Shown piece after piece: positions 1 through 64,000 of a stretch of DNA of 64,000 nucleotides. Position 1 is the first letter of the stretch. Every line of letters begins with the position of its first letter. Below the pieces are notes generated by a model, which saw only the letters and a list, made by a program, of their open reading frames with translations, did not search any database and was not told where the DNA came from. The stretch covers positions 1-64,000 of the forward strand of contig JAGHUP010000002.1 of the NCBI GenBank assembly GCA_018064755.1, written 5' to 3'. The stretch comes from Candidatus Crickella equi (GTDB lineage: Bacteria > Bacillota > Clostridia > Peptostreptococcales > Anaerovoracaceae). Both the position numbers and the translations under genes were made by a program.

Positions 1-93
1 GGGAGTATGTGGGAATCGAACCCACCCGGGAGGCTTCTAACCCCCTACAACGGTTTTGAAGACCGCGAGGCACACCAGCACCTATCTACCCCC
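1..93 (-). tRNA. selC: tRNA-Sec (anticodon UCA), 3' discriminator/CCA lies outside the window
   Basis: Reverse complement GGGGGTAGATAGGTGCTGGTGTGCCTCGCGGTCTTCAAAACCGTTGTAGGGGGTTAGAAGCCTCCCGGGTGGGTTCGATTCCCACATACTCCC: anticodon loop CTTCAAA (TCA), long variable arm GGGGG..CCTCC, T-arm GTGGGTTCGATTCCCAC. Confidence 0.93.
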
Positions 94-276
94 AAGTCGT
101 AATCGTGCCAGATAATAATACCGAAAAACTTGCGGAATTTCAAGGATTTCTTACGATTCGTGCCCCACTCATCATGTATTATGAAAAAATGCTCCAATTG
201 CACCAATTGTGATATACTTATACCGATAATGACATAGCAGTGTGGCCTTGTCAGGCCATGCGCTGAAAGGAATATT

Positions 277-1104
277 ATGGAAATTGCTCTGAAGAATATG
301 ATTGATGGCGCGACTGCCTATCTGAAGACTAAGGGAATCGAGCGCGCGGAGGTCGGAATGGTTCTGGGAAGCGGACTGAATGATTTTGCGGACAGAATTG
401 AGAATCCGATTGTTGTGCCTTATGCTGAGATTCCGGGTTTCAGAACTACGGCGGTGCAGGGCCACAAGGGAGAGGTTATTTACGGCGACATCGATGGCAA
501 GAAAGTTATCGCGCTCGCGGGAAGATTCCATTTCTATGAAGGATTCGAGATGCAGCTGGTTACGCTGCCGGTTCGTGTGCTGATCAAGCTGGGAATCAAG
601 CGTTTCATCATTACGAATGCCGCTGGCGTTATCAATAAGGATTGGCAGATGTGCGACCTGATGTTGATTAGCGATCACATCAATCTGTCCGGCGACAATC
701 CGCTGCGCGGTGAGAATCTTGAGGCGTTCGGTCCGAGATTCCCTGACATGTCCGATACTTATAACAAAGCGCTCCGTAAGAAGATTCTTGCGGCAGCTAG
801 CGAGAAGGGCATCACTTTGCGTGAGGGCGTGTATACGATGATGGCCGGCCCTTCATTCGAGACACCTGCAGAGATTAATTTCCTGAGAATTATTGGCGCT
901 GATGCCGTTGGAATGTCTAGCGTTCCGGAGGCTATTGTGGCTAACCAGGCCGGCCTGGAAATTGTTGGAATCTCATTCCTGGCTAACTGGGGTGCAGGTC
1001 TTAGTGATAAGCCAATTGATGGACAAGAAATATTCGATAACAGAAAATACATTGCAGATACATTTGCAGAGGTGCTGCACATCGCGGCAACTATTGAGGC
1101 GTAA
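277..1104 (+). CDS. punA: purine-nucleoside phosphorylase
   Basis: ORF with VLGSGL, GHKGEV, AGRFHFYEG, TNAAG, MMAGPSFETPAEI motifs of trimeric PNP. Confidence 0.93.
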   Translation: MEIALKNMIDGATAYLKTKGIERAEVGMVLGSGLNDFADRIENPIVVPYAEIPGFRTTAVQGHKGEVIYGDIDGKKVIALAGRFHFYEGFEMQLVTLPVRVLIKLGIKRFIITNAAGVINKDWQMCDLMLISDHINLSGDNPLRGENLEAFGPRFPDMSDTYNKALRKKILAAASEKGITLREGVYTMMAGPSFETPAEINFLRIIGADAVGMSSVPEAIVANQAGLEIVGISFLANWGAGLSDKPIDGQEIFDNRKYIADTFAEVLHIAATIEA

Positions 1105-1155
1105 GAAAGGAAGCGACCCGGCGGCGCCGAGTCGCAACATAACAGGAGGCACAAG

Positions 1156-1731
1156 ATGTCAGAAGTTTTAACAAGAGATAAGGCGTGGGAAATCCTTAAC
1201 AAGCACGTTAAGGGTGAGAACTATATCACACACAGCATGGCAGTTGAAGCCATCATGAAGGGACTCGCTAAGAGACTCGCTCCGGACGAGGTAGAGTATT
1301 GGGGAATTTGTGGACTGCTCCACGACCTCGATGAGGAAACTTGTCCATGGAGAGAGGACCTGTCAACTCACGGCCCAACTTCCAAGAAGATCCTGATTGA
1401 TGAGGGATACGATGATGAGAGAATGGCAAATGCCATCATGGCTCACAACCCAACTTGCGGCAAGAACCCAGAGACTACTCTGGAGTATGCTCTGATTGCA
1501 GCTGATCCAATGTCAGGATTCGTTAAGGCTGTTGCTCAGATTTATCCGGATAAGAAACTGGCTAGCGTTAAGCACAAATCCGTTGCTAAGAGATACAACG
1601 AGTCAAGATTTGCGGCCGGCGCAAATAGACAGTTTATGATGGAGATTGAGAAGACTGGAATTACTTGGGATGAGTTCATTGATATCGCAATTGAATCAAT
1701 GCTTGAAATCGCAGAGGAGATTGGCCTGTAA
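1156..1731 (+). CDS. HD-domain (HDIG-type) hydrolase
   Basis: HxxxxxAIMKGLAKRL...GLLHDLDEE HD motif. Confidence 0.8.
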   Translation: MSEVLTRDKAWEILNKHVKGENYITHSMAVEAIMKGLAKRLAPDEVEYWGICGLLHDLDEETCPWREDLSTHGPTSKKILIDEGYDDERMANAIMAHNPTCGKNPETTLEYALIAADPMSGFVKAVAQIYPDKKLASVKHKSVAKRYNESRFAAGANRQFMMEIEKTGITWDEFIDIAIESMLEIAEEIGL

Positions 1732-1979
1732 TGTTCGTATATTATCCACAGGGCGTTTGCTCACAGATGATTGAAGTCGACCTTGACGGCGACGTAATTA
1801 AAGAAGTTAAATTTACCGGCGGATGCCATGGAAACCTCCAGGCGGTATCCAAACTGGTAGTTGGAATGACTGTAGATGAGGCTTGTGAGAAGCTGGAAGG
1901 CATCCGCTGCGGCTTTAAGCCGACATCATGTGCTGACCAGATGTGCAAGGCACTTAAAGCAGCACGCTCAGCAGAGTAA
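1731..1979 (+). CDS. TSCPD domain-containing small protein
   Basis: PQGVCSQMIEVDLDGDVIKEVKFTGGCHGNLQAVSKLVVGM...IRCGFKPTSCADQ: TSCPD motif. Confidence 0.8.
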   Translation: MFVYYPQGVCSQMIEVDLDGDVIKEVKFTGGCHGNLQAVSKLVVGMTVDEACEKLEGIRCGFKPTSCADQMCKALKAARSAE

Positions 1980-2096
1980 AAAGCTTAAACAATCTAAAAC
2001 TGCTTTATAAAACGTGTTTTATGCCAAAAATGCTACCCTATCTTCCGTTTTTAACAGCGGTTAGTACGCATTTTTGATAACATGGCAAGAAATAAT

Positions 2097-2140
2097 GATA
2101 CCTATCTACTGTTTTTTAGCAGATAGGTATCTTCTTTTTA
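2097..2140 (+). terminator. intrinsic terminator-like hairpin
   Basis: GATACCTATCT...AGATAGGTATC 11-bp stem followed by TTCTTTTTA. Confidence 0.6.
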
Positions 2141-2256
2141 CCCAAAACGAACTATTTTTATGTGCTATTCAATGAATAATAGTTCATTTTTAATAAAAAC
2201 GATGACTAACACGTGTTAATTTGACGAAATAGGTACTCTTTTTTAGCATAAAAGGT

Positions 2257-2289
2257 AGGCAATTGCATCAATATTCTGGGCAATTGCCT
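2257..2289 (-). terminator. terminator-like hairpin downstream of asd
   Basis: AGGCAATTGC / GCAATTGCCT perfect 10-bp stem just past the asd stop. Confidence 0.5.
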
Positions 2290-2294
2290 TCGTA

Positions 2295-3320
2295 TTACTT
2301 AATCAGCAGCTCGGCGATCTGGACTGCGTTAGTTGCAGCACCTTTTCTAACCTGATCGCCGCAGCACCAGAGGTTGATGCCGTTCTCGTTGGCCAGATCG
2401 CGGCGGATGCGGCCGACATAGACGAGATCCTGGTTGGATGTCTCGAGTGGCATTGGGTAGATATGGTTATCGCCGTCATCATAGAGCTTGCAACCGGCCG
2501 CATCGGCAATTGCTTTGCGAACGGCATCTAGCTCGAGTTTTTCTTCTGTTATTACGCAGGCGCTGATCGCGTGGGAACGCTCAACAGGAACACGTACGCA
2601 AGTGCAGCTAACGTTCAGCTCTGGAAGATGCATGATTTTGCGGCCCTCATTCTGGAGCTTCATCTCTTCACTTGAGTAGCCGTTCTCGCCAAATCCACCA
2701 ATCTGTGGAATCAGGTTGAAAGCAATCTGATGCTGGAATACCTTAGGCTCGGCTTTGACGCCGTAATAAACGCCCTCTTCTCCAGCATTTCGGCCCGCAA
2801 TTACCTGCTCTGACTGAGCGTACATTTCCTTAGGGCCGGCAGCGCCAGCGCCACTTGTTGCCTGATAAGTTGAAGCGTACATGTACTTGATTGGGCTCAG
2901 CTGGTTGATTGCATTGACAGCAACCAAAGTGATGATTGTTGAGCAGTTAGGGTTGGAAATGATTCCGTTGTGCTTGAGTGCGTCCTCAGGATTAATCTCA
3001 GGAACTACCAGTGGAACATCCGGATCAAGACGGAAAGCGCTTGAATTATCAACGAAAACAGCTCCTGCTGCTTTGATGTGAGGTGCCATCGCTTGTGCGA
3101 TGTCGTTCTCGCTTGCGCCGAGAACGATGTCCAGCCCCTCGAAAGCTTCAGGGCAAGTGCGCTGGACAGTCACCTCACCGAATGGTGTCTGCAGCTTCTT
3201 GCCTTCTGATCTCTCACTAGCCAGGCATCTCAGCTCATCAATTGGGAAATTTCTCTCTCCCAGAATCTTTATCATTTCTTGGCCGACTGCACCAGTCGCA
3301 CCCATAATTCCTACTTTCAT
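2295..3320 (-). CDS. asd: aspartate-semialdehyde dehydrogenase
   Basis: MKVGIMGATGAVGQEMIKIL, SNPNCSTI motif, full length. Confidence 0.95.
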   Translation of the reverse strand: MKVGIMGATGAVGQEMIKILGERNFPIDELRCLASERSEGKKLQTPFGEVTVQRTCPEAFEGLDIVLGASENDIAQAMAPHIKAAGAVFVDNSSAFRLDPDVPLVVPEINPEDALKHNGIISNPNCSTIITLVAVNAINQLSPIKYMYASTYQATSGAGAAGPKEMYAQSEQVIAGRNAGEEGVYYGVKAEPKVFQHQIAFNLIPQIGGFGENGYSSEEMKLQNEGRKIMHLPELNVSCTCVRVPVERSHAISACVITEEKLELDAVRKAIADAAGCKLYDDGDNHIYPMPLETSNQDLVYVGRIRRDLANENGINLWCCGDQVRKGAATNAVQIAELLIK

Positions 3321-3339
3321 TATTGTTCTCCTCTCAAGG

Positions 3340-3397
3340 ACTGTCCCAAAACTGACATTTTCGACAGATATGGACCGGCCCGGTTTTACATTGCGAA
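3340..3397. repeat. short interspersed repeat, family D copy 1 with adjacent C-type half arm
   Basis: GACTGTCCC..CGACAGATATGGACCGGCCCGGTTTTACATT; near-identical block recurs at 29121-29155. Confidence 0.8.
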
Positions 3398-4708
3398 ACT
3401 GTCATACAAGATTTTGACTGTTTTGTTGAAGTCGTCTGTGTAGACGCCGATCATGATTGTGATCTCGTCAGCGCCCTGCTCGATTGTTCTGATGTTGATG
3501 TTGTTGTCTCCGAGTGCACCGAAGATGCGACCGGAAACGCCTGTCCTGTAAGCCATCTGGCGACCTACGATTGCGATGATGCTGACGCCTTCTGTGATGT
3601 CGCATCTATCGATCTGAGTTTCCTCACGCAGGGCGGCCATAATCTCGTACTTTTTGCCCTCGATGGCGTCGCTTGGAACGACTACGGAAAGGCTGTCCAC
3701 GCCGGATGGAATCTGTTCAACCGGCACGTCGAACTTGTCGAAAATAGCCAGAACTTTGCGCATCAGGATGATCTTATCCTCGCCCAGGCTGGATTCGTAA
3801 ATGTTGACGATTGAGAAGTCCTTCTTGCCGGCGATACCGGTGATGAAACGGTCCTTCTCTTCCTGGCTGTCCTGCTCGAAATCCTCGCGGATGATGGTGC
3901 CCGGATTGTCAGGCTCGTTGGTATTTCTGATGTTGACCGGAATGTCCTTGATACGAACTGGCAGTATTGTGTCCTCGTGCAAAACCGCTGCGCCCATGTA
4001 GGACAGCGCACGCAGCTCGTCATATGTCACGTGCTCGATAGTCTTAGGATTGTCGACGATACGCGGATCGACCATTTTGATGCCATTGACGTCAGTCCAG
4101 TTCTCGTAGACGGTAGCCTTAACAGCAGCTGCCGCAATGGCTCCGGTTATATCCGAACCGCCACGGCTGAAGACTTTAATCTCGCCGTTAGGCATAGCGC
4201 CGTAGAAACCAGGCGTTACAATCTTGCCGTACACCTCGTACAGCTCGCGGAGGTTGTCCTCGGACTTGTTCAGGTCGGCCTCGCCCTTGAAATTGAAGAC
4301 CAGCCAATCTGCTGCGTCGACGAATTTGAAGCCAAGGTATTCGGCCATCAGCATAGCGTTGAAGTACTCACCTCTTGAAGCGATATAGTCGACGCTGGTT
4401 CTCTTATTCATCTCATCGAAAACTTTGTTGATCTCGGCCTCGATGCCAATGTCGATACCGCACTCGCGCTCGATCTCAACGTATCTGTCAACGATCATCT
4501 TTCTGATGTTGTCGAATGGAACATCGTATTTCAGATGAGCGTGGCAGAGGTACAGCAGATCTGTTATCTTGCTGTCTTCTGAATTGCGACGGCCCGGCGC
4601 AGAAACAACCACTATCTGGCGGCTCCCGTCGGACTCTACTATATTCTTAACTTTGGCGAACTGCGAGCTATCTGACAGGCTCGAGCCGCCGAACTTTAAA
4701 ACTTTCAT
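3386..4708 (-). CDS. lysC: aspartate kinase
   Basis: KFGGSSLSDS, SRGGSDITG, C-terminal ACT-like region. Confidence 0.94.
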   Translation of the reverse strand: MKVLKFGGSSLSDSSQFAKVKNIVESDGSRQIVVVSAPGRRNSEDSKITDLLYLCHAHLKYDVPFDNIRKMIVDRYVEIERECGIDIGIEAEINKVFDEMNKRTSVDYIASRGEYFNAMLMAEYLGFKFVDAADWLVFNFKGEADLNKSEDNLRELYEVYGKIVTPGFYGAMPNGEIKVFSRGGSDITGAIAAAAVKATVYENWTDVNGIKMVDPRIVDNPKTIEHVTYDELRALSYMGAAVLHEDTILPVRIKDIPVNIRNTNEPDNPGTIIREDFEQDSQEEKDRFITGIAGKKDFSIVNIYESSLGEDKIILMRKVLAIFDKFDVPVEQIPSGVDSLSVVVPSDAIEGKKYEIMAALREETQIDRCDITEGVSIIAIVGRQMAYRTGVSGRIFGALGDNNINIRTIEQGADEITIMIGVYTDDFNKTVKILYDSFAM

Positions 4709-4710
4709 TT

Positions 4711-4782
4711 TGTACCTCTCAGCCCGTTCCTAACTGGTGCATTTTTGATAATGCACCAGTTAGGAACGGGCTAAGAGGTGCA
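4711..4782. repeat. palindromic repeat family A, copy 1
   Basis: TGTACCTCTCAGCCCGTTCCTAACTGGTGCATT / AATGCACCAGTTAGGAACGGGCTAAGAGGTGCA inverted arms. Confidence 0.9.
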
Positions 4783-4789
4783 TTTTATT

Positions 4790-5917
4790 CTACTTAATTG
4801 CTGCGAAGAAGATATCTACGCCGCCTTCCTTAATTGCGCTGGCGAGGTGGTGCATTTCCAGAACCGATGTTGGCTTGGTAATGCCCTGGCTATCAGCGGT
4901 ACGAACGTAATATCTATGTTCCTCGGCATTGTTGTCAACGATCATTGGCAGACTGGTGTAAATGTGGTGCTGCGGACCGCCTTCGAGGATGTCGATGCAG
5001 TCCTGAATTACAGATTCACCGGTCGGCAGCATTCCAGCTCCCTGTCCATAGAAGCTCTGAGTGCCGATGCTCTCACCTACGAGCGTAATCAGGTTGTTGT
5101 TAGTCTTAACGTTGGCTTCGAGCGAGTCAGGTCCGAAGAGCGTCGGCTCAACGTATGCAGCGATTCTGTTATCGCCTACCTTCTTGACGTTCATCATCAG
5201 TTTGCAGGTGTAGCCCCTGTCGTTGAACCACTTGATGTCCTTGGCTGTGATGCCATCGATGCCTGCGCATGGTACACTCTCTTCGCTAATTACTGTGCTG
5301 AAAGCGATATTAGCGGAGATGACTGTTTTGCGCAAAGTGTCGGTTCCTTCAACGTCGGCAGCTGGATTAGCCTCAGCGTATCCGAGCTCCTGAGCGGTCT
5401 TGAGGATATCGTCGTAATCAACGCCGTCAGTGTGCATCGCATCGAGGATGTAGTTGCAGGTGCCGTTTACGATACCGCGAACCTCGAGGATGTCGTCGCA
5501 ACGAGTTGTTCTACTTAAATTATATAGCCATGGAATTCCGCCGCCTGCAGTTGCAGTATATTTGAGCTGAACGCCGTTCTCGTTAGCAACGCACATCAGC
5601 TCGTCATAGCAAGCGCTGATGAGATTCTTGTTAGGAGTGACTACGTGTTTGCCCGCATTAAGGCAAGCAAGGACATAGGTTCTAGCTGGCTCAACGCCAC
5701 CCATGCACTCGATAACGCAATCGATGCGTTCGTCCTCCCAGATCTTCTCAGGATTGGTTGTAAACAAACCGATCTTGCCGTCCTCTACGAGCATAGGTTC
5801 ATACTCAGGGCGAAGTCTTCTCGAGAAAATCTTTACAATCTCAATACCCTTGGTGTTCTTGGCAATCTTGTAAGCGCCGCAACCAACGGTTCCGAATCCC
5901 ATAATTCCAACTTTCAT
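4790..5917 (-). CDS. hom: homoserine dehydrogenase (no C-terminal ACT domain evident)
   Basis: GFGTVGCGAYKI, TPNKNLIS, GIVNGTCNYILD, ELGYAEANPAADVEGTD. Confidence 0.93.
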   Translation of the reverse strand: MKVGIMGFGTVGCGAYKIAKNTKGIEIVKIFSRRLRPEYEPMLVEDGKIGLFTTNPEKIWEDERIDCVIECMGGVEPARTYVLACLNAGKHVVTPNKNLISACYDELMCVANENGVQLKYTATAGGGIPWLYNLSRTTRCDDILEVRGIVNGTCNYILDAMHTDGVDYDDILKTAQELGYAEANPAADVEGTDTLRKTVISANIAFSTVISEESVPCAGIDGITAKDIKWFNDRGYTCKLMMNVKKVGDNRIAAYVEPTLFGPDSLEANVKTNNNLITLVGESIGTQSFYGQGAGMLPTGESVIQDCIDILEGGPQHHIYTSLPMIVDNNAEEHRYYVRTADSQGITKPTSVLEMHHLASAIKEGGVDIFFAAIK

Positions 5918-5933
5918 CTGTTATTCCTTCCTC

Positions 5934-5993
5934 TGCAACAACGGGTCAGACCTAAGTTGCAGGATTGCAACTTAGGTCTGACCCGTTGTTGCA
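5934..5993. repeat. palindromic repeat family B, copy 1
   Basis: Perfect 28-bp stem TGCAACAACGGGTCAGACCTAAGTTGCA with GGAT loop. Confidence 0.92.
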
Positions 5994-6110
5994 AAACTAA
6001 ATTCTTCTCTCGCGAACAGATTATTTATTGTGTCCGCAAAATAAAAACACTTGTCTTTTCACAATGAATAATGTATCATAAAAACACAAGTTTTTCAAGA
6101 GGAGTACGAC

Positions 6111-7571
6111 ATGATTAATTATATTAGTACAAGAAATTCAAATCACAAGATTACATCATCCAAGGCTATTCTGAATGGTCAGGCGCCGGACGGCGGACTG
6201 TACATTCCGGACAATCTGGAGGCTATCAAGCTGGATTACCATGAGGTAACTAGCAAGGATTTCCGTGGAATGGCCAAGGTGGTATGGAATAAATTCTTCC
6301 CGGATTACGGGGAAGCCGTTATCGACGAGTTGGTCGAGAAGAGTTATAAGGATAAGTTCAGTAGTGATGCCATCACTCCGCTGGCCAAGGTCGGCGATAA
6401 GGGCTATGTTCTCGAGCTCTATCACGGTCCAACTGCTGCTTTCAAGGACGTTGCCCTCTCGGCACTTCCTAACCTCTTAACCAAAGCAAGAGAGATGAAT
6501 GATTTCAAGGACGAGATTCTGATTCTTACAGCAACGTCCGGTGATACTGGTTCCGCTGCCCTCTGTGGATTTAGCGATGTTCCAGGTACCAAAATCATCG
6601 TATTCTATCCTGATGGCGGAGTTAGCGAGACACAGAAGCTCCAGATGGTGACGGCTGCGGGCGCTAATACTTGCGCTTGTGCTATTAAGGGCAATTTCGA
6701 TGACGCCCAGACTGGCGTCAAGAAGTTGTTCAAGGAGATTCCACAGCCGGCAGCCGGCGTTAGTCTATCGAGTGCGAATTCGATTAATATCGGAAGACTT
6801 GTTCCACAAGTCGTCTACTACTTCGCAGCTTACAAGCAGCTCGTAGATCTCGGCGCAATCGCTGATGGCGACAAAGTGGACTTCACAGTACCTACTGGTA
6901 ATTTTGGCGATATCATGGCCGGATACTTCGCTATGAAGATGGGACTCCCTGTTAACAAGCTCATCTGCGCGTCCAACAAGAACGACGTTCTGACTGAGTT
7001 CCTGGAGACTGGCCATTACGATAGAAAGCGTACATTCTACAAGACTACTTCCCCATCCATGGATATTCTTGTCAGCAGCAACCTTGAGCGTCTGCTGTAT
7101 TACATCTGCGGTGAGGAACACACTGTTAAATATATGAAGGAGCTGGCCGAAAACGGTGAGTACCAGATCACTCCAGCTGAGCTCGCAGAGATTCAGTCCG
7201 TTTTCGTTGGACTCGCTGCTAGTGACGAGGAAGGCTCCTCAGCAATTGGACGCATATATAATGAAGAGAATTATCTGATGGATACACATACTTCCATCGC
7301 TTGGAGTTGCTATGAGAAGTACAGCTCGGCCGCATCAAGCTCTGTAGCCAACGTTGTCCTCAGCACAGCTTCCCCTTACAAATTCTGCGCTAGCGTTCTC
7401 AAGGCTCTCGAACTGCCAACAGCTTCTGACCGCGAGAACATGGCAAAATGCCACGAAGCAACTGGAGCTCCTATCCCAGGCGGCCTCGCAGGCATCTTCG
7501 AGCGTCCAATTCATCACACAGACGTAATCGAGATCTCAGATATGAAGGACTATGTAATTAAGAGGTGCTAA
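6111..7571 (+). CDS. thrC: threonine synthase
   Basis: YISTRNSN, APDGGLYIP, YHGPTAAFKDVALSALP, TATSGDTGSAAL. Confidence 0.95.
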   Translation: MINYISTRNSNHKITSSKAILNGQAPDGGLYIPDNLEAIKLDYHEVTSKDFRGMAKVVWNKFFPDYGEAVIDELVEKSYKDKFSSDAITPLAKVGDKGYVLELYHGPTAAFKDVALSALPNLLTKAREMNDFKDEILILTATSGDTGSAALCGFSDVPGTKIIVFYPDGGVSETQKLQMVTAAGANTCACAIKGNFDDAQTGVKKLFKEIPQPAAGVSLSSANSINIGRLVPQVVYYFAAYKQLVDLGAIADGDKVDFTVPTGNFGDIMAGYFAMKMGLPVNKLICASNKNDVLTEFLETGHYDRKRTFYKTTSPSMDILVSSNLERLLYYICGEEHTVKYMKELAENGEYQITPAELAEIQSVFVGLAASDEEGSSAIGRIYNEENYLMDTHTSIAWSCYEKYSSAASSSVANVVLSTASPYKFCASVLKALELPTASDRENMAKCHEATGAPIPGGLAGIFERPIHHTDVIEISDMKDYVIKRC

Positions 7572-7572
7572 T

Positions 7573-8010
7573 ATGCAAGGTAAATACATGGTTGTAGACA
7601 AAGCCCTCCTCCCTTCCTATTGCGAGAAGGTAATCGAGGCAAGACAGCTGCTGGACGACGGCCTGGCTAAGGACGTCAGCGAAGCCGTTAAGAAAGTCGG
7701 CATCTCCCGCAGCACTTTCTACAAATACAAAGATATGGTTCGCGAAATGAGTACCATTTCTATGGGCCGTCATGCTATAATTTCAATGATGATGTCTCAC
7801 AGAGTCGGAGTTCTCTGGACTGTGCTCCGCATCATCTCCAACTATGATTACAGCGTGTGGACAATCACTCAGAATCCGCCTGTAGACTCCAAAGCAAACG
7901 TGGTCATCACACTTGACCTCGGTGAGGATGCAGACTCTCTGGATGACATGCTGAAAGAAATCGCCCAGGTAGCCGGCCTTTCAAGGATCCAGCTCCTCGG
8001 CATCGATTAA
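7573..8010 (+). CDS. ACT domain-containing protein (PheB-like/UPF0735)
   Basis: N-terminal HTH-like segment plus ACT-like C-terminus (HRVGVLWTVLRIISNYDYSVWTITQNPPVD). Confidence 0.82.
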   Translation: MQGKYMVVDKALLPSYCEKVIEARQLLDDGLAKDVSEAVKKVGISRSTFYKYKDMVREMSTISMGRHAIISMMMSHRVGVLWTVLRIISNYDYSVWTITQNPPVDSKANVVITLDLGEDADSLDDMLKEIAQVAGLSRIQLLGID

Positions 8011-8012
8011 TA

Positions 8013-8067
8013 TTGCAACAGCGGGTCAGACCTAAATTGCAGAATTGCAACAAAGGGACAGACCTAG
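8013..8067. repeat. repeat family B, copy 2 (with C-type tail AAAGGGACAGACCT)
   Basis: TGCAACAGCGGGTCAGACCTAAATTGCAGAATTGCAACAAAGGGACAGACCTAGG. Confidence 0.88.
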
Positions 8068-8078
8068 GAGGTAATTAA

Positions 8079-8963
8079 TTGGATTTTAAACAAATAGAGG
8101 CATTTGTAAATGTCGTAAGGTACAAGAGTTTTAGTAAGGCAGCAGATGCTACCTTCTTCACGCAGCCAACAATCAGCGCGCACATTCAGAATCTGGAGAA
8201 AGAGCTTGATGTTAAGCTCCTGAACCGTAATGGTCGCAGCGTTGAAATGACAACTCAGGGAAGTGAATTCTACAAATACGCAATCGAGATGATCAACGCT
8301 CGTTCCGCAGCTCTCAATGCAATGGGCGCTGGCGAGGACTCCGTTTCCGGAATTCTCGAGATCCAGACATCTTCGATTCCTGCCGTAACCTTCCTCCCTG
8401 ACCTTCTGGCTGATTTCCGCAAGGAACACAAGGAGATCAAGTACTATGTTTCGGTTTCCGACACAGAGACGGTTGTCGACAACATCATCGACCGCCGTGG
8501 CGAGCTGGGATTTATCGGTGATAAGGTTGTCAGCAGTGCAATCGAATCCACCAAGATTGCGCATGACAAAACGGTCATGATTGCGCCGAAGTCTTTCGGT
8601 CTGTCGGGTAACATCTCTCTCGACAAAGCCAGCGAGCTTCCGTTCATATGGCGTGAGACCGGTTCTGCAACGCGCAAAACGTTCGAAGCCGCTGCGGTAG
8701 CTCACGGTCTCGACAAAACGAGCTTTGAGGTCGCTGCCCTCTTCAATGACATCGACTCCATCGTTCGTGCCGTTGAATCCGGCCTCGGCGTTGCGGTAAT
8801 TTCCGAAAACATCGCATCCCGCCTCGGCGACAGAGTATCTGCACTCAACATCGACGACTTCGGCGAAGAGCGTTCCTTCTACCTCATCAAACTGAAGAAC
8901 GCCTCCCTTTCACCAACCGCCGAAGCCTTCTATCAATACATAGCAACTATTCAATTCCCTTAA
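8079..8963 (+). CDS. LysR-family transcriptional regulator (TTG start)
   Basis: MDFKQIEAFVNVVRYKSFSKAADATFFTQPTISAHIQNLEKELDVKLLNR; AGGAGGT upstream. Confidence 0.9.
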   Translation: MDFKQIEAFVNVVRYKSFSKAADATFFTQPTISAHIQNLEKELDVKLLNRNGRSVEMTTQGSEFYKYAIEMINARSAALNAMGAGEDSVSGILEIQTSSIPAVTFLPDLLADFRKEHKEIKYYVSVSDTETVVDNIIDRRGELGFIGDKVVSSAIESTKIAHDKTVMIAPKSFGLSGNISLDKASELPFIWRETGSATRKTFEAAAVAHGLDKTSFEVAALFNDIDSIVRAVESGLGVAVISENIASRLGDRVSALNIDDFGEERSFYLIKLKNASLSPTAEAFYQYIATIQFP

Positions 8964-11022
8964 CCGGATAGTCCTGAGCCTCAACAGCGCTCTTCAGGGT
9001 TTCATCCGCTACATCTTTAGAAAGTGTTACAACCGCAGTTCCGGCCACATGGCTTGGGACTGCGTTTTCTACGCCATCAATTGCCTCAAGAGCCTTCTTA
9101 ACTCTTGCTTCACAGTGTGGGCACATCATACCTTCGATTGTCATAGTTTTAGTCATAACATTCTCCTTTACTTCAATCAGACTTAAATCTATTTCTCTAA
9201 TATCTTTCTTACTGTTTTTCTTCTTGTATATATCGAACAGGTTGAGTCTTAGTGCATTGGACACCACGCAGAAGCTCGACAAACTCATCGCAGCCGCACC
9301 AACCATTGGGTTCAGCTCCCATCCAAGCAGTCCAATATAGCAACCTGCCGCCAGTGGAATGCAGAGCACATTGTAGAAGAACGCCCAGAACAGATTCTGA
9401 TGAATATTTCTGAGAGTTGCTCTGGATAATCTTATTGCCGCCGCAACATCTCCAAGTCCGCTGTTCATAACAACTACGTCAGCTGCATCAATCGCAACGT
9501 CTGTACCTGCGCCAATTGCAATTCCCATATCCGCAGTTGTAAGAGCCGGTGCATCATTAATACCGTCCCCTACCATAATAACGCGGCCCTGTTCTTTCAG
9601 CTGCTTTACAACAGATTCTTTTCCATCCGGTCTTACTCCGGCAATTACATTATCTATTCCAACCGCGTCAGCAACCGTTTTTGCTCGATCAGGCTTGTCA
9701 CCGGACAATAATACAACAGCAAGTCCCATCAATTTAAGATCCGCAACTGCCTCTGCGCTATCTTCCTTGATCTCGTCACCGACTACAACGCCATTCTCGT
9801 CAACCGCGCCACGCGTGACCGTGCCGGTTTTGTCCAGCACAACGATGTCCGCTTTGCCCACCTGCTCCAGTGATACCGCCGTCTTGAACAGGATGCCGTG
9901 CTTGGCTCCGACTCCATTACCAACCATAATCGCAACCGGTGTCGCAAGTCCCAGTGCACAAGGACAGCTTATTACCAGTACCGAGATTGCGCGCGCAAGA
10001 GCCCAGTCTAATGCCGCACCCTTCATCAGCCATATCGCCAGAGTAACTACCGCAATTCCAATCACCGCCGGGACAAAAACTCCCGATACCTTATCTGCGA
10101 TCTTAGCGATTGGGGCCTTGGTTGCCGCCGCGTCGTTAACCATGCGAATAATCTGTGAGAATGTTGTGTCCTCACCGACTCTCGTTGCCTCACAACGAAT
10201 GAATCCTGACTGGTTAATCGTTGCCGCCGAAACAATCGATCCGGCTTCTTTATCTACCAGAATGCTCTCGCCGGTAAGTGCGGATTCATCAACCTTAGTC
10301 TTACCTTCAAGTACAATTCCATCAACAGGAATGCTGTTGCCGGGTCTGACAATGAATATGTCGCCCTTGACAACATCAGCTATATCAATGTTGACTTCTT
10401 TACCATCTCTAATTACAGTTGCCTGCTGAGGCGCCATCCTCATCAGTGACTTGAGTGCATCGGTAGTCTTACCCTTGCTCCTAGCCTCCAGCATTTTGCC
10501 TACAGTAATAAGCGCAAGTATCATTGCCGCTGAATGAAAGTACAGATCCCCGGCACCGCTGATCAGTGCATATACGCTCCACAGGAAAGAAGTTCCGGAA
10601 CCCAGAGCTACCAGCGTGTCCATATTGGCAGCACCATGCATCACACTCTTGAATCCGGAAATAAAGAATTTCCTGTTTATTAGCATAACAACAAGAGCCA
10701 GTCCCATCTGAGCCCAGCCATTATGTACCAGCATTAACGCTATGAGGAACGCGAGACTCGCTATAAGTCTCCTGCGCAAAACCGGCGTTTCTCGGTCGGC
10801 TAGCGCGTCCTCATCGTCTGATTCTTCTTTAATTGTTGCGCCATATCCTGCGTCTTCAACGGCACGAATAATATCCGCACTTGAGGCACTGCCTTCAACG
10901 CCCATGCTGTTGGTCAGAAGGCTTACCGCACACACGTCCACTCCCGGAACCTGTGATACAGCCTTCTCAACGCGAGCCTGACAAGCCGCGCAGGACATTC
11001 CTGTTACTTTGTACTGTTGCAC
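8947..11022 (-). CDS. copA: CopA-like P1B-type ATPase with N- and C-terminal HMA domains; nucleotide-binding (N) domain apparently absent
   Basis: GMSCAAC HMA, TGES, CPC, DKTGT, GDGINDAP present; DKTGTVTRGAVDENGVVVGDEIKEDS runs straight from the P-site to the post-N-domain segment; C-terminal GMMCPHCEARV HMA. Confidence 0.88.
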   Translation of the reverse strand: MQQYKVTGMSCAACQARVEKAVSQVPGVDVCAVSLLTNSMGVEGSASSADIIRAVEDAGYGATIKEESDDEDALADRETPVLRRRLIASLAFLIALMLVHNGWAQMGLALVVMLINRKFFISGFKSVMHGAANMDTLVALGSGTSFLWSVYALISGAGDLYFHSAAMILALITVGKMLEARSKGKTTDALKSLMRMAPQQATVIRDGKEVNIDIADVVKGDIFIVRPGNSIPVDGIVLEGKTKVDESALTGESILVDKEAGSIVSAATINQSGFIRCEATRVGEDTTFSQIIRMVNDAAATKAPIAKIADKVSGVFVPAVIGIAVVTLAIWLMKGAALDWALARAISVLVISCPCALGLATPVAIMVGNGVGAKHGILFKTAVSLEQVGKADIVVLDKTGTVTRGAVDENGVVVGDEIKEDSAEAVADLKLMGLAVVLLSGDKPDRAKTVADAVGIDNVIAGVRPDGKESVVKQLKEQGRVIMVGDGINDAPALTTADMGIAIGAGTDVAIDAADVVVMNSGLGDVAAAIRLSRATLRNIHQNLFWAFFYNVLCIPLAAGCYIGLLGWELNPMVGAAAMSLSSFCVVSNALRLNLFDIYKKKNSKKDIREIDLSLIEVKENVMTKTMTIEGMMCPHCEARVKKALEAIDGVENAVPSHVAGTAVVTLSKDVADETLKSAVEAQDYPVKGIE

Positions 11023-11034
11023 AACTAACTCCTT

Positions 11035-12054
11035 CTATACTCTTTCAAACAAAATATCGACAATTCCGCCGCACAGCATACCGCTGTTCACAGCTGTAAT
11101 CTTGCCTTCTCCAACCTTTCTGACTGCCGTCTTGAACGAATCATCCTCAAGGAATTTCTGTGCGAATTTAATCGTCTCAGCCTCTGCAAGTCCGCCACCA
11201 ATTGTGCCAATCTTCTCTCCACCGGCCTTGACAACCATCTTAGTTCCCGGTTCTCTTGGTGACGCCTCATACTTTCTTACAAGTGTGCACAGAACTGCCG
11301 GTTCCTTGTCATCTATTATCGCACTGAACTGTTCGTCTGTAAACGCTTTACTATGATCCTTGCCCTCATTCTTGCACTTAATAATCTCGCCAATGATAGC
11401 AATTCCAATCTCCTCAGGCGTCTGCGCTGCAATATCCAGACCGATCGGTGTATGCAGCCTGTCAAACAGAGTAAGATCAAAACCCTTCTCATCAAGCCTG
11501 CCCTTAATTGCATTAACCTTCTTAGGCGATCCGAGCATTCCGATGTAAGCAGCATCCAGCGGCAACAGTTTTTCAAGATTGGCTTCGTCAAGTGCGTGAG
11601 CTCTCATCATTGTAACGATAAAAGTATTCTCGCCGGCTTCGAGATCCTCGAGATTCTTCGCAACCTCGCCGCGAATCACTTTATCAGCACCCGCTTCTTC
11701 GGCCAGGTCCGCAAACTCATCTCTATCTTCATAACAAGTCACATTCATCTCAATCATCTTGCCAGCTTTGATACAAGCAAGGCCGACATGTCCGGCACCG
11801 CATACGATAAGATCCGGCACAGTCTCCACAACTTCGCAGTAAACTTCTTTACCGCCAAAACCGTAAATTCCCGTTTTGCGCACGTTTACGATTTCCGACT
11901 GGTGTTCTTTCATAAATTTGAGATTGCCCCCGCATACGGTAATTTCAGGGCCTGAGAACAGCGTCTTAGTCGAGATTCCGTCCTCAAGAATTGTCGCCAT
12001 TACACTGTGCGAATACAGCTCAACATCTCTTATAACTTTGAATAAGTCTTTCAT
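11035..12054 (-). CDS. XdhC/CoxF family protein
   Basis: C-terminal Rossmann region PDLIVCGAGHVGLACIKAGKM, IGMLGSPKKV, HTPIGLDIAAQTPEEIGIAIIGEI; start moved to internal ATG with GGAG upstream. Confidence 0.85.
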   Translation of the reverse strand: MKDLFKVIRDVELYSHSVMATILEDGISTKTLFSGPEITVCGGNLKFMKEHQSEIVNVRKTGIYGFGGKEVYCEVVETVPDLIVCGAGHVGLACIKAGKMIEMNVTCYEDRDEFADLAEEAGADKVIRGEVAKNLEDLEAGENTFIVTMMRAHALDEANLEKLLPLDAAYIGMLGSPKKVNAIKGRLDEKGFDLTLFDRLHTPIGLDIAAQTPEEIGIAIIGEIIKCKNEGKDHSKAFTDEQFSAIIDDKEPAVLCTLVRKYEASPREPGTKMVVKAGGEKIGTIGGGLAEAETIKFAQKFLEDDSFKTAVRKVGEGKITAVNSGMLCGGIVDILFERV

Positions 12055-12071
12055 GTTAACTCCTATAAAGC

Positions 12072-12093
12072 GTGCGAGGCTAACGCCTCGCAC
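12072..12093 (-). terminator. perfect 9-bp hairpin between the 12100 gene and the XdhC gene
   Basis: GTGCGAGGC-TAAC-GCCTCGCAC. Confidence 0.5.
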
Positions 12094-12099
12094 TTAGAA

Positions 12100-15000
12100 C
12101 TATTTCTTGATTTTGATTGACTTTACAGCAGAGAATGCACCATAAGCTTTCTTGCCGTTAATATTCTTGTACGCCCTAACCTTGTAGAAATAAGTCTTAC
12201 CCTTCTTGAGAGACTTGTTAGTGAAAGTCTTCTTGCTTAAAGTTTTCACCAGCTTATATTTTCCATTGAATGAAGTTGCTCGATATACCTGATATCCCTT
12301 AGCAGGACCACTAACCTTCCAAGTCAGTTTGGCTGCAGTCTTTCCACTCTTGGCAACACTCAGCTTGGTAATCTCAGCAACCGACTCCCACGCAAGAACA
12401 GGGAATCCCTGATTAGCATTGTCTGTATCATCCAGATATGCGCTTCCAAGGGTTGCCGCATAAGTCTTCAGCATATCATCAGCTACAACTTCGCCGGCAA
12501 TACCTGCAGAGCCGCCAACAGCAGCTACTGAACTTGTCGAGCAGAATGAATTTTCAATCTTATTGCAGTCAATTGATCCGCCAGCAACAATACCGCCGAA
12601 TGTATGAGCCTTGTTTGCAGCGCCCTTGCTCATCTTTCCAATATTGTAGCAGTTCTCAACAGTTACGTTGTATGACTTAGTGCTACCGAGGTTGGCAATT
12701 CCGGCAACCTCCGCTGCATCATTGCTTGTGTTAGATACGATTGAACCTGCATTGTAGCAATTCTCAATTGTACCCTTACTCATATTACCAGCGATTCCGG
12801 CAACTGAGCATGTTGTACCATTGGCAGTAACTGTACCATTGTTAACGCAACCGGAACATGTTGTATTACCTTCACAGAATCCGATGATTCCACCAACGGA
12901 ATACTTGTATGAGGACCCTCTCATTTCAGTTGTGATATCTCCATAGTTCTTGCAGTTAGAAACAGCTACTGTATATGATCCGCCATCACCGAGGATACCT
13001 CCAACCTTGTTGCTGATAGAAGTAATCTTACCATCGTTACGACATTTCTGAATCCTTATGCCTGATCCCTTAACTGTACCGACAATGCCGCCAACTCCGG
13101 ATCCGTCACCATCGATTACACTTGTACTGGTGCAGTTGTATATGCTTGTTGAACCCTCAGCAATACCCGCAATGCCACCGGCATTAAACGCCAAGTTCAT
13201 TACAACATCTGCACTGCAGTTCTCAATAGTAGTATCTGTTGCATCACCGACAATGCCGCCACCATTGGCACCATTCGAGAATGAACACTCCATTTTGGCA
13301 TTGTCATCGTTGACATAGGATCCACATGTGACATTAACATTCTTAATAACAGCACCTTCAGTTACACCAAAGAGACCTGCATTGTCTCCCTCGCAGTAAC
13401 CGAAAGCAAAGTTTCTGTTAATATTGCTTACTGTGTGACCCTGTCCATCGAATGTGCCCTCGAATGGATATCTATCTGTTCCAATTCCCGTCCAGTTTCT
13501 TTCAGAGCTGAAGGTGTCACCACTATTAGCTTTGGTATTCTTGAGACTGATATCTGCGCCCAGCTTGATAGTCTTTCCCTTAAAGGATTTGCCACTTTCA
13601 ACGAGCTTGGCGAGTCCTGCCAACTGCTTTGCAGTAGTAATTGTGAATGTCTTCTTACTCTTCTTATACCACGACGTGCTGGCTACACTTGTCCATCTCT
13701 TGCCCTGCGTTCCCGGCTTGAAAGTTATTTCACAGATAGTTGTCTCGCCTGTAACCTTGTAAGTTTTATCAAGCTTGTCCTCGGACAACAATGAATTCTC
13801 AGTATAAACAGGATCAGCAAATTCACCTGTATATTCCAATGACTTAATATCCGGATGGAGGTTCTTGCCACTCTTCATGTGCGGCACAATTTTAATAATA
13901 TCTCCCTCAACGAGTGTGTCTCCATTATGTAGAGTTGTCTTGCTCTTGGATCCGGTGTTAACATCGTAGGTCTTGGTAACAGTGATATAGTAATGCTCTC
14001 CGTCTTCCTTCTCAGGGAACGCTACTTTAACGCCTGTGTTTTCTACGAAAACGCCCTTGACCTTAACATTCTTGCCACATACCGTAACAAAAGATCCAGT
14101 CTTAGCTTCAATAGTCTTTCCATCAACCGTAAACTCATAATGACTAAGCTTGTATCCTTTATCCGGAGTCGCTGTAAGATCAACAATGCTTCCGAACGCC
14201 AATCCGCTGAGCTTGTCAGTCGTTGTAACCTTACCGTGCTGAGTTGAATCAATGCTTACACTTGCAGTACCGAACTTAGACGGATTGCTCTTGTACTCAC
14301 TTGTCTGGAAGAATAGTACCGGATATCCTTTGTTAACATTGGCACTATCTGCCATAAACACAGCACCATTTCTGTTCAGCTTATCCAGTATCTCTGCAGA
14401 CTTCAGATTGACGCCGCTTACTTCCTTAACCTTAGCTCTTCGATTAACATTGCTGGTACCTACGTTGTATCCTGTCTTTCCCTTTACTGTCTTGCTTGGT
14501 GAAAGGTAGTAACAATTCTCTACTTCATAACTTGCGAATGCCTGTCCATCAACACCTATTTCTTGTCCATCATATTTGAACTTACCTGAATCTTTAATAG
14601 CCACTTCGCCAATATTGTAGCAATTATAGATGCTTGCGCCTGCAGGGTTGCGGCCTTCGCTGCCTTCATATCCGTTACTTCCGCAAATTCCACCAAATTC
14701 CCAGTAACAGGAGTGTATGGTTCCTGCGTTGAAACAGTTACGAATAATCGTTTTACCCCATGCTGCTGCGACAATGCCGGCACAGCCTCTCATGTCTGTT
14801 GAATAAACACTTGCATAGTTTGCACAATTTTCAACAACAACTCCATAATTTGTTTCTCCGGTACGTCCTACGACACCTGCAGACATTCTCATTCCACGAA
14901 CGCTGCCCTTTACAACAACATTTCTTGCCGTTGGGACCCACTCCTTGGCATAGTCCATATACGTATCCTTCGGATAACCATTCTTGTAGTCAACTCCACC

Positions 15001-16026
15001 ACCGAGATATCCGATGAGTGCAATTTCCATCGCATAAGCAAATCCCTTAGTTGCGATTCTGTCGCACTTTATGGTTACAGTATGTCCCTGACCATCGAAT
15101 ACGCCCTGGAATCTTGTGTCAACCACGTGTGCCTTCTTGCCGTCCTTGGATGTAGGATTGAGTGCATACTTTCCTCCGATTGGGGTCCAGTTCACATCTC
15201 CCATATCCATATCTGCCGTCAGTCTTACAGTTCTGTACTTAAAGTCATTGAGCACATCATCTTCTGCCAGTTTCTTGTGCTTAACCTCAGGCAGTCTGTA
15301 TACTGTATCTCTTACCTGACCACCCTGATTAGGAGTCAGAAGATCTGCGGTTGCTGCCTTGCAATTAATGTATTCGTGCTTATAGCTTCCACCTTTACCA
15401 CTTCTGCCATCATTATCCTTAATCATGATTTCCTTGGTAACATTGGTATCTACTGCACCATTTACGATTGCTGCCAATCCGGCCAACTGTGCAGGTGTTG
15501 AAATATCAAATTCTGTTTTGTCAGGGTCGTACCAACTTACGTCAACCGCTCCATCCCATTTCTTCAGATTATAGAAATATGCGGTTAGTGTGCCACTTGC
15601 ACCTGAAGGAAGATTGAAGCTATATCCACTACTTACATTTCCTTTATATTCAACATATTGCTCATTACTTCCTGATCCGACCTTAATTGCCGCCAGATCA
15701 TAGCCACCTGCAGGCTTTGCAGTTCCGCTAGTTCCATTGAGTGAAATTGTGCCGTTCTTAATTGCAGAATCCACTACAACACCCGCCGACGAAAGCGGCT
15801 GAGCAACTGTATTTATTTCGTTTTTAATTAACAACTTGTTTTCTGCACCATCGTTATTTGCGATGGTGCTAAGCTCTGATTCTGCTAAAGCAGAGGCCTC
15901 GGTGTTAACCGAAACCTCTGCCTTGTTAGCCATAACAGAGCCATCATCTGTAGCCCATACCATTCCGGCTGGTGCCATACTTAATACCATTGCAAGTGAT
16001 ATAATGCTTACAATTGTTTTCTTCAT
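12100..16026 (-). CDS. large secreted surface protein with GLUG-type repeats and C-terminal Fn3-like domain
   Basis: Signal peptide MKKTIVSIISLAMVLSMAPAGMVWA; repeated GGI(V/A)G...IENC.N.G motifs; C-terminus YQVYRATSFNGKYKLVKTL...YFYKVRAYKNINGKKAYGAFSAVKSIKIKK. Confidence 0.85.
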   Translation of the reverse strand: MKKTIVSIISLAMVLSMAPAGMVWATDDGSVMANKAEVSVNTEASALAESELSTIANNDGAENKLLIKNEINTVAQPLSSAGVVVDSAIKNGTISLNGTSGTAKPAGGYDLAAIKVGSGSNEQYVEYKGNVSSGYSFNLPSGASGTLTAYFYNLKKWDGAVDVSWYDPDKTEFDISTPAQLAGLAAIVNGAVDTNVTKEIMIKDNDGRSGKGGSYKHEYINCKAATADLLTPNQGGQVRDTVYRLPEVKHKKLAEDDVLNDFKYRTVRLTADMDMGDVNWTPIGGKYALNPTSKDGKKAHVVDTRFQGVFDGQGHTVTIKCDRIATKGFAYAMEIALIGYLGGGVDYKNGYPKDTYMDYAKEWVPTARNVVVKGSVRGMRMSAGVVGRTGETNYGVVVENCANYASVYSTDMRGCAGIVAAAWGKTIIRNCFNAGTIHSCYWEFGGICGSNGYEGSEGRNPAGASIYNCYNIGEVAIKDSGKFKYDGQEIGVDGQAFASYEVENCYYLSPSKTVKGKTGYNVGTSNVNRRAKVKEVSGVNLKSAEILDKLNRNGAVFMADSANVNKGYPVLFFQTSEYKSNPSKFGTASVSIDSTQHGKVTTTDKLSGLAFGSIVDLTATPDKGYKLSHYEFTVDGKTIEAKTGSFVTVCGKNVKVKGVFVENTGVKVAFPEKEDGEHYYITVTKTYDVNTGSKSKTTLHNGDTLVEGDIIKIVPHMKSGKNLHPDIKSLEYTGEFADPVYTENSLLSEDKLDKTYKVTGETTICEITFKPGTQGKRWTSVASTSWYKKSKKTFTITTAKQLAGLAKLVESGKSFKGKTIKLGADISLKNTKANSGDTFSSERNWTGIGTDRYPFEGTFDGQGHTVSNINRNFAFGYCEGDNAGLFGVTEGAVIKNVNVTCGSYVNDDNAKMECSFSNGANGGGIVGDATDTTIENCSADVVMNLAFNAGGIAGIAEGSTSIYNCTSTSVIDGDGSGVGGIVGTVKGSGIRIQKCRNDGKITSISNKVGGILGDGGSYTVAVSNCKNYGDITTEMRGSSYKYSVGGIIGFCEGNTTCSGCVNNGTVTANGTTCSVAGIAGNMSKGTIENCYNAGSIVSNTSNDAAEVAGIANLGSTKSYNVTVENCYNIGKMSKGAANKAHTFGGIVAGGSIDCNKIENSFCSTSSVAAVGGSAGIAGEVVADDMLKTYAATLGSAYLDDTDNANQGFPVLAWESVAEITKLSVAKSGKTAAKLTWKVSGPAKGYQVYRATSFNGKYKLVKTLSKKTFTNKSLKKGKTYFYKVRAYKNINGKKAYGAFSAVKSIKIKK

Positions 16027-16054
16027 GATGGACCTCCATCTTTCATTTTAATGA

Positions 16055-17074
16055 TTATTTTTTAATCTTAATAGCCTTGGATGTTACTGCTGCGGACTTA
16101 TTTCCGGAAGCAGAAACTCCCCAAACCTTAACTTTATATTTCTGTCCCTTAGTAAGCTTCTTTGTTGTGAATGACTTCTTAGTAAGACCGCTCTTAGTCT
16201 GAACGCACTTGCTGCCCTTGTAAACCTTTACAATGTACTTTTCATTGTTGCTTCCAGCCTTCCAAGTAACTTTCAGCTTCTTTCCCTTTACGTTAGTAGC
16301 TTTGAGGCTCTTAACCTTACCAGCCTTGACAACAAATGAACCCTCGCAACGAAGCTGCGAATAATTATCCATTGCAAACTTTCCATTGAAGTTATCTGAC
16401 TTCATATTAATCTCACCGCCTGCCTTAACTGGATCTGCGTTCAGATTTCCTCCAACGAAGAGTTTAATATTATTGGTTGTGTCTTTATCGTTCTTCCATG
16501 CATCGCCCTTAAGTGCTGCCGTAGCTTCTTCATATGTATTGTAATAGCCGCTCTGCATAAGGGACAATACTGGTGTTACATCTTTTTTACCAATGCTTAC
16601 TGCCTTGATTTCATTGGCACCCTCCAGCTTGTTAAAAGGTCCATATATCATATTTCCCTTGTCATCCTGTAATCCAAAGCATACAGTCGCAGACTTTAGA
16701 ATCTTAACTGTAAGAGGGAACTTCTGCGCTGTTTCACCAGCTTCATCAGTCCACACCATAGTTGTATTATCATCAATGTCCTTCAGTGAGCTGATTCCAA
16801 GAGCCTCAATCAGGACATCTTCAAATTCTGGACCTACAGCAATTCTGTATCCCCATTCTGCGCCCTGCTTACCGGCATATGCGAAAATCTGAGGCTCTAT
16901 TGAATGATTCTGCATCCATTCAACACTTACTTTCTTGCCTACGGCTTTACCGTTGAAATATACAGTAATACCATCTGATGCGCCTTCATCTGCGAATGCC
17001 ATTGCAGGCATCATAACAGCAACCATCATGATTGCCATCAGAACGCACGCAAGTTTCTTCATAACTTTTGTCAT
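16055..17074 (-). CDS. secreted protein with C-terminal Fn3-like domain
   Basis: Signal peptide MTKVMKKLACVLMAIMMVAVMMPAMAFA; C-terminus KVKVWGVSASGNKSAAVTSKAIKIKK. Confidence 0.78.
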   Translation of the reverse strand: MTKVMKKLACVLMAIMMVAVMMPAMAFADEGASDGITVYFNGKAVGKKVSVEWMQNHSIEPQIFAYAGKQGAEWGYRIAVGPEFEDVLIEALGISSLKDIDDNTTMVWTDEAGETAQKFPLTVKILKSATVCFGLQDDKGNMIYGPFNKLEGANEIKAVSIGKKDVTPVLSLMQSGYYNTYEEATAALKGDAWKNDKDTTNNIKLFVGGNLNADPVKAGGEINMKSDNFNGKFAMDNYSQLRCEGSFVVKAGKVKSLKATNVKGKKLKVTWKAGSNNEKYIVKVYKGSKCVQTKSGLTKKSFTTKKLTKGQKYKVKVWGVSASGNKSAAVTSKAIKIKK

Positions 17075-17113
17075 GATATTCCTCCTTAATTAATTAAAAG
17101 TTTTAGTTTTATT

Positions 17114-17166
17114 TTATATAAGACTTAATCATCCGCAGTTCGCTGCGAACGTCTGTCTTTATATAA
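17114..17166. promoter_or_regulatory. nested inverted repeat in the 16055/17168 intergenic gap
   Basis: TTATATAAGAC...GTCTTTATATAA enclosing GTTCG-CTG-CGAAC. Confidence 0.5.
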
Positions 17167-17167
17167 C

Positions 17168-17521
17168 TTAGTCACCGAACATCATCTGTGTACCGTCCTG
17201 AGCGATGACATAATACTTGTCAGTGTCAGGATCATAGTAAACAGAACCCTGTTTCTCGAGATTTTCACTTGGAGTCTCGGCATTATCGATATCCTCCTCA
17301 GTGAAATCCGTTACGGCATCTTCTTTGCTGGCATTATCGTTAACCTGTCCGTTCTCGGCAATATTAAGATTCCAGCTGACAATGAGCGCCAGCATAATTC
17401 CAACTGCCAGAACCAGCATCGCATCAACAAGATTGGCGACGTGTGCCATCGGATTGATTTCTTCTCTGACCTGTTGCTGCCTCTGAGCTCCAAGCCTTCC
17501 ACTTCCACTTCTTCTAAGCAT
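17168..17521 (-). CDS. DUF2149-like (ExbD-like) single-TM protein
   Basis: INPMAHVANLVDAMLVLAVGIMLALIVSWNLN: TM helix with Asp in an ExbD-like VDAMLVL context. Confidence 0.75.
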   Translation of the reverse strand: MLRRSGSGRLGAQRQQQVREEINPMAHVANLVDAMLVLAVGIMLALIVSWNLNIAENGQVNDNASKEDAVTDFTEEDIDNAETPSENLEKQGSVYYDPDTDKYYVIAQDGTQMMFGD

Positions 17522-18155
17522 GTTTCTTCTCTGCCTCCAGAACGCACTCCATCAGTGTTTCCAGTACCGACATGTAGTTGTTATACCATCTTGTACGAAC
17601 GGTTGAAATAACCAGTGCTACTGCTGCCGCGATAAGTCCCATAATTGTTGTATCGAATGCAGTAAGAAGTGATGATGACAAAGTGATTGTGTCGCCCTGT
17701 CCCAATGCAATGATTCCAGGGCCGAGAGGAATCAGTGTTCCCAGAAGACCCAGCATTGGTCCGATCTTAGCAATCAAATCAGAAATCTTAACTCGTCTGT
17801 CATAGAAAGACTGCTCCTGCTGAATCAGTCTAACAGCCAGTGATTCTCTCATCAGCGGAGTAATATCCGGATGTGAAGTAAGTTCCTCAAGGGCCTCCTT
17901 CTGTCTTACGAGCAATTCACTATTCTTAATAACTTCAACCAGGCCTGCATTGTCCTTAGCCGAGTTAATGTCGTCAACAACCTTAGGCATACTTGCCTTA
18001 AGATACTTATGTTCTGTAACAAACTCTGAAATCAGCCATCCAATCAAGAATACTGAAACTGCAATCAATATCAGCAGTAAAATAATTACCGGAATTTCCA
18101 TAGAGCTTGCAATTGCTCTCATTGCCTTACTAAATATGTTCATTGTTGTTTCCAT
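17514..18155 (-). CDS. MotA/TolQ/ExbB proton channel family protein
   Basis: IGPMLGLLGTLIPLGPGIIALGQGD...LLTAFDTTIMGLIAAAVALVISTVRTRWY. Confidence 0.85.
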   Translation of the reverse strand: METTMNIFSKAMRAIASSMEIPVIILLLILIAVSVFLIGWLISEFVTEHKYLKASMPKVVDDINSAKDNAGLVEVIKNSELLVRQKEALEELTSHPDITPLMRESLAVRLIQQEQSFYDRRVKISDLIAKIGPMLGLLGTLIPLGPGIIALGQGDTITLSSSLLTAFDTTIMGLIAAAVALVISTVRTRWYNNYMSVLETLMECVLEAEKKHA

Positions 18156-19647
18156 TTAACTTACCCCACCTTTGTCTCTTATATCTGTATACACCGAACG
18201 CAGCTCCAGCTGCCGCAAGCGCTCCATTTATTCCAAACAGAGCGAACGCCATGCTGTTAATATCTTTCTTTACCTTGAGCTGTTCAGCATCATTATCCAT
18301 TTCTTCCTGATGCGTATTCATCGAAGCCTCATCTGCATCGGCCTGTCTGTTCAATGCCAATTTGAGCCTCTGTGACGCTGCATCAGATAATATGAATGAG
18401 TTGGATTTGGCATCGATTTTAACTAATTCCTTCTTGGTATTGGCGCCCTTATCCTTGTCAGGATTGCCCTTACCACCGGTTCCACTACCTTCACCGTTGC
18501 CTTCGCCACCGCCCTGCTGGTCGCCGACCGTGACTGTGAATTCCTTGACTGCACCATTACTCTTAGCATAGACCTTGGCCGTTCCGTCCTTGTTAAACTG
18601 CAGATTGCCGTTGCTGTCTACACTAACGATGCTCTCATCACTCGTTGACCATGTGATACTCTTTTCTATCTTCTTCTCGAGCGCTGCATCAGCCGCCGCA
18701 GCTGACACCTTGAGTTGGTGGCTGCTTCCGACTTTGGCATTGATGTTGGTCTCCTTGGATGTCAGCTTTGGAGTACCCGAAAACATAATGTATATCGTGT
18801 GAACCTGCTTGGCCGAATTGAAGGTCCTCTTCTCATCCGGCTTTGCCTGACCAAAATTCAATCTGAATCGGTTGGAAGTTCCGAGATTGTCCGTACCGCT
18901 TGCGTTCGACGTTCCTATCTCGTACCAGGTCCAATTCTCCTCGAGAGCCATCATAGCCGGCACCCTCTTCGCATTCTTCCAGGCTTTATCTTTGTTGATT
19001 ACAACCTTTCTGCCATTAGTGCTTGAAGCTCCGGTTGGTGCCATATCCAGATCCAGTCCTGATACTTCAACCTCTATATCCTGACCATCTTCATCCTGAT
19101 TGTCCTGGTCATCCTGCTTCGGTTGTTCCTCTTGCTTGCCGGAGTCATCCTTCTTTTCGTCGCTCTTGTCGTCGCTCTTGTCGTCCTTATCCTTCTCATC
19201 AGCATACTCAAAACAAGCTGCCAGATTCTTGAAGTAATAACGCTTGGTTCCCAGTAACTGCTGCCATGTGAAGCTGGTGAAAGCTCCATTGCCCGAGTCT
19301 GCTGTCCAGAAGTCCATCTGTGCAATCGAACTCTGATCTATACCGGCTGCATCGATGATGTCCGTAAGCTGAACTCCGATAGATGAATCAATTGCTACTC
19401 TCTTGCCTCCGTCCCAGTAAGTATAGTCACGCTTGATGGTGCCCATATTGTACAGATCCGAAGCCTTGAAAACCTTCTTCTCAACGTAATCTGAGGTTGG
19501 CCAACCGAAATATCCTATCTTGATTGTCAGTTTGTCCACAGCATTGGCATTAACACTCTGTATGCCCACACTGAAGGTCAGAACCAGACTAAGAATAATT
19601 ATTAATATTTTCTTCAAACTGCCTTTAATTCGCATTCGTCCCTTCAC
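18130..19647 (-). CDS. membrane-anchored surface protein with Ig-like (BIG2-type) domain, charged linkers and C-terminal TM helix
   Basis: Signal peptide ILIIILSLVLTFSVGIQSVNA; Ig-like SWSTSDESIVSVDSNGNLQFNKDGTAKVYAKS; C-terminal AFALFGINGALAAAGAAFGVYRYKRQRW. Confidence 0.75.
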   Translation of the reverse strand: MKGRMRIKGSLKKILIIILSLVLTFSVGIQSVNANAVDKLTIKIGYFGWPTSDYVEKKVFKASDLYNMGTIKRDYTYWDGGKRVAIDSSIGVQLTDIIDAAGIDQSSIAQMDFWTADSGNGAFTSFTWQQLLGTKRYYFKNLAACFEYADEKDKDDKSDDKSDEKKDDSGKQEEQPKQDDQDNQDEDGQDIEVEVSGLDLDMAPTGASSTNGRKVVINKDKAWKNAKRVPAMMALEENWTWYEIGTSNASGTDNLGTSNRFRLNFGQAKPDEKRTFNSAKQVHTIYIMFSGTPKLTSKETNINAKVGSSHQLKVSAAAADAALEKKIEKSITWSTSDESIVSVDSNGNLQFNKDGTAKVYAKSNGAVKEFTVTVGDQQGGGEGNGEGSGTGGKGNPDKDKGANTKKELVKIDAKSNSFILSDAASQRLKLALNRQADADEASMNTHQEEMDNDAEQLKVKKDINSMAFALFGINGALAAAGAAFGVYRYKRQRWGKLNGNNNEHI

Positions 19648-19651
19648 TATT

Positions 19652-20743
19652 CTATCTTCCTGCTGAATTCTTCAGGAATTTGTCTACCTCATTGTCTGAT
19701 AAATCATAGTGCCAGAAGAGCTTGTAGTATTCCTTGGCATCCTTATAAATATCTCCATCATAGAGATCTGGATATACAACGCTCATTAGCCAGCGTGCAC
19801 CCAGTACCTGGTTTACGCATGGAGGGGCTGACATCCAGCTATATGGATCACACGGAATCTCATAGTACTTTCCTTCCTTAACGGCACGGAGTTCGCACCA
19901 CTGTGAGTCCTTGTTGCTCATAGTATCGAAAGGTCCACCCTGTGCAACAATAATCACATCAGGATCGACATTGTATACCTGCTCGAAATCGAGCGGATTT
20001 CCGCCGTCTCTTCCGTTAACCTCTTCATCATCGACCTGAACAGCGTTCTTCGCACCAATGAATGGGATAACAGCAGCCTGCACGCTTCCCTCGATATTAC
20101 AATTCAAACCTGTTGAGCTGACTCCAAAGAGAATTGATTTAACATCCTTGTTGCTCAGCTTTCCTTTGATTTTCTCGGCTCTTGCTATAGTCTCCTCGCA
20201 GTACTTTGCGAGTTCCTCTGCTTCTTTCTCCTTGCCCAGGATTTTGCCGAGCTTTCTGTACGCTTCAGGATATGTCTCCAAGCTTGCCTCGACATAAATA
20301 GTCGCTATGCCTGTCTCTTTCTGGATGGTATCCATATCCTCGTTACCCTCTTCCTGAATCTCACCGACGTCTATGATAATCTCAGTATCCGTCTGCATGA
20401 GATTCTCGAGGTTCAGGCTCATCTTCTTACCATAGAACTGTCCGAGTGTAGGCAGATCAATATAGTAATCCGGGAAATATTTTGCCTTGGCCATTGATGG
20501 CGCCTCTGCAAGGCCAACCATCATCTCCGGTGCCAAAGTTACAAGTATCATCTGTGCGTTAGGTCCCGAAGCCACAATCTTGCTGATGTCCTTGCGGAGT
20601 TCAACCTCTCTGCCGTAATCATCAGTATATGTGTATGTCTCAACCCCTTCAGGATAAGTTACATCACTGCCGCTGCATCCCGTCAAACTCATTGAGGTGA
20701 CAATCATCACCAGTATTAATAACAGCGAGTATAATCTCTTCAT
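19652..20743 (-). CDS. iron-chelate/cobalamin-type ABC transporter substrate-binding lipoprotein
   Basis: Lipobox MSLTGCSG; DDYGREVEL; FepB/BtuF-like architecture; next to FecC-like permease and ATPase. Confidence 0.87.
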   Translation of the reverse strand: MKRLYSLLLILVMIVTSMSLTGCSGSDVTYPEGVETYTYTDDYGREVELRKDISKIVASGPNAQMILVTLAPEMMVGLAEAPSMAKAKYFPDYYIDLPTLGQFYGKKMSLNLENLMQTDTEIIIDVGEIQEEGNEDMDTIQKETGIATIYVEASLETYPEAYRKLGKILGKEKEAEELAKYCEETIARAEKIKGKLSNKDVKSILFGVSSTGLNCNIEGSVQAAVIPFIGAKNAVQVDDEEVNGRDGGNPLDFEQVYNVDPDVIIVAQGGPFDTMSNKDSQWCELRAVKEGKYYEIPCDPYSWMSAPPCVNQVLGARWLMSVVYPDLYDGDIYKDAKEYYKLFWHYDLSDNEVDKFLKNSAGR

Positions 20744-21514
20744 TTACATATCCTTTAATTCGAAGAACCTCACCTTGTGATCTTCGCTCTCTATCATCTC
20801 AACGTCGATATTGTACATATCGCGTATCAGCTGCTCATCCATTACAGCTTCAGGCTTGCCCTCTCTATGAACCACTCCGTCCTTGATACAGATAATCCTG
20901 TCTGCAAATACATAGGTCTGCTCGGGATTGTGAGTGCTCTGAATAATGGTGTATCCCTCCGATACCAGCTGTCTCAACTGTTTCTGCACTCTCATCTGAT
21001 TGCCATAGTCAAGGCTCGATGTCGGCTCGTCCATTACGAGTATCTTGGCACCCTGCGCAAGTGCTCTTGCAATCAACACCATCTGCTGCTCACCACCAGA
21101 TATCTTTGTATAATCGCGATTCGAGAGGTGCTCGATTCCCATTTTGGTGAGAGCCTCTGTCGCAACGCGGCGCTCATCGGCACCCGGACTTCCAACTCCA
21201 TTCAACTGAGAAGTGGTACCCATCAGAACCATATCCATTACGTTGTAGGCAAAAGCAGGCTTGGTTGCCTGCGGTATATATGCGACATGCATCGCTTTCT
21301 CGCGCGGCTTCATAGTTGACATATCGATGCCATCAATTTCGATATTGCCGCTATATCCTTTGAGGAGTCCGAGCATGCACTTGAAGAGTGTGCTCTTGCC
21401 GGCTCCGTTGTGTCCGAGGATGCAAAGCAACTCACCGGGATGGGCATCGAAGGAGATTCCTTTGAGAACCTCATGATTGCCATACGAGAATTTAAGATTC
21501 TTAACACTTATCAT
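20744..21514 (-). CDS. ABC transporter ATP-binding protein (FecE type)
   Basis: GHNGAGKST, ISGGEQQMVLIARAL, LVMDEPTSSLD. Confidence 0.92.
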   Translation of the reverse strand: MISVKNLKFSYGNHEVLKGISFDAHPGELLCILGHNGAGKSTLFKCMLGLLKGYSGNIEIDGIDMSTMKPREKAMHVAYIPQATKPAFAYNVMDMVLMGTTSQLNGVGSPGADERRVATEALTKMGIEHLSNRDYTKISGGEQQMVLIARALAQGAKILVMDEPTSSLDYGNQMRVQKQLRQLVSEGYTIIQSTHNPEQTYVFADRIICIKDGVVHREGKPEAVMDEQLIRDMYNIDVEMIESEDHKVRFFELKDM

Positions 21515-22521
21515 GCGGACTCGCCTCCCTTCGTTATCAGATATATGAAGAAAGGTGCTCCGATAATTGCTGTCAGAATTCCGATTGGAATCTCAACAGC
21601 GAATAGATTTCTTGAAATATTGTCTACCATCAGCAGGAAGAATGCTCCTGTAAAGATTGATGCAGGCAGTAAATATCTATAGTTGTTGCCGACTATTTTC
21701 CTGCAGAAATGCGGCACAACAAGTCCTACCCAGCCAATCATTCCGCTGACAGATACTGCCGCTGCTGTAACCAGAGTCGCACATACCAGTGATACCAGTC
21801 TTACTCTGGATACGTGTATTCCCATTGTTGTTGCTTCCTGCTCACCAACTGTGAGAACGTTGATTTTCCATCTCAGTAGCACAAGAGGGATAATTCCTAT
21901 GAGAATAACAACGCCTGAGAATAGGACATCATTCATAGTGATTCCGGTCAGGCTTCCCATCAGCCAATAAGTAATTTCAGGAAGCTCATTGGTCTGATCC
22001 GCTACAAGCTTGATGAAACTCGTTCCTGCCTGCGCTAGAGCACTGACCATAAGGCCTGCCAGAACAAGGCCAACTGTCTTGTTGCCTCTTGTTCTGTTGC
22101 CGATGATGTATACCAGCCAGATAGTTGCCAGGCTGAAGATGAATGCCATAACGGTTATCATCCAGTCACCCATTCCCATAATGATTGCAAAAGCTGCTCC
22201 CAGCGCTGCTCCACTGGATGCGCCAAGGAAATCAGGTGCAGCCATAGGGTTCTCAAACACTCCCTGATATACACAGCCAGCTGTTGAAAGGGCTGTTCCA
22301 ACGAGACATGCAACCAGGATTCTTGGAAGTCTTACTGTCAGGAAGATATGTTCCTGCTGACTTGTCCAAAAAGGCTTAATGTCTGTGAACTGACTGATAA
22401 TAATTCCACCAAGTTCCTTAACTGTAATGTCAAACTGTCCCAGGAAGAAGGATACAATAACACCGGCAACCACCATGATTGCCATAACTATTACCGTTAC
22501 TCTCTTCTTCGCGTCAGTCAC
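21511..22521 (-). CDS. FecCD-family ABC transporter permease
   Basis: RLPRILVACLVGTALSTAGCVYQGVFENPMAAPDFLGASSGAALGAA; GWVGLVVPHFCRKIVG. Confidence 0.92.
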   Translation of the reverse strand: MTDAKKRVTVIVMAIMVVAGVIVSFFLGQFDITVKELGGIIISQFTDIKPFWTSQQEHIFLTVRLPRILVACLVGTALSTAGCVYQGVFENPMAAPDFLGASSGAALGAAFAIIMGMGDWMITVMAFIFSLATIWLVYIIGNRTRGNKTVGLVLAGLMVSALAQAGTSFIKLVADQTNELPEITYWLMGSLTGITMNDVLFSGVVILIGIIPLVLLRWKINVLTVGEQEATTMGIHVSRVRLVSLVCATLVTAAAVSVSGMIGWVGLVVPHFCRKIVGNNYRYLLPASIFTGAFFLLMVDNISRNLFAVEIPIGILTAIIGAPFFIYLITKGGESA

Positions 22522-22524
22522 TTG

Positions 22525-24135
22525 TTAATCCTGCTCCTTCTTATCAAAATATCTATACAGAACTTTGGTGAATGGCGGGATATTGGTTTCTCTCGCCGCT
22601 TCCCATCTCTGTACTTCGTAATCCTTCTCTGCCGCGATGCATTCATTAGCCTGAATTATCAGGTCCTCACCGCTAGTCTTAATTCCTGTTCTTGCCGTGA
22701 ACATCTGAGCCAGCTTCTCGAAGGTCTCGTCATCGTCCAGAAGTGCGAACGATGTGAAGATGCAGAATCCCAGATTTTCAAGCACGAATATCTGTGCATA
22801 CAGGAGGTCGATTGCAGTCATTCCCCTAAGTCTTGGATATCTGCTATCGATCATAATGTCGAAGAGCTTCTCATCCTGAATTGCCCTTCTGTCCATCAGC
22901 GCCTCAATACCGGTATCAGCATAGAGCTTTCCAATGCCATAGGTTCTTGATGCAATAATTCGACCAATCGCCGTGCCGCGCTCGATCTCATCCAGCCACT
23001 CGAGAAGATGTGCCTCGCCATGCTCAATACCATTCGCTTCAGCGAAAGCTTTGGCTGCCGTAACATATTCAACACTCACAAGACTCATCTCGGTTGCTCT
23101 AATCTGAATCTCTCTCGACATCTCATAGTCCTCGATGTCAAAGCAGTTCTTCACCGCTGCCTCGACCTCGACTTGCGACGGGCTTTCGTATCTCTTACCA
23201 TCGCTGCTCGAATGTCTGTTAAGACAACCAATTACACACATTGGCGCACAAGTCTTATTGTTCTTTCTATTGTCACAGTCATCGCAGTGCTGCTCCGGCT
23301 GTTTATCCGTGAATTTATCGGATTCAAGAGACTTCTTGCGGTCCATCTCAGAAAGCTCCTTGAGACTGGCTTTGCTCTTCAGAATCTTCATAATTGTGAT
23401 GGATCCGTATGTTGGTAGCGCTCCACCGCAAACCTCATCGTTAATAATCTTCTGTGTGAGTTCCTTTCCAATTGTCCAGAACTCGTCAGGATTCTTGTTA
23501 TCTCTACCAAAATAATCCTTGCTGTCGATAACAAGTGCTCTAAGATTCTTAGCACCGAATACATCCCCGAATCCGCTTCTCGGGCTATGGTATTCAGGAA
23601 TTCCATGCGGGTATGTCAGGAACATCGAAGAAAGTGACATTCTCATATCTCCGCATTTACCTGTTCCTACAATACCGATATCATCGTTGTAGCAAGCCTT
23701 GAGTCCATGAACGATATCCTTGACGCTTGCTCCATTAAGTTCCGGCTTAACTGTGAACTCTACGCCCTGACTGTCTATACGAATAACGCTGCCCTTCTCT
23801 TCAGCAATACCGGTAATTACAATTGCCGCAATTCCGAGGCTGCCGATTTTCTGTGGAAGGTTTCCTGTTGTATTGCATATCTGAATGCCTTTACCTCTGT
23901 CCTCAGCTGTAGCAACGAACATACGAACAGCGCTCGGCGCCTTGTTGCCTGCAAAGAATCCCGGAGCAATGATTATTGCATTATCCGCGTCATATCTTCC
24001 GGCATTATCCGGAACATATTTCCTGAGCAAATCAAGCACCAAGCCTCTGCCATACACATGAGATTCGTCATATGAGTATGGGATTTCTTCACAAGTCTTA
24101 TTTGAAAGATTAATTATCAGTATTCTTTCAGACAT
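22525..24135 (-). CDS. aldehyde ferredoxin oxidoreductase (AOR) family protein, divergent
   Basis: GRGLVLDLLRKYVPDN, SPRSGFGDVFGAKNLRALVIDS, Cys cluster CDDCDNRKNNKTCAPMCVIGC, LENLGFCIFT. Confidence 0.82.
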   Translation of the reverse strand: MSERILIINLSNKTCEEIPYSYDESHVYGRGLVLDLLRKYVPDNAGRYDADNAIIIAPGFFAGNKAPSAVRMFVATAEDRGKGIQICNTTGNLPQKIGSLGIAAIVITGIAEEKGSVIRIDSQGVEFTVKPELNGASVKDIVHGLKACYNDDIGIVGTGKCGDMRMSLSSMFLTYPHGIPEYHSPRSGFGDVFGAKNLRALVIDSKDYFGRDNKNPDEFWTIGKELTQKIINDEVCGGALPTYGSITIMKILKSKASLKELSEMDRKKSLESDKFTDKQPEQHCDDCDNRKNNKTCAPMCVIGCLNRHSSSDGKRYESPSQVEVEAAVKNCFDIEDYEMSREIQIRATEMSLVSVEYVTAAKAFAEANGIEHGEAHLLEWLDEIERGTAIGRIIASRTYGIGKLYADTGIEALMDRRAIQDEKLFDIMIDSRYPRLRGMTAIDLLYAQIFVLENLGFCIFTSFALLDDDETFEKLAQMFTARTGIKTSGEDLIIQANECIAAEKDYEVQRWEAARETNIPPFTKVLYRYFDKKEQD

Positions 24136-24183
24136 TTTCAGTGATTTTTCAGTAGTTTTTCGCCGTTAATTAAATAATAAAAA

Positions 24184-24235
24184 AATGGCACTGTTTTCAA
24201 GACGTACGCATAACACGCCATTTCACAGTACCATT
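24184..24235. promoter_or_regulatory. inverted repeat in the leader upstream of the AOR-family gene
   Basis: AATGGCACTGT ... ACAGTACCATT (one mismatch/wobble). Confidence 0.4.
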
Positions 24236-24311
24236 CTATTGTTACGTTATTTATTTGTCTAATTGATGCTGTATATTTGACCTATTGGCACTATAGAACA
24301 AATCTATAACT

Positions 24312-25646
24312 TTACTTTCTTCTATTGAAGCAGATTATAGCAACCGCATCGGCAATAACACATACAATCCACGAAGCAGATTCTGCAATCGGCAGTATAG
24401 TCGCACCTATACTGAGATATCCAAGATATGCAATCGCAACTCTACATGCCAGACTGCCAATCGAAGCAAATGCTGTTATTGCAGTATGTTTAGCACCATT
24501 AAGAAATCCATTGAGTGCGAACTGCAATCCGAAAATCCAGTAGAAAGGCATGCATACTTTAATGTATTTGTAGCCATATAAAGCTGCCTCGCTACCAAGT
24601 CCGAAAAGCCCCATAAGAGAATATCCACACAGCCATAATACTATGCCCATTACAATGCTGATTGAAATAGACATGGCAATCGAAATCTCAAGTGTTTTTC
24701 TGACACGTTCATCCTTGGCCGCGCCCATATTCTGTCCGGTGAAAACTGCCGTTGCCTGGCCAAGACACATTAGCGGTATTACCAGAATTGCATCGACCTT
24801 GAACGCAACTGTAACACCAATTACAACGCTTGCTCCAAGCAGATTGGTAACATTTTGAAGCAGAACATTTCCGCCTGATGTTGCCAGCGACTGAATGATC
24901 TGAGGAGCTCCCAGTCTGACACATTCGCCGAGCATCGAGTGCGTTGTGTGCTCCGGATCAAGTGTGTATGTTCTACGTCTCTGTTCTAATTTGATATACA
25001 GATATACCGCAGATAAAATCTGTGCTGTAACCGTTGCGACTGCCGCACCTACAATGCCCCATCTGAATACAATGACGAATAGCAGGTCAAGTCCTATATT
25101 CACGCAGCTCGAGACGGCGATTCCGCCGAGTGGTCTCTTGCTGTCTCCCATTCCCCTAAGAGCGCCGGATTGCAATGCATACAACGAAGTAAACGGAACT
25201 CCAATAAAGACTATTCTAAGATAGGTCGTCGCCCCTGCCATAAGGCTGTCAGGCGTATTGATCAGCGATAGTATCCATGGTGCGCCAATGAAAGCAAGCG
25301 CTGTTATTGCAAGTGACATAACAGCAATAATCCTGTACATGTCATCAATCAGCTTATCAAGTTCGTTGTACCTCTTGGCACCGAACAGATGAGATATGCA
25401 TATGGAACAACCACCTGCAATGGCAATCTGGACAAGCGTGCACAAATCAATAATCGGGCCAACCGTGTTTACCGAGCCAATCGCCTCTTCATTGACTGCA
25501 TTTCCCAGAATAAGTCCATCTGCTATTACATAGGATTGCATCAGGCAGCTTGCCGCCATCAGCGGAAGCGCAAACATAACAAAAGCGGGAAGAATCTTCC
25601 CGTCTGTTATGCTGTATTTCTTATTCCTAATATCTTTTTTGTCCAT
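24312..25646 (-). CDS. MATE family efflux transporter
   Basis: 12-TM ORF; FALPLMAASCLMQSYVIADGLILG...GALRGMGDSKRPL. Confidence 0.9.
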   Translation of the reverse strand: MDKKDIRNKKYSITDGKILPAFVMFALPLMAASCLMQSYVIADGLILGNAVNEEAIGSVNTVGPIIDLCTLVQIAIAGGCSICISHLFGAKRYNELDKLIDDMYRIIAVMSLAITALAFIGAPWILSLINTPDSLMAGATTYLRIVFIGVPFTSLYALQSGALRGMGDSKRPLGGIAVSSCVNIGLDLLFVIVFRWGIVGAAVATVTAQILSAVYLYIKLEQRRRTYTLDPEHTTHSMLGECVRLGAPQIIQSLATSGGNVLLQNVTNLLGASVVIGVTVAFKVDAILVIPLMCLGQATAVFTGQNMGAAKDERVRKTLEISIAMSISISIVMGIVLWLCGYSLMGLFGLGSEAALYGYKYIKVCMPFYWIFGLQFALNGFLNGAKHTAITAFASIGSLACRVAIAYLGYLSIGATILPIAESASWIVCVIADAVAIICFNRRK

Positions 25647-26615
25647 CTATTGCATTGGGCAAGCCTTGGATTCTTCCCCGCTATCTCTGCGCTCGGCACG
25701 AACAAGTACCATTTCAGCAGTGATACTGATAGCTATTTCTTCAGGTGTTACAGCCTTAATGTTTAATCCAATCGGTGTATGAACGCCGGAAATTGTCTCT
25801 TCATCAATACCGGCCGCACGAAGTCTCTCATTAACAGATGCTGTCTTCTTGGCCGATCCGATAACTCCAACATAAGCAGTCTCGGTTCTCAGAACCTGCT
25901 CCTCTACATCAAAATCATGCGCGTGACCATTGGTCATAACAACTACATAGTCGTCTTCTGATATGTCTATATAATCATTCAGCTTAGAGTAGTCACCTAC
26001 AATTCTTCTCTCTGCCATAGGGAACCGCTCCTCAGTCACGAACTCCTCGCGGATATCCATAACCCAGATTCGAAATCCTACACTTGCGAGAACAGGCGCA
26101 AGTGCTTTGGCCACATGACCGCCACCGCAAAGCAGTACCCTCTCTCCGATCGCTAGCGACATTGCGAAGATACCATCTCCCTCCGGACGCTCATTCTCAA
26201 GGCTCGGCATCGAACCATCCAGATGAAGAACCAACCAGCCGGCCTGCTTGTCCGCAATTCTTGTTGTAATCTGACGCGCAAGCTCAAGCCATCTGGCATC
26301 CGATGAATCTATATACTGAAAGAGAACCTTGACGTCACCGCCGCATTCCATTCCGATATCTTCATTAACACCTTTGCGCAGTTCATACAGATGTAGCTCC
26401 GATTTCTTCTCAGCTATCAGTTTAATCGCGTACTGTTCAGCCGTCTTCTCAACCGATCCGCCACCAATAGTTCCGCAGAGCTGACCCTCAGGGCAAACCA
26501 GCATCTGAGATCCGTTTCCTCTTGGACTGGATCCTGCCTGCTCAACTATTGTGACCAGCATCAAATCGATATTCTTTTCCATTAAATATGGGATTTTGGA
26601 AAAAACAGTTCTCAT
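25647..26615 (-). CDS. XdhC family protein (Mo hydroxylase maturation type), second paralog
   Basis: EQAGSSPRGNGSQMLV, GTIGGGSVE, LLCGGGHVAKALAPVLASVGF, HTPIGLNIKAVTPEEIAISI. Confidence 0.88.
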   Translation of the reverse strand: MRTVFSKIPYLMEKNIDLMLVTIVEQAGSSPRGNGSQMLVCPEGQLCGTIGGGSVEKTAEQYAIKLIAEKKSELHLYELRKGVNEDIGMECGGDVKVLFQYIDSSDARWLELARQITTRIADKQAGWLVLHLDGSMPSLENERPEGDGIFAMSLAIGERVLLCGGGHVAKALAPVLASVGFRIWVMDIREEFVTEERFPMAERRIVGDYSKLNDYIDISEDDYVVVMTNGHAHDFDVEEQVLRTETAYVGVIGSAKKTASVNERLRAAGIDEETISGVHTPIGLNIKAVTPEEIAISITAEMVLVRAERRDSGEESKACPMQ

Positions 26616-26627
26616 ATATTCTATCTC

Positions 26628-27803
26628 CTATATCATTTCATCTCCAAGAATCTCTCGGAGAGATTTCTCAATTGCATAACTGCGCTCAAGCTGAGCCTGA
26701 AACGCTGCCTCAGCCTCCTGACCATGAATCTTATGACGGCTGTCCGCAAAGCGCTTCTCAATTGTTACGAGCTTGTCCTCCTGAACGCGCTTGTCTACAT
26801 AATATAATATGTCAGCTTCCGTCAGAGGATCGTCGCCGCCGCTTGGTCTTCCATTAACAGACAAGGCCTCGTGATGATTCGCTATCAGAGACGCAAGTTC
26901 TGCATAGCCTTCACTTCTTATATATTTTGCTCCCGCATATGCATGCTTGTAATCAAGTCTTCTTATATCATGCAGAACAGCTGCCTTGTGAAGCAGTTCT
27001 CTGTTGAAATGCATATCGTGTGACTCAAGTCTATCAAGCAGCACATCCTGATAATCGGCCACCGCATTCATATGCTTTATTATATGTGCCGGAACATTAT
27101 TTTGCTCATAGAAATAGCCTATAGCATAGTTATCCAGATGTGAAAGCGGCTTGTATCCAAGTAGCTCTATCTCCAATTTGTCATTTAGAATTGTAATTCC
27201 TGCGTACGGCTGTGGAATTGCAAAGAGACTATCAGGCCCATGGTATTCATAGAGGTCGGCTCTCTCTTCCAGTGGCAATTCCATCAGGAAGCCTCTGAAT
27301 ACACCGGCATGTGCCACCACGATAATATCACCTGCTATTTCGTCTGCGAGCTCTGCCAACGCCTTCCCAAATCTTCGGCCTGCATTTACAAAGTTCTCGC
27401 CGCCGGGTATTTCATAAGTTGAAAACGCCTTTCCTCGAGCCTCGAATTCCTCGGGATACTGTTTCCTGATATCATCGAAGGTCATATTCTCCCAATGACC
27501 GCAACTGATTTCCCTAATATTTTCACAGATACGAATGTCTTCTCCCTTGCGCCCAAACTCTGCAGAAATAATTCCTGCGGTTTCAACGCATCTTGTCAAC
27601 GGGCTTGATACAATTGTCGCTCTGTCGTAACCATTCTCGCGTAACCAGCTGGCAGTTTTGGCAGCCTCCAAGCGACCATAATCTGTCAGCGGATAATCGG
27701 TATCGCTAACGCAGCGTAACGGTCCGTCAGGCTTGGCCAGCTCACCATGGCGTATCAGTATTATTTTTCTTGATTCCTTATTCTTCATGCCATCAATATA
27801 CAC
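26628..27803 (-). CDS. histidine phosphatase (PGM-like) domain fused to HD-domain hydrolase
   Basis: N-terminal IILIRHGELAKP; SSPLTRCVETA; C-terminal LLHKAAVLHDIRRLDYKHAYAGAKYI HD motif. Confidence 0.85.
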   Translation of the reverse strand: MYIDGMKNKESRKIILIRHGELAKPDGPLRCVSDTDYPLTDYGRLEAAKTASWLRENGYDRATIVSSPLTRCVETAGIISAEFGRKGEDIRICENIREISCGHWENMTFDDIRKQYPEEFEARGKAFSTYEIPGGENFVNAGRRFGKALAELADEIAGDIIVVAHAGVFRGFLMELPLEERADLYEYHGPDSLFAIPQPYAGITILNDKLEIELLGYKPLSHLDNYAIGYFYEQNNVPAHIIKHMNAVADYQDVLLDRLESHDMHFNRELLHKAAVLHDIRRLDYKHAYAGAKYIRSEGYAELASLIANHHEALSVNGRPSGGDDPLTEADILYYVDKRVQEDKLVTIEKRFADSRHKIHGQEAEAAFQAQLERSYAIEKSLREILGDEMI

Positions 27804-27879
27804 TGATTCACAAGTTATTGCAAAAGCAAGCTCCTATGGAGTATTATTAGTGTGTATAGATGTGTTTGGAAGGAAAAAT

Positions 27880-28989
27880 ATGTCGAAAGAAAGTTGTGAA
27901 GTAAAGTTAATAGATCCGAGCAAGCCAATTCGTCTCACCGAGATGACTACGGCGGGCGGATGAGGAGCCAAAATAGGGCCGGGTGTCCTATCGGAAATTC
28001 TCTCCGGACTGCCTAAGATCGCGGACGAGCGAATCCTGGTTGGTTTTGAGAGCAGCGATGATGCGTGCGTTTACAAAGTAAGCGACGATGTCGCTATGAT
28101 TAATACTATTGATTTTTTCCCACCAATCGTGGATGATCCATATACATTCGGACAGATTGCGGCAGCGAACTCGCTGAGCGATGTCTACGCTATGGGCGGT
28201 GAGCCAAAACTCGCTATGAACCTCTTGTGCTTCCCAAACTGCTTGCCACTTGATGCGGTCAAAGCAATCCTTGAGGGCGGCAACGACAAGGTTAACGAGT
28301 GTGGCGCGACCATCGTGGGTGGTCACAGTATCGAAGACAACGAGCCAAAATACGGCCTGTCTGTAACTGGTTTCGCACATCCTCGTGATATTCTGTCGAA
28401 CAGTGCCAATGCGGGCAACCTGCTCGTGATTACCAAGAAGATTGGTACCGGTATTCTGTCGACAGCTGCCAAGGGCGGTCTGCTTGCTGAAGACGATGTT
28501 AAGGCTATGGAGCAGAACATGGCAACGCTGAATAAGTATGGCTGGCTGGCGATGCAGAAAATTCGCAACGCCGGAGCCGTAATCGATGGATGTACTGATA
28601 TTACTGGTTTTGGCCTACTCGGTCATGCGGGCGAAATGGCTAAGGCTGGCGATGTGACGCTGGAACTGTTCACTAGTAAGGTTCCGATGTTCGAAAAGGC
28701 ACTGGAGATGGCTCAGCTGGGTATCATTCCTGCCGGTGCATACAGAAACCGCGAGTATATCGGTGATGATGTGCTGGAGTTCCTGAGCAAGGATCCTGAG
28801 AAGGACCACCTGCTGAGAGCTAGAATTGATTGTCTCTTCGATCCTCAGACTTCCGGCGGACTGCTGATTGCAATTGATGAGAAGCATGTGAAGGATCTGC
28901 AGGAAGCTCTCGGAGAACAGGGCTGCGAGACAGCAATCATCGGACAGTTTAAAGATAAGAAATCGAGCTTTATTGAGCTCCACGATTAA
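27880..28989 (+). CDS. selD: selenide, water dikinase SelD, itself a selenoprotein (Sec encoded by UGA 27961-27963)
   Basis: ATG at 27880 and the downstream 28096 ORF are in one frame, interrupted only by TGA 27961-27963 in TTAGG-U-GAKIGPGVL; the catalytic Cys/Sec position of SelD. Confidence 0.94.
27964..27999 (+). promoter_or_regulatory. bacterial SECIS-like hairpin after the selD UGA
   Basis: ATAGG(27973-27977)-GCCGGGTGT-CCTAT(27987-27991), G-rich apical loop about 18-20 nt after UGA. Confidence 0.72.
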
Positions 28990-28998
28990 AGAAAAAAA

Positions 28999-29071
28999 TG
29001 CACCTCTTAGCCCGTTCCTAACGGGTACATTAATCAAAAATGTACCCGTTAGGAACGGGCTAAAAGGTGCA
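28999..29071. repeat. palindromic repeat family A, copy 2
   Basis: TGCACCTCTTAGCCCGTTCCTAACGGGTACATT / AATGTACCCGTTAGGAACGGGCTAAAAGGTGCA. Confidence 0.92.
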
Positions 29072-29084
29072 CTTTTATGGTAAA

Positions 29085-29116
29085 AAAAGCGGGACACTGC
29101 GGAGTGTCCCGCTTTT
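29085..29116. terminator. bidirectional terminator-like hairpin (C-type)
   Basis: AAAAGCGGGACACT-GCGG-AGTGTCCCGCTTTT. Confidence 0.8.
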
Positions 29117-29120
29117 GACG

Positions 29121-29155
29121 TTTTTGACAGAAATGGACCGGCCCGGTTTTACATT
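29121..29155. repeat. repeat family D, copy 2
   Basis: TTTGACAGAAATGGACCGGCCCGGTTTTACATTA, matches 3360-3395. Confidence 0.85.
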
Positions 29156-30191
29156 ACCACTTGTTTTCGACCTTCTCGGCGAATCCCATGAAGTCCTTGA
29201 TTTCGATGACCGTGCCGTCCTCCAGAGTTGCCTTACCGGTGAATTTACCGAATACTTGGTGCTGGTCAGATTTGATGAGCTTGACGTCTGTGCATGATGC
29301 ACGGTCGATGATTGGAACGAAATCCATCTCGAATTTGCCGTCATCGCTGGTGAAGGTCCATGGGGCGAGGTAATCCTCGGTGCCATTCTTCATTGGAATG
29401 TTGAAGTACACTTCGCTGAGTTTGTGCGATTTGCCCTTGTAGAAGAGCATGTTCTCTGTTGCTGCGGAGGTGTCGCCAAATCCATAGCCGATGTTGAAGC
29501 CAAAATCAGCCCCGTATACTCGTCCGGATGCCGAGCCCCAGTACCAAGTGTTATGGTAAGTCCACACTCCTCTTCCCCAGTCGAGCAGGCCCATCGAATC
29601 TTCCGGCTTGAAGTAGTATTTCTGGCCGCCCAGCTGAACGAATCCCTCAGCAGGCATGCAATTTATCTTCTGATTATAATAGAAGTGTCCAGGCTTGTTG
29701 AACGGAGTACAAATTACCATCGACTCCTCTGGTTCGGATTTCAGTGTAATATCTACAGTCAGGTCATGGTTGCCCTGGAACTTCTCGATATGTCCAGTCA
29801 GATGGCGCTGACCATTGCCTACCACGAACTTCAAGAAGTAATTCTTACCATAAATCTCAGACACTCCCTCATCTGACGACTCAGGAAGACCTGTTTTGCC
29901 CATAGTTAGCCAACGCATTGGACTCTTAGTAATTTCCCAAGGCTCACCGTCGAACATCAGGAACGAGAACGAGTCGAGTCCCATATATGAATTGTCGGCA
30001 ATCGTCAGCGCGACGCCGTAATGATCATTACCTACATAATAGTAATCCCACTCCTTGAGACGCATCAGGCCGCCCTTGACGCGGGACTTGTCATAAACCG
30101 GCAGGAGTTTGCGTGCAAAACCGACCTGCGCAAGGTCGCCGTTCAGGTCGAGAAGAGGTCTGGCTTCGGTGATTTCGACGTTATTTCTCAT
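29154..30191 (-). CDS. DUF2804 family protein
   Basis: ORF with KEWDYYYVGNDHYGVALTIADNSYMGL, GRGVWTYHNTWYWGSASG. Confidence 0.78.
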   Translation of the reverse strand: MRNNVEITEARPLLDLNGDLAQVGFARKLLPVYDKSRVKGGLMRLKEWDYYYVGNDHYGVALTIADNSYMGLDSFSFLMFDGEPWEITKSPMRWLTMGKTGLPESSDEGVSEIYGKNYFLKFVVGNGQRHLTGHIEKFQGNHDLTVDITLKSEPEESMVICTPFNKPGHFYYNQKINCMPAEGFVQLGGQKYYFKPEDSMGLLDWGRGVWTYHNTWYWGSASGRVYGADFGFNIGYGFGDTSAATENMLFYKGKSHKLSEVYFNIPMKNGTEDYLAPWTFTSDDGKFEMDFVPIIDRASCTDVKLIKSDQHQVFGKFTGKATLEDGTVIEIKDFMGFAEKVENKW

Positions 30192-30448
30192 AACAATTAC
30201 CTCCTGTTTGAGTGCTATCGTTCGGATTTTTCAGGCAATTTCTTAGCCAATTCTTTACACTACATATTGTACTACATAACGTACACGACGGCAACAAATT
30301 GTAATTTCAAGGCTTTGCAAAAATTGTTTTTTTGATATCAAAAAAAGTCTATTTTTTTCTTGTAATTTGTATCTCATATTGCTATATTTAGCGGGATAGG
30401 AAATTTTCGAATTAGCTAAACAATCTTATTAAGGAGGAGGAAAACAGG

Positions 30449-31753
30449 ATGTCAGCACCAAGAAGAATCATCCAAGTAGAGGAAAGAGTACCTCTTAGTC
30501 AGGGTATTCCACTTTCCATTCAGCACACATTCGCAATGTTCAGTGCTTCAGTATTAGTTCCATATATTTTAGGGATAAGTCCTTCCATTGCATTATTGAT
30601 GAACGGCATTGGAACACTTATCTTTATTTTTATTACAAAGGGAAAAGCACCTGCTTATCTGGGCTCCTCCTTCGCATTTATCTCACCGGCTCTGCTGGTA
30701 ATAGCCGATCCTAACCTCGGTTATCAGTATGCACTCGGTGGATTCGTAGTCGTAGGACTTCTGATGATGGCAATCGCTATCCTGATCAAGTTCGTAGGCA
30801 CAGCGTGGATTGATGCAATCCTCCCACCTGCTGCTATGGGTCCTGTAGTTGCCCTGATCGGACTTGAGCTCGCTAGCAACGCTGCATCAACTGGTGGCGT
30901 TCTCGCTGGAGACGCTCCAATCGATCCTAAGGCTGTTATCGTATTCTGCGTAACACTCGGACTTGCAATCATCGGACAGATTCTCTACAGAGGATTTGCT
31001 AGTGCAATCGCAATTCTGATTTCAATCATTGTTGGTTACGTTCTTGCTCTGGCTATGGGTCTGGTTGACTTCTCAGCTGTAGGTTCTGCAAGCGTATTTG
31101 CACTCCCAGCATTCCAGACACCAAAGTTCAGCACTAAGGCTATTCTAACAATTATCCCTGCTATCCTGGTAGTTGTTAACGAGCACATCGGACATCAGGT
31201 AGTAACTTCCGAAGTAGTTGGAAGAGACCTCCTCAAGGAGCCAGGTCTAGACAAGTCAATGTTCTCAGACGGACTTTCAACAATGCTGTCAGGTTTCTGC
31301 GGTTCATGCCCAACAACAACTTACGGCGAGAACATCGGAGTTATGGCTATCACTAAGGTTTACAGTGTATGGGTAATCGGCGGAGCTGCTGCTTTCTCAA
31401 TCGCACTTTCATTCATCGGTAAAGCTTCCGCACTGATCGAAACAATCCCTGGTCCTGTTATGGGCGGTGTTTCCTTCCTGCTCTACGGTATGATCGGAGC
31501 ATCCGGAATCAGACTGATGGTTGACTCCAAGGTTGACTATGCAAAGCCACGTAACCTGGCACTGACTTCCGTAATCTTCGTAGTAGGACTTTCCGGAATT
31601 TCCATCCAGCTCGGCGAGGCTTGCACACTCACAGGAATGAGCCTGGCTGCAGTAACAGGAATGATCCTTGGTCTTCTGTTCTACATCCTTGACAAGCTCA
31701 AGCTGACTAACGATCACGACGATATCGAAGATATCATTGAGGCTGACGTATAA
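30449..31753 (+). CDS. uraA: uracil/xanthine permease (NCS2 / SLC23 family)
   Basis: SIQHTFAMFSASVLVPYILGISPS; FCGSCPTTTYGENIGVMAITKVYS signature. Confidence 0.9.
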   Translation: MSAPRRIIQVEERVPLSQGIPLSIQHTFAMFSASVLVPYILGISPSIALLMNGIGTLIFIFITKGKAPAYLGSSFAFISPALLVIADPNLGYQYALGGFVVVGLLMMAIAILIKFVGTAWIDAILPPAAMGPVVALIGLELASNAASTGGVLAGDAPIDPKAVIVFCVTLGLAIIGQILYRGFASAIAILISIIVGYVLALAMGLVDFSAVGSASVFALPAFQTPKFSTKAILTIIPAILVVVNEHIGHQVVTSEVVGRDLLKEPGLDKSMFSDGLSTMLSGFCGSCPTTTYGENIGVMAITKVYSVWVIGGAAAFSIALSFIGKASALIETIPGPVMGGVSFLLYGMIGASGIRLMVDSKVDYAKPRNLALTSVIFVVGLSGISIQLGEACTLTGMSLAAVTGMILGLLFYILDKLKLTNDHDDIEDIIEADV

Positions 31754-31773
31754 AGAAAATATATAAAAATGCA

Positions 31774-31829
31774 AAAAGGGGACAGCCCAGAACTGACGAA
31801 ACGGTCAGTCGAGGGCTGTCCCCTTTTTA
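31774..31829. terminator. terminator-like C-family hairpin
   Basis: AAAAAGGGGACAGCCC..ACTGACGAAACGGTCAGT..GGGCTGTCCCCTTTTT. Confidence 0.8.
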
Positions 31830-31896
31830 CATTTGGACTGCGTTTAAACGCAGAGCATTCCTGTAACACTAAACTTCATTCGAACCTCCTTCATCA

Positions 31897-31949
31897 GGCC
31901 TGTCCCCAAGTTGCAATTCTGCAATTTAGGTCTGACCCGCTGTTGCAAT
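31897..31949. repeat. repeat family B, copy 3, overlapping the end of the EamA gene
   Basis: Reverse complement AATTGCAACAGCGGGTCAGACCTAAATTGCAGAATTGCAACTTGGGGACAGGCCT. Confidence 0.88.
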
Positions 31950-32834
31950 TATGCCAACTATTACCAAAGTCAAGCAGGCATATTGCATTGGTGTAAGTTT
32001 CTCTTTCAATACTATTCTAGAGAGCAACAGCGATACAACGCATACCGACGAAATAATCGGTGCCGCGATTGCCCCGTTGCCACTCATCGCATACACATAG
32101 GTGAACTGTCCCGCCGTCTCGAGAACTCCGGCCAAAATCTTATCCTTCTGATCCGGCAGGCTTCCGAATTTCGCACCACGCAGTTTCATGAATATCATCA
32201 GCGCTACCGCACAAGCGAAGAAAGTTAGCTCATACGAAGTATTCGCAACTTCCTCAATTGTCGCCTCGGTAACTCCGGCCAGGGGACTTGTCTCAATATC
32301 CAGATAGAAGATATCCAGAAAACTTCCGAGAGCATCAAGAATCGCATAGCAGAATGGCATCGCAAAGGCGACAATCGCCATCTTCTTGCCTAGCTTCTTC
32401 TTTCTGTCCGTCGCTCCCCTGTTCTCAAGGAATCCAAGCCCCAGAATGCCAGCTGCTATCAATATAACCGCAACAACTGCAATCGCTGAAAACCTCTGTC
32501 CCATGAATACAACGCACAGCAGGAAGCAAATCGCTCCGGACGTATTCTCTACAGGGTCAGAAATTGATTCCTCAATAAATCTCATGCCGAAGAAGGACAG
32601 CGCCATCGACAGTACGTAACACATTGCGACCGGCAGATAGCGAATGAGGTTGACCGGGTCATAGCCTATGTCCTGAGTCAGCAATGTAAAAAAAGCGTGG
32701 ACGCCCATAATGACACCCACGCATACGCACGTTTTGAGATGTGCAAATCTCTCGTCGGGTCTTGCGCCCTTCTTATAGAAGAGCTCCGCAACCCCCCATA
32801 TTAGAGTTGTTATAATCGTAAATACAAACCACAT
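31926..32834 (-). CDS. EamA/DMT family transporter
   Basis: Multi-TM ORF with internal EamA-like duplication; SSVCVVSLLLSRIVLKEKLTPMQYACLTLVIVGII. Confidence 0.8.
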   Translation of the reverse strand: MWFVFTIITTLIWGVAELFYKKGARPDERFAHLKTCVCVGVIMGVHAFFTLLTQDIGYDPVNLIRYLPVAMCYVLSMALSFFGMRFIEESISDPVENTSGAICFLLCVVFMGQRFSAIAVVAVILIAAGILGLGFLENRGATDRKKKLGKKMAIVAFAMPFCYAILDALGSFLDIFYLDIETSPLAGVTEATIEEVANTSYELTFFACAVALMIFMKLRGAKFGSLPDQKDKILAGVLETAGQFTYVYAMSGNGAIAAPIISSVCVVSLLLSRIVLKEKLTPMQYACLTLVIVGIIATAGQT

Positions 32835-34216
32835 TACTCGTATTGATCTTCAGGCTCCTTGTATTCTTCAAGGTCTGAAAGATAATCAGGTTCCTCTACG
32901 ATGTAGTTCATCTGTCCTGTTCTGAACTCGTTAATAATCTCGTCAAAATCATGCTGGAGTGTTGCAACCGATACTTCATCGATTGGTTCCGGACTTGGCA
33001 TTTCTTCGAAGAGATCCTCGAACGCAGGATCAACTTCAGCAACCTCTACTGCTTCTTCAACGCCTGGGTCGATCTCCTCTTCAGCAATATCCTCAAGCAC
33101 TTCGAAGACATCCTCAGGAATCTCGCTCTCAAGTTCCTTAACCAGGTCCTCAATCTCGGATTCAGCAAGTTCAATTGTTGGTTCCTTTACTACGCTAGGA
33201 ATCTCAATTGTTGGCTCCTCGATGATGTATTCAGTTTCTTCTTCTGGCAGTCCGAAGCGTTCTTCAACAACTGGTTCCTCAACAACAACTGGTTCTTCAG
33301 CAAGCGCCTCGAGTCCCATTGCGAGTTCCTCAGCTACAGGCTCTGCCTCGCTTACAACTTCACCGCTCTCGAGATTGATAACAGCAGGTGCAGGCATTGC
33401 TCCAGGTGCATCCGGAATATCCAGAGGTTCAGGTGCTTCTGCTGCTGTAATCTTATAGCTGAATACAGCTTCCTGCTTCATGCCACGGTTGATGATACGA
33501 ATTCTATCAGCTTTGCCATCAACACTGTTAGCCTTAACAAGCAGATCAGCAGTCTCACCTGCTGCTACGTCAATGCTGGCAATCTGATCTCCACTTGGTG
33601 GCATATCCCAGTTGCTTGTCTCTGGGTTGTATGCTGTATGGAAGAATCTAATCTTTCCAACTGTTACCTCAAAATGATAATTGCAGTCAGCGTCTACGCT
33701 TGGCAACAGACACTCACTCTGCTTATCTCCAATCTGACCTCTCAGGTTAACTACAGCAGATGCCTTCTTATAAATAAGACCCTTATACTCACCTGCATTC
33801 AGCTTGTTCTCAGATACGATGAGAACGTTGCAGTATGCATTGTTGAGAACATAGTCTGTAGTTCTTCCTACCATGCTAAGCATGTCTGGCTGAGCAGACT
33901 TGGTCATTACGATATAGTCGGCATTGTACTCGCGAGCTGTCTTGACGATGCAAGGACCTGCTTTGCCAACATAACCCTTAGTAACAACCTGGTATCCATC
34001 CAGCACCTTAGCGATGAGTTCCAACTTCTGATCGATTACTGCCTGAGCTGCAGCCTCATCATCTCTGGTAGCAGAAATAGCCAGACTCTCATCTACCATT
34101 ACGATGATGATCTCTGCCTGGGTTGGTGAGAAATGCTTCTTGACATACTGTAATGCCAGCAGACTTCTCTCTGTCTCAACGAGAGGTAATACGATTTTTC
34201 TCATTTTGATCTCCAA
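32834..34216 (-). CDS. universal stress protein-like domain with long acidic C-terminal tail
   Basis: N-terminal KIVLPLVETERSLLALQYVKKHF...YVGKAGPCIVKTAREYNADYIVMTKSAQ...TTDYVLNNAYCNVLIV; Glu/Val/Pro-rich tail. Confidence 0.72.
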   Translation of the reverse strand: MEIKMRKIVLPLVETERSLLALQYVKKHFSPTQAEIIIVMVDESLAISATRDDEAAAQAVIDQKLELIAKVLDGYQVVTKGYVGKAGPCIVKTAREYNADYIVMTKSAQPDMLSMVGRTTDYVLNNAYCNVLIVSENKLNAGEYKGLIYKKASAVVNLRGQIGDKQSECLLPSVDADCNYHFEVTVGKIRFFHTAYNPETSNWDMPPSGDQIASIDVAAGETADLLVKANSVDGKADRIRIINRGMKQEAVFSYKITAAEAPEPLDIPDAPGAMPAPAVINLESGEVVSEAEPVAEELAMGLEALAEEPVVVEEPVVEERFGLPEEETEYIIEEPTIEIPSVVKEPTIELAESEIEDLVKELESEIPEDVFEVLEDIAEEEIDPGVEEAVEVAEVDPAFEDLFEEMPSPEPIDEVSVATLQHDFDEIINEFRTGQMNYIVEEPDYLSDLEEYKEPEDQYE

Positions 34217-34244
34217 TCTGTTAAATAGTGTATCTATTGTACTA

Positions 34245-35336
34245 CTATTTGATGAAATTATTCAACGTCATTAAGAAATTAACAATGCTTGCATACAGTA
34301 CCAGATAATCATCATCATAGCTCATGATAATTTGTTGTCTGCACTGTCCAAGGTCCTCAAACTGAATGTTCGGGATACCTGCTACGATGGCCTTAAGCTC
34401 ATCGTTTCTATAGATATAGTAATTACTCTTAACGTTGGCTCTCTGTACCGCCGCAAAACTAATTACTTTGAATTCTTCGTCATCTGTGTTGATCCTGAAA
34501 GCGTCGTGTCCGTCGATTGCCTTTCTAACAACAGTCGCGTACTGCTCGCCCTCATAGTACATATCGAATCCGTAGCTATCGATAACCTGATTCTTTCTAT
34601 CGCACTTTCTTGGTACAACGTTCATCAGTTCTTCTTCGTCATCAGCGTCGAAAACCATCGCTCTGAAAGGCCTATACTCACCGATAACTCTCATGTAGCA
34701 ATTGCCCTTCATGTCCTTAACGTAACGGTCCGAGCTGTTGCACTGGTACACCTTGTACTTGCCAGGCTTGCCGACCTTGTCGGTACTTCCTTGAGTCATC
34801 TTGGTAATCTCGCCTACCAGCCAATTCAGCATAACTACGCTCGCAATCTTGAATGACACGAACTCCGCGTATGCCTTCGGCGTAACCTTGGTCTCTGTCA
34901 GGTTGAGGCAGTGGTCAAAACGCTTATCATCTTCTGCGTCCAGCGTCCGAACATTCTCGAGTTTGTTGATATGCCTCATGTTGAACTCAGGCTTCTTCTT
35001 ATCCATCGAGATGGTGATCATGTCGTTATACTGAGTAGGACCATAGATGATTGACTTTCCCGGAAAGCCTTCGTGCTCACCGAGCCATGCTTTGCCGAGA
35101 GGAGTATTTACTGTCTTGATCTTGTCGTAAACGTCTTCGATAGTCAGACCGTTGGTCTTGACAATCTTCTCGTAGAGACTACGCTGATTGGATTTGCCGG
35201 AACCTCTAACGAAGAGCATTACTGCTCCGATTCCAATCAGTGCTCCACCGACAATCATCTTGCCGATAACGAGCTCCATTACTCCGCAGAATCCGCAAAA
35301 CCATCCTATTATTGTAAAGAATTTGTCTTGTTTCAT
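34245..35336 (-). CDS. hypothetical membrane-associated protein
   Basis: Long ORF, N-terminal TM segments (FFTIIGWFCGFCGVMELVIGKMIVGGALIGIGAVMLFV). Confidence 0.6.
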   Translation of the reverse strand: MKQDKFFTIIGWFCGFCGVMELVIGKMIVGGALIGIGAVMLFVRGSGKSNQRSLYEKIVKTNGLTIEDVYDKIKTVNTPLGKAWLGEHEGFPGKSIIYGPTQYNDMITISMDKKKPEFNMRHINKLENVRTLDAEDDKRFDHCLNLTETKVTPKAYAEFVSFKIASVVMLNWLVGEITKMTQGSTDKVGKPGKYKVYQCNSSDRYVKDMKGNCYMRVIGEYRPFRAMVFDADDEEELMNVVPRKCDRKNQVIDSYGFDMYYEGEQYATVVRKAIDGHDAFRINTDDEEFKVISFAAVQRANVKSNYYIYRNDELKAIVAGIPNIQFEDLGQCRQQIIMSYDDDYLVLYASIVNFLMTLNNFIK

Positions 35337-36208
35337 GCTTCTTTCTTTCCGCTGAATTCGCTGACAGCAGTTGCTCCCAGAATGAGAACAGCTCCTATGA
35401 ATACGAATATTGTAAGTTCTTCCTTGAGGAAGAGTGCAGATAACAGGCAGGCCTCGACTGGGTCGATGTAGCTCAGAATTCCAACGGTCTGAGCTGGCAG
35501 CTTGTTAACTGAGTCGAAATAGAATACGTATGCAATACCTGTGTGCAGCACTCCCAGAACGATGAGACAGATAATGCCAACGCTTGTCAGGCTGATTGCT
35601 GTCCATGCTCCGGTCGCTGATGTATATGGTATCATAATGATGGTTACAAGAGCCATCTGCATTACTGTGGTATCAACGGTTCCAATGTTCTTCATGTACT
35701 TGTTAATGAGAACAACAACTGCATAGAAGAATCCACCGGCAATGCCGAATAACGCTCCCTTCAGCTCTGCTAGGTCGAATCCCACCTGCAGAACACCGCT
35801 GACCAGCACCATTCCGCCAAAAGCCACGAGTACGCACAGCCACTTCTTAGCAGGCACCTTCTCCCTCAGGATTACGGCACTCATAATAATAAAGAATATC
35901 GGCTGCATATAGTAGCAGAGCGTTCCGGTCGCTACCGTCGTGTACTTGAACGCCTCGAACTGGCATACCCAGTTGACGCACATGCACGCCGCACTCAGTA
36001 GCAGCCATCCGAAGTTGCGTTTGACCGCTTCCTTGTCCAGGCTCTTACCGCTAAACTTCAGGTATATTGCCAAAATGAGCGCTCCTATGAACGCTCTTCC
36101 TAGGCAAATAATGCTCGACGGCATATTGATGAAACGCGATAACGTTCCAATCGTGCCGAAGAGCATCATCGTAATTATTAACTGTAGTCTGGCTGATTTG
36201 ACCATCAA
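35333..36208 (-). CDS. EamA family transporter
   Basis: 10-TM EamA; LLSALFLKEELTIFVFIGAVLILGA. Confidence 0.88.
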   Translation of the reverse strand: MMVKSARLQLIITMMLFGTIGTLSRFINMPSSIICLGRAFIGALILAIYLKFSGKSLDKEAVKRNFGWLLLSAACMCVNWVCQFEAFKYTTVATGTLCYYMQPIFFIIMSAVILREKVPAKKWLCVLVAFGGMVLVSGVLQVGFDLAELKGALFGIAGGFFYAVVVLINKYMKNIGTVDTTVMQMALVTIIMIPYTSATGAWTAISLTSVGIICLIVLGVLHTGIAYVFYFDSVNKLPAQTVGILSYIDPVEACLLSALFLKEELTIFVFIGAVLILGATAVSEFSGKKEA

Positions 36209-36233
36209 AAGCCTTTCCGGTTAATCGTTTTAA

Positions 36234-37430
36234 CTAGTCGTTAGTATAGTTGTCGAAGTATCCCTGAATGAGAACTACTGGTGTTCCCTTGTCTCCTGAA
36301 CCTGAAGTCAGGTCGCAAAGTGATCCAATCAGATCTGTCAGCTGACGAGGAGTTGTTCCCTCGGAAGCCATGTTACCAACGAGGTTGCTTTCCTTAGATT
36401 CGATAGCCTCAGAGATAGCCTTCTTCAGCTCGTCTCCCTTGAGGTCAGCATAATCATTGTCTGCAAGGTACTTGAGCTTTAATTCATTAGGTGTTCCCTT
36501 CAGTCCTGAAGTGTATGCTGGTGATACAACTGGGTCTGCAAGCTCCCAAATCTTACCCTGTGGATCCTTGAAAGCTCCATCTCCGTATACCATTACTTCA
36601 ATGTTCTTTCCAGTCTTTTCTTTGAACTTAGCCTGCATGTCCTCAACGAGACCCTGGCAATCTCTTGGGAAGAGCTTGATAGTGTCTTCAGTTGCCTTGT
36701 TGGATCCGAGCAGACCATACTTCTCATTGAATCCGTTGCCGTCGATGCTAGTATTCAGAATCTCATCCATTCCGTATACGTTAGCGCCCTTAGCCTTGAG
36801 GATTCTCTTAGTTCTTGCTCTTGTATGAATATCGCAGTTGATTACGTTGTTAGTGTACTTCAGGATTTCTTCTGCGTGGTTAGCGAAGATAATCTCAGCC
36901 TCAGCTCCCATTTCCTTAATCAGGTCGCCATAGTACTTAACATAGTCAACGCCTGTGAACTCGTGCTTGTTCTCGCCGAACAGCTCTCTGTACTTTGCCT
37001 CAGTGAGTACGTCGCTGTATGGATTGATTCCAGCTTCATCAATCTGATCCATAGTCAGCAGTGCGTTACCAACCTCATCTGAAGGATAGCTCAGCATCAG
37101 GACAACCTTCTTAGCGCCCTTAGCCATTCCTCTCAGGCAGATAGCGAATCTGTTTCTGGACAGGATTGGCCAGATAACTCCGATTGTCTCTCCGCCTAGC
37201 TTATTCTTAACGTCCTTAGCGAGTGCATCAACAGTAGCATAGTTACCCTGACATCTAGCTACGATGGACTCAGTCATTGCAACAACATCTCTGTCGCGAA
37301 GTTCGAATCCCTCTGACTTAGCTGCAGCCAGCACTGTGTCAACTACGATTGAACCAATGTCGTCTCCCTCACGGAAGATAGGGCATCTGATTCCTCTTGA
37401 AATAGTTCCAACTAATCTCTCATTACTCAT
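36234..37430 (-). CDS. coenzyme F420-0:L-glutamate ligase (CofE)-like protein
   Basis: TISRGIRCPIFREGDDI, RDRDVVAMTESIVARCQGNY, GVIWPILSRNRFA. Confidence 0.75.
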   Translation of the reverse strand: MSNERLVGTISRGIRCPIFREGDDIGSIVVDTVLAAAKSEGFELRDRDVVAMTESIVARCQGNYATVDALAKDVKNKLGGETIGVIWPILSRNRFAICLRGMAKGAKKVVLMLSYPSDEVGNALLTMDQIDEAGINPYSDVLTEAKYRELFGENKHEFTGVDYVKYYGDLIKEMGAEAEIIFANHAEEILKYTNNVINCDIHTRARTKRILKAKGANVYGMDEILNTSIDGNGFNEKYGLLGSNKATEDTIKLFPRDCQGLVEDMQAKFKEKTGKNIEVMVYGDGAFKDPQGKIWELADPVVSPAYTSGLKGTPNELKLKYLADNDYADLKGDELKKAISEAIESKESNLVGNMASEGTTPRQLTDLIGSLCDLTSGSGDKGTPVVLIQGYFDNYTND

Positions 37431-37535
37431 CTTTGAGCCTCCTGAATATATCTAACGCTTCCTTCCGAAAGCCATTAATTTGCCACTTATTTTTGACACT
37501 AAATTATATCATTTTATACTTCAATACACAATAAA

Positions 37536-37560
37536 AATGACGGTCATATTGACCGCCATT
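37536..37560 (-). terminator. terminator-like hairpin after the phosphohexomutase gene
   Basis: AATGACGGTC-ATATT-GACCGCCATT. Confidence 0.6.
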
Positions 37561-37567
37561 TCATTAT

Positions 37568-39274
37568 TTACTTCAAGATTTCCTTCATCTCGGCGAGCAT
37601 AGCCTGGCATCTTTCCTGTGCCTGGTCTGCGGTATCGCCCTTAGCCATTACGTAGCACTTAACTCTTGGCTCTGTGCCTGAAGGTCTAACGATTACTGTG
37701 CAACCGTCTGCCAGGTCGTATGAAAGAACGTTGCTCTTAGTGAAGCCTGGGATGTCGTCCATGTAGTCAATTGTATTAACTACATCTGAGCTAATCTTCT
37801 TGAGAGGATTTTCTCTCAGTTTAACCATTACGTTGGCCATCTTCTCCTGAGCATCGAATCCTTCGAACCAGAATGATTCAGTCTTCTCAACGAAGTATCC
37901 GTACTTTTTATAGAGTTCCTGCAGGCCTTCGTAAACAGTCATACCTTTGGACTTGTAGTAGCATCCTACTTCAGCCATCAGCATTGCTGCAACAACTGCG
38001 TCCTTATCTCTTGCATAAGTTCCAGCGAGGAAGCCAATTGCTTCTTCAAATCCGAAGAGGAATGAATAGTCTCCGCTCTCTTCGAATTCCTTGATTTTCT
38101 CACCGATGAACTTAAATCCAGTCAGTACGTGGAAGCACTTGATGCCGTTGGCTTCGCAGATAGCGTCTGCCATCGTAGTTGAAACGATGGATTTGCAGAC
38201 CGCTGCGTCAGCCGGCAGTGTGCCCTGCTCCTTCTTAACGTTAATCAGGTAATCAAGCATCAAGCAAGCTTCCTGATTGCCGCTGAGAACGATGTAATCG
38301 TCTCCGTTCTTAACTACAGTACCGCAGCGGTCTGAGTCAGGGTCAGTTCCGATTACGAGCTCTGCGTTGTGCTTCTTAGCATATTCAATTGAGAGAGCGA
38401 ATCCCTCTGTATTCTCTGGGTTAGGTGATTTAACTGTTGGAAAGTTGCCATCAGGAATCATCTGCTCATCAACAGGAATAATCTCGCTAATGCCAATTCT
38501 CTTCAGCACTTCCGGTACCAGCTTGTAACCAGCTCCGTGGAATGGTGAATAAACAATGGACATATCCTTGGCAGCAGCATCGATATACTTCTTGCCAACA
38601 GACTGCTCGATTACTTTGGCGAGGTACTTCTCGTCCATCTCAGCACCGAGCATCTCTACCAGGCCCTTAGCCTTGGCGTCCTCGAAGGATATTGTCTTAA
38701 CGTCCTTGAAGATGTCGATGCGGTCGATTTCGGATGAGATACCGTCTGCTTTGTCAGGAGCTGTCTGTGCGCCATCAGCCCAGTAAACCTTGTATCCGTT
38801 GTATTCCTTGGCGTTGTGGCTTGCTGTTACGTTGATGCCGGCGATTGAACCAGTCTCTCTAACTGCGAATGACAGCTCCGGAGTTGGTCTAAGAGCATCG
38901 AACAGATGCACCTTGATATTGTTAGCAGCGAGTACGCAAGCTGCTTCCTGTGCGAACAGCGGGCTGTTGTTACGTGAATCGTATGCGATAGCAACGCCGT
39001 GTCCTTCCTTGGAATTGCCGCCCTCCTGTCCACCGTTCTGGATGATTACGTTGGCAAGCGCCTGAGTCGCATAACGAATTACATAAACGTTCATGTTGTT
39101 CAGACCAGCTGCCATGATTCCTCTCAGTCCGGCAGTTCCAAAAGTCAGCATCTGGGAAAATCTTCCTTCGATTTCCTTCTCGTCATTAGCGATTGCTGCG
39201 AGTTCCTTCTTGCTAGCTTCGTCAACGACTGGAGAATTCATCCAATATTCGTATTCCTCTCTGTAAGTTCTCAT
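37568..39274 (-). CDS. pgcA: phospho-sugar mutase (phosphoglucomutase/phosphomannomutase)
   Basis: TFGTAGLRGIMAAGLNNMN, TASHNAKEYNGYKVYW, GTDPDSDRCG, RPSGTEPRVKCY. Confidence 0.93.
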   Translation of the reverse strand: MRTYREEYEYWMNSPVVDEASKKELAAIANDEKEIEGRFSQMLTFGTAGLRGIMAAGLNNMNVYVIRYATQALANVIIQNGGQEGGNSKEGHGVAIAYDSRNNSPLFAQEAACVLAANNIKVHLFDALRPTPELSFAVRETGSIAGINVTASHNAKEYNGYKVYWADGAQTAPDKADGISSEIDRIDIFKDVKTISFEDAKAKGLVEMLGAEMDEKYLAKVIEQSVGKKYIDAAAKDMSIVYSPFHGAGYKLVPEVLKRIGISEIIPVDEQMIPDGNFPTVKSPNPENTEGFALSIEYAKKHNAELVIGTDPDSDRCGTVVKNGDDYIVLSGNQEACLMLDYLINVKKEQGTLPADAAVCKSIVSTTMADAICEANGIKCFHVLTGFKFIGEKIKEFEESGDYSFLFGFEEAIGFLAGTYARDKDAVVAAMLMAEVGCYYKSKGMTVYEGLQELYKKYGYFVEKTESFWFEGFDAQEKMANVMVKLRENPLKKISSDVVNTIDYMDDIPGFTKSNVLSYDLADGCTVIVRPSGTEPRVKCYVMAKGDTADQAQERCQAMLAEMKEILK

Positions 39275-41146
39275 TTAACCAACCTCCTCAAACTGTGAGT
39301 TGTACAGATCTGCATAGAATCCATTCTTAGCGAGCAGTTCCTCGTGTGTGCCCTGCTCAACGATGTCTCCGTGATCCATTACCAGGATTAGATCTGCGTT
39401 TCTGATTGTTGATAATCTATGTGCGATGATAAAGCTAGTTCTACCCTTAGTCAGGTTGTCCATAGCTTTCTGAATTTCTTCCTCAGTTCTAGTATCTACC
39501 GACGATGTCGCTTCGTCAAGTATTAAGAGCTTCTTGTCTGCCAAAATCGCTCTCGCTATTGTGAGCAGCTGTCTCTGACCTTCCGAGATGTTGGTCGCCT
39601 CCTCGTTCAGTACCGTCTTGTAGCCCTGTGAGAGCGTACGGATGAAGTGGTGGGCTTTGGCAGCGCTAGCAGCCTCGATAATCTCATCATTATTGGCATT
39701 AGCCTTACCGAATCTCAGGTTAGAGTGGATAGTACCCTGGAACAGCCATGTGTCCTGAAGAACCATAGCATAATTCTCACGGTACTCTTTTCTCTTGTAC
39801 TCTCTGATATCGTGACCATCGACCTTAATTGAGCCGCCGGTTACATCGTAGAATCTCATCAGCAGCTTAACCATAGTGGTTTTGCCGGCACCGGTAGGTC
39901 CAACGATGGCAATCTTCTGGCCAGGCTTAACCTTGGCACTGAAGTCGTGAATTACCAGCTCGTCCGGGTTGTAGCCGAATGAAACGTGATCGAATTCAAC
40001 TTCGCCTGTGAGATTGTCTGCATCGAGTGCAGCCTCTATATCATCAGACTCCTCTGACTCGTTCAGGAACTCGAACACTCTCTCAGCAGCTGCTGCCATC
40101 GACTGTACCTGGTTCATAATCTGAGCGATTTCCTGTACAGGCTGACCCAGATTCTTAACGTACTGAATGAATGCCTGAATAGCACCAACTCCGATGGTTC
40201 CGGCTGCACAGAGGATTCCTCCAGCAACTGCAACTGCAACATATCCGAGGTTGGTAACAACTCTAAGGAGTGGTCTCATCAATCCTGACAGGAACTGTGA
40301 TTTCCAAGCGGATTCATAGAGTTTCTCGTTGGCAGCGTCGAACTCTTCAGTGATTGCATCTTCTCTATTGAAAGCCTTGATAACAAGGTGACCGGAGAAG
40401 TTCTCTTCTACCTGGCTGTCGATAACACCGAGGTATTCCTGCTGAGCTTGGAAATGTTTCTGAGAAACCTTAATCAGCACTGCCATCAGGATTGCCGAAA
40501 GCGGAACAACTATTAGAGCAATCAGCGTCATTGTTACATTCATATAGAGCATAACGGCTACAATTCCGACTACGCTGATGACAGCCCAGATGAAGTTGGA
40601 AACACTCATATTCATACCCTGTCCGATAGTGTCGATATCGTTAGTGATACGTGACAGAATCTCACCGGTTGGCATCTTCTCGAAATAGCTGATAGGCATT
40701 CTGTTAATCTTCTCAGCTACATCTCTTCTCATCTTATAAATGACCTTCTGAGTGATATTGGTCATTATCCAAGCCTGTACGAACTGAGCAAGTGCTCCAA
40801 TAGTGTACAGACCCATTGTAATTAACAGAACCTTGCCGATTGCACCAAAATCAAGGCCGCCTGTTCCGTGAATCTTAGCCATCAGGCCCTCTGCAATAAG
40901 AGTTGTACCTTGACCCATAACCATCGGTCCGAGCGTCTCGAATATAGTGGCGAGTGCGGCAAAAATAACCACAACAACGATGGCTATCTTGTAAATTCCA
41001 AGATAACTCAGCGTATCCTTGATCGCTTTGCCGAAGTTTTTAGCCTTCTCGCCCGGAGCTAAGGTTGAGCTCGGACCGCGGCCGCCCTTACGGCGCTTCT
41101 TGCGACCATATTCATCTACTGTTGGGTCTTTTCTCTGTTCTGCCAT
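39275..41146 (-). CDS. ABC transporter ATP-binding/permease protein (exporter half)
   Basis: GPTGAGKTT, ISEGQRQLLTIARAILADKKLLILDEATSSVD. Confidence 0.93.
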   Translation of the reverse strand: MAEQRKDPTVDEYGRKKRRKGGRGPSSTLAPGEKAKNFGKAIKDTLSYLGIYKIAIVVVVIFAALATIFETLGPMVMGQGTTLIAEGLMAKIHGTGGLDFGAIGKVLLITMGLYTIGALAQFVQAWIMTNITQKVIYKMRRDVAEKINRMPISYFEKMPTGEILSRITNDIDTIGQGMNMSVSNFIWAVISVVGIVAVMLYMNVTMTLIALIVVPLSAILMAVLIKVSQKHFQAQQEYLGVIDSQVEENFSGHLVIKAFNREDAITEEFDAANEKLYESAWKSQFLSGLMRPLLRVVTNLGYVAVAVAGGILCAAGTIGVGAIQAFIQYVKNLGQPVQEIAQIMNQVQSMAAAAERVFEFLNESEESDDIEAALDADNLTGEVEFDHVSFGYNPDELVIHDFSAKVKPGQKIAIVGPTGAGKTTMVKLLMRFYDVTGGSIKVDGHDIREYKRKEYRENYAMVLQDTWLFQGTIHSNLRFGKANANNDEIIEAASAAKAHHFIRTLSQGYKTVLNEEATNISEGQRQLLTIARAILADKKLLILDEATSSVDTRTEEEIQKAMDNLTKGRTSFIIAHRLSTIRNADLILVMDHGDIVEQGTHEELLAKNGFYADLYNSQFEEVG

Positions 41147-43248
41147 TAAGCGTTCTCTAATTCTTTCTGTGACAACTGTGACTCAGCAATCTCTCTGTAG
41201 ATGTCACAGTTCTTCATAAGTTCGTGATGTGTACCCTTGCCGACGATGGCACCGTCTTCGAGTACGATGATTTGCTCGGCGTGGAGGATGGTTCCGACAC
41301 GCTGTGCAACGATAATCTTAGCTGACTCCTTGGCATGGTCGGCAAGCGCTTTACGCAGCTTGATATCCGTCTTCATGTCGAGAGCCGAGAATGAATCGTC
41401 AAAAATTAGAATTGGCGGTTTCTTGATCAGAGCTCTTGCAATTGAAAGTCTCTGCTTCTGTCCGCCGGAAACATTGCTGCCTCCCTGAGCGATATAGCTC
41501 TCGTAGCCATCTTCCTTGTCGCCGATGAACTCTGCAGCCTGTGCGATAAGAGCCGCTTTGTGCATCTCGTTATGGCTGGCGTCAGGTCTACCGAACTTGA
41601 TATTACTTTCAATATCTCCACTGAAGAGAATGCCCTTCTGTGGAATGAATCCAATCTTATCTCTAAGTGAATGCAGGCTGATGTCTCTGATATCTATTCC
41701 ATCGATTGTAATGCTACCCTCAGTTACATCATAGAATCTTGGAATGAGGTTGATAACTGTGGACTTGCCGCAACCTGTCGAACCGATGATTGCTGTGGTT
41801 TCGCCCGGTTTAGCCTCAAAATCAATATCTGAGAGCACGCTTTCCTCTGCATCCGGATATGTGAATGAAACGTGGTTGAATTTAACAACGCCCTTAGTAT
41901 CTTCAGGCAGATCAACTGCAGTTTCCTTGTTCTTAATGCTTGTCTCAGTCTCGATAACTTCGTAGATACGATCAGCAGCAACTCCCGCTCTTGGCAGGAA
42001 AATAAACATGCTGGAAATCATCAGGAATGAGAATACGATTTCCATAGAGTATGAAATGAATGCAGTCATTGCACCAACCTGGATAGTGCCCATATCGATA
42101 CGGTGTGCAGCAACCCAAGTAATCCATACTGTCAGGCCATACATTACTATCATCATTACAGGTGACATCAGCGTCATTGTTCTATTAACAAATAGCTGGT
42201 TCCTGTATACGTTGTTGTTTGCTTTGTCGAATCTCTGCTCTTCGGTCTTCTCGCGGCCAAAAGCTCTGATTACCTGTATTCCGGTCAACATCTCACGGGA
42301 GACAGCGTTCAGTCCGTCGATTAGTGACTGCATAACCTTAAACTTAGGCATCGCGATAAAGAGCAGCAGTCCCATCAGCATCAAAATTGCGACAACTCCG
42401 ATGATGATAATAAAGTTCATCTGTGCGTGTGCCTGATAAACTCTTATGATGGCCCATGTACATACACAAGGTGCGTATATCATCATTCTGAGCATCATCG
42501 TGCAAGTCATCTGAACCTGCTGAATATCGTTAGTTGCTCTAGTGATAAGAGATGAAGTCTGGAATTGTTCAATCTCCGCACTTGAGAATCCGATTACATT
42601 CTTGAAAAGCTTGCCACGCAGGTTCTTTCCGATACCGGCACCTACTCTTGCTGCCATGAATGAAATCAGTGCAACCAGTATCAGCGAAGCAAGTGCCATT
42701 GCCAGCATCAGTCCGCCGCACTTCCACATGTAATCATGCTGAAGTTTCTCGACATCTACGCCAGCCTCTTCATCACACTGCACCGCATAAGCAATACCCA
42801 TTCCAACGAGCGTATCGTTATTACCGAGTATCTCAGCTGACTCAATACTAGCCTTGATTTCCTTAATATCCTCAGCCTTCATCGTTGCCTCGTTCTTCTC
42901 TACATATCTATCCAAAACTGCGGACAGATACGTCTCATCCATCTTGGCAACCGCATCCTTATCAAGCGTCTCGTCAAGGACATACTTATCCCCTGACTTC
43001 TTGTATGTACCTTTCAGCCCGTTCCTAACGGGTACATTTTCTATGTGCTCCAGCAGAGCATCAAGCTCATTCGCCGTTATCTCCGCTGGGATGATGTGCT
43101 CAACACCGTGGTTCTGAATGCCGACGTCGATGAGGTTCTGCGTGTACTGAGGCAAATTTAAGTCACAGAAAGCCTGTCCTATTGTAAGCAATAAGATAAT
43201 AACCGCTATTTTCTTGTACGGTATCAGGTTTCTGAATAAGTTCTTCAT
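41146..43248 (-). CDS. ABC transporter ATP-binding/permease protein (exporter half), contains in-frame repeat A insert
   Basis: GSTGCGKST, VSGGQKQRLSIARALIKKPPILIFDDSFSALD; extracytoplasmic insert ENVPVRNGLKGTYKK. Confidence 0.92.
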   Translation of the reverse strand: MKNLFRNLIPYKKIAVIILLLTIGQAFCDLNLPQYTQNLIDVGIQNHGVEHIIPAEITANELDALLEHIENVPVRNGLKGTYKKSGDKYVLDETLDKDAVAKMDETYLSAVLDRYVEKNEATMKAEDIKEIKASIESAEILGNNDTLVGMGIAYAVQCDEEAGVDVEKLQHDYMWKCGGLMLAMALASLILVALISFMAARVGAGIGKNLRGKLFKNVIGFSSAEIEQFQTSSLITRATNDIQQVQMTCTMMLRMMIYAPCVCTWAIIRVYQAHAQMNFIIIIGVVAILMLMGLLLFIAMPKFKVMQSLIDGLNAVSREMLTGIQVIRAFGREKTEEQRFDKANNNVYRNQLFVNRTMTLMSPVMMIVMYGLTVWITWVAAHRIDMGTIQVGAMTAFISYSMEIVFSFLMISSMFIFLPRAGVAADRIYEVIETETSIKNKETAVDLPEDTKGVVKFNHVSFTYPDAEESVLSDIDFEAKPGETTAIIGSTGCGKSTVINLIPRFYDVTEGSITIDGIDIRDISLHSLRDKIGFIPQKGILFSGDIESNIKFGRPDASHNEMHKAALIAQAAEFIGDKEDGYESYIAQGGSNVSGGQKQRLSIARALIKKPPILIFDDSFSALDMKTDIKLRKALADHAKESAKIIVAQRVGTILHAEQIIVLEDGAIVGKGTHHELMKNCDIYREIAESQLSQKELENA
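43006..43038. repeat. repeat family A, single-arm copy inside a CDS
   Basis: TGTACCTTTCAGCCCGTTCCTAACGGGTACATT (33 nt) matches an arm of the 4711 and 28999 palindromes. Confidence 0.9.
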
Positions 43249-43836
43249 CTATTCCTCTGAATATAATTTAGTTCTTGTATGGTCAATATTGCCGGCATTC
43301 TCAAGCGCAGCCGCCACATCCTCAATCGTGTAGCACACCTGGACCTTCTCCCAGTCCTCCTTCTTGTACAGCTCCTCCATCACCATAACTTCCATCATGC
43401 TGATGAACTTGTCGTAATAGCCGTCAATATTATAGATAATAATTGGTCTATCGATATCGCCAAAAAGTCCGAGTCTCTTCAGTGCCATGCACTCCGATAT
43501 TTCGTCCAGTGTTCCCATTCCGCCAGGCAATGCAATGTATGCCTCTCCATATTCGATCATTCTCGAACGTCTTGCAGACATATTAGGAACAACTTCCAGC
43601 TGTGTGCACTCTTCAAGTATCTCTTCTGCCGTAATAAAAAAACCCGGTGTAATACCGATTACCTCTCCACCATTATCCAGAACAGATCTTGCTACTTCGC
43701 CCATCAAGCCGACACTTCCGCCACCATAAACAAGGCAGTGACCATTCTCTCCTATCCATCTGCCGAGCTCGTTGGCTTTGGTCCTAAAGTTAGGATTCTT
43801 GCCGTAATGTGCGCCCATATATACAGCTATATTCAT
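43249..43836 (-). CDS. LOG family (TIGR00730-type) Rossmann protein
   Basis: VYGGGSVGLMGEVA, PGGMGTLDEISE signature. Confidence 0.9.
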   Translation of the reverse strand: MNIAVYMGAHYGKNPNFRTKANELGRWIGENGHCLVYGGGSVGLMGEVARSVLDNGGEVIGITPGFFITAEEILEECTQLEVVPNMSARRSRMIEYGEAYIALPGGMGTLDEISECMALKRLGLFGDIDRPIIIYNIDGYYDKFISMMEVMVMEELYKKEDWEKVQVCYTIEDVAAALENAGNIDHTRTKLYSEE

Positions 43837-43903
43837 GCTATTACCTCGCATTTATATTGTAGCACTATTATTTGATATTAGTGTGAATTATTGCACACGA
43901 AAA

Positions 43904-43922
43904 GGCGGCAAGGCATGCCGCC
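43904..43922 (-). terminator. terminator hairpin downstream of the STAS gene
   Basis: GGCGGCA-AGGCA-TGCCGCC with T-run on minus strand (CCGCCTTTTCG). Confidence 0.65.
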
Positions 43923-43955
43923 CAATTCATAAATCTTATTAAAATACTAAATGTA

Positions 43956-44252
43956 TTACTCGATTGTAAGAATATCTACGAAACCAGTGATTTCGAAAAC
44001 TTCCATAACCTCATCATTAACGCCTGTGAGCTTCATCTCGCCCTGCTTGGACATAGTCTTCTGAGCTCCAAGAACTACTCTCAGTCCTGCTGATGAAATG
44101 TACTCGAGCTTATTGAAATCGAGAACCAGCTCTTCAACGCCATCCAGTGAGCTCTTCAGCTCAGCTTCAAGATTAGGTGCTGTGGAAGTGTCCAGTCTAC
44201 CTTCGAGTGCGATTACTAACTTGTTTCCATCAAGGTTCTTAATGATATCCAT
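43956..44252 (-). CDS. STAS-domain anti-sigma factor antagonist
   Basis: LEGRLDTSTAPNLEAEL...VLDFNKLEYISSAGLRVVLGAQK. Confidence 0.9.
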   Translation of the reverse strand: MDIIKNLDGNKLVIALEGRLDTSTAPNLEAELKSSLDGVEELVLDFNKLEYISSAGLRVVLGAQKTMSKQGEMKLTGVNDEVMEVFEITGFVDILTIE

Positions 44253-44334
44253 TTAGTGCCTCCCTAATAATAATTAACTACTTTGCTATTATATAATATT
44301 TTCTTTTATATTGCTACTAAAAACTTTGCTAATT

Positions 44335-46827
44335 TTATATCTCAAGAACAACGTCTAAAATGTTAGTTCCATTGACTCTTGTATACTTTACATCCTCTGC
44401 CATCTTCTTAACCATAAAGATTCCGAGACCACCAATTTTTCTCTCTTCTGCAGAAAGTGTAATGTCCGGATCTTCCTTGGCCAGAGGGTCATAAGCAATA
44501 CCATTATCCTGATATGACATGATTACTTTTCCATCACCGTACTCTGCGGTAATAACAGAATGTGTCGCACCGCTATAGTTGATAATGTTCGAGTATATCT
44601 CGTCAACCATTACCATGATTTTGGTCGATGCTTTGAATGGAACATCGTAGTGCTCACAGAATGCATCGAAGAAATCTCTTACTTCGTCTGCTGATTCCGG
44701 AGTTGCGTCCAGAGCAATATAGCCAAGTCTATCTTCGTCGGTCTTTCTCTTGATACCCAGCATTGTGATATCGTCGAACTGAGGAGCTTCGCCTACGAAC
44801 TCGTCCACTCTCTGCTTGATCAGCTTGCAAGTATATCTCATGTTCAGGTTACCTGACTCACGAACAGCTTCAAGCAGTCTATCATCGCCAAAGAGCTGGT
44901 TATGCGCATCTGTAGCCTCTGTTACACCGTCAGTATAAAGCGTCAGTGACTGTCCCTCAGCGAGATCAAATTCGAAGTCCTTATAATGGATTCCATCCAT
45001 ACCAGCCAGTACGAATCCCGGTCTACACTTTAAGAATTCAATAGTGCCGTCTTTCTGCTTGATGACAGGTGGATTGTGTCCTGCATTAGTATAAACTACA
45101 TGACCCGTATTGACATCCATGATTCCCATCCAAGCTGTTACGAACATCTCTGCCGCATTGTCCTGACAGAGTCTCTCGTTAGCCTTAGTAAATGCAACAC
45201 CTGGTGATGCACCCTGCTGAACGAAGCCCTTGATAACGCTCTTAGCTGTCATCATAAACATTGCTGCTGGAATACCCTTGCCGGATACGTCAGCAATCAG
45301 GAATACTACTCTGTCATCATCTAATTCGTAGAAGTCGTAGAAGTCGCCTCCAACTTCCTTGGCAGCCAGCATGTTTGCGTAAAGCTCGTATCTATTATCT
45401 TCTGGATACATTGTTGGCAGTGCTGAACGCTGAATGTTCTTAGCAACGGCCAGCTCTTCCTCAACTTTGGCTGCAGCCATATCAATGTAATCTTTAAGTG
45501 TATCTACTGTCTCATTGATATCATCCGACAAACTAGCAAACTCAGAACTTGTCCTTACCTTAACAACAGTATTGAGATTACCGCTAGAGATTTTTGCCAA
45601 ATCTTCGTTAACCTTATCGAGGTTATTAACAATAACAATCCTGATAAGGATATATATCATCATAAATACTACGGCGAGGATTACTACCTCGAGCAGTGCT
45701 GTCAGCAGCGTTGTCAGATCCTTACTGAAGTCCGCCTCATTGCAAGGATACATTGCAACGATGATGTAATCGTTATATGTAAAGAATCCACTGTAATAGC
45801 TAATGTCATCATATGTTCTCTTACGGCATTCACCAGCACCCTGTTCCAGCAAGGAGTCGATTACATCAGAACAATCTCTTTCTTCTTCAAGAAGAGCGTC
45901 CTTAGTATATGCAACTGCATAGCCGTCTTTATTGAGAACTACCAGATATCCAGTAGCGCCAATATGCCAGCTGTAGATATCATCTGCAATAAATTCTTCA
46001 AAAGCTTCATTATCATTAGCATCAATACCAGATGCCTTAATATCTCCTCTTACATCTTCCAATGTAGTGTTAATGGAATCCCTTGCAGCCTTAATTGCAA
46101 TTGTATCCTGTATGAAGTACTGCATAACATTAGTTGTAATGAATGCAAGTATTACCGCTATGAACAATCCAGCCTCGATATGCTGAGTAATTCGCTTCTC
46201 CTCATTGCGCGGATGGAGGTTTTCCTTAAATACCAAAGTAATGATGAATCCTGGAAGTGCAACTGCCAATCCTACGAGAGGAATCATTACTGGTGAGCAC
46301 AGTGTTGTTACGGCGTGTGCCTGAACTGGATCATCTCCATTAGTGTAGTAAACGAGCAGCATGTGAACTACCTCAGTTACCACTCCAATCATGCCGCCAT
46401 AGATGAATCCCGGCTTACGATTCTCAAGAATAAATTTCTTTACAAACGCACCAAACACACCTGCAAAGATTGTACCTAAAGTACATGCAAGTCTTGTATA
46501 TGCTCCAGCGCCCCAATATACAGCGAACCATCTTTCAATACCGCCAATTAGTCCAGCAATAATTCCGGCATATGGACCAAAGAACAGAGCTGCACTAAGT
46601 GGTGCTGCATCTCTAATGTTCATTACAGCGCCGCTAATTGGAACACCAAATTCTGTTCCACAAACAGCCAATGCACCAAAAATCAGACCATAGGCAACTT
46701 GTTTAATCCAATAGTTCCTCTTGCTGATAGTCTTCCTGAGTTTTAATCTATCAAAGAAGTATAGTGCCGAGGTTGCTACTGCAAAAATAATTGCGATAGT
46801 AAGTAATCTTTCTACTCCTGTGGGCAT
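44335..46827 (-). CDS. SpoIIE/RsbU phosphatase with LytS-like 5TM sensor, HAMP and C-terminal anti-sigma HATPase domain
   Basis: IRDAAPLSAALFFGPYAGIIAGLIGGIERW; AKNIQRSALP...GGDFYDFYELDDDRVVFLIADVSGKGIPAAMFM; C-terminal VDEIYSNIINYS...GGLGIFMVKKMAEDV. Confidence 0.9.
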   Translation of the reverse strand: MPTGVERLLTIAIIFAVATSALYFFDRLKLRKTISKRNYWIKQVAYGLIFGALAVCGTEFGVPISGAVMNIRDAAPLSAALFFGPYAGIIAGLIGGIERWFAVYWGAGAYTRLACTLGTIFAGVFGAFVKKFILENRKPGFIYGGMIGVVTEVVHMLLVYYTNGDDPVQAHAVTTLCSPVMIPLVGLAVALPGFIITLVFKENLHPRNEEKRITQHIEAGLFIAVILAFITTNVMQYFIQDTIAIKAARDSINTTLEDVRGDIKASGIDANDNEAFEEFIADDIYSWHIGATGYLVVLNKDGYAVAYTKDALLEEERDCSDVIDSLLEQGAGECRKRTYDDISYYSGFFTYNDYIIVAMYPCNEADFSKDLTTLLTALLEVVILAVVFMMIYILIRIVIVNNLDKVNEDLAKISSGNLNTVVKVRTSSEFASLSDDINETVDTLKDYIDMAAAKVEEELAVAKNIQRSALPTMYPEDNRYELYANMLAAKEVGGDFYDFYELDDDRVVFLIADVSGKGIPAAMFMMTAKSVIKGFVQQGASPGVAFTKANERLCQDNAAEMFVTAWMGIMDVNTGHVVYTNAGHNPPVIKQKDGTIEFLKCRPGFVLAGMDGIHYKDFEFDLAEGQSLTLYTDGVTEATDAHNQLFGDDRLLEAVRESGNLNMRYTCKLIKQRVDEFVGEAPQFDDITMLGIKRKTDEDRLGYIALDATPESADEVRDFFDAFCEHYDVPFKASTKIMVMVDEIYSNIINYSGATHSVITAEYGDGKVIMSYQDNGIAYDPLAKEDPDITLSAEERKIGGLGIFMVKKMAEDVKYTRVNGTNILDVVLEI

Positions 46828-46928
46828 ATTTCTCCTCCCAAAATTCGAAAAATCTGTCTCAAAAACAGATACACAAATTATACTCCTTACTTCTATGATT
46901 TTCCAGCCAAAAAGGGTACAATAACCCT

Positions 46929-48032
46929 ATGAAACCAAACAATACAGCTAATTCGAAACGCAAAGTAATGATTGGAATGAGCGGTGGTGTCGACTCCAGC
47001 GTCGCAGCATACCTGCTCAAAGAACAAGGCTACGACGTAGTCGGAGTTACTATGCGCTTGTGCGAAGGTTTTGTGCATTCCTATGATGCCGAGAATGTCC
47101 GCCTAGCTAGATCTGTTGCCGACAAACTGGGCATTGATTTTATGACGCTAAGCTACGAGGATGAATTCCGTGAATACGTGGTTAATCCATTCATCGAAAC
47201 CTATGAAAAAGGCATGACGCCTAACCCATGCATCGAATGCAACCGCTGCATCAAATTCGATATGCTGATGAATGATAGCGATGAGGGTTACGAAAGTGAT
47301 ATGGCCAATGCACCTCTCGTTGCAACCGGTCACTATGCGATAATCGAGCATTCAGATGGTCGCTACAAATTGAAGAAATCAACTAATCTAGAGAAAGATC
47401 AGTCGTATTTCCTGTACACACTCAGTCAGGATACTCTGGCACGCGTCATCTTCCCTCTCGGAGATATGGATAAGACTACAGTTCGCGAAATTGCCGACGC
47501 TAACGGTCTCGTTAATGCCAAACGCAAAGACAGTCAAGACATCTGCTTCATTCCAGATGGCGACTATGCTGGATTCATCAAAGGCGTTACCGGTAAAGAC
47601 TATCCTGCCGGTAATTTCGTAGATAAAGATGGAAACATCTTGGGACGCCACAAAGGAATCATTAATTATACACTCGGACAAAGAAAAGGTCTTGGCCTCG
47701 CGCTCAAGAAGCCTATGTATGTCTGGAAACTGGACATGGAGAAGAACGAAGTCATACTCGCTGATAACGAAGACCTCTTCACTACAGAGCTAACAGCCAC
47801 GAATTTCAACTGGCTCTCCATCGCTAACCCAGGCACCGGCGACTCCTTCCGTGCGCTCGGCCGCATCCGCTACCGTCACAAGGAAGCCCCTTGCACCGTA
47901 ACAGTTAACGACGACGGTAGCGTCAAAGTCGTCTTCGACGAGCCGCAGCGTGCAATCACCGCCGGCCAATCCCTCGTCCTCTACGACCTCGCCACCGACA
48001 CCTACGTCCTCGGCGGTGGCACAATAATGTAA
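46929..48032 (+). CDS. mnmA: tRNA 2-thiouridine(34) synthase MnmA
   Basis: MSGGVDSSVAAYLLKEQGYDVVGVTMRL, PNPCIECNRCIKF, DSQDICFIPDGDY. Confidence 0.95.
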   Translation: MKPNNTANSKRKVMIGMSGGVDSSVAAYLLKEQGYDVVGVTMRLCEGFVHSYDAENVRLARSVADKLGIDFMTLSYEDEFREYVVNPFIETYEKGMTPNPCIECNRCIKFDMLMNDSDEGYESDMANAPLVATGHYAIIEHSDGRYKLKKSTNLEKDQSYFLYTLSQDTLARVIFPLGDMDKTTVREIADANGLVNAKRKDSQDICFIPDGDYAGFIKGVTGKDYPAGNFVDKDGNILGRHKGIINYTLGQRKGLGLALKKPMYVWKLDMEKNEVILADNEDLFTTELTATNFNWLSIANPGTGDSFRALGRIRYRHKEAPCTVTVNDDGSVKVVFDEPQRAITAGQSLVLYDLATDTYVLGGGTIM

Positions 48033-48130
48033 TGCAACAGCGGGTCAGACCTAAATTGCAAGATTGCAACAACAGGTCTGACCCGAATTGCAGAATTGCA
48101 ACAAAGGGACAGGCTTAACGCCTGTCCCTT
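48033..48130. repeat. composite repeat: family B copy 4 plus C-type terminator hairpin
   Basis: TGCAACAGCGGGTCAGACCTAAATTGCA..CAGGTCTGACCCG..AAAGGGACAGGC-TTAAC-GCCTGTCCCTTT. Confidence 0.9.
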
Positions 48131-48142
48131 TTCTATTGCTTA

Positions 48143-49753
48143 TTAAAGATATCTAAATATCGCTGCGCCTTTGGTCTTGAGCCATTTGTTTGAATAAGCG
48201 TAAACGCCAAATAGTACGACTACCAGCACGAGTATAAAGATATGCGTTGGCATGAGATTCCTCGAGAAGAATCCGAGTACTGCGACTGCCATTCCGAATA
48301 TCCATCCACCGAATAGCAGAAATGCTACCGGCGCGCCCCTCTTCACCGGTGTCTGTTCGCTGGTCCAGTCAAGGTTAGGGTGCTTGAGGTTCAGAACAGT
48401 ACCGAGTGTTGCGCTGGTTCTTCCGAAGAAAGCTGCGAATACAGCCAATAGTACGGCATTGCTATCGTTAATGCCAAGTGCTATTGCGAGTGCAACAGCC
48501 AGAATTGTTCCGGGTATTGCCTGGAGATATACTCCGAACTGAATCTTTGCATTAAGAACAGCCAATGGATCAACCGGCATGGACTGTAGCATCCAGATGT
48601 GCTTGCCCTCGAGCGAAACGCTTGCTGCAGTGATAGTGCCAAGTGATTCCATCATACAGACAATAACGATTACAGCGAGTGGCAGCATCTGTTCCAATTC
48701 TGGAATCGCCTCAGCGAGAGGGCCGATTCTGTCAGCAAGTATATCTCCTTTGATAAAGAGGAATATTGATCCAGCTACCATGAAGATTACTCCAAGTCCT
48801 GAGTTCAGCATGCAAGTAACGCTGTTAACAAAATGAGTTGCCTCTTTCTTAAGGAGCGCCTTGTTTGCGGAAGTTGCCTTAATCTGCTTTTCCTTGAATT
48901 TAGCCTTGGTTCCAGACTTCTTGGTTGTTGACATCTTGATGTATGTCTTGCTTACCAAGAAGTAAGCGGCGGCCAGAATGGCGGCCGAGAATGCCGTGAA
49001 CAGCAGGATTGCGGAGATGCTGCCGCAGGCTGCATGTCCGAGCTGATAGAACGGCCAGATTGATTCCTTTATAACTTCTCCTGCCCTACCCATGTTTTCT
49101 GACAATCTGTTCAGCAGAGCATTAGTCTTGAACTGCAGAACGTAGATGCCAATCAGGAAGAGCAAACATACAATAACTGTAACGATTTTCTGATTCTTAA
49201 ACTTGGTTGCGAAGAAAGCAACCACCCATCCGAACAGGCAAGTTAACGCCAGTATCAGGAGGCCCTGAACGAAGAACATCAGCAGCTGTGATACGAACAA
49301 TAGAGCTGTCATTTTGCCCTGAACAAATCCCACGAACATAGTTGGAAGCCAAGCCAGAGCAGCGTAAACCAGACCCATCACATAGACGCTTACCATTCTT
49401 GAGAGCACCAATGTGCCAGGTGGAATTGGCATAGACAGCAGCATCTCGTTGTCGTGTGCCATGAAGAGCTGAACATAGCTGAGAATTGCATTAAGAACCG
49501 ATGCCATTACAACGCTCAGAATTCCCATTACAGCCCAAGCTATCCACTCCGAACCAGCAGGTGCCGCGCTCAAGAAGAGTGCAGCCATTCCGCCGAACGA
49601 CAGTGCCAGTGCGAGAAATATGATGACATAGAGAATAATCATGCCGATGAGTGCACCACCAGTTCTCTTGCCACCGCCCTTCTTATCCCTAAAGTAGAGC
49701 GCTCCGACTTCCTGCAGATTTTTACGCAATAAAGTCTTAAGCATTTTGGTCAT
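48143..49753 (-). CDS. ABC transporter permease (ABC-2-like)
   Basis: Multi-TM ORF overlapping an ABC ATPase gene. Confidence 0.8.
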   Translation of the reverse strand: MTKMLKTLLRKNLQEVGALYFRDKKGGGKRTGGALIGMIILYVIIFLALALSFGGMAALFLSAAPAGSEWIAWAVMGILSVVMASVLNAILSYVQLFMAHDNEMLLSMPIPPGTLVLSRMVSVYVMGLVYAALAWLPTMFVGFVQGKMTALLFVSQLLMFFVQGLLILALTCLFGWVVAFFATKFKNQKIVTVIVCLLFLIGIYVLQFKTNALLNRLSENMGRAGEVIKESIWPFYQLGHAACGSISAILLFTAFSAAILAAAYFLVSKTYIKMSTTKKSGTKAKFKEKQIKATSANKALLKKEATHFVNSVTCMLNSGLGVIFMVAGSIFLFIKGDILADRIGPLAEAIPELEQMLPLAVIVIVCMMESLGTITAASVSLEGKHIWMLQSMPVDPLAVLNAKIQFGVYLQAIPGTILAVALAIALGINDSNAVLLAVFAAFFGRTSATLGTVLNLKHPNLDWTSEQTPVKRGAPVAFLLFGGWIFGMAVAVLGFFSRNLMPTHIFILVLVVVLFGVYAYSNKWLKTKGAAIFRYL

Positions 49754-50453
49754 CCTCCAGTTCCAGGAATACCTGCTCGAGTGACTCGTCGCCCTTAACC
49801 TCTTCCATAGTTCCGCACTTAATCAGCTTGCCCTGCTTGATAATTGCAACCATATCGCAGAGTTTCTCAGCGACGTCGAGCACGTGAGTTGAGAAGAAAA
49901 TTGCTGCACCGTTCTCGCACATCTCCTTCATTACACCCTTCAGTAAGAAGGTCGCCTTAGGATCGAGTCCCACAAAAGGCTCATCCATGATGATGAGCTT
50001 TGGGTTGTGCAGCAGTGCTCCGATGATGACGAGCTTCTGTTTCATACCGTGGGAATATGATGAAATTGGCTGTGCCAATTTCTCCCTTATCTCGAACATC
50101 TCAGCGCACTTGTTGATGCGCTCGCTTCTAACATCTGCAGGCACCTCGAAAATATCTGCTATGAAGTTCAGATACTGAATTGCAGTCATGAACTCATAGA
50201 TGTTCGGATTATCAGGAATGTAAGCCAGCTCCCTCTTGCAAGCGAGCGCGTCCTTCTTGATATCCTTGCCATCGATTGTAATTGTTCCGTTATCGAAGTC
50301 AGAAATACCAACTGCGCACTTAATGGCTGTTGTCTTTCCTGCACCGTTGTGTCCGATGAAAGCATAGATCTTTCCTGCCTCTACATCGAGCGACAGATCG
50401 TCAACCGCTGTAAAATCGCCGAACTTTTTGGTTAAATGTTCTATCTTTAACAT
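49737..50453 (-). CDS. ABC transporter ATP-binding protein
   Basis: GHNGAGKTTAIKC, SSYSHGMKQKLVIIGALLHNPKLIIMDEPFVGLD. Confidence 0.93.
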   Translation of the reverse strand: MLKIEHLTKKFGDFTAVDDLSLDVEAGKIYAFIGHNGAGKTTAIKCAVGISDFDNGTITIDGKDIKKDALACKRELAYIPDNPNIYEFMTAIQYLNFIADIFEVPADVRSERINKCAEMFEIREKLAQPISSYSHGMKQKLVIIGALLHNPKLIIMDEPFVGLDPKATFLLKGVMKEMCENGAAIFFSTHVLDVAEKLCDMVAIIKQGKLIKCGTMEEVKGDESLEQVFLELEDDQNA

Positions 50454-50464
50454 GTTTCCTCCAA

Positions 50465-50677
50465 CTAGTTAATGTTATCTCCAATTTCTATTTCGAAGGG
50501 CATGTCGATTTCTTCTCCAACATATGCCCCGTTCTTCCTGCGCTGTTTGACGCATTCAGTCAGAAGGTATTCAATCTGACCATTTACCGATCTGAAATCA
50601 TCTTCTGCCCACTGCATGATCTGCGCATATAGTTGGGCTGATAATCTTAGCGGTATCTGTTTCTTGTCATTTGCCAT
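50465..50677 (-). CDS. Arc-like ribbon-helix-helix protein
   Basis: KKQIPLRLSAQLYAQIMQWAEDDFRSVNGQIEYLLTECV. Confidence 0.82.
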   Translation of the reverse strand: MANDKKQIPLRLSAQLYAQIMQWAEDDFRSVNGQIEYLLTECVKQRRKNGAYVGEEIDMPFEIEIGDNIN

Positions 50678-50687
50678 AGTTCTCTCC

Positions 50688-51689
50688 TTAATAGAGGCTT
50701 CCTGAATTGATGATTGGCTGAGCGTCGTGGTTGCCGCACAGCACGACCATCATATTGCTAACCATAGCGGCTTTGCGTTCCTCGTCTAATGTAACGATGT
50801 CGTTCTCGTTTAACTTAGCGAGTGCCATTTCCACCATTCCGACTGCTCCCTCAACTATCATCTTACGAGCATCAATGATTGCGCTGGCCTGCTGTCTCTG
50901 CAACATTACACTTGCAATCTCAGGTGCATAGGCAAGATGAGTAATTCTAGCCTCGATAATTTCGATGCCAGCGCAAGCAACTTTGGTCTGAATCTCTTCT
51001 TTAATTCTGTTGGCAACAACCTCGCTGGATCCTCTGAGTGATCCCTCATCAGCAATTCCGTCACCTGTTGTATCAATATTAGGTGCTACATCATAAGGAT
51101 AAACTCTTACGATGTTGCGAAGAGCACTATCGCACTGAAGTGAGAGGTACTCCTTGTAGTTGTCTACGTCAAATACAGCTTTGGCAGTATCAGTAACACG
51201 CCAGATAACTGCAATACCAATCTCAATAGGATTACCGAGGCAGTCGTTGATCTTCTGGCGGCTGTTGTTAAGAGTCATAGCCTTGAGTGAAACCTTCTTG
51301 CTAACCGTTGGCTTCACATTATTCTTGCTACCGAACAGAATGCTTGGCTTCTTCTCAACCTCTACATCACCGCTCTGATTTAATTTGGTCTCAGCCGCTG
51401 GGTTAACAGCAACACAGAATGGATTAACGAAGTAGAAACCCTCTTCCTTGATTGAACCGTAGTACTTACCGAAGAGAGTCAGAACCAGCGCTTCCTGTGG
51501 ACCAACAACCTTAAGTCCAAGGAATAAAATCCAGCCAACGCAGAGGTACAGAATTCCTACCACCGTTACAATCGGCATACCACAGATCCCTCCAATCGGA
51601 ATTAAGAGAATTGCGACAATATATAATACGATTGACAGCACCATCATTCCGATGCCGTTCTTCTTTCCACTTAATTCTTTTTCACTCAT
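50688..51689 (-). CDS. SPFH/Band 7 domain membrane protein
   Basis: [31 protein letters not shown]...[40 protein letters not shown]. Confidence 0.88.
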
Positions 51690-51745
51690 AATAAGCTCCT
51701 TTCAATTTGTATATAATGAAGGCGGACTTTCGCCCGCCGCTTGTT

Positions 51746-51783
51746 TGATATCAATATGATATCATTTTTGTATCGCTTGTCAA
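51746..51783 (-). promoter_or_regulatory. promoter with tandem TGATATCA operator for the SPFH-RHH operon
   Basis: Minus-strand TTGACA-16 nt-TATCAT; TGATATCA at 51746-51753 and 51757-51764 (11-bp spacing) overlapping the -10. Confidence 0.6.
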
Positions 51784-51797
51784 CACTCAATTTCTAA

Positions 51798-52023
51798 TTG
51801 TCGCTATTCGAGTTTTCGTAGTAAAAGTACATGTTTTTTCGTGTCATTTTTTACTCTTTTTGTCGCTATACAAGATTTCAATCAAAAACTACATACTCAT
51901 TTTTCACGTTATTTACTAAAATAAGTATGTACTTTTGGTATCAGACTACATATAGCGACAACTCATTCTGAATTTGTGGTGAAAAAGCATGTACTTTTAT
52001 TGCTTTGTTGTGTATAGCGACAA
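51798..52023. repeat. dyad-symmetric array of four two-box units TTGTCGCTAT-N15-AAAAGTACATR
   Basis: Boxes TTGTCGCTAT begin at 51798 and 51860 (+); reverse-complement boxes end at 51961 and 52023 (-); second box always at positions 26-36 of the unit. Confidence 0.85.
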
Positions 52024-52042
52024 CCAGCGCAAAACAATGGCC

Positions 52043-52294
52043 CTACTTCTGCTTTGTAATTGAAGAGCCGATTGCCAGTCCCAATAACATTCCAACAGAG
52101 ATGCCTATTCCGGTATTGTTGCCAAGTGCCGTGCCCAATGCAGTGCCAAAACACATTCCGAGACACATGCCTTCGGTACCGTAATTCTCAGGTTTATCTT
52201 TTTCCTTCTTCTTATGAGCGCTACGTGCAAAGAATATCGCGAGCAGCAGTCCCATACATATCCATGGCAGTGCCGCCATAAAAAAGTCTTTCAT
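52043..52294 (-). CDS. small glycine-rich membrane protein
   Basis: MKDFFMAALPWICMGLLLAIFFARSAHKKKEKDK...GISVGMLLGLAIGSSITKQK; RBS upstream. Confidence 0.65.
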   Translation of the reverse strand: MKDFFMAALPWICMGLLLAIFFARSAHKKKEKDKPENYGTEGMCLGMCFGTALGTALGNNTGIGISVGMLLGLAIGSSITKQK

Positions 52295-52321
52295 ATTTCT
52301 TGCTTCTCCTTTGCGTCCAAT

Positions 52322-52516
52322 CTATTCTTCCCAGAACAGTTCGTCCAAAGTCGTTCCGAGGGCTTTACAAATTGATCTGCAAAGCGAAATGGTCGGATTG
52401 TAATCGCCCTTCTCTATCGCATTAATGGTCTGACGGGATACTCCGACAATGCGAGCGAGTTCGTCCTGCGATAGATCCTTGCCGGCTCTTGCCGCTTTCA
52501 TCTTAAGATTCTTCAT
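52322..52516 (-). CDS. XRE-family HTH regulator
   Basis: KDLSQDELARIVGVSRQTINAIEKGDYNPTISLCRSICKAL. Confidence 0.92.
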   Translation of the reverse strand: MKNLKMKAARAGKDLSQDELARIVGVSRQTINAIEKGDYNPTISLCRSICKALGTTLDELFWEE

Positions 52517-52518
52517 CG

Positions 52519-53082
52519 TTACTCGTCTCCCTCTTCATCGGTATTTCTCTTGTCCTTCATTTCCTTAATGCCAGCTGCTCCAAGAACAACAAACATCAAA
52601 ATTGCACACATCAGATTAACTACCGAGCCTGAAATAACGCCATCAACAACAAAGTTGCCATTAATGATAGATGCAAGCGCAAGACCCAGATTAAGCACCC
52701 CAATTGCTCCGAGAATGATTACATAATTCTTTTTATTGTTGTTAATTCCCCAGTAAGCGCCATTGAAAATGCAGTATACGCAAAATACCATGATGCTGAT
52801 AATTATCATACCAAATGCGATTACTCCGAAGTCCGTCTTCGCAAGATAGTCAGTTCCAAAGCTTCCAGCGATAGTCTTGTACATCTGAACGACAACAAGT
52901 AATGCTGCCAATGTCCAATACGCAATCTTATATCCTTCTCCGATTGCGATTTTCTGTCTCTCGTCGTATTCAGTCTTCACTCTTTTATCTTTGTTGCCCA
53001 GTTTAAAGAAAAGTGCAACCAATACTCCTACCATCACAATAGTGACGATAATTCCTACGATTACTCCCAATGTATATGCCAT
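52519..53082 (-). CDS. multi-TM membrane protein (XRE-associated)
   Basis: Several TM segments; YDERQKIAIGEGYKIAYWTLAALL; directly upstream of the XRE gene. Confidence 0.7.
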   Translation of the reverse strand: MAYTLGVIVGIIVTIVMVGVLVALFFKLGNKDKRVKTEYDERQKIAIGEGYKIAYWTLAALLVVVQMYKTIAGSFGTDYLAKTDFGVIAFGMIIISIMVFCVYCIFNGAYWGINNNKKNYVIILGAIGVLNLGLALASIINGNFVVDGVISGSVVNLMCAILMFVVLGAAGIKEMKDKRNTDEEGDE

Positions 53083-53180
53083 AATAAATACTCCCTTCTG
53101 AAATATTTCTCTTTTCATTAGGGAGTATATATCTTATTTTACTAAATGTCAAATATATATTACATTTTGTTAAATATTTT

Positions 53181-56100
53181 TTATTTCATTGCGATAGCTT
53201 CAGCCTTCTCGAATAGATACAGATAGGCTTCCTTGACCAAAACGCCAGTGCCCTCCTCGATAGCCTGCGAGTAGAGATTGACCTGCGTCTTGTACTCGCT
53301 AGGATTTACGTGACCGGACTTGTAGTCGACGAGAACCATCTGTCCGTCCTCTTCCCAGCAGCAGTCGATAACACCTTGAACCAAGATGTCTCTGCCCTGC
53401 CAGTTGGTCTTAAGAGTGAAGGCTTTCTCTTTCTTCAGCTTGCCTTCCTTGGCTGCCATAATAGCTCTCATTCCAAGTTCAGATCCGAAAAATGCTCTTA
53501 TCTTGGCAAGATCAAGTGTCTTGAACACATCTTCTTCAATGGCACCCTTGTCCAATAAGTCTCGCGCCGCATCATCAATGTAGCTTGAGCTAATCTTAGT
53601 AAAGTCAAGGTATTCCATTATCCTATGGTAAGCGATGCCTATATCGGCGGCGCTCGCCTTCTTCTTGTTATCTGTAATTCTCCAGAGATTTACTACTTCG
53701 TTATCTCCCTGAGTAGCTTCTGCCTCGCGTTCAGCTTTCAGTTCCTCGCGTCTTACTTCGCTTACAGAATACTTTGACTTGGCTTCGAGCTCTTCCTTGT
53801 AAGGATATTCGTAGCTAAGTCTTCTATCTATTTCCTCATATATCTTGAGGGTCTCTGGGCTCATCACTTTGGAGCGAGAAGCCAAGAGCTGCTGAACTCT
53901 TGTTGCGGACTGAGCTGGCTCAGTGCGCTCAAGTGGCTTTACATAATAGTCGTTATATTCAGTATCCAGGACTTCTCTCATTACCTTGAGGAAATTGTTA
54001 GGATTAGCTGAGAACTCGAGCAGTTTCTCTTCACTATCTACTGTTCCAACTAAGAACAACTTGTTGCGTGCACGAGTCATAGCAACATAGAGAACTCTAA
54101 GTTCTTCCTTGTAACTCTCTGCATTGCCCTTCGCATTGATAGCGCGCTGCATGATGCTCGATCTCCAGTAACGACGGTCCGGACTGACATAAGGCATAGC
54201 AACACCTAGCTCACTATCGAAAGAAAGCTTCATCTCATTATTATCCATACGGAAGTGGTGGCCAAGTCCGCCAACAATTACAAAAGGATACTCAAGACCC
54301 TTGCTCTTGTGAATTGTGGAAATACGAACGACATCGTCTTCCTGGCTGACCATGCTCGCCTGGCCATTCGAGATGTTCTTGGTCTTCATGACCTCGATGA
54401 ATCTAAGAAATGAGCTCAGCGAAGCAACAGTTCCCTCGCAGTACTGACGCGCCCTATCCACGAGGACTCTTAGGTTGGCCTGGCGACGGTCGCCGTCGAA
54501 CATCGCACCGACTCTCAGATAGTAACCGGAATCAACGAGCACCTTCCAGATGAAATCAGGCGTCGCCATCATATTGGACTTATCACGCCAGTCACGAATC
54601 TTCTCATAGGCGTAATTAACCTTCTCCTTCAGCGCCGCGTCATCGCCGTTCTCAGCGTACCAAGCAACAGCCTCCCAATAAGGCGGTCTGCGGTAGCCGA
54701 TCTCGGTATTGGCCACGTGCTGTCTGTGAGCGATACGAACGCTCGCGAGTTCCGCCGGTGTCCAGCCAAAAACTTCAGAATGAAGTGTCGCAATCAGCGG
54801 CACGTCACGTTTCATGTTATCTATGCAAGTGAACAGCGATAATGCGACTCCGATCTCGATAGTATCGAAATAATTATCAGCCTCTTCGATATGGGACTGA
54901 ACTTCGACATTTCGGAGAGCTCTCGCCATCACCTCACCGCGGACTTTGGTAGCACGGAATAGGATGACGATATCACGAGCTGCCGCTTTTCTAATCTCGC
55001 CAGTCTTGGTATCACAGAACTCTGTTCCGATTGTGTCACGGACCAGTTCAGCGATGTACTTAGCTTCGGCTTCTTCAACGCTGAGGTTCTCAATCTCTTC
55101 GCTCGCAGCATCTTCGTTCACAGCCTCGGCCTCTTCATCATCCAGCGAGGCCTTGGTCAGCACATGCACCTCAGGCTTGAAGTCGTACTCATCCTGATAA
55201 CCAGGGCCCTTGCTAAGTCCAGTGTATAACTGGGCACGGCTGTCATAGCCTTCCATGATGTTTGCGAAAACCTCATTGATGTATCTAATAGTTCCGTCAT
55301 TACTACGGAAGTTCATATTGAGGTCAATTGCAACAGCGTCCTCGCTCGCCTCACCTGAGTATTCGTTATAAACACGCTCGAAGATGGCTGGCTCAGCCTG
55401 TCTGAATCTATAGATACTCTGCTTAACATCGCCTACTTTGAAGATGTTATCCTTGTGAGCAAAGCAACTAATCAGGGTCTCCTGAATATTGTTAGTATCC
55501 TGATACTCGTCAATGAATATGTATTTAAATCTATTATAGAGAGTCTTGGCTGGCGTTTCCTTCTCGAGGATTTGAACAGCCAGATGTTCCATGTCCGCAA
55601 AGTCAAGAACACCAGCTTCTTTCTTGCGAGCCTGGTATCTCTCCTCGAAAGCCTTCATCAGGTTAAGATAATAGATAGTGTGCTCGTAAGTCGCATTCAT
55701 CTCCTGCAACCTTGTATCGAAGTCCGGCAGGAAGTAACGATTCACTATGCTGTTAACCGCGCTCTTGTAAACATTGCGGAGCGGAGTAATCTCCTTGCTG
55801 AAACTCTTGTAAGCCTCCTTGGCCCCCGCTTCTTCCTTGGTGAAGTACTTAGTGAAAGATCTAAGGTCAATCCACTCAATACCCTCAAGATGGTCTGCAA
55901 AAGCATCAGTCCATTCCCTCTTGGAGACCTTAGCCTTCAATGCACTAATCAGCTCATGCTCGCTTCCGAGCATCTGATAGAACTTGTTCTCGATTCCATT
56001 TATCACATAGAGATTCTTAATCTCTTCAATTGCCTTCAGTGCAGTATCCAGCGTGCGCTCCATATCCATGAGCATTGCTTCGGCTACTTTGCTCTGGCCA

Positions 56101-56726
56101 AAACCATCCCTCATGACGCGAAGGTTTTCGGCTGACTGCTCGGCCCAATCCCAGTAGTTGTGAATTGAACGGAGTTTGGCATATGACTTTAGAATGTCAT
56201 TCTTAAATTCATTCTCACTGCGCTCCTTGGAATATAGACGCAGGAAGGAACGGAACGAACCGCCTGCGATGAGATTGTCTGAGACAAAGGCCTCTTCAAA
56301 GAGGCCGTCCAGAGCCTCCCTCTGCATGAGCTCGCTCTGGACCTCATCGCAGGCCTTAAAATCAGGTTCAATATCTATCTCATAGAAGAACTCCTTGATA
56401 ACGCGCACAGCAAAACTATCGAAGGTTGAGATATAAGCCCTGTAGAGCTTGTTGAGTTGCTCGCGCATCTTAGCTCTATTCTCAGGATGCTCTTTCATTT
56501 CCTTCTTAATAGCCCTTGCTAGCTTAAGACGCATCTCCGCAGCGGCTGCCTTGGTAAAAGTCACTACAAGCATCTCATCAACATCAGCCTCACCCTTCAG
56601 AATGATATTGATGATCCTCTCAATCAGCACTGCGGTCTTGCCCGAACCGGCAGCCGCACTGACCAGTACCGACTTATCCAGCGTCTCAATCGCCCTATTC
56701 TGTTGTTCTGTAAATTTAACTCCCAT
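53181..56726 (-). CDS. addA: ATP-dependent helicase/nuclease subunit A
   Basis: FTEQQNRAIE, SAAAGSGKTAVLIERI, FIDEYQDTNNIQ, STIHKSKGLEYPFVIVGGL, C-terminal VLVDYKSG nuclease motif. Confidence 0.95.
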   Translation of the reverse strand: MGVKFTEQQNRAIETLDKSVLVSAAAGSGKTAVLIERIINIILKGEADVDEMLVVTFTKAAAAEMRLKLARAIKKEMKEHPENRAKMREQLNKLYRAYISTFDSFAVRVIKEFFYEIDIEPDFKACDEVQSELMQREALDGLFEEAFVSDNLIAGGSFRSFLRLYSKERSENEFKNDILKSYAKLRSIHNYWDWAEQSAENLRVMRDGFGQSKVAEAMLMDMERTLDTALKAIEEIKNLYVINGIENKFYQMLGSEHELISALKAKVSKREWTDAFADHLEGIEWIDLRSFTKYFTKEEAGAKEAYKSFSKEITPLRNVYKSAVNSIVNRYFLPDFDTRLQEMNATYEHTIYYLNLMKAFEERYQARKKEAGVLDFADMEHLAVQILEKETPAKTLYNRFKYIFIDEYQDTNNIQETLISCFAHKDNIFKVGDVKQSIYRFRQAEPAIFERVYNEYSGEASEDAVAIDLNMNFRSNDGTIRYINEVFANIMEGYDSRAQLYTGLSKGPGYQDEYDFKPEVHVLTKASLDDEEAEAVNEDAASEEIENLSVEEAEAKYIAELVRDTIGTEFCDTKTGEIRKAAARDIVILFRATKVRGEVMARALRNVEVQSHIEEADNYFDTIEIGVALSLFTCIDNMKRDVPLIATLHSEVFGWTPAELASVRIAHRQHVANTEIGYRRPPYWEAVAWYAENGDDAALKEKVNYAYEKIRDWRDKSNMMATPDFIWKVLVDSGYYLRVGAMFDGDRRQANLRVLVDRARQYCEGTVASLSSFLRFIEVMKTKNISNGQASMVSQEDDVVRISTIHKSKGLEYPFVIVGGLGHHFRMDNNEMKLSFDSELGVAMPYVSPDRRYWRSSIMQRAINAKGNAESYKEELRVLYVAMTRARNKLFLVGTVDSEEKLLEFSANPNNFLKVMREVLDTEYNDYYVKPLERTEPAQSATRVQQLLASRSKVMSPETLKIYEEIDRRLSYEYPYKEELEAKSKYSVSEVRREELKAEREAEATQGDNEVVNLWRITDNKKKASAADIGIAYHRIMEYLDFTKISSSYIDDAARDLLDKGAIEEDVFKTLDLAKIRAFFGSELGMRAIMAAKEGKLKKEKAFTLKTNWQGRDILVQGVIDCCWEEDGQMVLVDYKSGHVNPSEYKTQVNLYSQAIEEGTGVLVKEAYLYLFEKAEAIAMK

Positions 56727-56795
56727 TACGAGATAATTTTACCATATTGTGATATACTAATTGAGTAATTTTTTAGACATTAATCGAGGTGAAAT

Positions 56796-58313
56796 ATGAA
56801 ACATAGACCTACAATGTTAATGATTCTCGATGGATACGGAATCCGTGAGAACAACGATGGTAACGCAATCGCTGCAGCCAAAAAACCTAACCTTGACCGC
56901 ATCTTTGCCAACTATCCATTTATTACAATCGAAGCAAGTGGTGAACCTGTTGGACTTCCTGCTGGACAAATGGGAAATTCCGAAGTTGGTCACCTTAACA
57001 TAGGCGCAGGCAACGTTATCTACCAGAACCTGCTGAAGATCACAAGAGCCGTTCAGTCCGGCACATTCTTCGAGAACGAGAGACTTCTCGCAGCTATGAA
57101 CAACGCCAAGCTCGAGGGTCGCACACTTCACGTAATGGGTCTCGTATCTGACGGTGGAGTACACAGTCACTTTGAGCACCTGAAAGCCGTCCTCGACATG
57201 GCTAAGAAGAACAATGTTCCTGAAGTAATCGTTCACTGCTACCTCGACGGACGTGACGTTCCACCACAGAGCGCGATGGACTACCTCGGACCTCTCGAGG
57301 ACTATATGAAGGAAATCGGTCTCGGCAAAATCGGCATTATCTCCGGTCGTTTCTACGCGATGGACCGTGACAAGAGATGGGAGCGTCTCGTTAAGGCTTA
57401 CGACGCACTCACTTTGAGCGAAGGCCTCACTGCCAAGGATGCTAAGGACGCAATCGATCAGTCCTATGCCAAGGGCGAATTCGATGAGTTCGTTCTACCA
57501 ACTATCGTTAACGCTGTTCCTATCAAGGACAACGATTCCGTAGTATTCATCAACTTCAGACCTGACCGTGCTCGTGAGATCACTCGTGCACTCGTAGATC
57601 CTGATTTTGCTGATATGGAGCGCAAGAAGAAAGTCAGCGGACTCACTTATGTCTGCATGGCTGAATACGATGCAACAATGCCTAACGTAACAGTTGCCTT
57701 CCCACCAGAAGAAGTTGACCCAACTCTGGGCAAGACTATCGCAGATCTCGGCCTCAAGCAGCTCAGAATTGCTGAGACAGAGAAATATGCTCACGTAACA
57801 TTCTTCTTCAACGGCGGTGTTGAAGCTCCTAACAAGAACGAGGATCGTATACTGATCAAATCACCATCAGTTGCAACTTATGACCTGCAGCCAGAGATGT
57901 CTGCTCCAGAAGTTGCTAAGACTGTTATCGAGAAAATCAACGAGGACATCTACGATGTCATCATCCTGAACTTTGCTAACCCAGATATGGTTGGTCATAC
58001 AGGAGTATTCGATGCAGCCGTTCAGGCTATCGAAACCCTCGACGGACTTGTTGGACAGATCGAGGAAGCTATCCTCGCTCACGATGGCCAGATCCTGCTC
58101 ACTGCCGACCACGGCAACGCAGACTACATGGTAGACGAATTCGGCAACGTTGTAACTAAACATTCAACTTCCCTAGTACCTCTCTGCCACATCTGCAAAG
58201 AGCCAGTACCATTCAAGAAGTCAACCGGCAAACTCGCCGACATCGCGCCAACCCTCCTCACCCTCATGGGCGTCGAGGTACCATCCGGCATGGAAGGCGA
58301 CGTACTTATCTAA
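56796..58313 (+). CDS. gpmI: 2,3-bisphosphoglycerate-independent phosphoglycerate mutase
   Basis: MILDGYGIRENNDGNAI, GNSEVGHLNIGAG, GRDVPPQSA, LTADHGNAD. Confidence 0.96.
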   Translation: MKHRPTMLMILDGYGIRENNDGNAIAAAKKPNLDRIFANYPFITIEASGEPVGLPAGQMGNSEVGHLNIGAGNVIYQNLLKITRAVQSGTFFENERLLAAMNNAKLEGRTLHVMGLVSDGGVHSHFEHLKAVLDMAKKNNVPEVIVHCYLDGRDVPPQSAMDYLGPLEDYMKEIGLGKIGIISGRFYAMDRDKRWERLVKAYDALTLSEGLTAKDAKDAIDQSYAKGEFDEFVLPTIVNAVPIKDNDSVVFINFRPDRAREITRALVDPDFADMERKKKVSGLTYVCMAEYDATMPNVTVAFPPEEVDPTLGKTIADLGLKQLRIAETEKYAHVTFFFNGGVEAPNKNEDRILIKSPSVATYDLQPEMSAPEVAKTVIEKINEDIYDVIILNFANPDMVGHTGVFDAAVQAIETLDGLVGQIEEAILAHDGQILLTADHGNADYMVDEFGNVVTKHSTSLVPLCHICKEPVPFKKSTGKLADIAPTLLTLMGVEVPSGMEGDVLI

Positions 58314-58322
58314 CAAAACAAC

Positions 58323-58380
58323 AAAGACAGTTACCAACAAGCATGATCAATCGTTTCAGATCATTGGTAACTGTCTTTTT
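58323..58380 (+). terminator. hairpin E1 (terminator of gpmI)
   Basis: AAAGACAGTTACC-(30 nt)-GGTAACTGTCTTTTTT. Confidence 0.75.
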
Positions 58381-58468
58381 TCATACAATGAAGAAAATCG
58401 CGACATATTACGCAATAAAACAATGCTTTTTCTGCGATTTTCCCATTTAAAAAATACAAATCTACCAA

Positions 58469-58523
58469 AAAGACAGTTACCTCACAACGCTGTGCCTTGA
58501 ATTTTTCAAGCGGTAACTGTCTT
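58469..58523 (-). terminator. hairpin E2, same stem as E1 (terminator of aroQ operon)
   Basis: AAAGACAGTTACC-(30 nt)-GGTAACTGTCTT; minus-strand T-run after the stem. Confidence 0.7.
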
Positions 58524-58535
58524 CCTATTTTTTCA

Positions 58536-58961
58536 CTATTTTGATGATAGCATATCTATGGCTTCAATGTAGCCGTCAAATCCGTGTCCGGAGATTGTCG
58601 CAATCGCAACCTCTCTAACATATGATATCTTTCTATATTCTTCCCTCTCATCGACGTCAGAAATATGAACCTCAACGCAAGGAATACCAACTGCTTTCAG
58701 CGCATCTAGAATCGCGATACTCGTATGTGTATAGGCAGCCGGATTGATAACGATGCCCTCAACTTTGTCGTAATAAGCCTTCTGAATTGCATCAACAATC
58801 TCGCCTTCTATATTAGACTGGAAGAAGTCGAGTTCGTGCTCACTACCTCTCTCAGCCTTGATGTACGAGAGTAGATCATCATAAGTCTTCGCGCCATAGA
58901 TCTCAGGCTCACGCACGCCGAGCATATTCATATTTGGTCCATTAATTACTAGAATCTTCAT
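58536..58961 (-). CDS. aroQ: 3-dehydroquinate dehydratase type II
   Basis: INGPNMNMLGVREPEIYG; INPAAYTHTSIAILDAL. Confidence 0.95.
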   Translation of the reverse strand: MKILVINGPNMNMLGVREPEIYGAKTYDDLLSYIKAERGSEHELDFFQSNIEGEIVDAIQKAYYDKVEGIVINPAAYTHTSIAILDALKAVGIPCVEVHISDVDEREEYRKISYVREVAIATISGHGFDGYIEAIDMLSSK

Positions 58962-58985
58962 GCGTCGATTAGTCTTGCGCCTTCC

Positions 58986-60362
58986 TTATACCCACTTATT
59001 TCCTGCGATATCGAAGATGTATTTCTCGATGATGGCCTTAACATGGAACACGAACACCTTCATGTCGTAGCCGTAAGAATTCTTACCACCCTTCTTGTCC
59101 ACGCTGGTGCCAAAAGTCTCATTGTTTGGAATCGAGATGTCAGCGACTCTGCGATAGATGCTGTCTCTCTGGTTGTAGAGTTCCTCCACTCCAGTTTCCT
59201 GACTGATTGGACGGCCCTTGGTTGCCAGCATATTCAGAGGTCTCTTCATATATACAACGATACCATTGGACTTCAGCAAATCCCTATTAACAGGATTAAG
59301 AATTGAGCCGCCACCTGTAGCGATTACAGCGCGGTTATTCTTGCTAGCTTCGAGAACTGCCTGGTGCTCTATCTGACGGAAGTATTCTTCGCCCTTGCCG
59401 CCTTCAGCTAGAACGTTCTCGATTGTATCTCCCATCAGTTCCTCTGTCATCTGATCGATGTCGATGAATTTAAGTTTGAGCTCATGAGCATATCTTCTGA
59501 AGATAGTTGTCTTGCCACTTCCAGGCATTCCAATTGCAACGATGTTCAGCTGTCTTGCCAGCATCTTTCTCTTGATAGCACTGGTTGCCACCTTCTCGAA
59601 CAGCGAAATATTATTGGAACTCTTCCATATATTTCTAGAACCAATTGCCTGGTGAATCAGCATCTCAAGGCCACTGGCTGTCTTGCATCCTGTCAGCCTT
59701 CTCGCATCCTGCAGGAACTTAGTTCTATAAGGATTGTAAACCATATCCATTGCTAGCTCGAGTGCCGCAAAAACTCTAACCGAGTTGCCTGTCTCGCTCA
59801 GCACCGACTTGTCGATAGTATCCAGGCCACCGACAGGTGTTGCGTTAATAATTACCTGTGTGTCGCAGTGCTTGTCGAGCTCGTTATACGAGATGATCTG
59901 GATGCCTTCAGGCATATTTGTTCTTAAAGCTTCAAGTGTTCTGGATACAAAGATGATCTCGCGAGCTCCTGCATCAGCAAGACCGACGGCGGCCGCTTTG
60001 GCAGCACCGCCGGTACCGAAGATCATGCACTTTCTACCATTTACTCTATCCCCTACTGACTCCTTAAATCCATGAACATCAGTATTAAAACCAATCAACA
60101 TACCATTAGGCATACGCTTGATACAGTTGACTGCGTGAACTTGTCTAGCTTTATCCGAAAGCTCATCGAGCATTGGAAGTACTGTTTCCTTGTAAGGAAT
60201 TGTCACATTAAAACCGTCATAGCTAGTATCTGCCAGGACTGCCTTAAGTTCCTCTTTGTCCTGAACATTAATCAGGTCGTATTCATAGTCTCCAATTATC
60301 TTGTGCAGAAATGGAGATTGACTATACGATATATTCTTGCCTATTAAACCGTACTTAGACAT
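58986..60362 (-). CDS. aroEK: bifunctional shikimate dehydrogenase/shikimate kinase
   Basis: N-terminal IGKNISYSQSPFLHK, GTGGAAKAAA; C-terminal IGMPGSGKTTIFRRYAHELKLKFIDIDQM, VIATGGGSIL. Confidence 0.92.
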   Translation of the reverse strand: MSKYGLIGKNISYSQSPFLHKIIGDYEYDLINVQDKEELKAVLADTSYDGFNVTIPYKETVLPMLDELSDKARQVHAVNCIKRMPNGMLIGFNTDVHGFKESVGDRVNGRKCMIFGTGGAAKAAAVGLADAGAREIIFVSRTLEALRTNMPEGIQIISYNELDKHCDTQVIINATPVGGLDTIDKSVLSETGNSVRVFAALELAMDMVYNPYRTKFLQDARRLTGCKTASGLEMLIHQAIGSRNIWKSSNNISLFEKVATSAIKRKMLARQLNIVAIGMPGSGKTTIFRRYAHELKLKFIDIDQMTEELMGDTIENVLAEGGKGEEYFRQIEHQAVLEASKNNRAVIATGGGSILNPVNRDLLKSNGIVVYMKRPLNMLATKGRPISQETGVEELYNQRDSIYRRVADISIPNNETFGTSVDKKGGKNSYGYDMKVFVFHVKAIIEKYIFDIAGNKWV

Positions 60363-60388
60363 TTATTATTGTCTTCCCCCGAAAAAAT

Positions 60389-60688
60389 TTACTCGGCGTC
60401 ATCTCCGAAGAGCTGGCTCTGATATGACTTCGATAGGTCTGCCAAAGTCAAATAGAGTTTGCTCGTATATCCCGATAATTCGTCCTCAACATTCTTCGCA
60501 ATTTTGTCGAGCTTCGCTTTCTCGCGGTCGACATCTAAGATGGACTTGCCGCTTGCCTTCTTGACCTTGGCAATCTCTGCGGACAGTGCCATTCTCTCTC
60601 TAAAGCTATCCAAGATTTTCTTGTCTACTGCATCGATTTCCTCGCGCAGCTGCTCCAGATTCATTCCTTCGTATTTGTTATCAGCCAT
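60389..60688 (-). CDS. chorismate mutase (AroQ fold)
   Basis: LEQLREEIDAVDKKILDSFRERMALSAEIAKVKKASGKSILDVDREKAKLDKI. Confidence 0.9.
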   Translation of the reverse strand: MADNKYEGMNLEQLREEIDAVDKKILDSFRERMALSAEIAKVKKASGKSILDVDREKAKLDKIAKNVEDELSGYTSKLYLTLADLSKSYQSQLFGDDAE

Positions 60689-60697
60689 TACAGCCTC

Positions 60698-61702
60698 CTA
60701 TTCCGCAATCAGTCGGTCATACAGCACCAAAGCCGCCATTGCTTCAACAACAGGCATTACCCTTGGGACTATGCAAACGTCGTGCCTGCCACCTGCACTA
60801 ATTACAGTTTCTTCCATCTTCTCAATATCTACGGTCTTCTGCTCAAGAGCAATTGTTGGAACTGGCTTGAAAGCGACATTCAGCGTAATATTCATACCAG
60901 TGCTGATGCCACCGCTAATTCCGCCCTGCTTGTTGCTCCTGCTTACAATCTCACCGTCTCTTAAGAAGTACTCATCGTTATTGGTTGAACCTCTCCAATA
61001 AGTGCCCTCGAATCCGCTGCCAAATTCCACGCCTTTGGCTGATGGGATTGCGAGCATTGCTCTGGCGAGGTCACCCTCGAGCCCATCCATTCCAGGACCG
61101 CCGATGCCTCTTGGATAATTCTTAACCACGCAGCCGACGATGCCTCCGCAGGAATCGCCTTCTGATGCAATCTCCTCTATACGCTGGACGAACTCTGCTT
61201 CATCCTCTTCATCAAGAAAAGCAGTAGTCATCCCCCCCATCTGAAGGATGTATGAATTTATCTCAACACCCTGCTGCTCAAGTAACTGTTTGGCGATTCC
61301 GCCAGCGAGACACATGGCTGCTGTCATTCTTCCGGAGAATTCTCCGCCGCCCGGCTTTAAGCCTTCAGCCCCATACTTGAGATAAGCACCCAAATCTGCA
61401 TGACCAGGTCTAAGAACAGTTCTTAGCTTGTCATAGTCCTGGCTCCTGACATCTTTATTGTCGATGTGAGCCTTGATGGTAGTTCCAATCTCATCGAATT
61501 CGGCAATATCAGGCTCGTGTCTGCCCGTACCCACCAGTTCTGAGATGTAGCTGCCATCGCCGTGACGTCTATCCATGAAGGCCTGCAGTTCTTCTCTATC
61601 GAATCTTGCACCCTTAGGCAGTCCGGCAATCTCAACATCGATTCTCTTGGAATGAGATTCGCCCTCTATATTAACTTGAATCTTGTTAAAGTTTAACTTC
61701 AT
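60698..61702 (-). CDS. aroC: chorismate synthase
   Basis: GESHSKRIDVEIAGLPKG, RSQDYDKLRTVLRPGHADLGAYLKYG, GGGEFSGRMTAA. Confidence 0.9.
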   Translation of the reverse strand: MKLNFNKIQVNIEGESHSKRIDVEIAGLPKGARFDREELQAFMDRRHGDGSYISELVGTGRHEPDIAEFDEIGTTIKAHIDNKDVRSQDYDKLRTVLRPGHADLGAYLKYGAEGLKPGGGEFSGRMTAAMCLAGGIAKQLLEQQGVEINSYILQMGGMTTAFLDEEDEAEFVQRIEEIASEGDSCGGIVGCVVKNYPRGIGGPGMDGLEGDLARAMLAIPSAKGVEFGSGFEGTYWRGSTNNDEYFLRDGEIVSRSNKQGGISGGISTGMNITLNVAFKPVPTIALEQKTVDIEKMEETVISAGGRHDVCIVPRVMPVVEAMAALVLYDRLIAE

Positions 61703-61708
61703 TCTTTA

Positions 61709-62917
61709 TTACTCAGCTATGCCACCGAGTTTCTTAATATCTTCGAAGAAAGTTGGATATGATTTGCTGATAGCCTCAGCTCCATCAACCTTGACAGGCT
61801 GATTAGTCAGAAGCGATGCCATTGTTGCCAGCATTACCATTCTGTGATCGCCATAGGTATCAATTGCTTCATCAGTTCCTGGAATACTTTCGCCATTAGT
61901 TCCTCTAATAACCAAGCTTTCCTTGTTAACTCCAATGTGAATATCTGCACCGAGTTTAAAGAGAATATCGTTGATTGCCTGGAGTCTGTCACACTCTTTC
62001 TTCTTAAGTCTGCTAGCATTATCTATTACTGTAACCAGACCCGACTTTACTGCTCTAAGAGCAATGACTGGTGCGAGATCTGGACAATCGCTTACATCAA
62101 ATTTAACTGTACGAGGATGCTTCTCATCTCCGTACATCTCGAAGATTGACTCCTCAATTGCATACTCATTCAGGATATCTATAATCTGTCTGTCTCCCTG
62201 AATTGAGTCTGATGCAAGGCCTTTAACCTTGAGTCTGCCGCCGAGAATATCGTTAGCTACAACCCACATCGCACCGTTGGACCAGTCGCCTTCAATAACC
62301 TTGTCACCACGGCCCATATCGAAGGCTTTGATAACCTTCTCTGTCATATCTACATAAGCAGAAGACTGGAGTTCATCCTCAATGCATACCCATACGTCGC
62401 CCTCAACCTTGTCACTGGCGAGCATAAGTCCACTGATGAACTGTGAGCTGATGTTGCCTGGAATCATATAGTCGCCTTCTTCAAGCTTGCCCTCAACGTG
62501 GAATGTTCTGGACTTGCCGTCTTCTGACATTGTATCTGTAATGACTGCGCCGTGCTCTTCGAGTTCATCTGTGAAAGCCTTCATAGGTCTGTTAACAAGG
62601 CTATCTTCAGCGATAACATCAGCGGCAAGTCCCATTGCAGCTACCAATGGAACCATAAATCTAAGAGTTGTTCCACTTTCATGGCAATTCAGCTTTAGAA
62701 CCTCGTCCTTGTCCTCTCCATCGATGATTGCGAGCAAGCAGTCTCTTGTTGCTCTTACATCATCTGAAAGCACACCAACTCTCTTCTCTACATCTCTGAT
62801 TGCATCATAATCATCATCAAGATATGAACATATCAGATAACGATGGAGAATTGATTTGGAAGCCGGAATAATAACTTCGCCTTTTAATTTCTTACAGTCA
62901 ACTACGATACTACTCAT
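61709..62917 (-). CDS. aroA: 3-phosphoshikimate 1-carboxyvinyltransferase
   Basis: LKGEVIIPASKSILHRYLI, NCHESGTTLRFMVPL, TYGDHRMVM. Confidence 0.94.
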   Translation of the reverse strand: MSSIVVDCKKLKGEVIIPASKSILHRYLICSYLDDDYDAIRDVEKRVGVLSDDVRATRDCLLAIIDGEDKDEVLKLNCHESGTTLRFMVPLVAAMGLAADVIAEDSLVNRPMKAFTDELEEHGAVITDTMSEDGKSRTFHVEGKLEEGDYMIPGNISSQFISGLMLASDKVEGDVWVCIEDELQSSAYVDMTEKVIKAFDMGRGDKVIEGDWSNGAMWVVANDILGGRLKVKGLASDSIQGDRQIIDILNEYAIEESIFEMYGDEKHPRTVKFDVSDCPDLAPVIALRAVKSGLVTVIDNASRLKKKECDRLQAINDILFKLGADIHIGVNKESLVIRGTNGESIPGTDEAIDTYGDHRMVMLATMASLLTNQPVKVDGAEAISKSYPTFFEDIKKLGGIAE

Positions 62918-62926
62918 GTCTATTTC

Positions 62927-63760
62927 CTACTTGATTGCAGATTTAACCTTCTTAATCTTCTTCATCAGTTCAGCAAACTCCTCTGGTGTGATGGATTGCT
63001 TGCCGTCACTAAGAGCTGCTGCTGGATTGTTGTGGACTTCTATCATGAGGCCATCTGCACCCGCAGCAACCGCTGCGAGGGACAGCGAGCTCACGAGCTC
63101 GCTGCGGCCGGAGCCATGACTTGGATCAACGACGGCCGGCAGATGGCTCAGCCCCTTCAACACAGGAACTGCAGCCACATCAAGTGTATTTCTAGTATAA
63201 GTTTCGAACGTTCTAATTCCTCTCTCACATAGAATGACATTCGGATTGCCCTCTGACAGGACATATTCTGCTGCTGTCAGGAGTTCCTGATATGTAGCAG
63301 AGATTCCCCTCTTCAGAAGAATTGGCTTATTAGTTCTACCGAGCTGCTTCAGAAGAGCATAGTTCTGCATATTTCTTGCTCCAACCTGAAGCACGTCGAT
63401 ATCCTCGAACAAATCGAGATTGGATGCATCCATAATCTCGCTAACTAACGGAAGACCAGTTTCTTTTTTGGCTTTTAAGAGCAGCTTAAGTCCGCTCGCT
63501 TCCAGTCCCTGGAAATCGTACGGCGATGTGCGCGGCTTGAAAGCCCCGCCTCTTAACATATCTGCTCCAGCGGCCTTAACCTGCTCGGCAATAGCAACAA
63601 TCTGATCTTCTGTTTCAACAGAACAAGGACCGGCAATAACTGCCAGCTCGCCTCCACCCAGCTTTACGCCGCCTGCTTCAATCACAGTATCTTCTGCCTT
63701 GCTCTCTCTAGAGCACAGCAGTTGTTCCTTGTAACGAATGTCTTCCATTTCTTTCCTCAT
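62927..63760 (-). CDS. aroF: 3-deoxy-7-phosphoheptulonate synthase (AroAI-beta/KDOPS-like)
   Basis: VIAGPCSVETEDQIV, RGGAFKPRTSPYDFQGL, DPSHGSGR. Confidence 0.95.
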   Translation of the reverse strand: MRKEMEDIRYKEQLLCSRESKAEDTVIEAGGVKLGGGELAVIAGPCSVETEDQIVAIAEQVKAAGADMLRGGAFKPRTSPYDFQGLEASGLKLLLKAKKETGLPLVSEIMDASNLDLFEDIDVLQVGARNMQNYALLKQLGRTNKPILLKRGISATYQELLTAAEYVLSEGNPNVILCERGIRTFETYTRNTLDVAAVPVLKGLSHLPAVVDPSHGSGRSELVSSLSLAAVAAGADGLMIEVHNNPAAALSDGKQSITPEEFAELMKKIKKVKSAIK

Positions 63761-63765
63761 AAAGA

Positions 63766-63787
63766 AGGACTACAAAAAAGTAGTCCT
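63766..63787 (-). terminator. hairpin downstream of rpoZ
   Basis: AGGACTAC-AAAAAA-GTAGTCCT. Confidence 0.5.
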
Positions 63788-63794
63788 CTCAACT

Positions 63795-64000
63795 CTATTC
63801 AAGTCCTTCCGGTCTTGTGTAAGTAATCAGATCTGCATCGATTTCCTTAGCTGCCTGGCTAACAGGTCTCTCACTCTGCTCTTCTGTCAGGCATGGCTTA
63901 CCATCGATGATATCTCTTGCTCTCTTAGCTGTAAGGATAGCCAGTGTGTACTTGCTGTCTACCTTTTCTGTCATTTCGTTGATTGATGGATAAAGTAACA
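63795..64000 (-). CDS. rpoZ: DNA-directed RNA polymerase omega subunit, 5' end outside the window
   Basis: Minus-strand translation LLYPSINEMTEKVDSKYTLAILTAKRARDIIDGKPCLTEEQSERPVSQAAKEIDADLITYTRPEGLE*. Confidence 0.88.
   Translation of the reverse strand, partial: LLYPSINEMTEKVDSKYTLAILTAKRARDIIDGKPCLTEEQSERPVSQAAKEIDADLITYTRPEGLE

Follow-up and report, generated by a model that had tools for sequence, protein, structure and literature searches.

The accepted view of ExbB/ExbD-type motors is that they energise an outer membrane. For the hmuYRSTUV heme operon of Bacteroidota, HmuU/V were assumed in an EMBO J 2025 study to power the TonB receptor (PMC12583661), and a 2026 paper on HmuS described HmuV as without homology to any known family (PMC13227078). 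DUF2149 itself had already been linked to TolQ in methanogens (PMC9425974). Here we analyse a window of 64,000 nucleotides (JAGHUP010000002.1) and find that its ExbB-DUF2149 gene pair is HmuU/HmuV of hmuYRSTUV, with HmuV being DUF2149. We propose, with moderate confidence, that in this monoderm of the gut the pair is a proton-driven stator that energises the acquisition of a Mo/W cofactor, or of Mo/W, at the cell surface. The sequence-only reading of this DNA had not described the hmuU/hmuV identity, the anchored surface protein that completes a triad with the pair, the ABC importer or the molybdenum-cofactor link.

The pair closes a run of seven genes on the minus strand, from 24135 to 17168, in which neighbouring genes overlap or are separated by at most 4 bases. 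The run is given in gene order in the first seven lines below, followed by the codon of Asp33 and the neighbouring features.

22525 to 24135, minus strand: aldehyde:ferredoxin oxidoreductase-like (AFOR-like) protein, AFOR_N 9.8e-32, opening the contiguous operon
21511 to 22521, minus strand: FecCD/BtuC-type permease
20744 to 21514, minus strand: ABC ATPase
19652 to 20743, minus strand: SBP, a lipoprotein of the Peripla_BP_2 family
18130 to 19647, minus strand: surface protein of 505 aa with Sec-type signal, PF00174-related N-terminal domain, Big_2, C-terminal TM and basic tail
17514 to 18155, minus strand: MotA/TolQ/ExbB-family channel protein (HmuU-like), 213 aa, PF01618 7.8e-12
17168 to 17521, minus strand: DUF2149 protein (HmuV-like), 117 aa, PF09919 4.2e-8
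17423 to 17425, minus strand: Asp33 codon of DUF2149
16055 to 17074, minus strand: secreted fn3 protein, downstream of DUF2149 on the same strand
12100 to 16026, minus strand: large secreted surface protein of 1308 aa, with relatives in 62/107 loci
11035 to 12093, minus strand: XdhC family (molybdenum hydroxylase maturation), flanking the operon
25647 to 26615, minus strand: XdhC family, flanking the operon on the opposite side

The host genome (1.39 Mb, 82% complete) carries a second, paralogous locus (G000:C15) with the same core and a lipoprotein with a PF00174 (Oxidored_molyb) domain (5.6e-12), and both ExbB-DUF2149 paralogues are intact. The window also holds a tRNA-Sec gene (1-93, minus strand) and selD (27799-28989) with an in-frame TGA (GGUGAKI), likely read as selenocysteine.

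The TolQ/ExbB transmembrane features that had been noticed in the neighbour of DUF2149 are borne out by a PF01618 match of 45.5 bits, above the curated cut-off of 22.9, and by the motifs G136-L137-x-G139-T140 and T170-x-x-G173, which the protein has in common with ExbB/TolQ. T140 and T170 align with the threonines of the TM2/TM3 pair of E. coli ExbB and TolQ, and the protein is, judged by its sequence, a true member of the MotA/TolQ/ExbB family. The TM3 stretch F167-D168-x-T170 (window 17646-17654) is invariant in monoderm ExbB. D168, which is also present in the hmu-type locus L031 and missing from the diderm hmu-type proteins compared, lies one helical turn off the site of E. coli ExbB Glu176, a site that is non-acidic in monoderm ExbB.

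The DUF2149 protein matches PF09919 with 33.9 bits (curated cut-off 27.1). The sequence-only reading was exact in its coordinates, including the 8-nt overlap with the ExbB gene (17514-17521), and in the helix NLVDAMLVLAVGIMLAL that contains D33. It had also placed D33 at the position of the proton-relay Asp of ExbD/TolR, and our alignments agree: D33 falls on ExbD Asp25 and on the TolR Asp with both MAFFT and hhalign. All 106/106 monoderm DUF2149 sequences have D33, M35 and L36 of the D-x-M-L motif, N30 is nearly invariant, and in five diderm hmu-type relatives the position of D33 is acidic as well (Asp in four, Glu in one, Runella slithyformis). Lack of conservation of D33, which the sequence-only reading had named as a refutation, is therefore not what the homologues show. 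The broader claim, that the helix as a whole resembles that of ExbD/TolR, stands for the register with the Asp, but the similarity is weak: the in-register hhalign score is 13.8 against a shuffled mean of 7.7, 2/300 column shuffles score as high, and the HH probability is 5%. Foldseek of the DUF2149 model returned no match below E 0.7, a lone helix being uninformative for a fold search. PF02472 (ExbD/TolR) has zero matches in the DUF2149 protein or across the 82% complete host genome, and the DUF2149 profile, searched against PDB sequences, did not return ExbD. The model consists of a basic N-terminal tail, one confident TM helix (24-58), a disordered linker and a C-terminal beta-hairpin; the linker and single hairpin stand in place of the folded periplasmic domain of ExbD, as the earlier remark on a short soluble part unlike ExbD had suggested. 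Because position, acid, partner and topology agree, we take DUF2149 to work like ExbD, but the weak homology does not suffice to place it in the ExbD family.

A scan of genome contigs yielded 572 relatives, and the best 80 of the 572 belong almost wholly to Clostridia, while some come from Coriobacteriia. In 103/106 loci the two genes of the pair are direct neighbours with the same orientation. Across 107 loci the constant elements are the surface protein, ExbB and DUF2149, while FecCD/SBP importer genes occur in about 40%. The outer-membrane marker Omp85 was absent from 16/16 genomes with the locus, and both diderm controls were positive.

The third constant element is the protein encoded directly upstream of the pair. 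In 86/91 cases it carries a hydrophobic segment at its C-terminus, and 83/86 of these also have a basic tail. In the 505-aa protein of the window, the C-terminal TM corresponds to model helix 465-495 and is followed by such a tail. Its N-terminal domain groups with PF00174-type lipoproteins (hhalign 93%); in a Foldseek search of the whole model Big_2 dominates, and the sulfite dehydrogenase SorT appears only at rank 23 (E 1.1e-3). This protein is our candidate for the partner moved by the motor. Among small PF00174 lipoproteins, 24/31 have a Cys aligned with the Mo-ligand Cys146 of E. coli MsrP. No Tat signal was found in 50 exported proteins checked, so that these proteins must leave the cell without cofactor. 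Several surface proteins have S-layer homology domains (L037, L054, L071, L082), which suggests that surface partners are wall-bound. A small NTPase_1-family gene lies near three loci (L003 14606-15136, L032 10523-11086, L058 20296-20631); the one in L058 immediately follows a Moco riboswitch.

The link to molybdenum comes from the relatives. The Moco riboswitch RF01055 was found in 6/43 related loci scanned (L033, L058, L070, L071, L082 with two copies, and L083, the last of these from Rfam scans of 19 further loci), and there is another in L055, outside this count. At the density seen in the family sample, about 53 per 190 Mb, the scanned stretches should contain less than one. The riboswitch directly precedes surface protein-ExbB-DUF2149-lipoprotein in L070, lies within the operon in L071, precedes a large surface gene in L033, L055 and L083, and in Sporobacter termitidis (L082) stands ahead of a run of surface genes leading into the pair; that of L058 counts for less because it is about 9 kb away. 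By genome, DUF2149 shows no association with the presence of the riboswitch (p 1.0), thus the link is one of position and not of presence, and only a trend with MoaC (p 0.09). On the other hand, MoCoBD_1 Mo hydroxylases occur in 18/19 same-family genomes with this locus type vs 23/80 others (p 1e-7, ignoring kinship), and in 10/10 vs 15/60 of genomes at least 85% complete (kinship again ignored). Mo-type genes are missing from the same-family DUF2149 loci L051, L053, L054 and L031 (the last with CobN), which are of other types. Since RF01055 was found neither in the window nor in the host genome, and no MoCoBD_1 enzyme was found in the host genome (82% complete), the Mo reading of the window is taken over from its relatives. 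In the window itself, AFOR, XdhC and a gene order in common with L058 hint at the same.

From the gene content, conservation, and genomic and riboswitch associations observed in the relatives, we infer a proton path, a motion and stoichiometry of the pair, a transfer of force to the surface protein, a substrate and a direction of transport. The ExbB-like protein and DUF2149 would form an ExbB/ExbD-type proton-driven stator with D33 as the proton-carrying acid, and proton flow through it would rotate or shift a DUF2149 pair. The load would be the anchored surface protein encoded just upstream, with its sulfite-oxidase-fold domain and single C-terminal TM, instead of an outer-membrane receptor, because it is the only conserved thing within reach. 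Cycling of this receptor by the motor would capture or release a Mo/W compound at the cell surface, most likely the Mo/W cofactor itself, else the oxyanion, and the captured compound would be handed to the lipoprotein SBP and then to the FecCD/ATPase importer.

A stronger form of this proposal, which we regard as tentative and rather doubtful, is that the locus is the first bacterial importer of intact Mo (or W) cofactor, in which Sec-exported sulfite-oxidase-fold receptors would bind free cofactor and the minimal ExbB-DUF2149 motor would release it to a B12-type ABC importer. Worms take Moco from their diet (PMC9793310), and our literature search found no bacterial Moco importer. What makes import of intact cofactor attractive is that Mo hydroxylases, but not MoaA, MoaC or MoeA, were found in five genomes that carry the locus (G348, G349, G353, G085, G007). 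We keep it at this low level because the family-wide test gave no link to auxotrophy: among genomes with Mo enzymes, the locus is present in 4/8 without MoaC vs 14/33 with MoaC, most of them incomplete MAGs.

The importer itself bears on a simpler, though unlikely, explanation, namely plain MolABC-like import of molybdate or tungstate, in which the surface proteins and ExbB-DUF2149 would only concentrate the oxyanion or move a receptor. FecCD with Peripla_BP_2 is the MolABC class. The SBP of the paralogous locus matches HI1472, the molybdate/tungstate-binding MolA, with 2.9e-14, far better than BtuF (6.7e-5), and the Sporobacter locus encodes a solute-binding protein of PF13531, the family that includes ModA. 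The SBP of the window showed no preference for any characterised ligand class. The sulfite-oxidase-fold surface domains and the PMF motor, however, would be left unexplained by oxyanion import.

Uptake of heme or another tetrapyrrole, with the pair acting as HmuU/HmuV do in hmuYRSTUV and heme or cobamide entering through the FecCD/IsdE-like ABC system, appears to us quite improbable. It draws on the identity of the pair with HmuU/HmuV, which stand in operons with CobN-like HmuS (PMC13227078, PMC12583661; Prevotella and Bacteroides loci), on the matches of the window SBP to the IsdE model (6e-13) and of the permease to BtuC, and on a CobN/DUF2162 version within the same bacterial family. That version, L031 (7309-12823), reads DUF2162-ExbB-DUF2149-CobN, is of the hmu type with a secreted CobN, and has no TonB receptor nearby. 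Yet CobN (PF02514) was not found in the host genome (82% complete), DUF2162 (HmuT) lies beside the pair only in L031 among 107 loci and is absent from the window locus, and the relatives have Moco rather than cobalamin riboswitches, together with PF00174 domains.

Two other loci show further arrangements. In Trichlorobacter lovleyi pGLOV01 (L172), a single run encodes BzaF, a TonB receptor, DUF2162, ExbB, DUF2149 and CobN, then a separate ExbB-ExbD-TonB set; the presence of two stator pairs side by side speaks against the DUF2149 pair driving TonB and for its being a motor of its own that acts on a different load. We rejected a simple role of the pair in energising a TonB receptor, given this separate set and the lack of the outer-membrane marker in the monoderms. 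In Runella slithyformis pRUNSL01 (L174), ExbB-DUF2149-CobN and a TonB receptor lie between hypF and hypC/hypD, with a urease accessory protein, which is possibly a nickel version of the system.

A purely mechanical role at the cell surface (adhesion, S-layer, movement of surface proteins), in the spirit of GldLM and unrelated to nutrients, would fit the frequent Big_2, fn3, SLH and large repetitive surface proteins of these loci, but we consider it very improbable in view of the importer in about 40% of them and the Moco riboswitches. Least credible is a non-functional remnant or an unrelated membrane pair in which DUF2149 is no stator subunit: one study calls the Ton systems of monoderms likely non-functional (PMC12204202), and Foldseek was blank for the DUF2149 model. 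Against this stand the intact state of both paralogues in a genome of 1.4 Mb, the 572 relatives among genome contigs and the invariance of D33.

If the proposed Mo/W-linked stator is widespread in monoderms, motors of this type would be older or more general than outer-membrane powering, serving to do mechanical work on proteins outside the cell. HmuV would thereby acquire a function and the gut heme operon a testable residue, and the stator would point to a missing route of Mo/W or Moco acquisition in gut anaerobes.

Compared with the hmuYRSTUV heme operon of Bacteroidota, the locus has the same gene pair, order, frequent overlap and acid at the same place of the helix. It differs by having no HmuY, TonB receptor, CobN-like HmuS, DUF2162 or outer membrane, by its partner, an anchored surface protein with a sulfite-oxidase-fold domain, and by D168 of ExbB TM3, which is peculiar to the monoderm clade and L031. 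With ExbB/ExbD and TolQ/TolR (PF01618/PF02472) it shares an ExbB partner within the family, an N-in single helix with the Asp near its start, and a D-V-M-L-V motif, whereas DUF2149 has neither the ExbD periplasmic domain nor a PF02472 match, and there is no TonB or outer membrane here. The likeness to sulfite-oxidase/MsrP-type domains (PF00174) lies in the lipoprotein domain match and the retained Mo-ligand Cys position; in contrast, the locus proteins are Sec-exported with no Tat signal and many members are without the Cys. MolABC/FecCD-type importers have the same class of SBP, permease and ATPase, which the present locus combines with a PMF pair and with sulfite-oxidase-fold proteins at the surface. 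The new part is this context: a monoderm pair with an anchored sulfite-oxidase-fold surface protein, often accompanied by lipoproteins and a FecCD/SBP importer.
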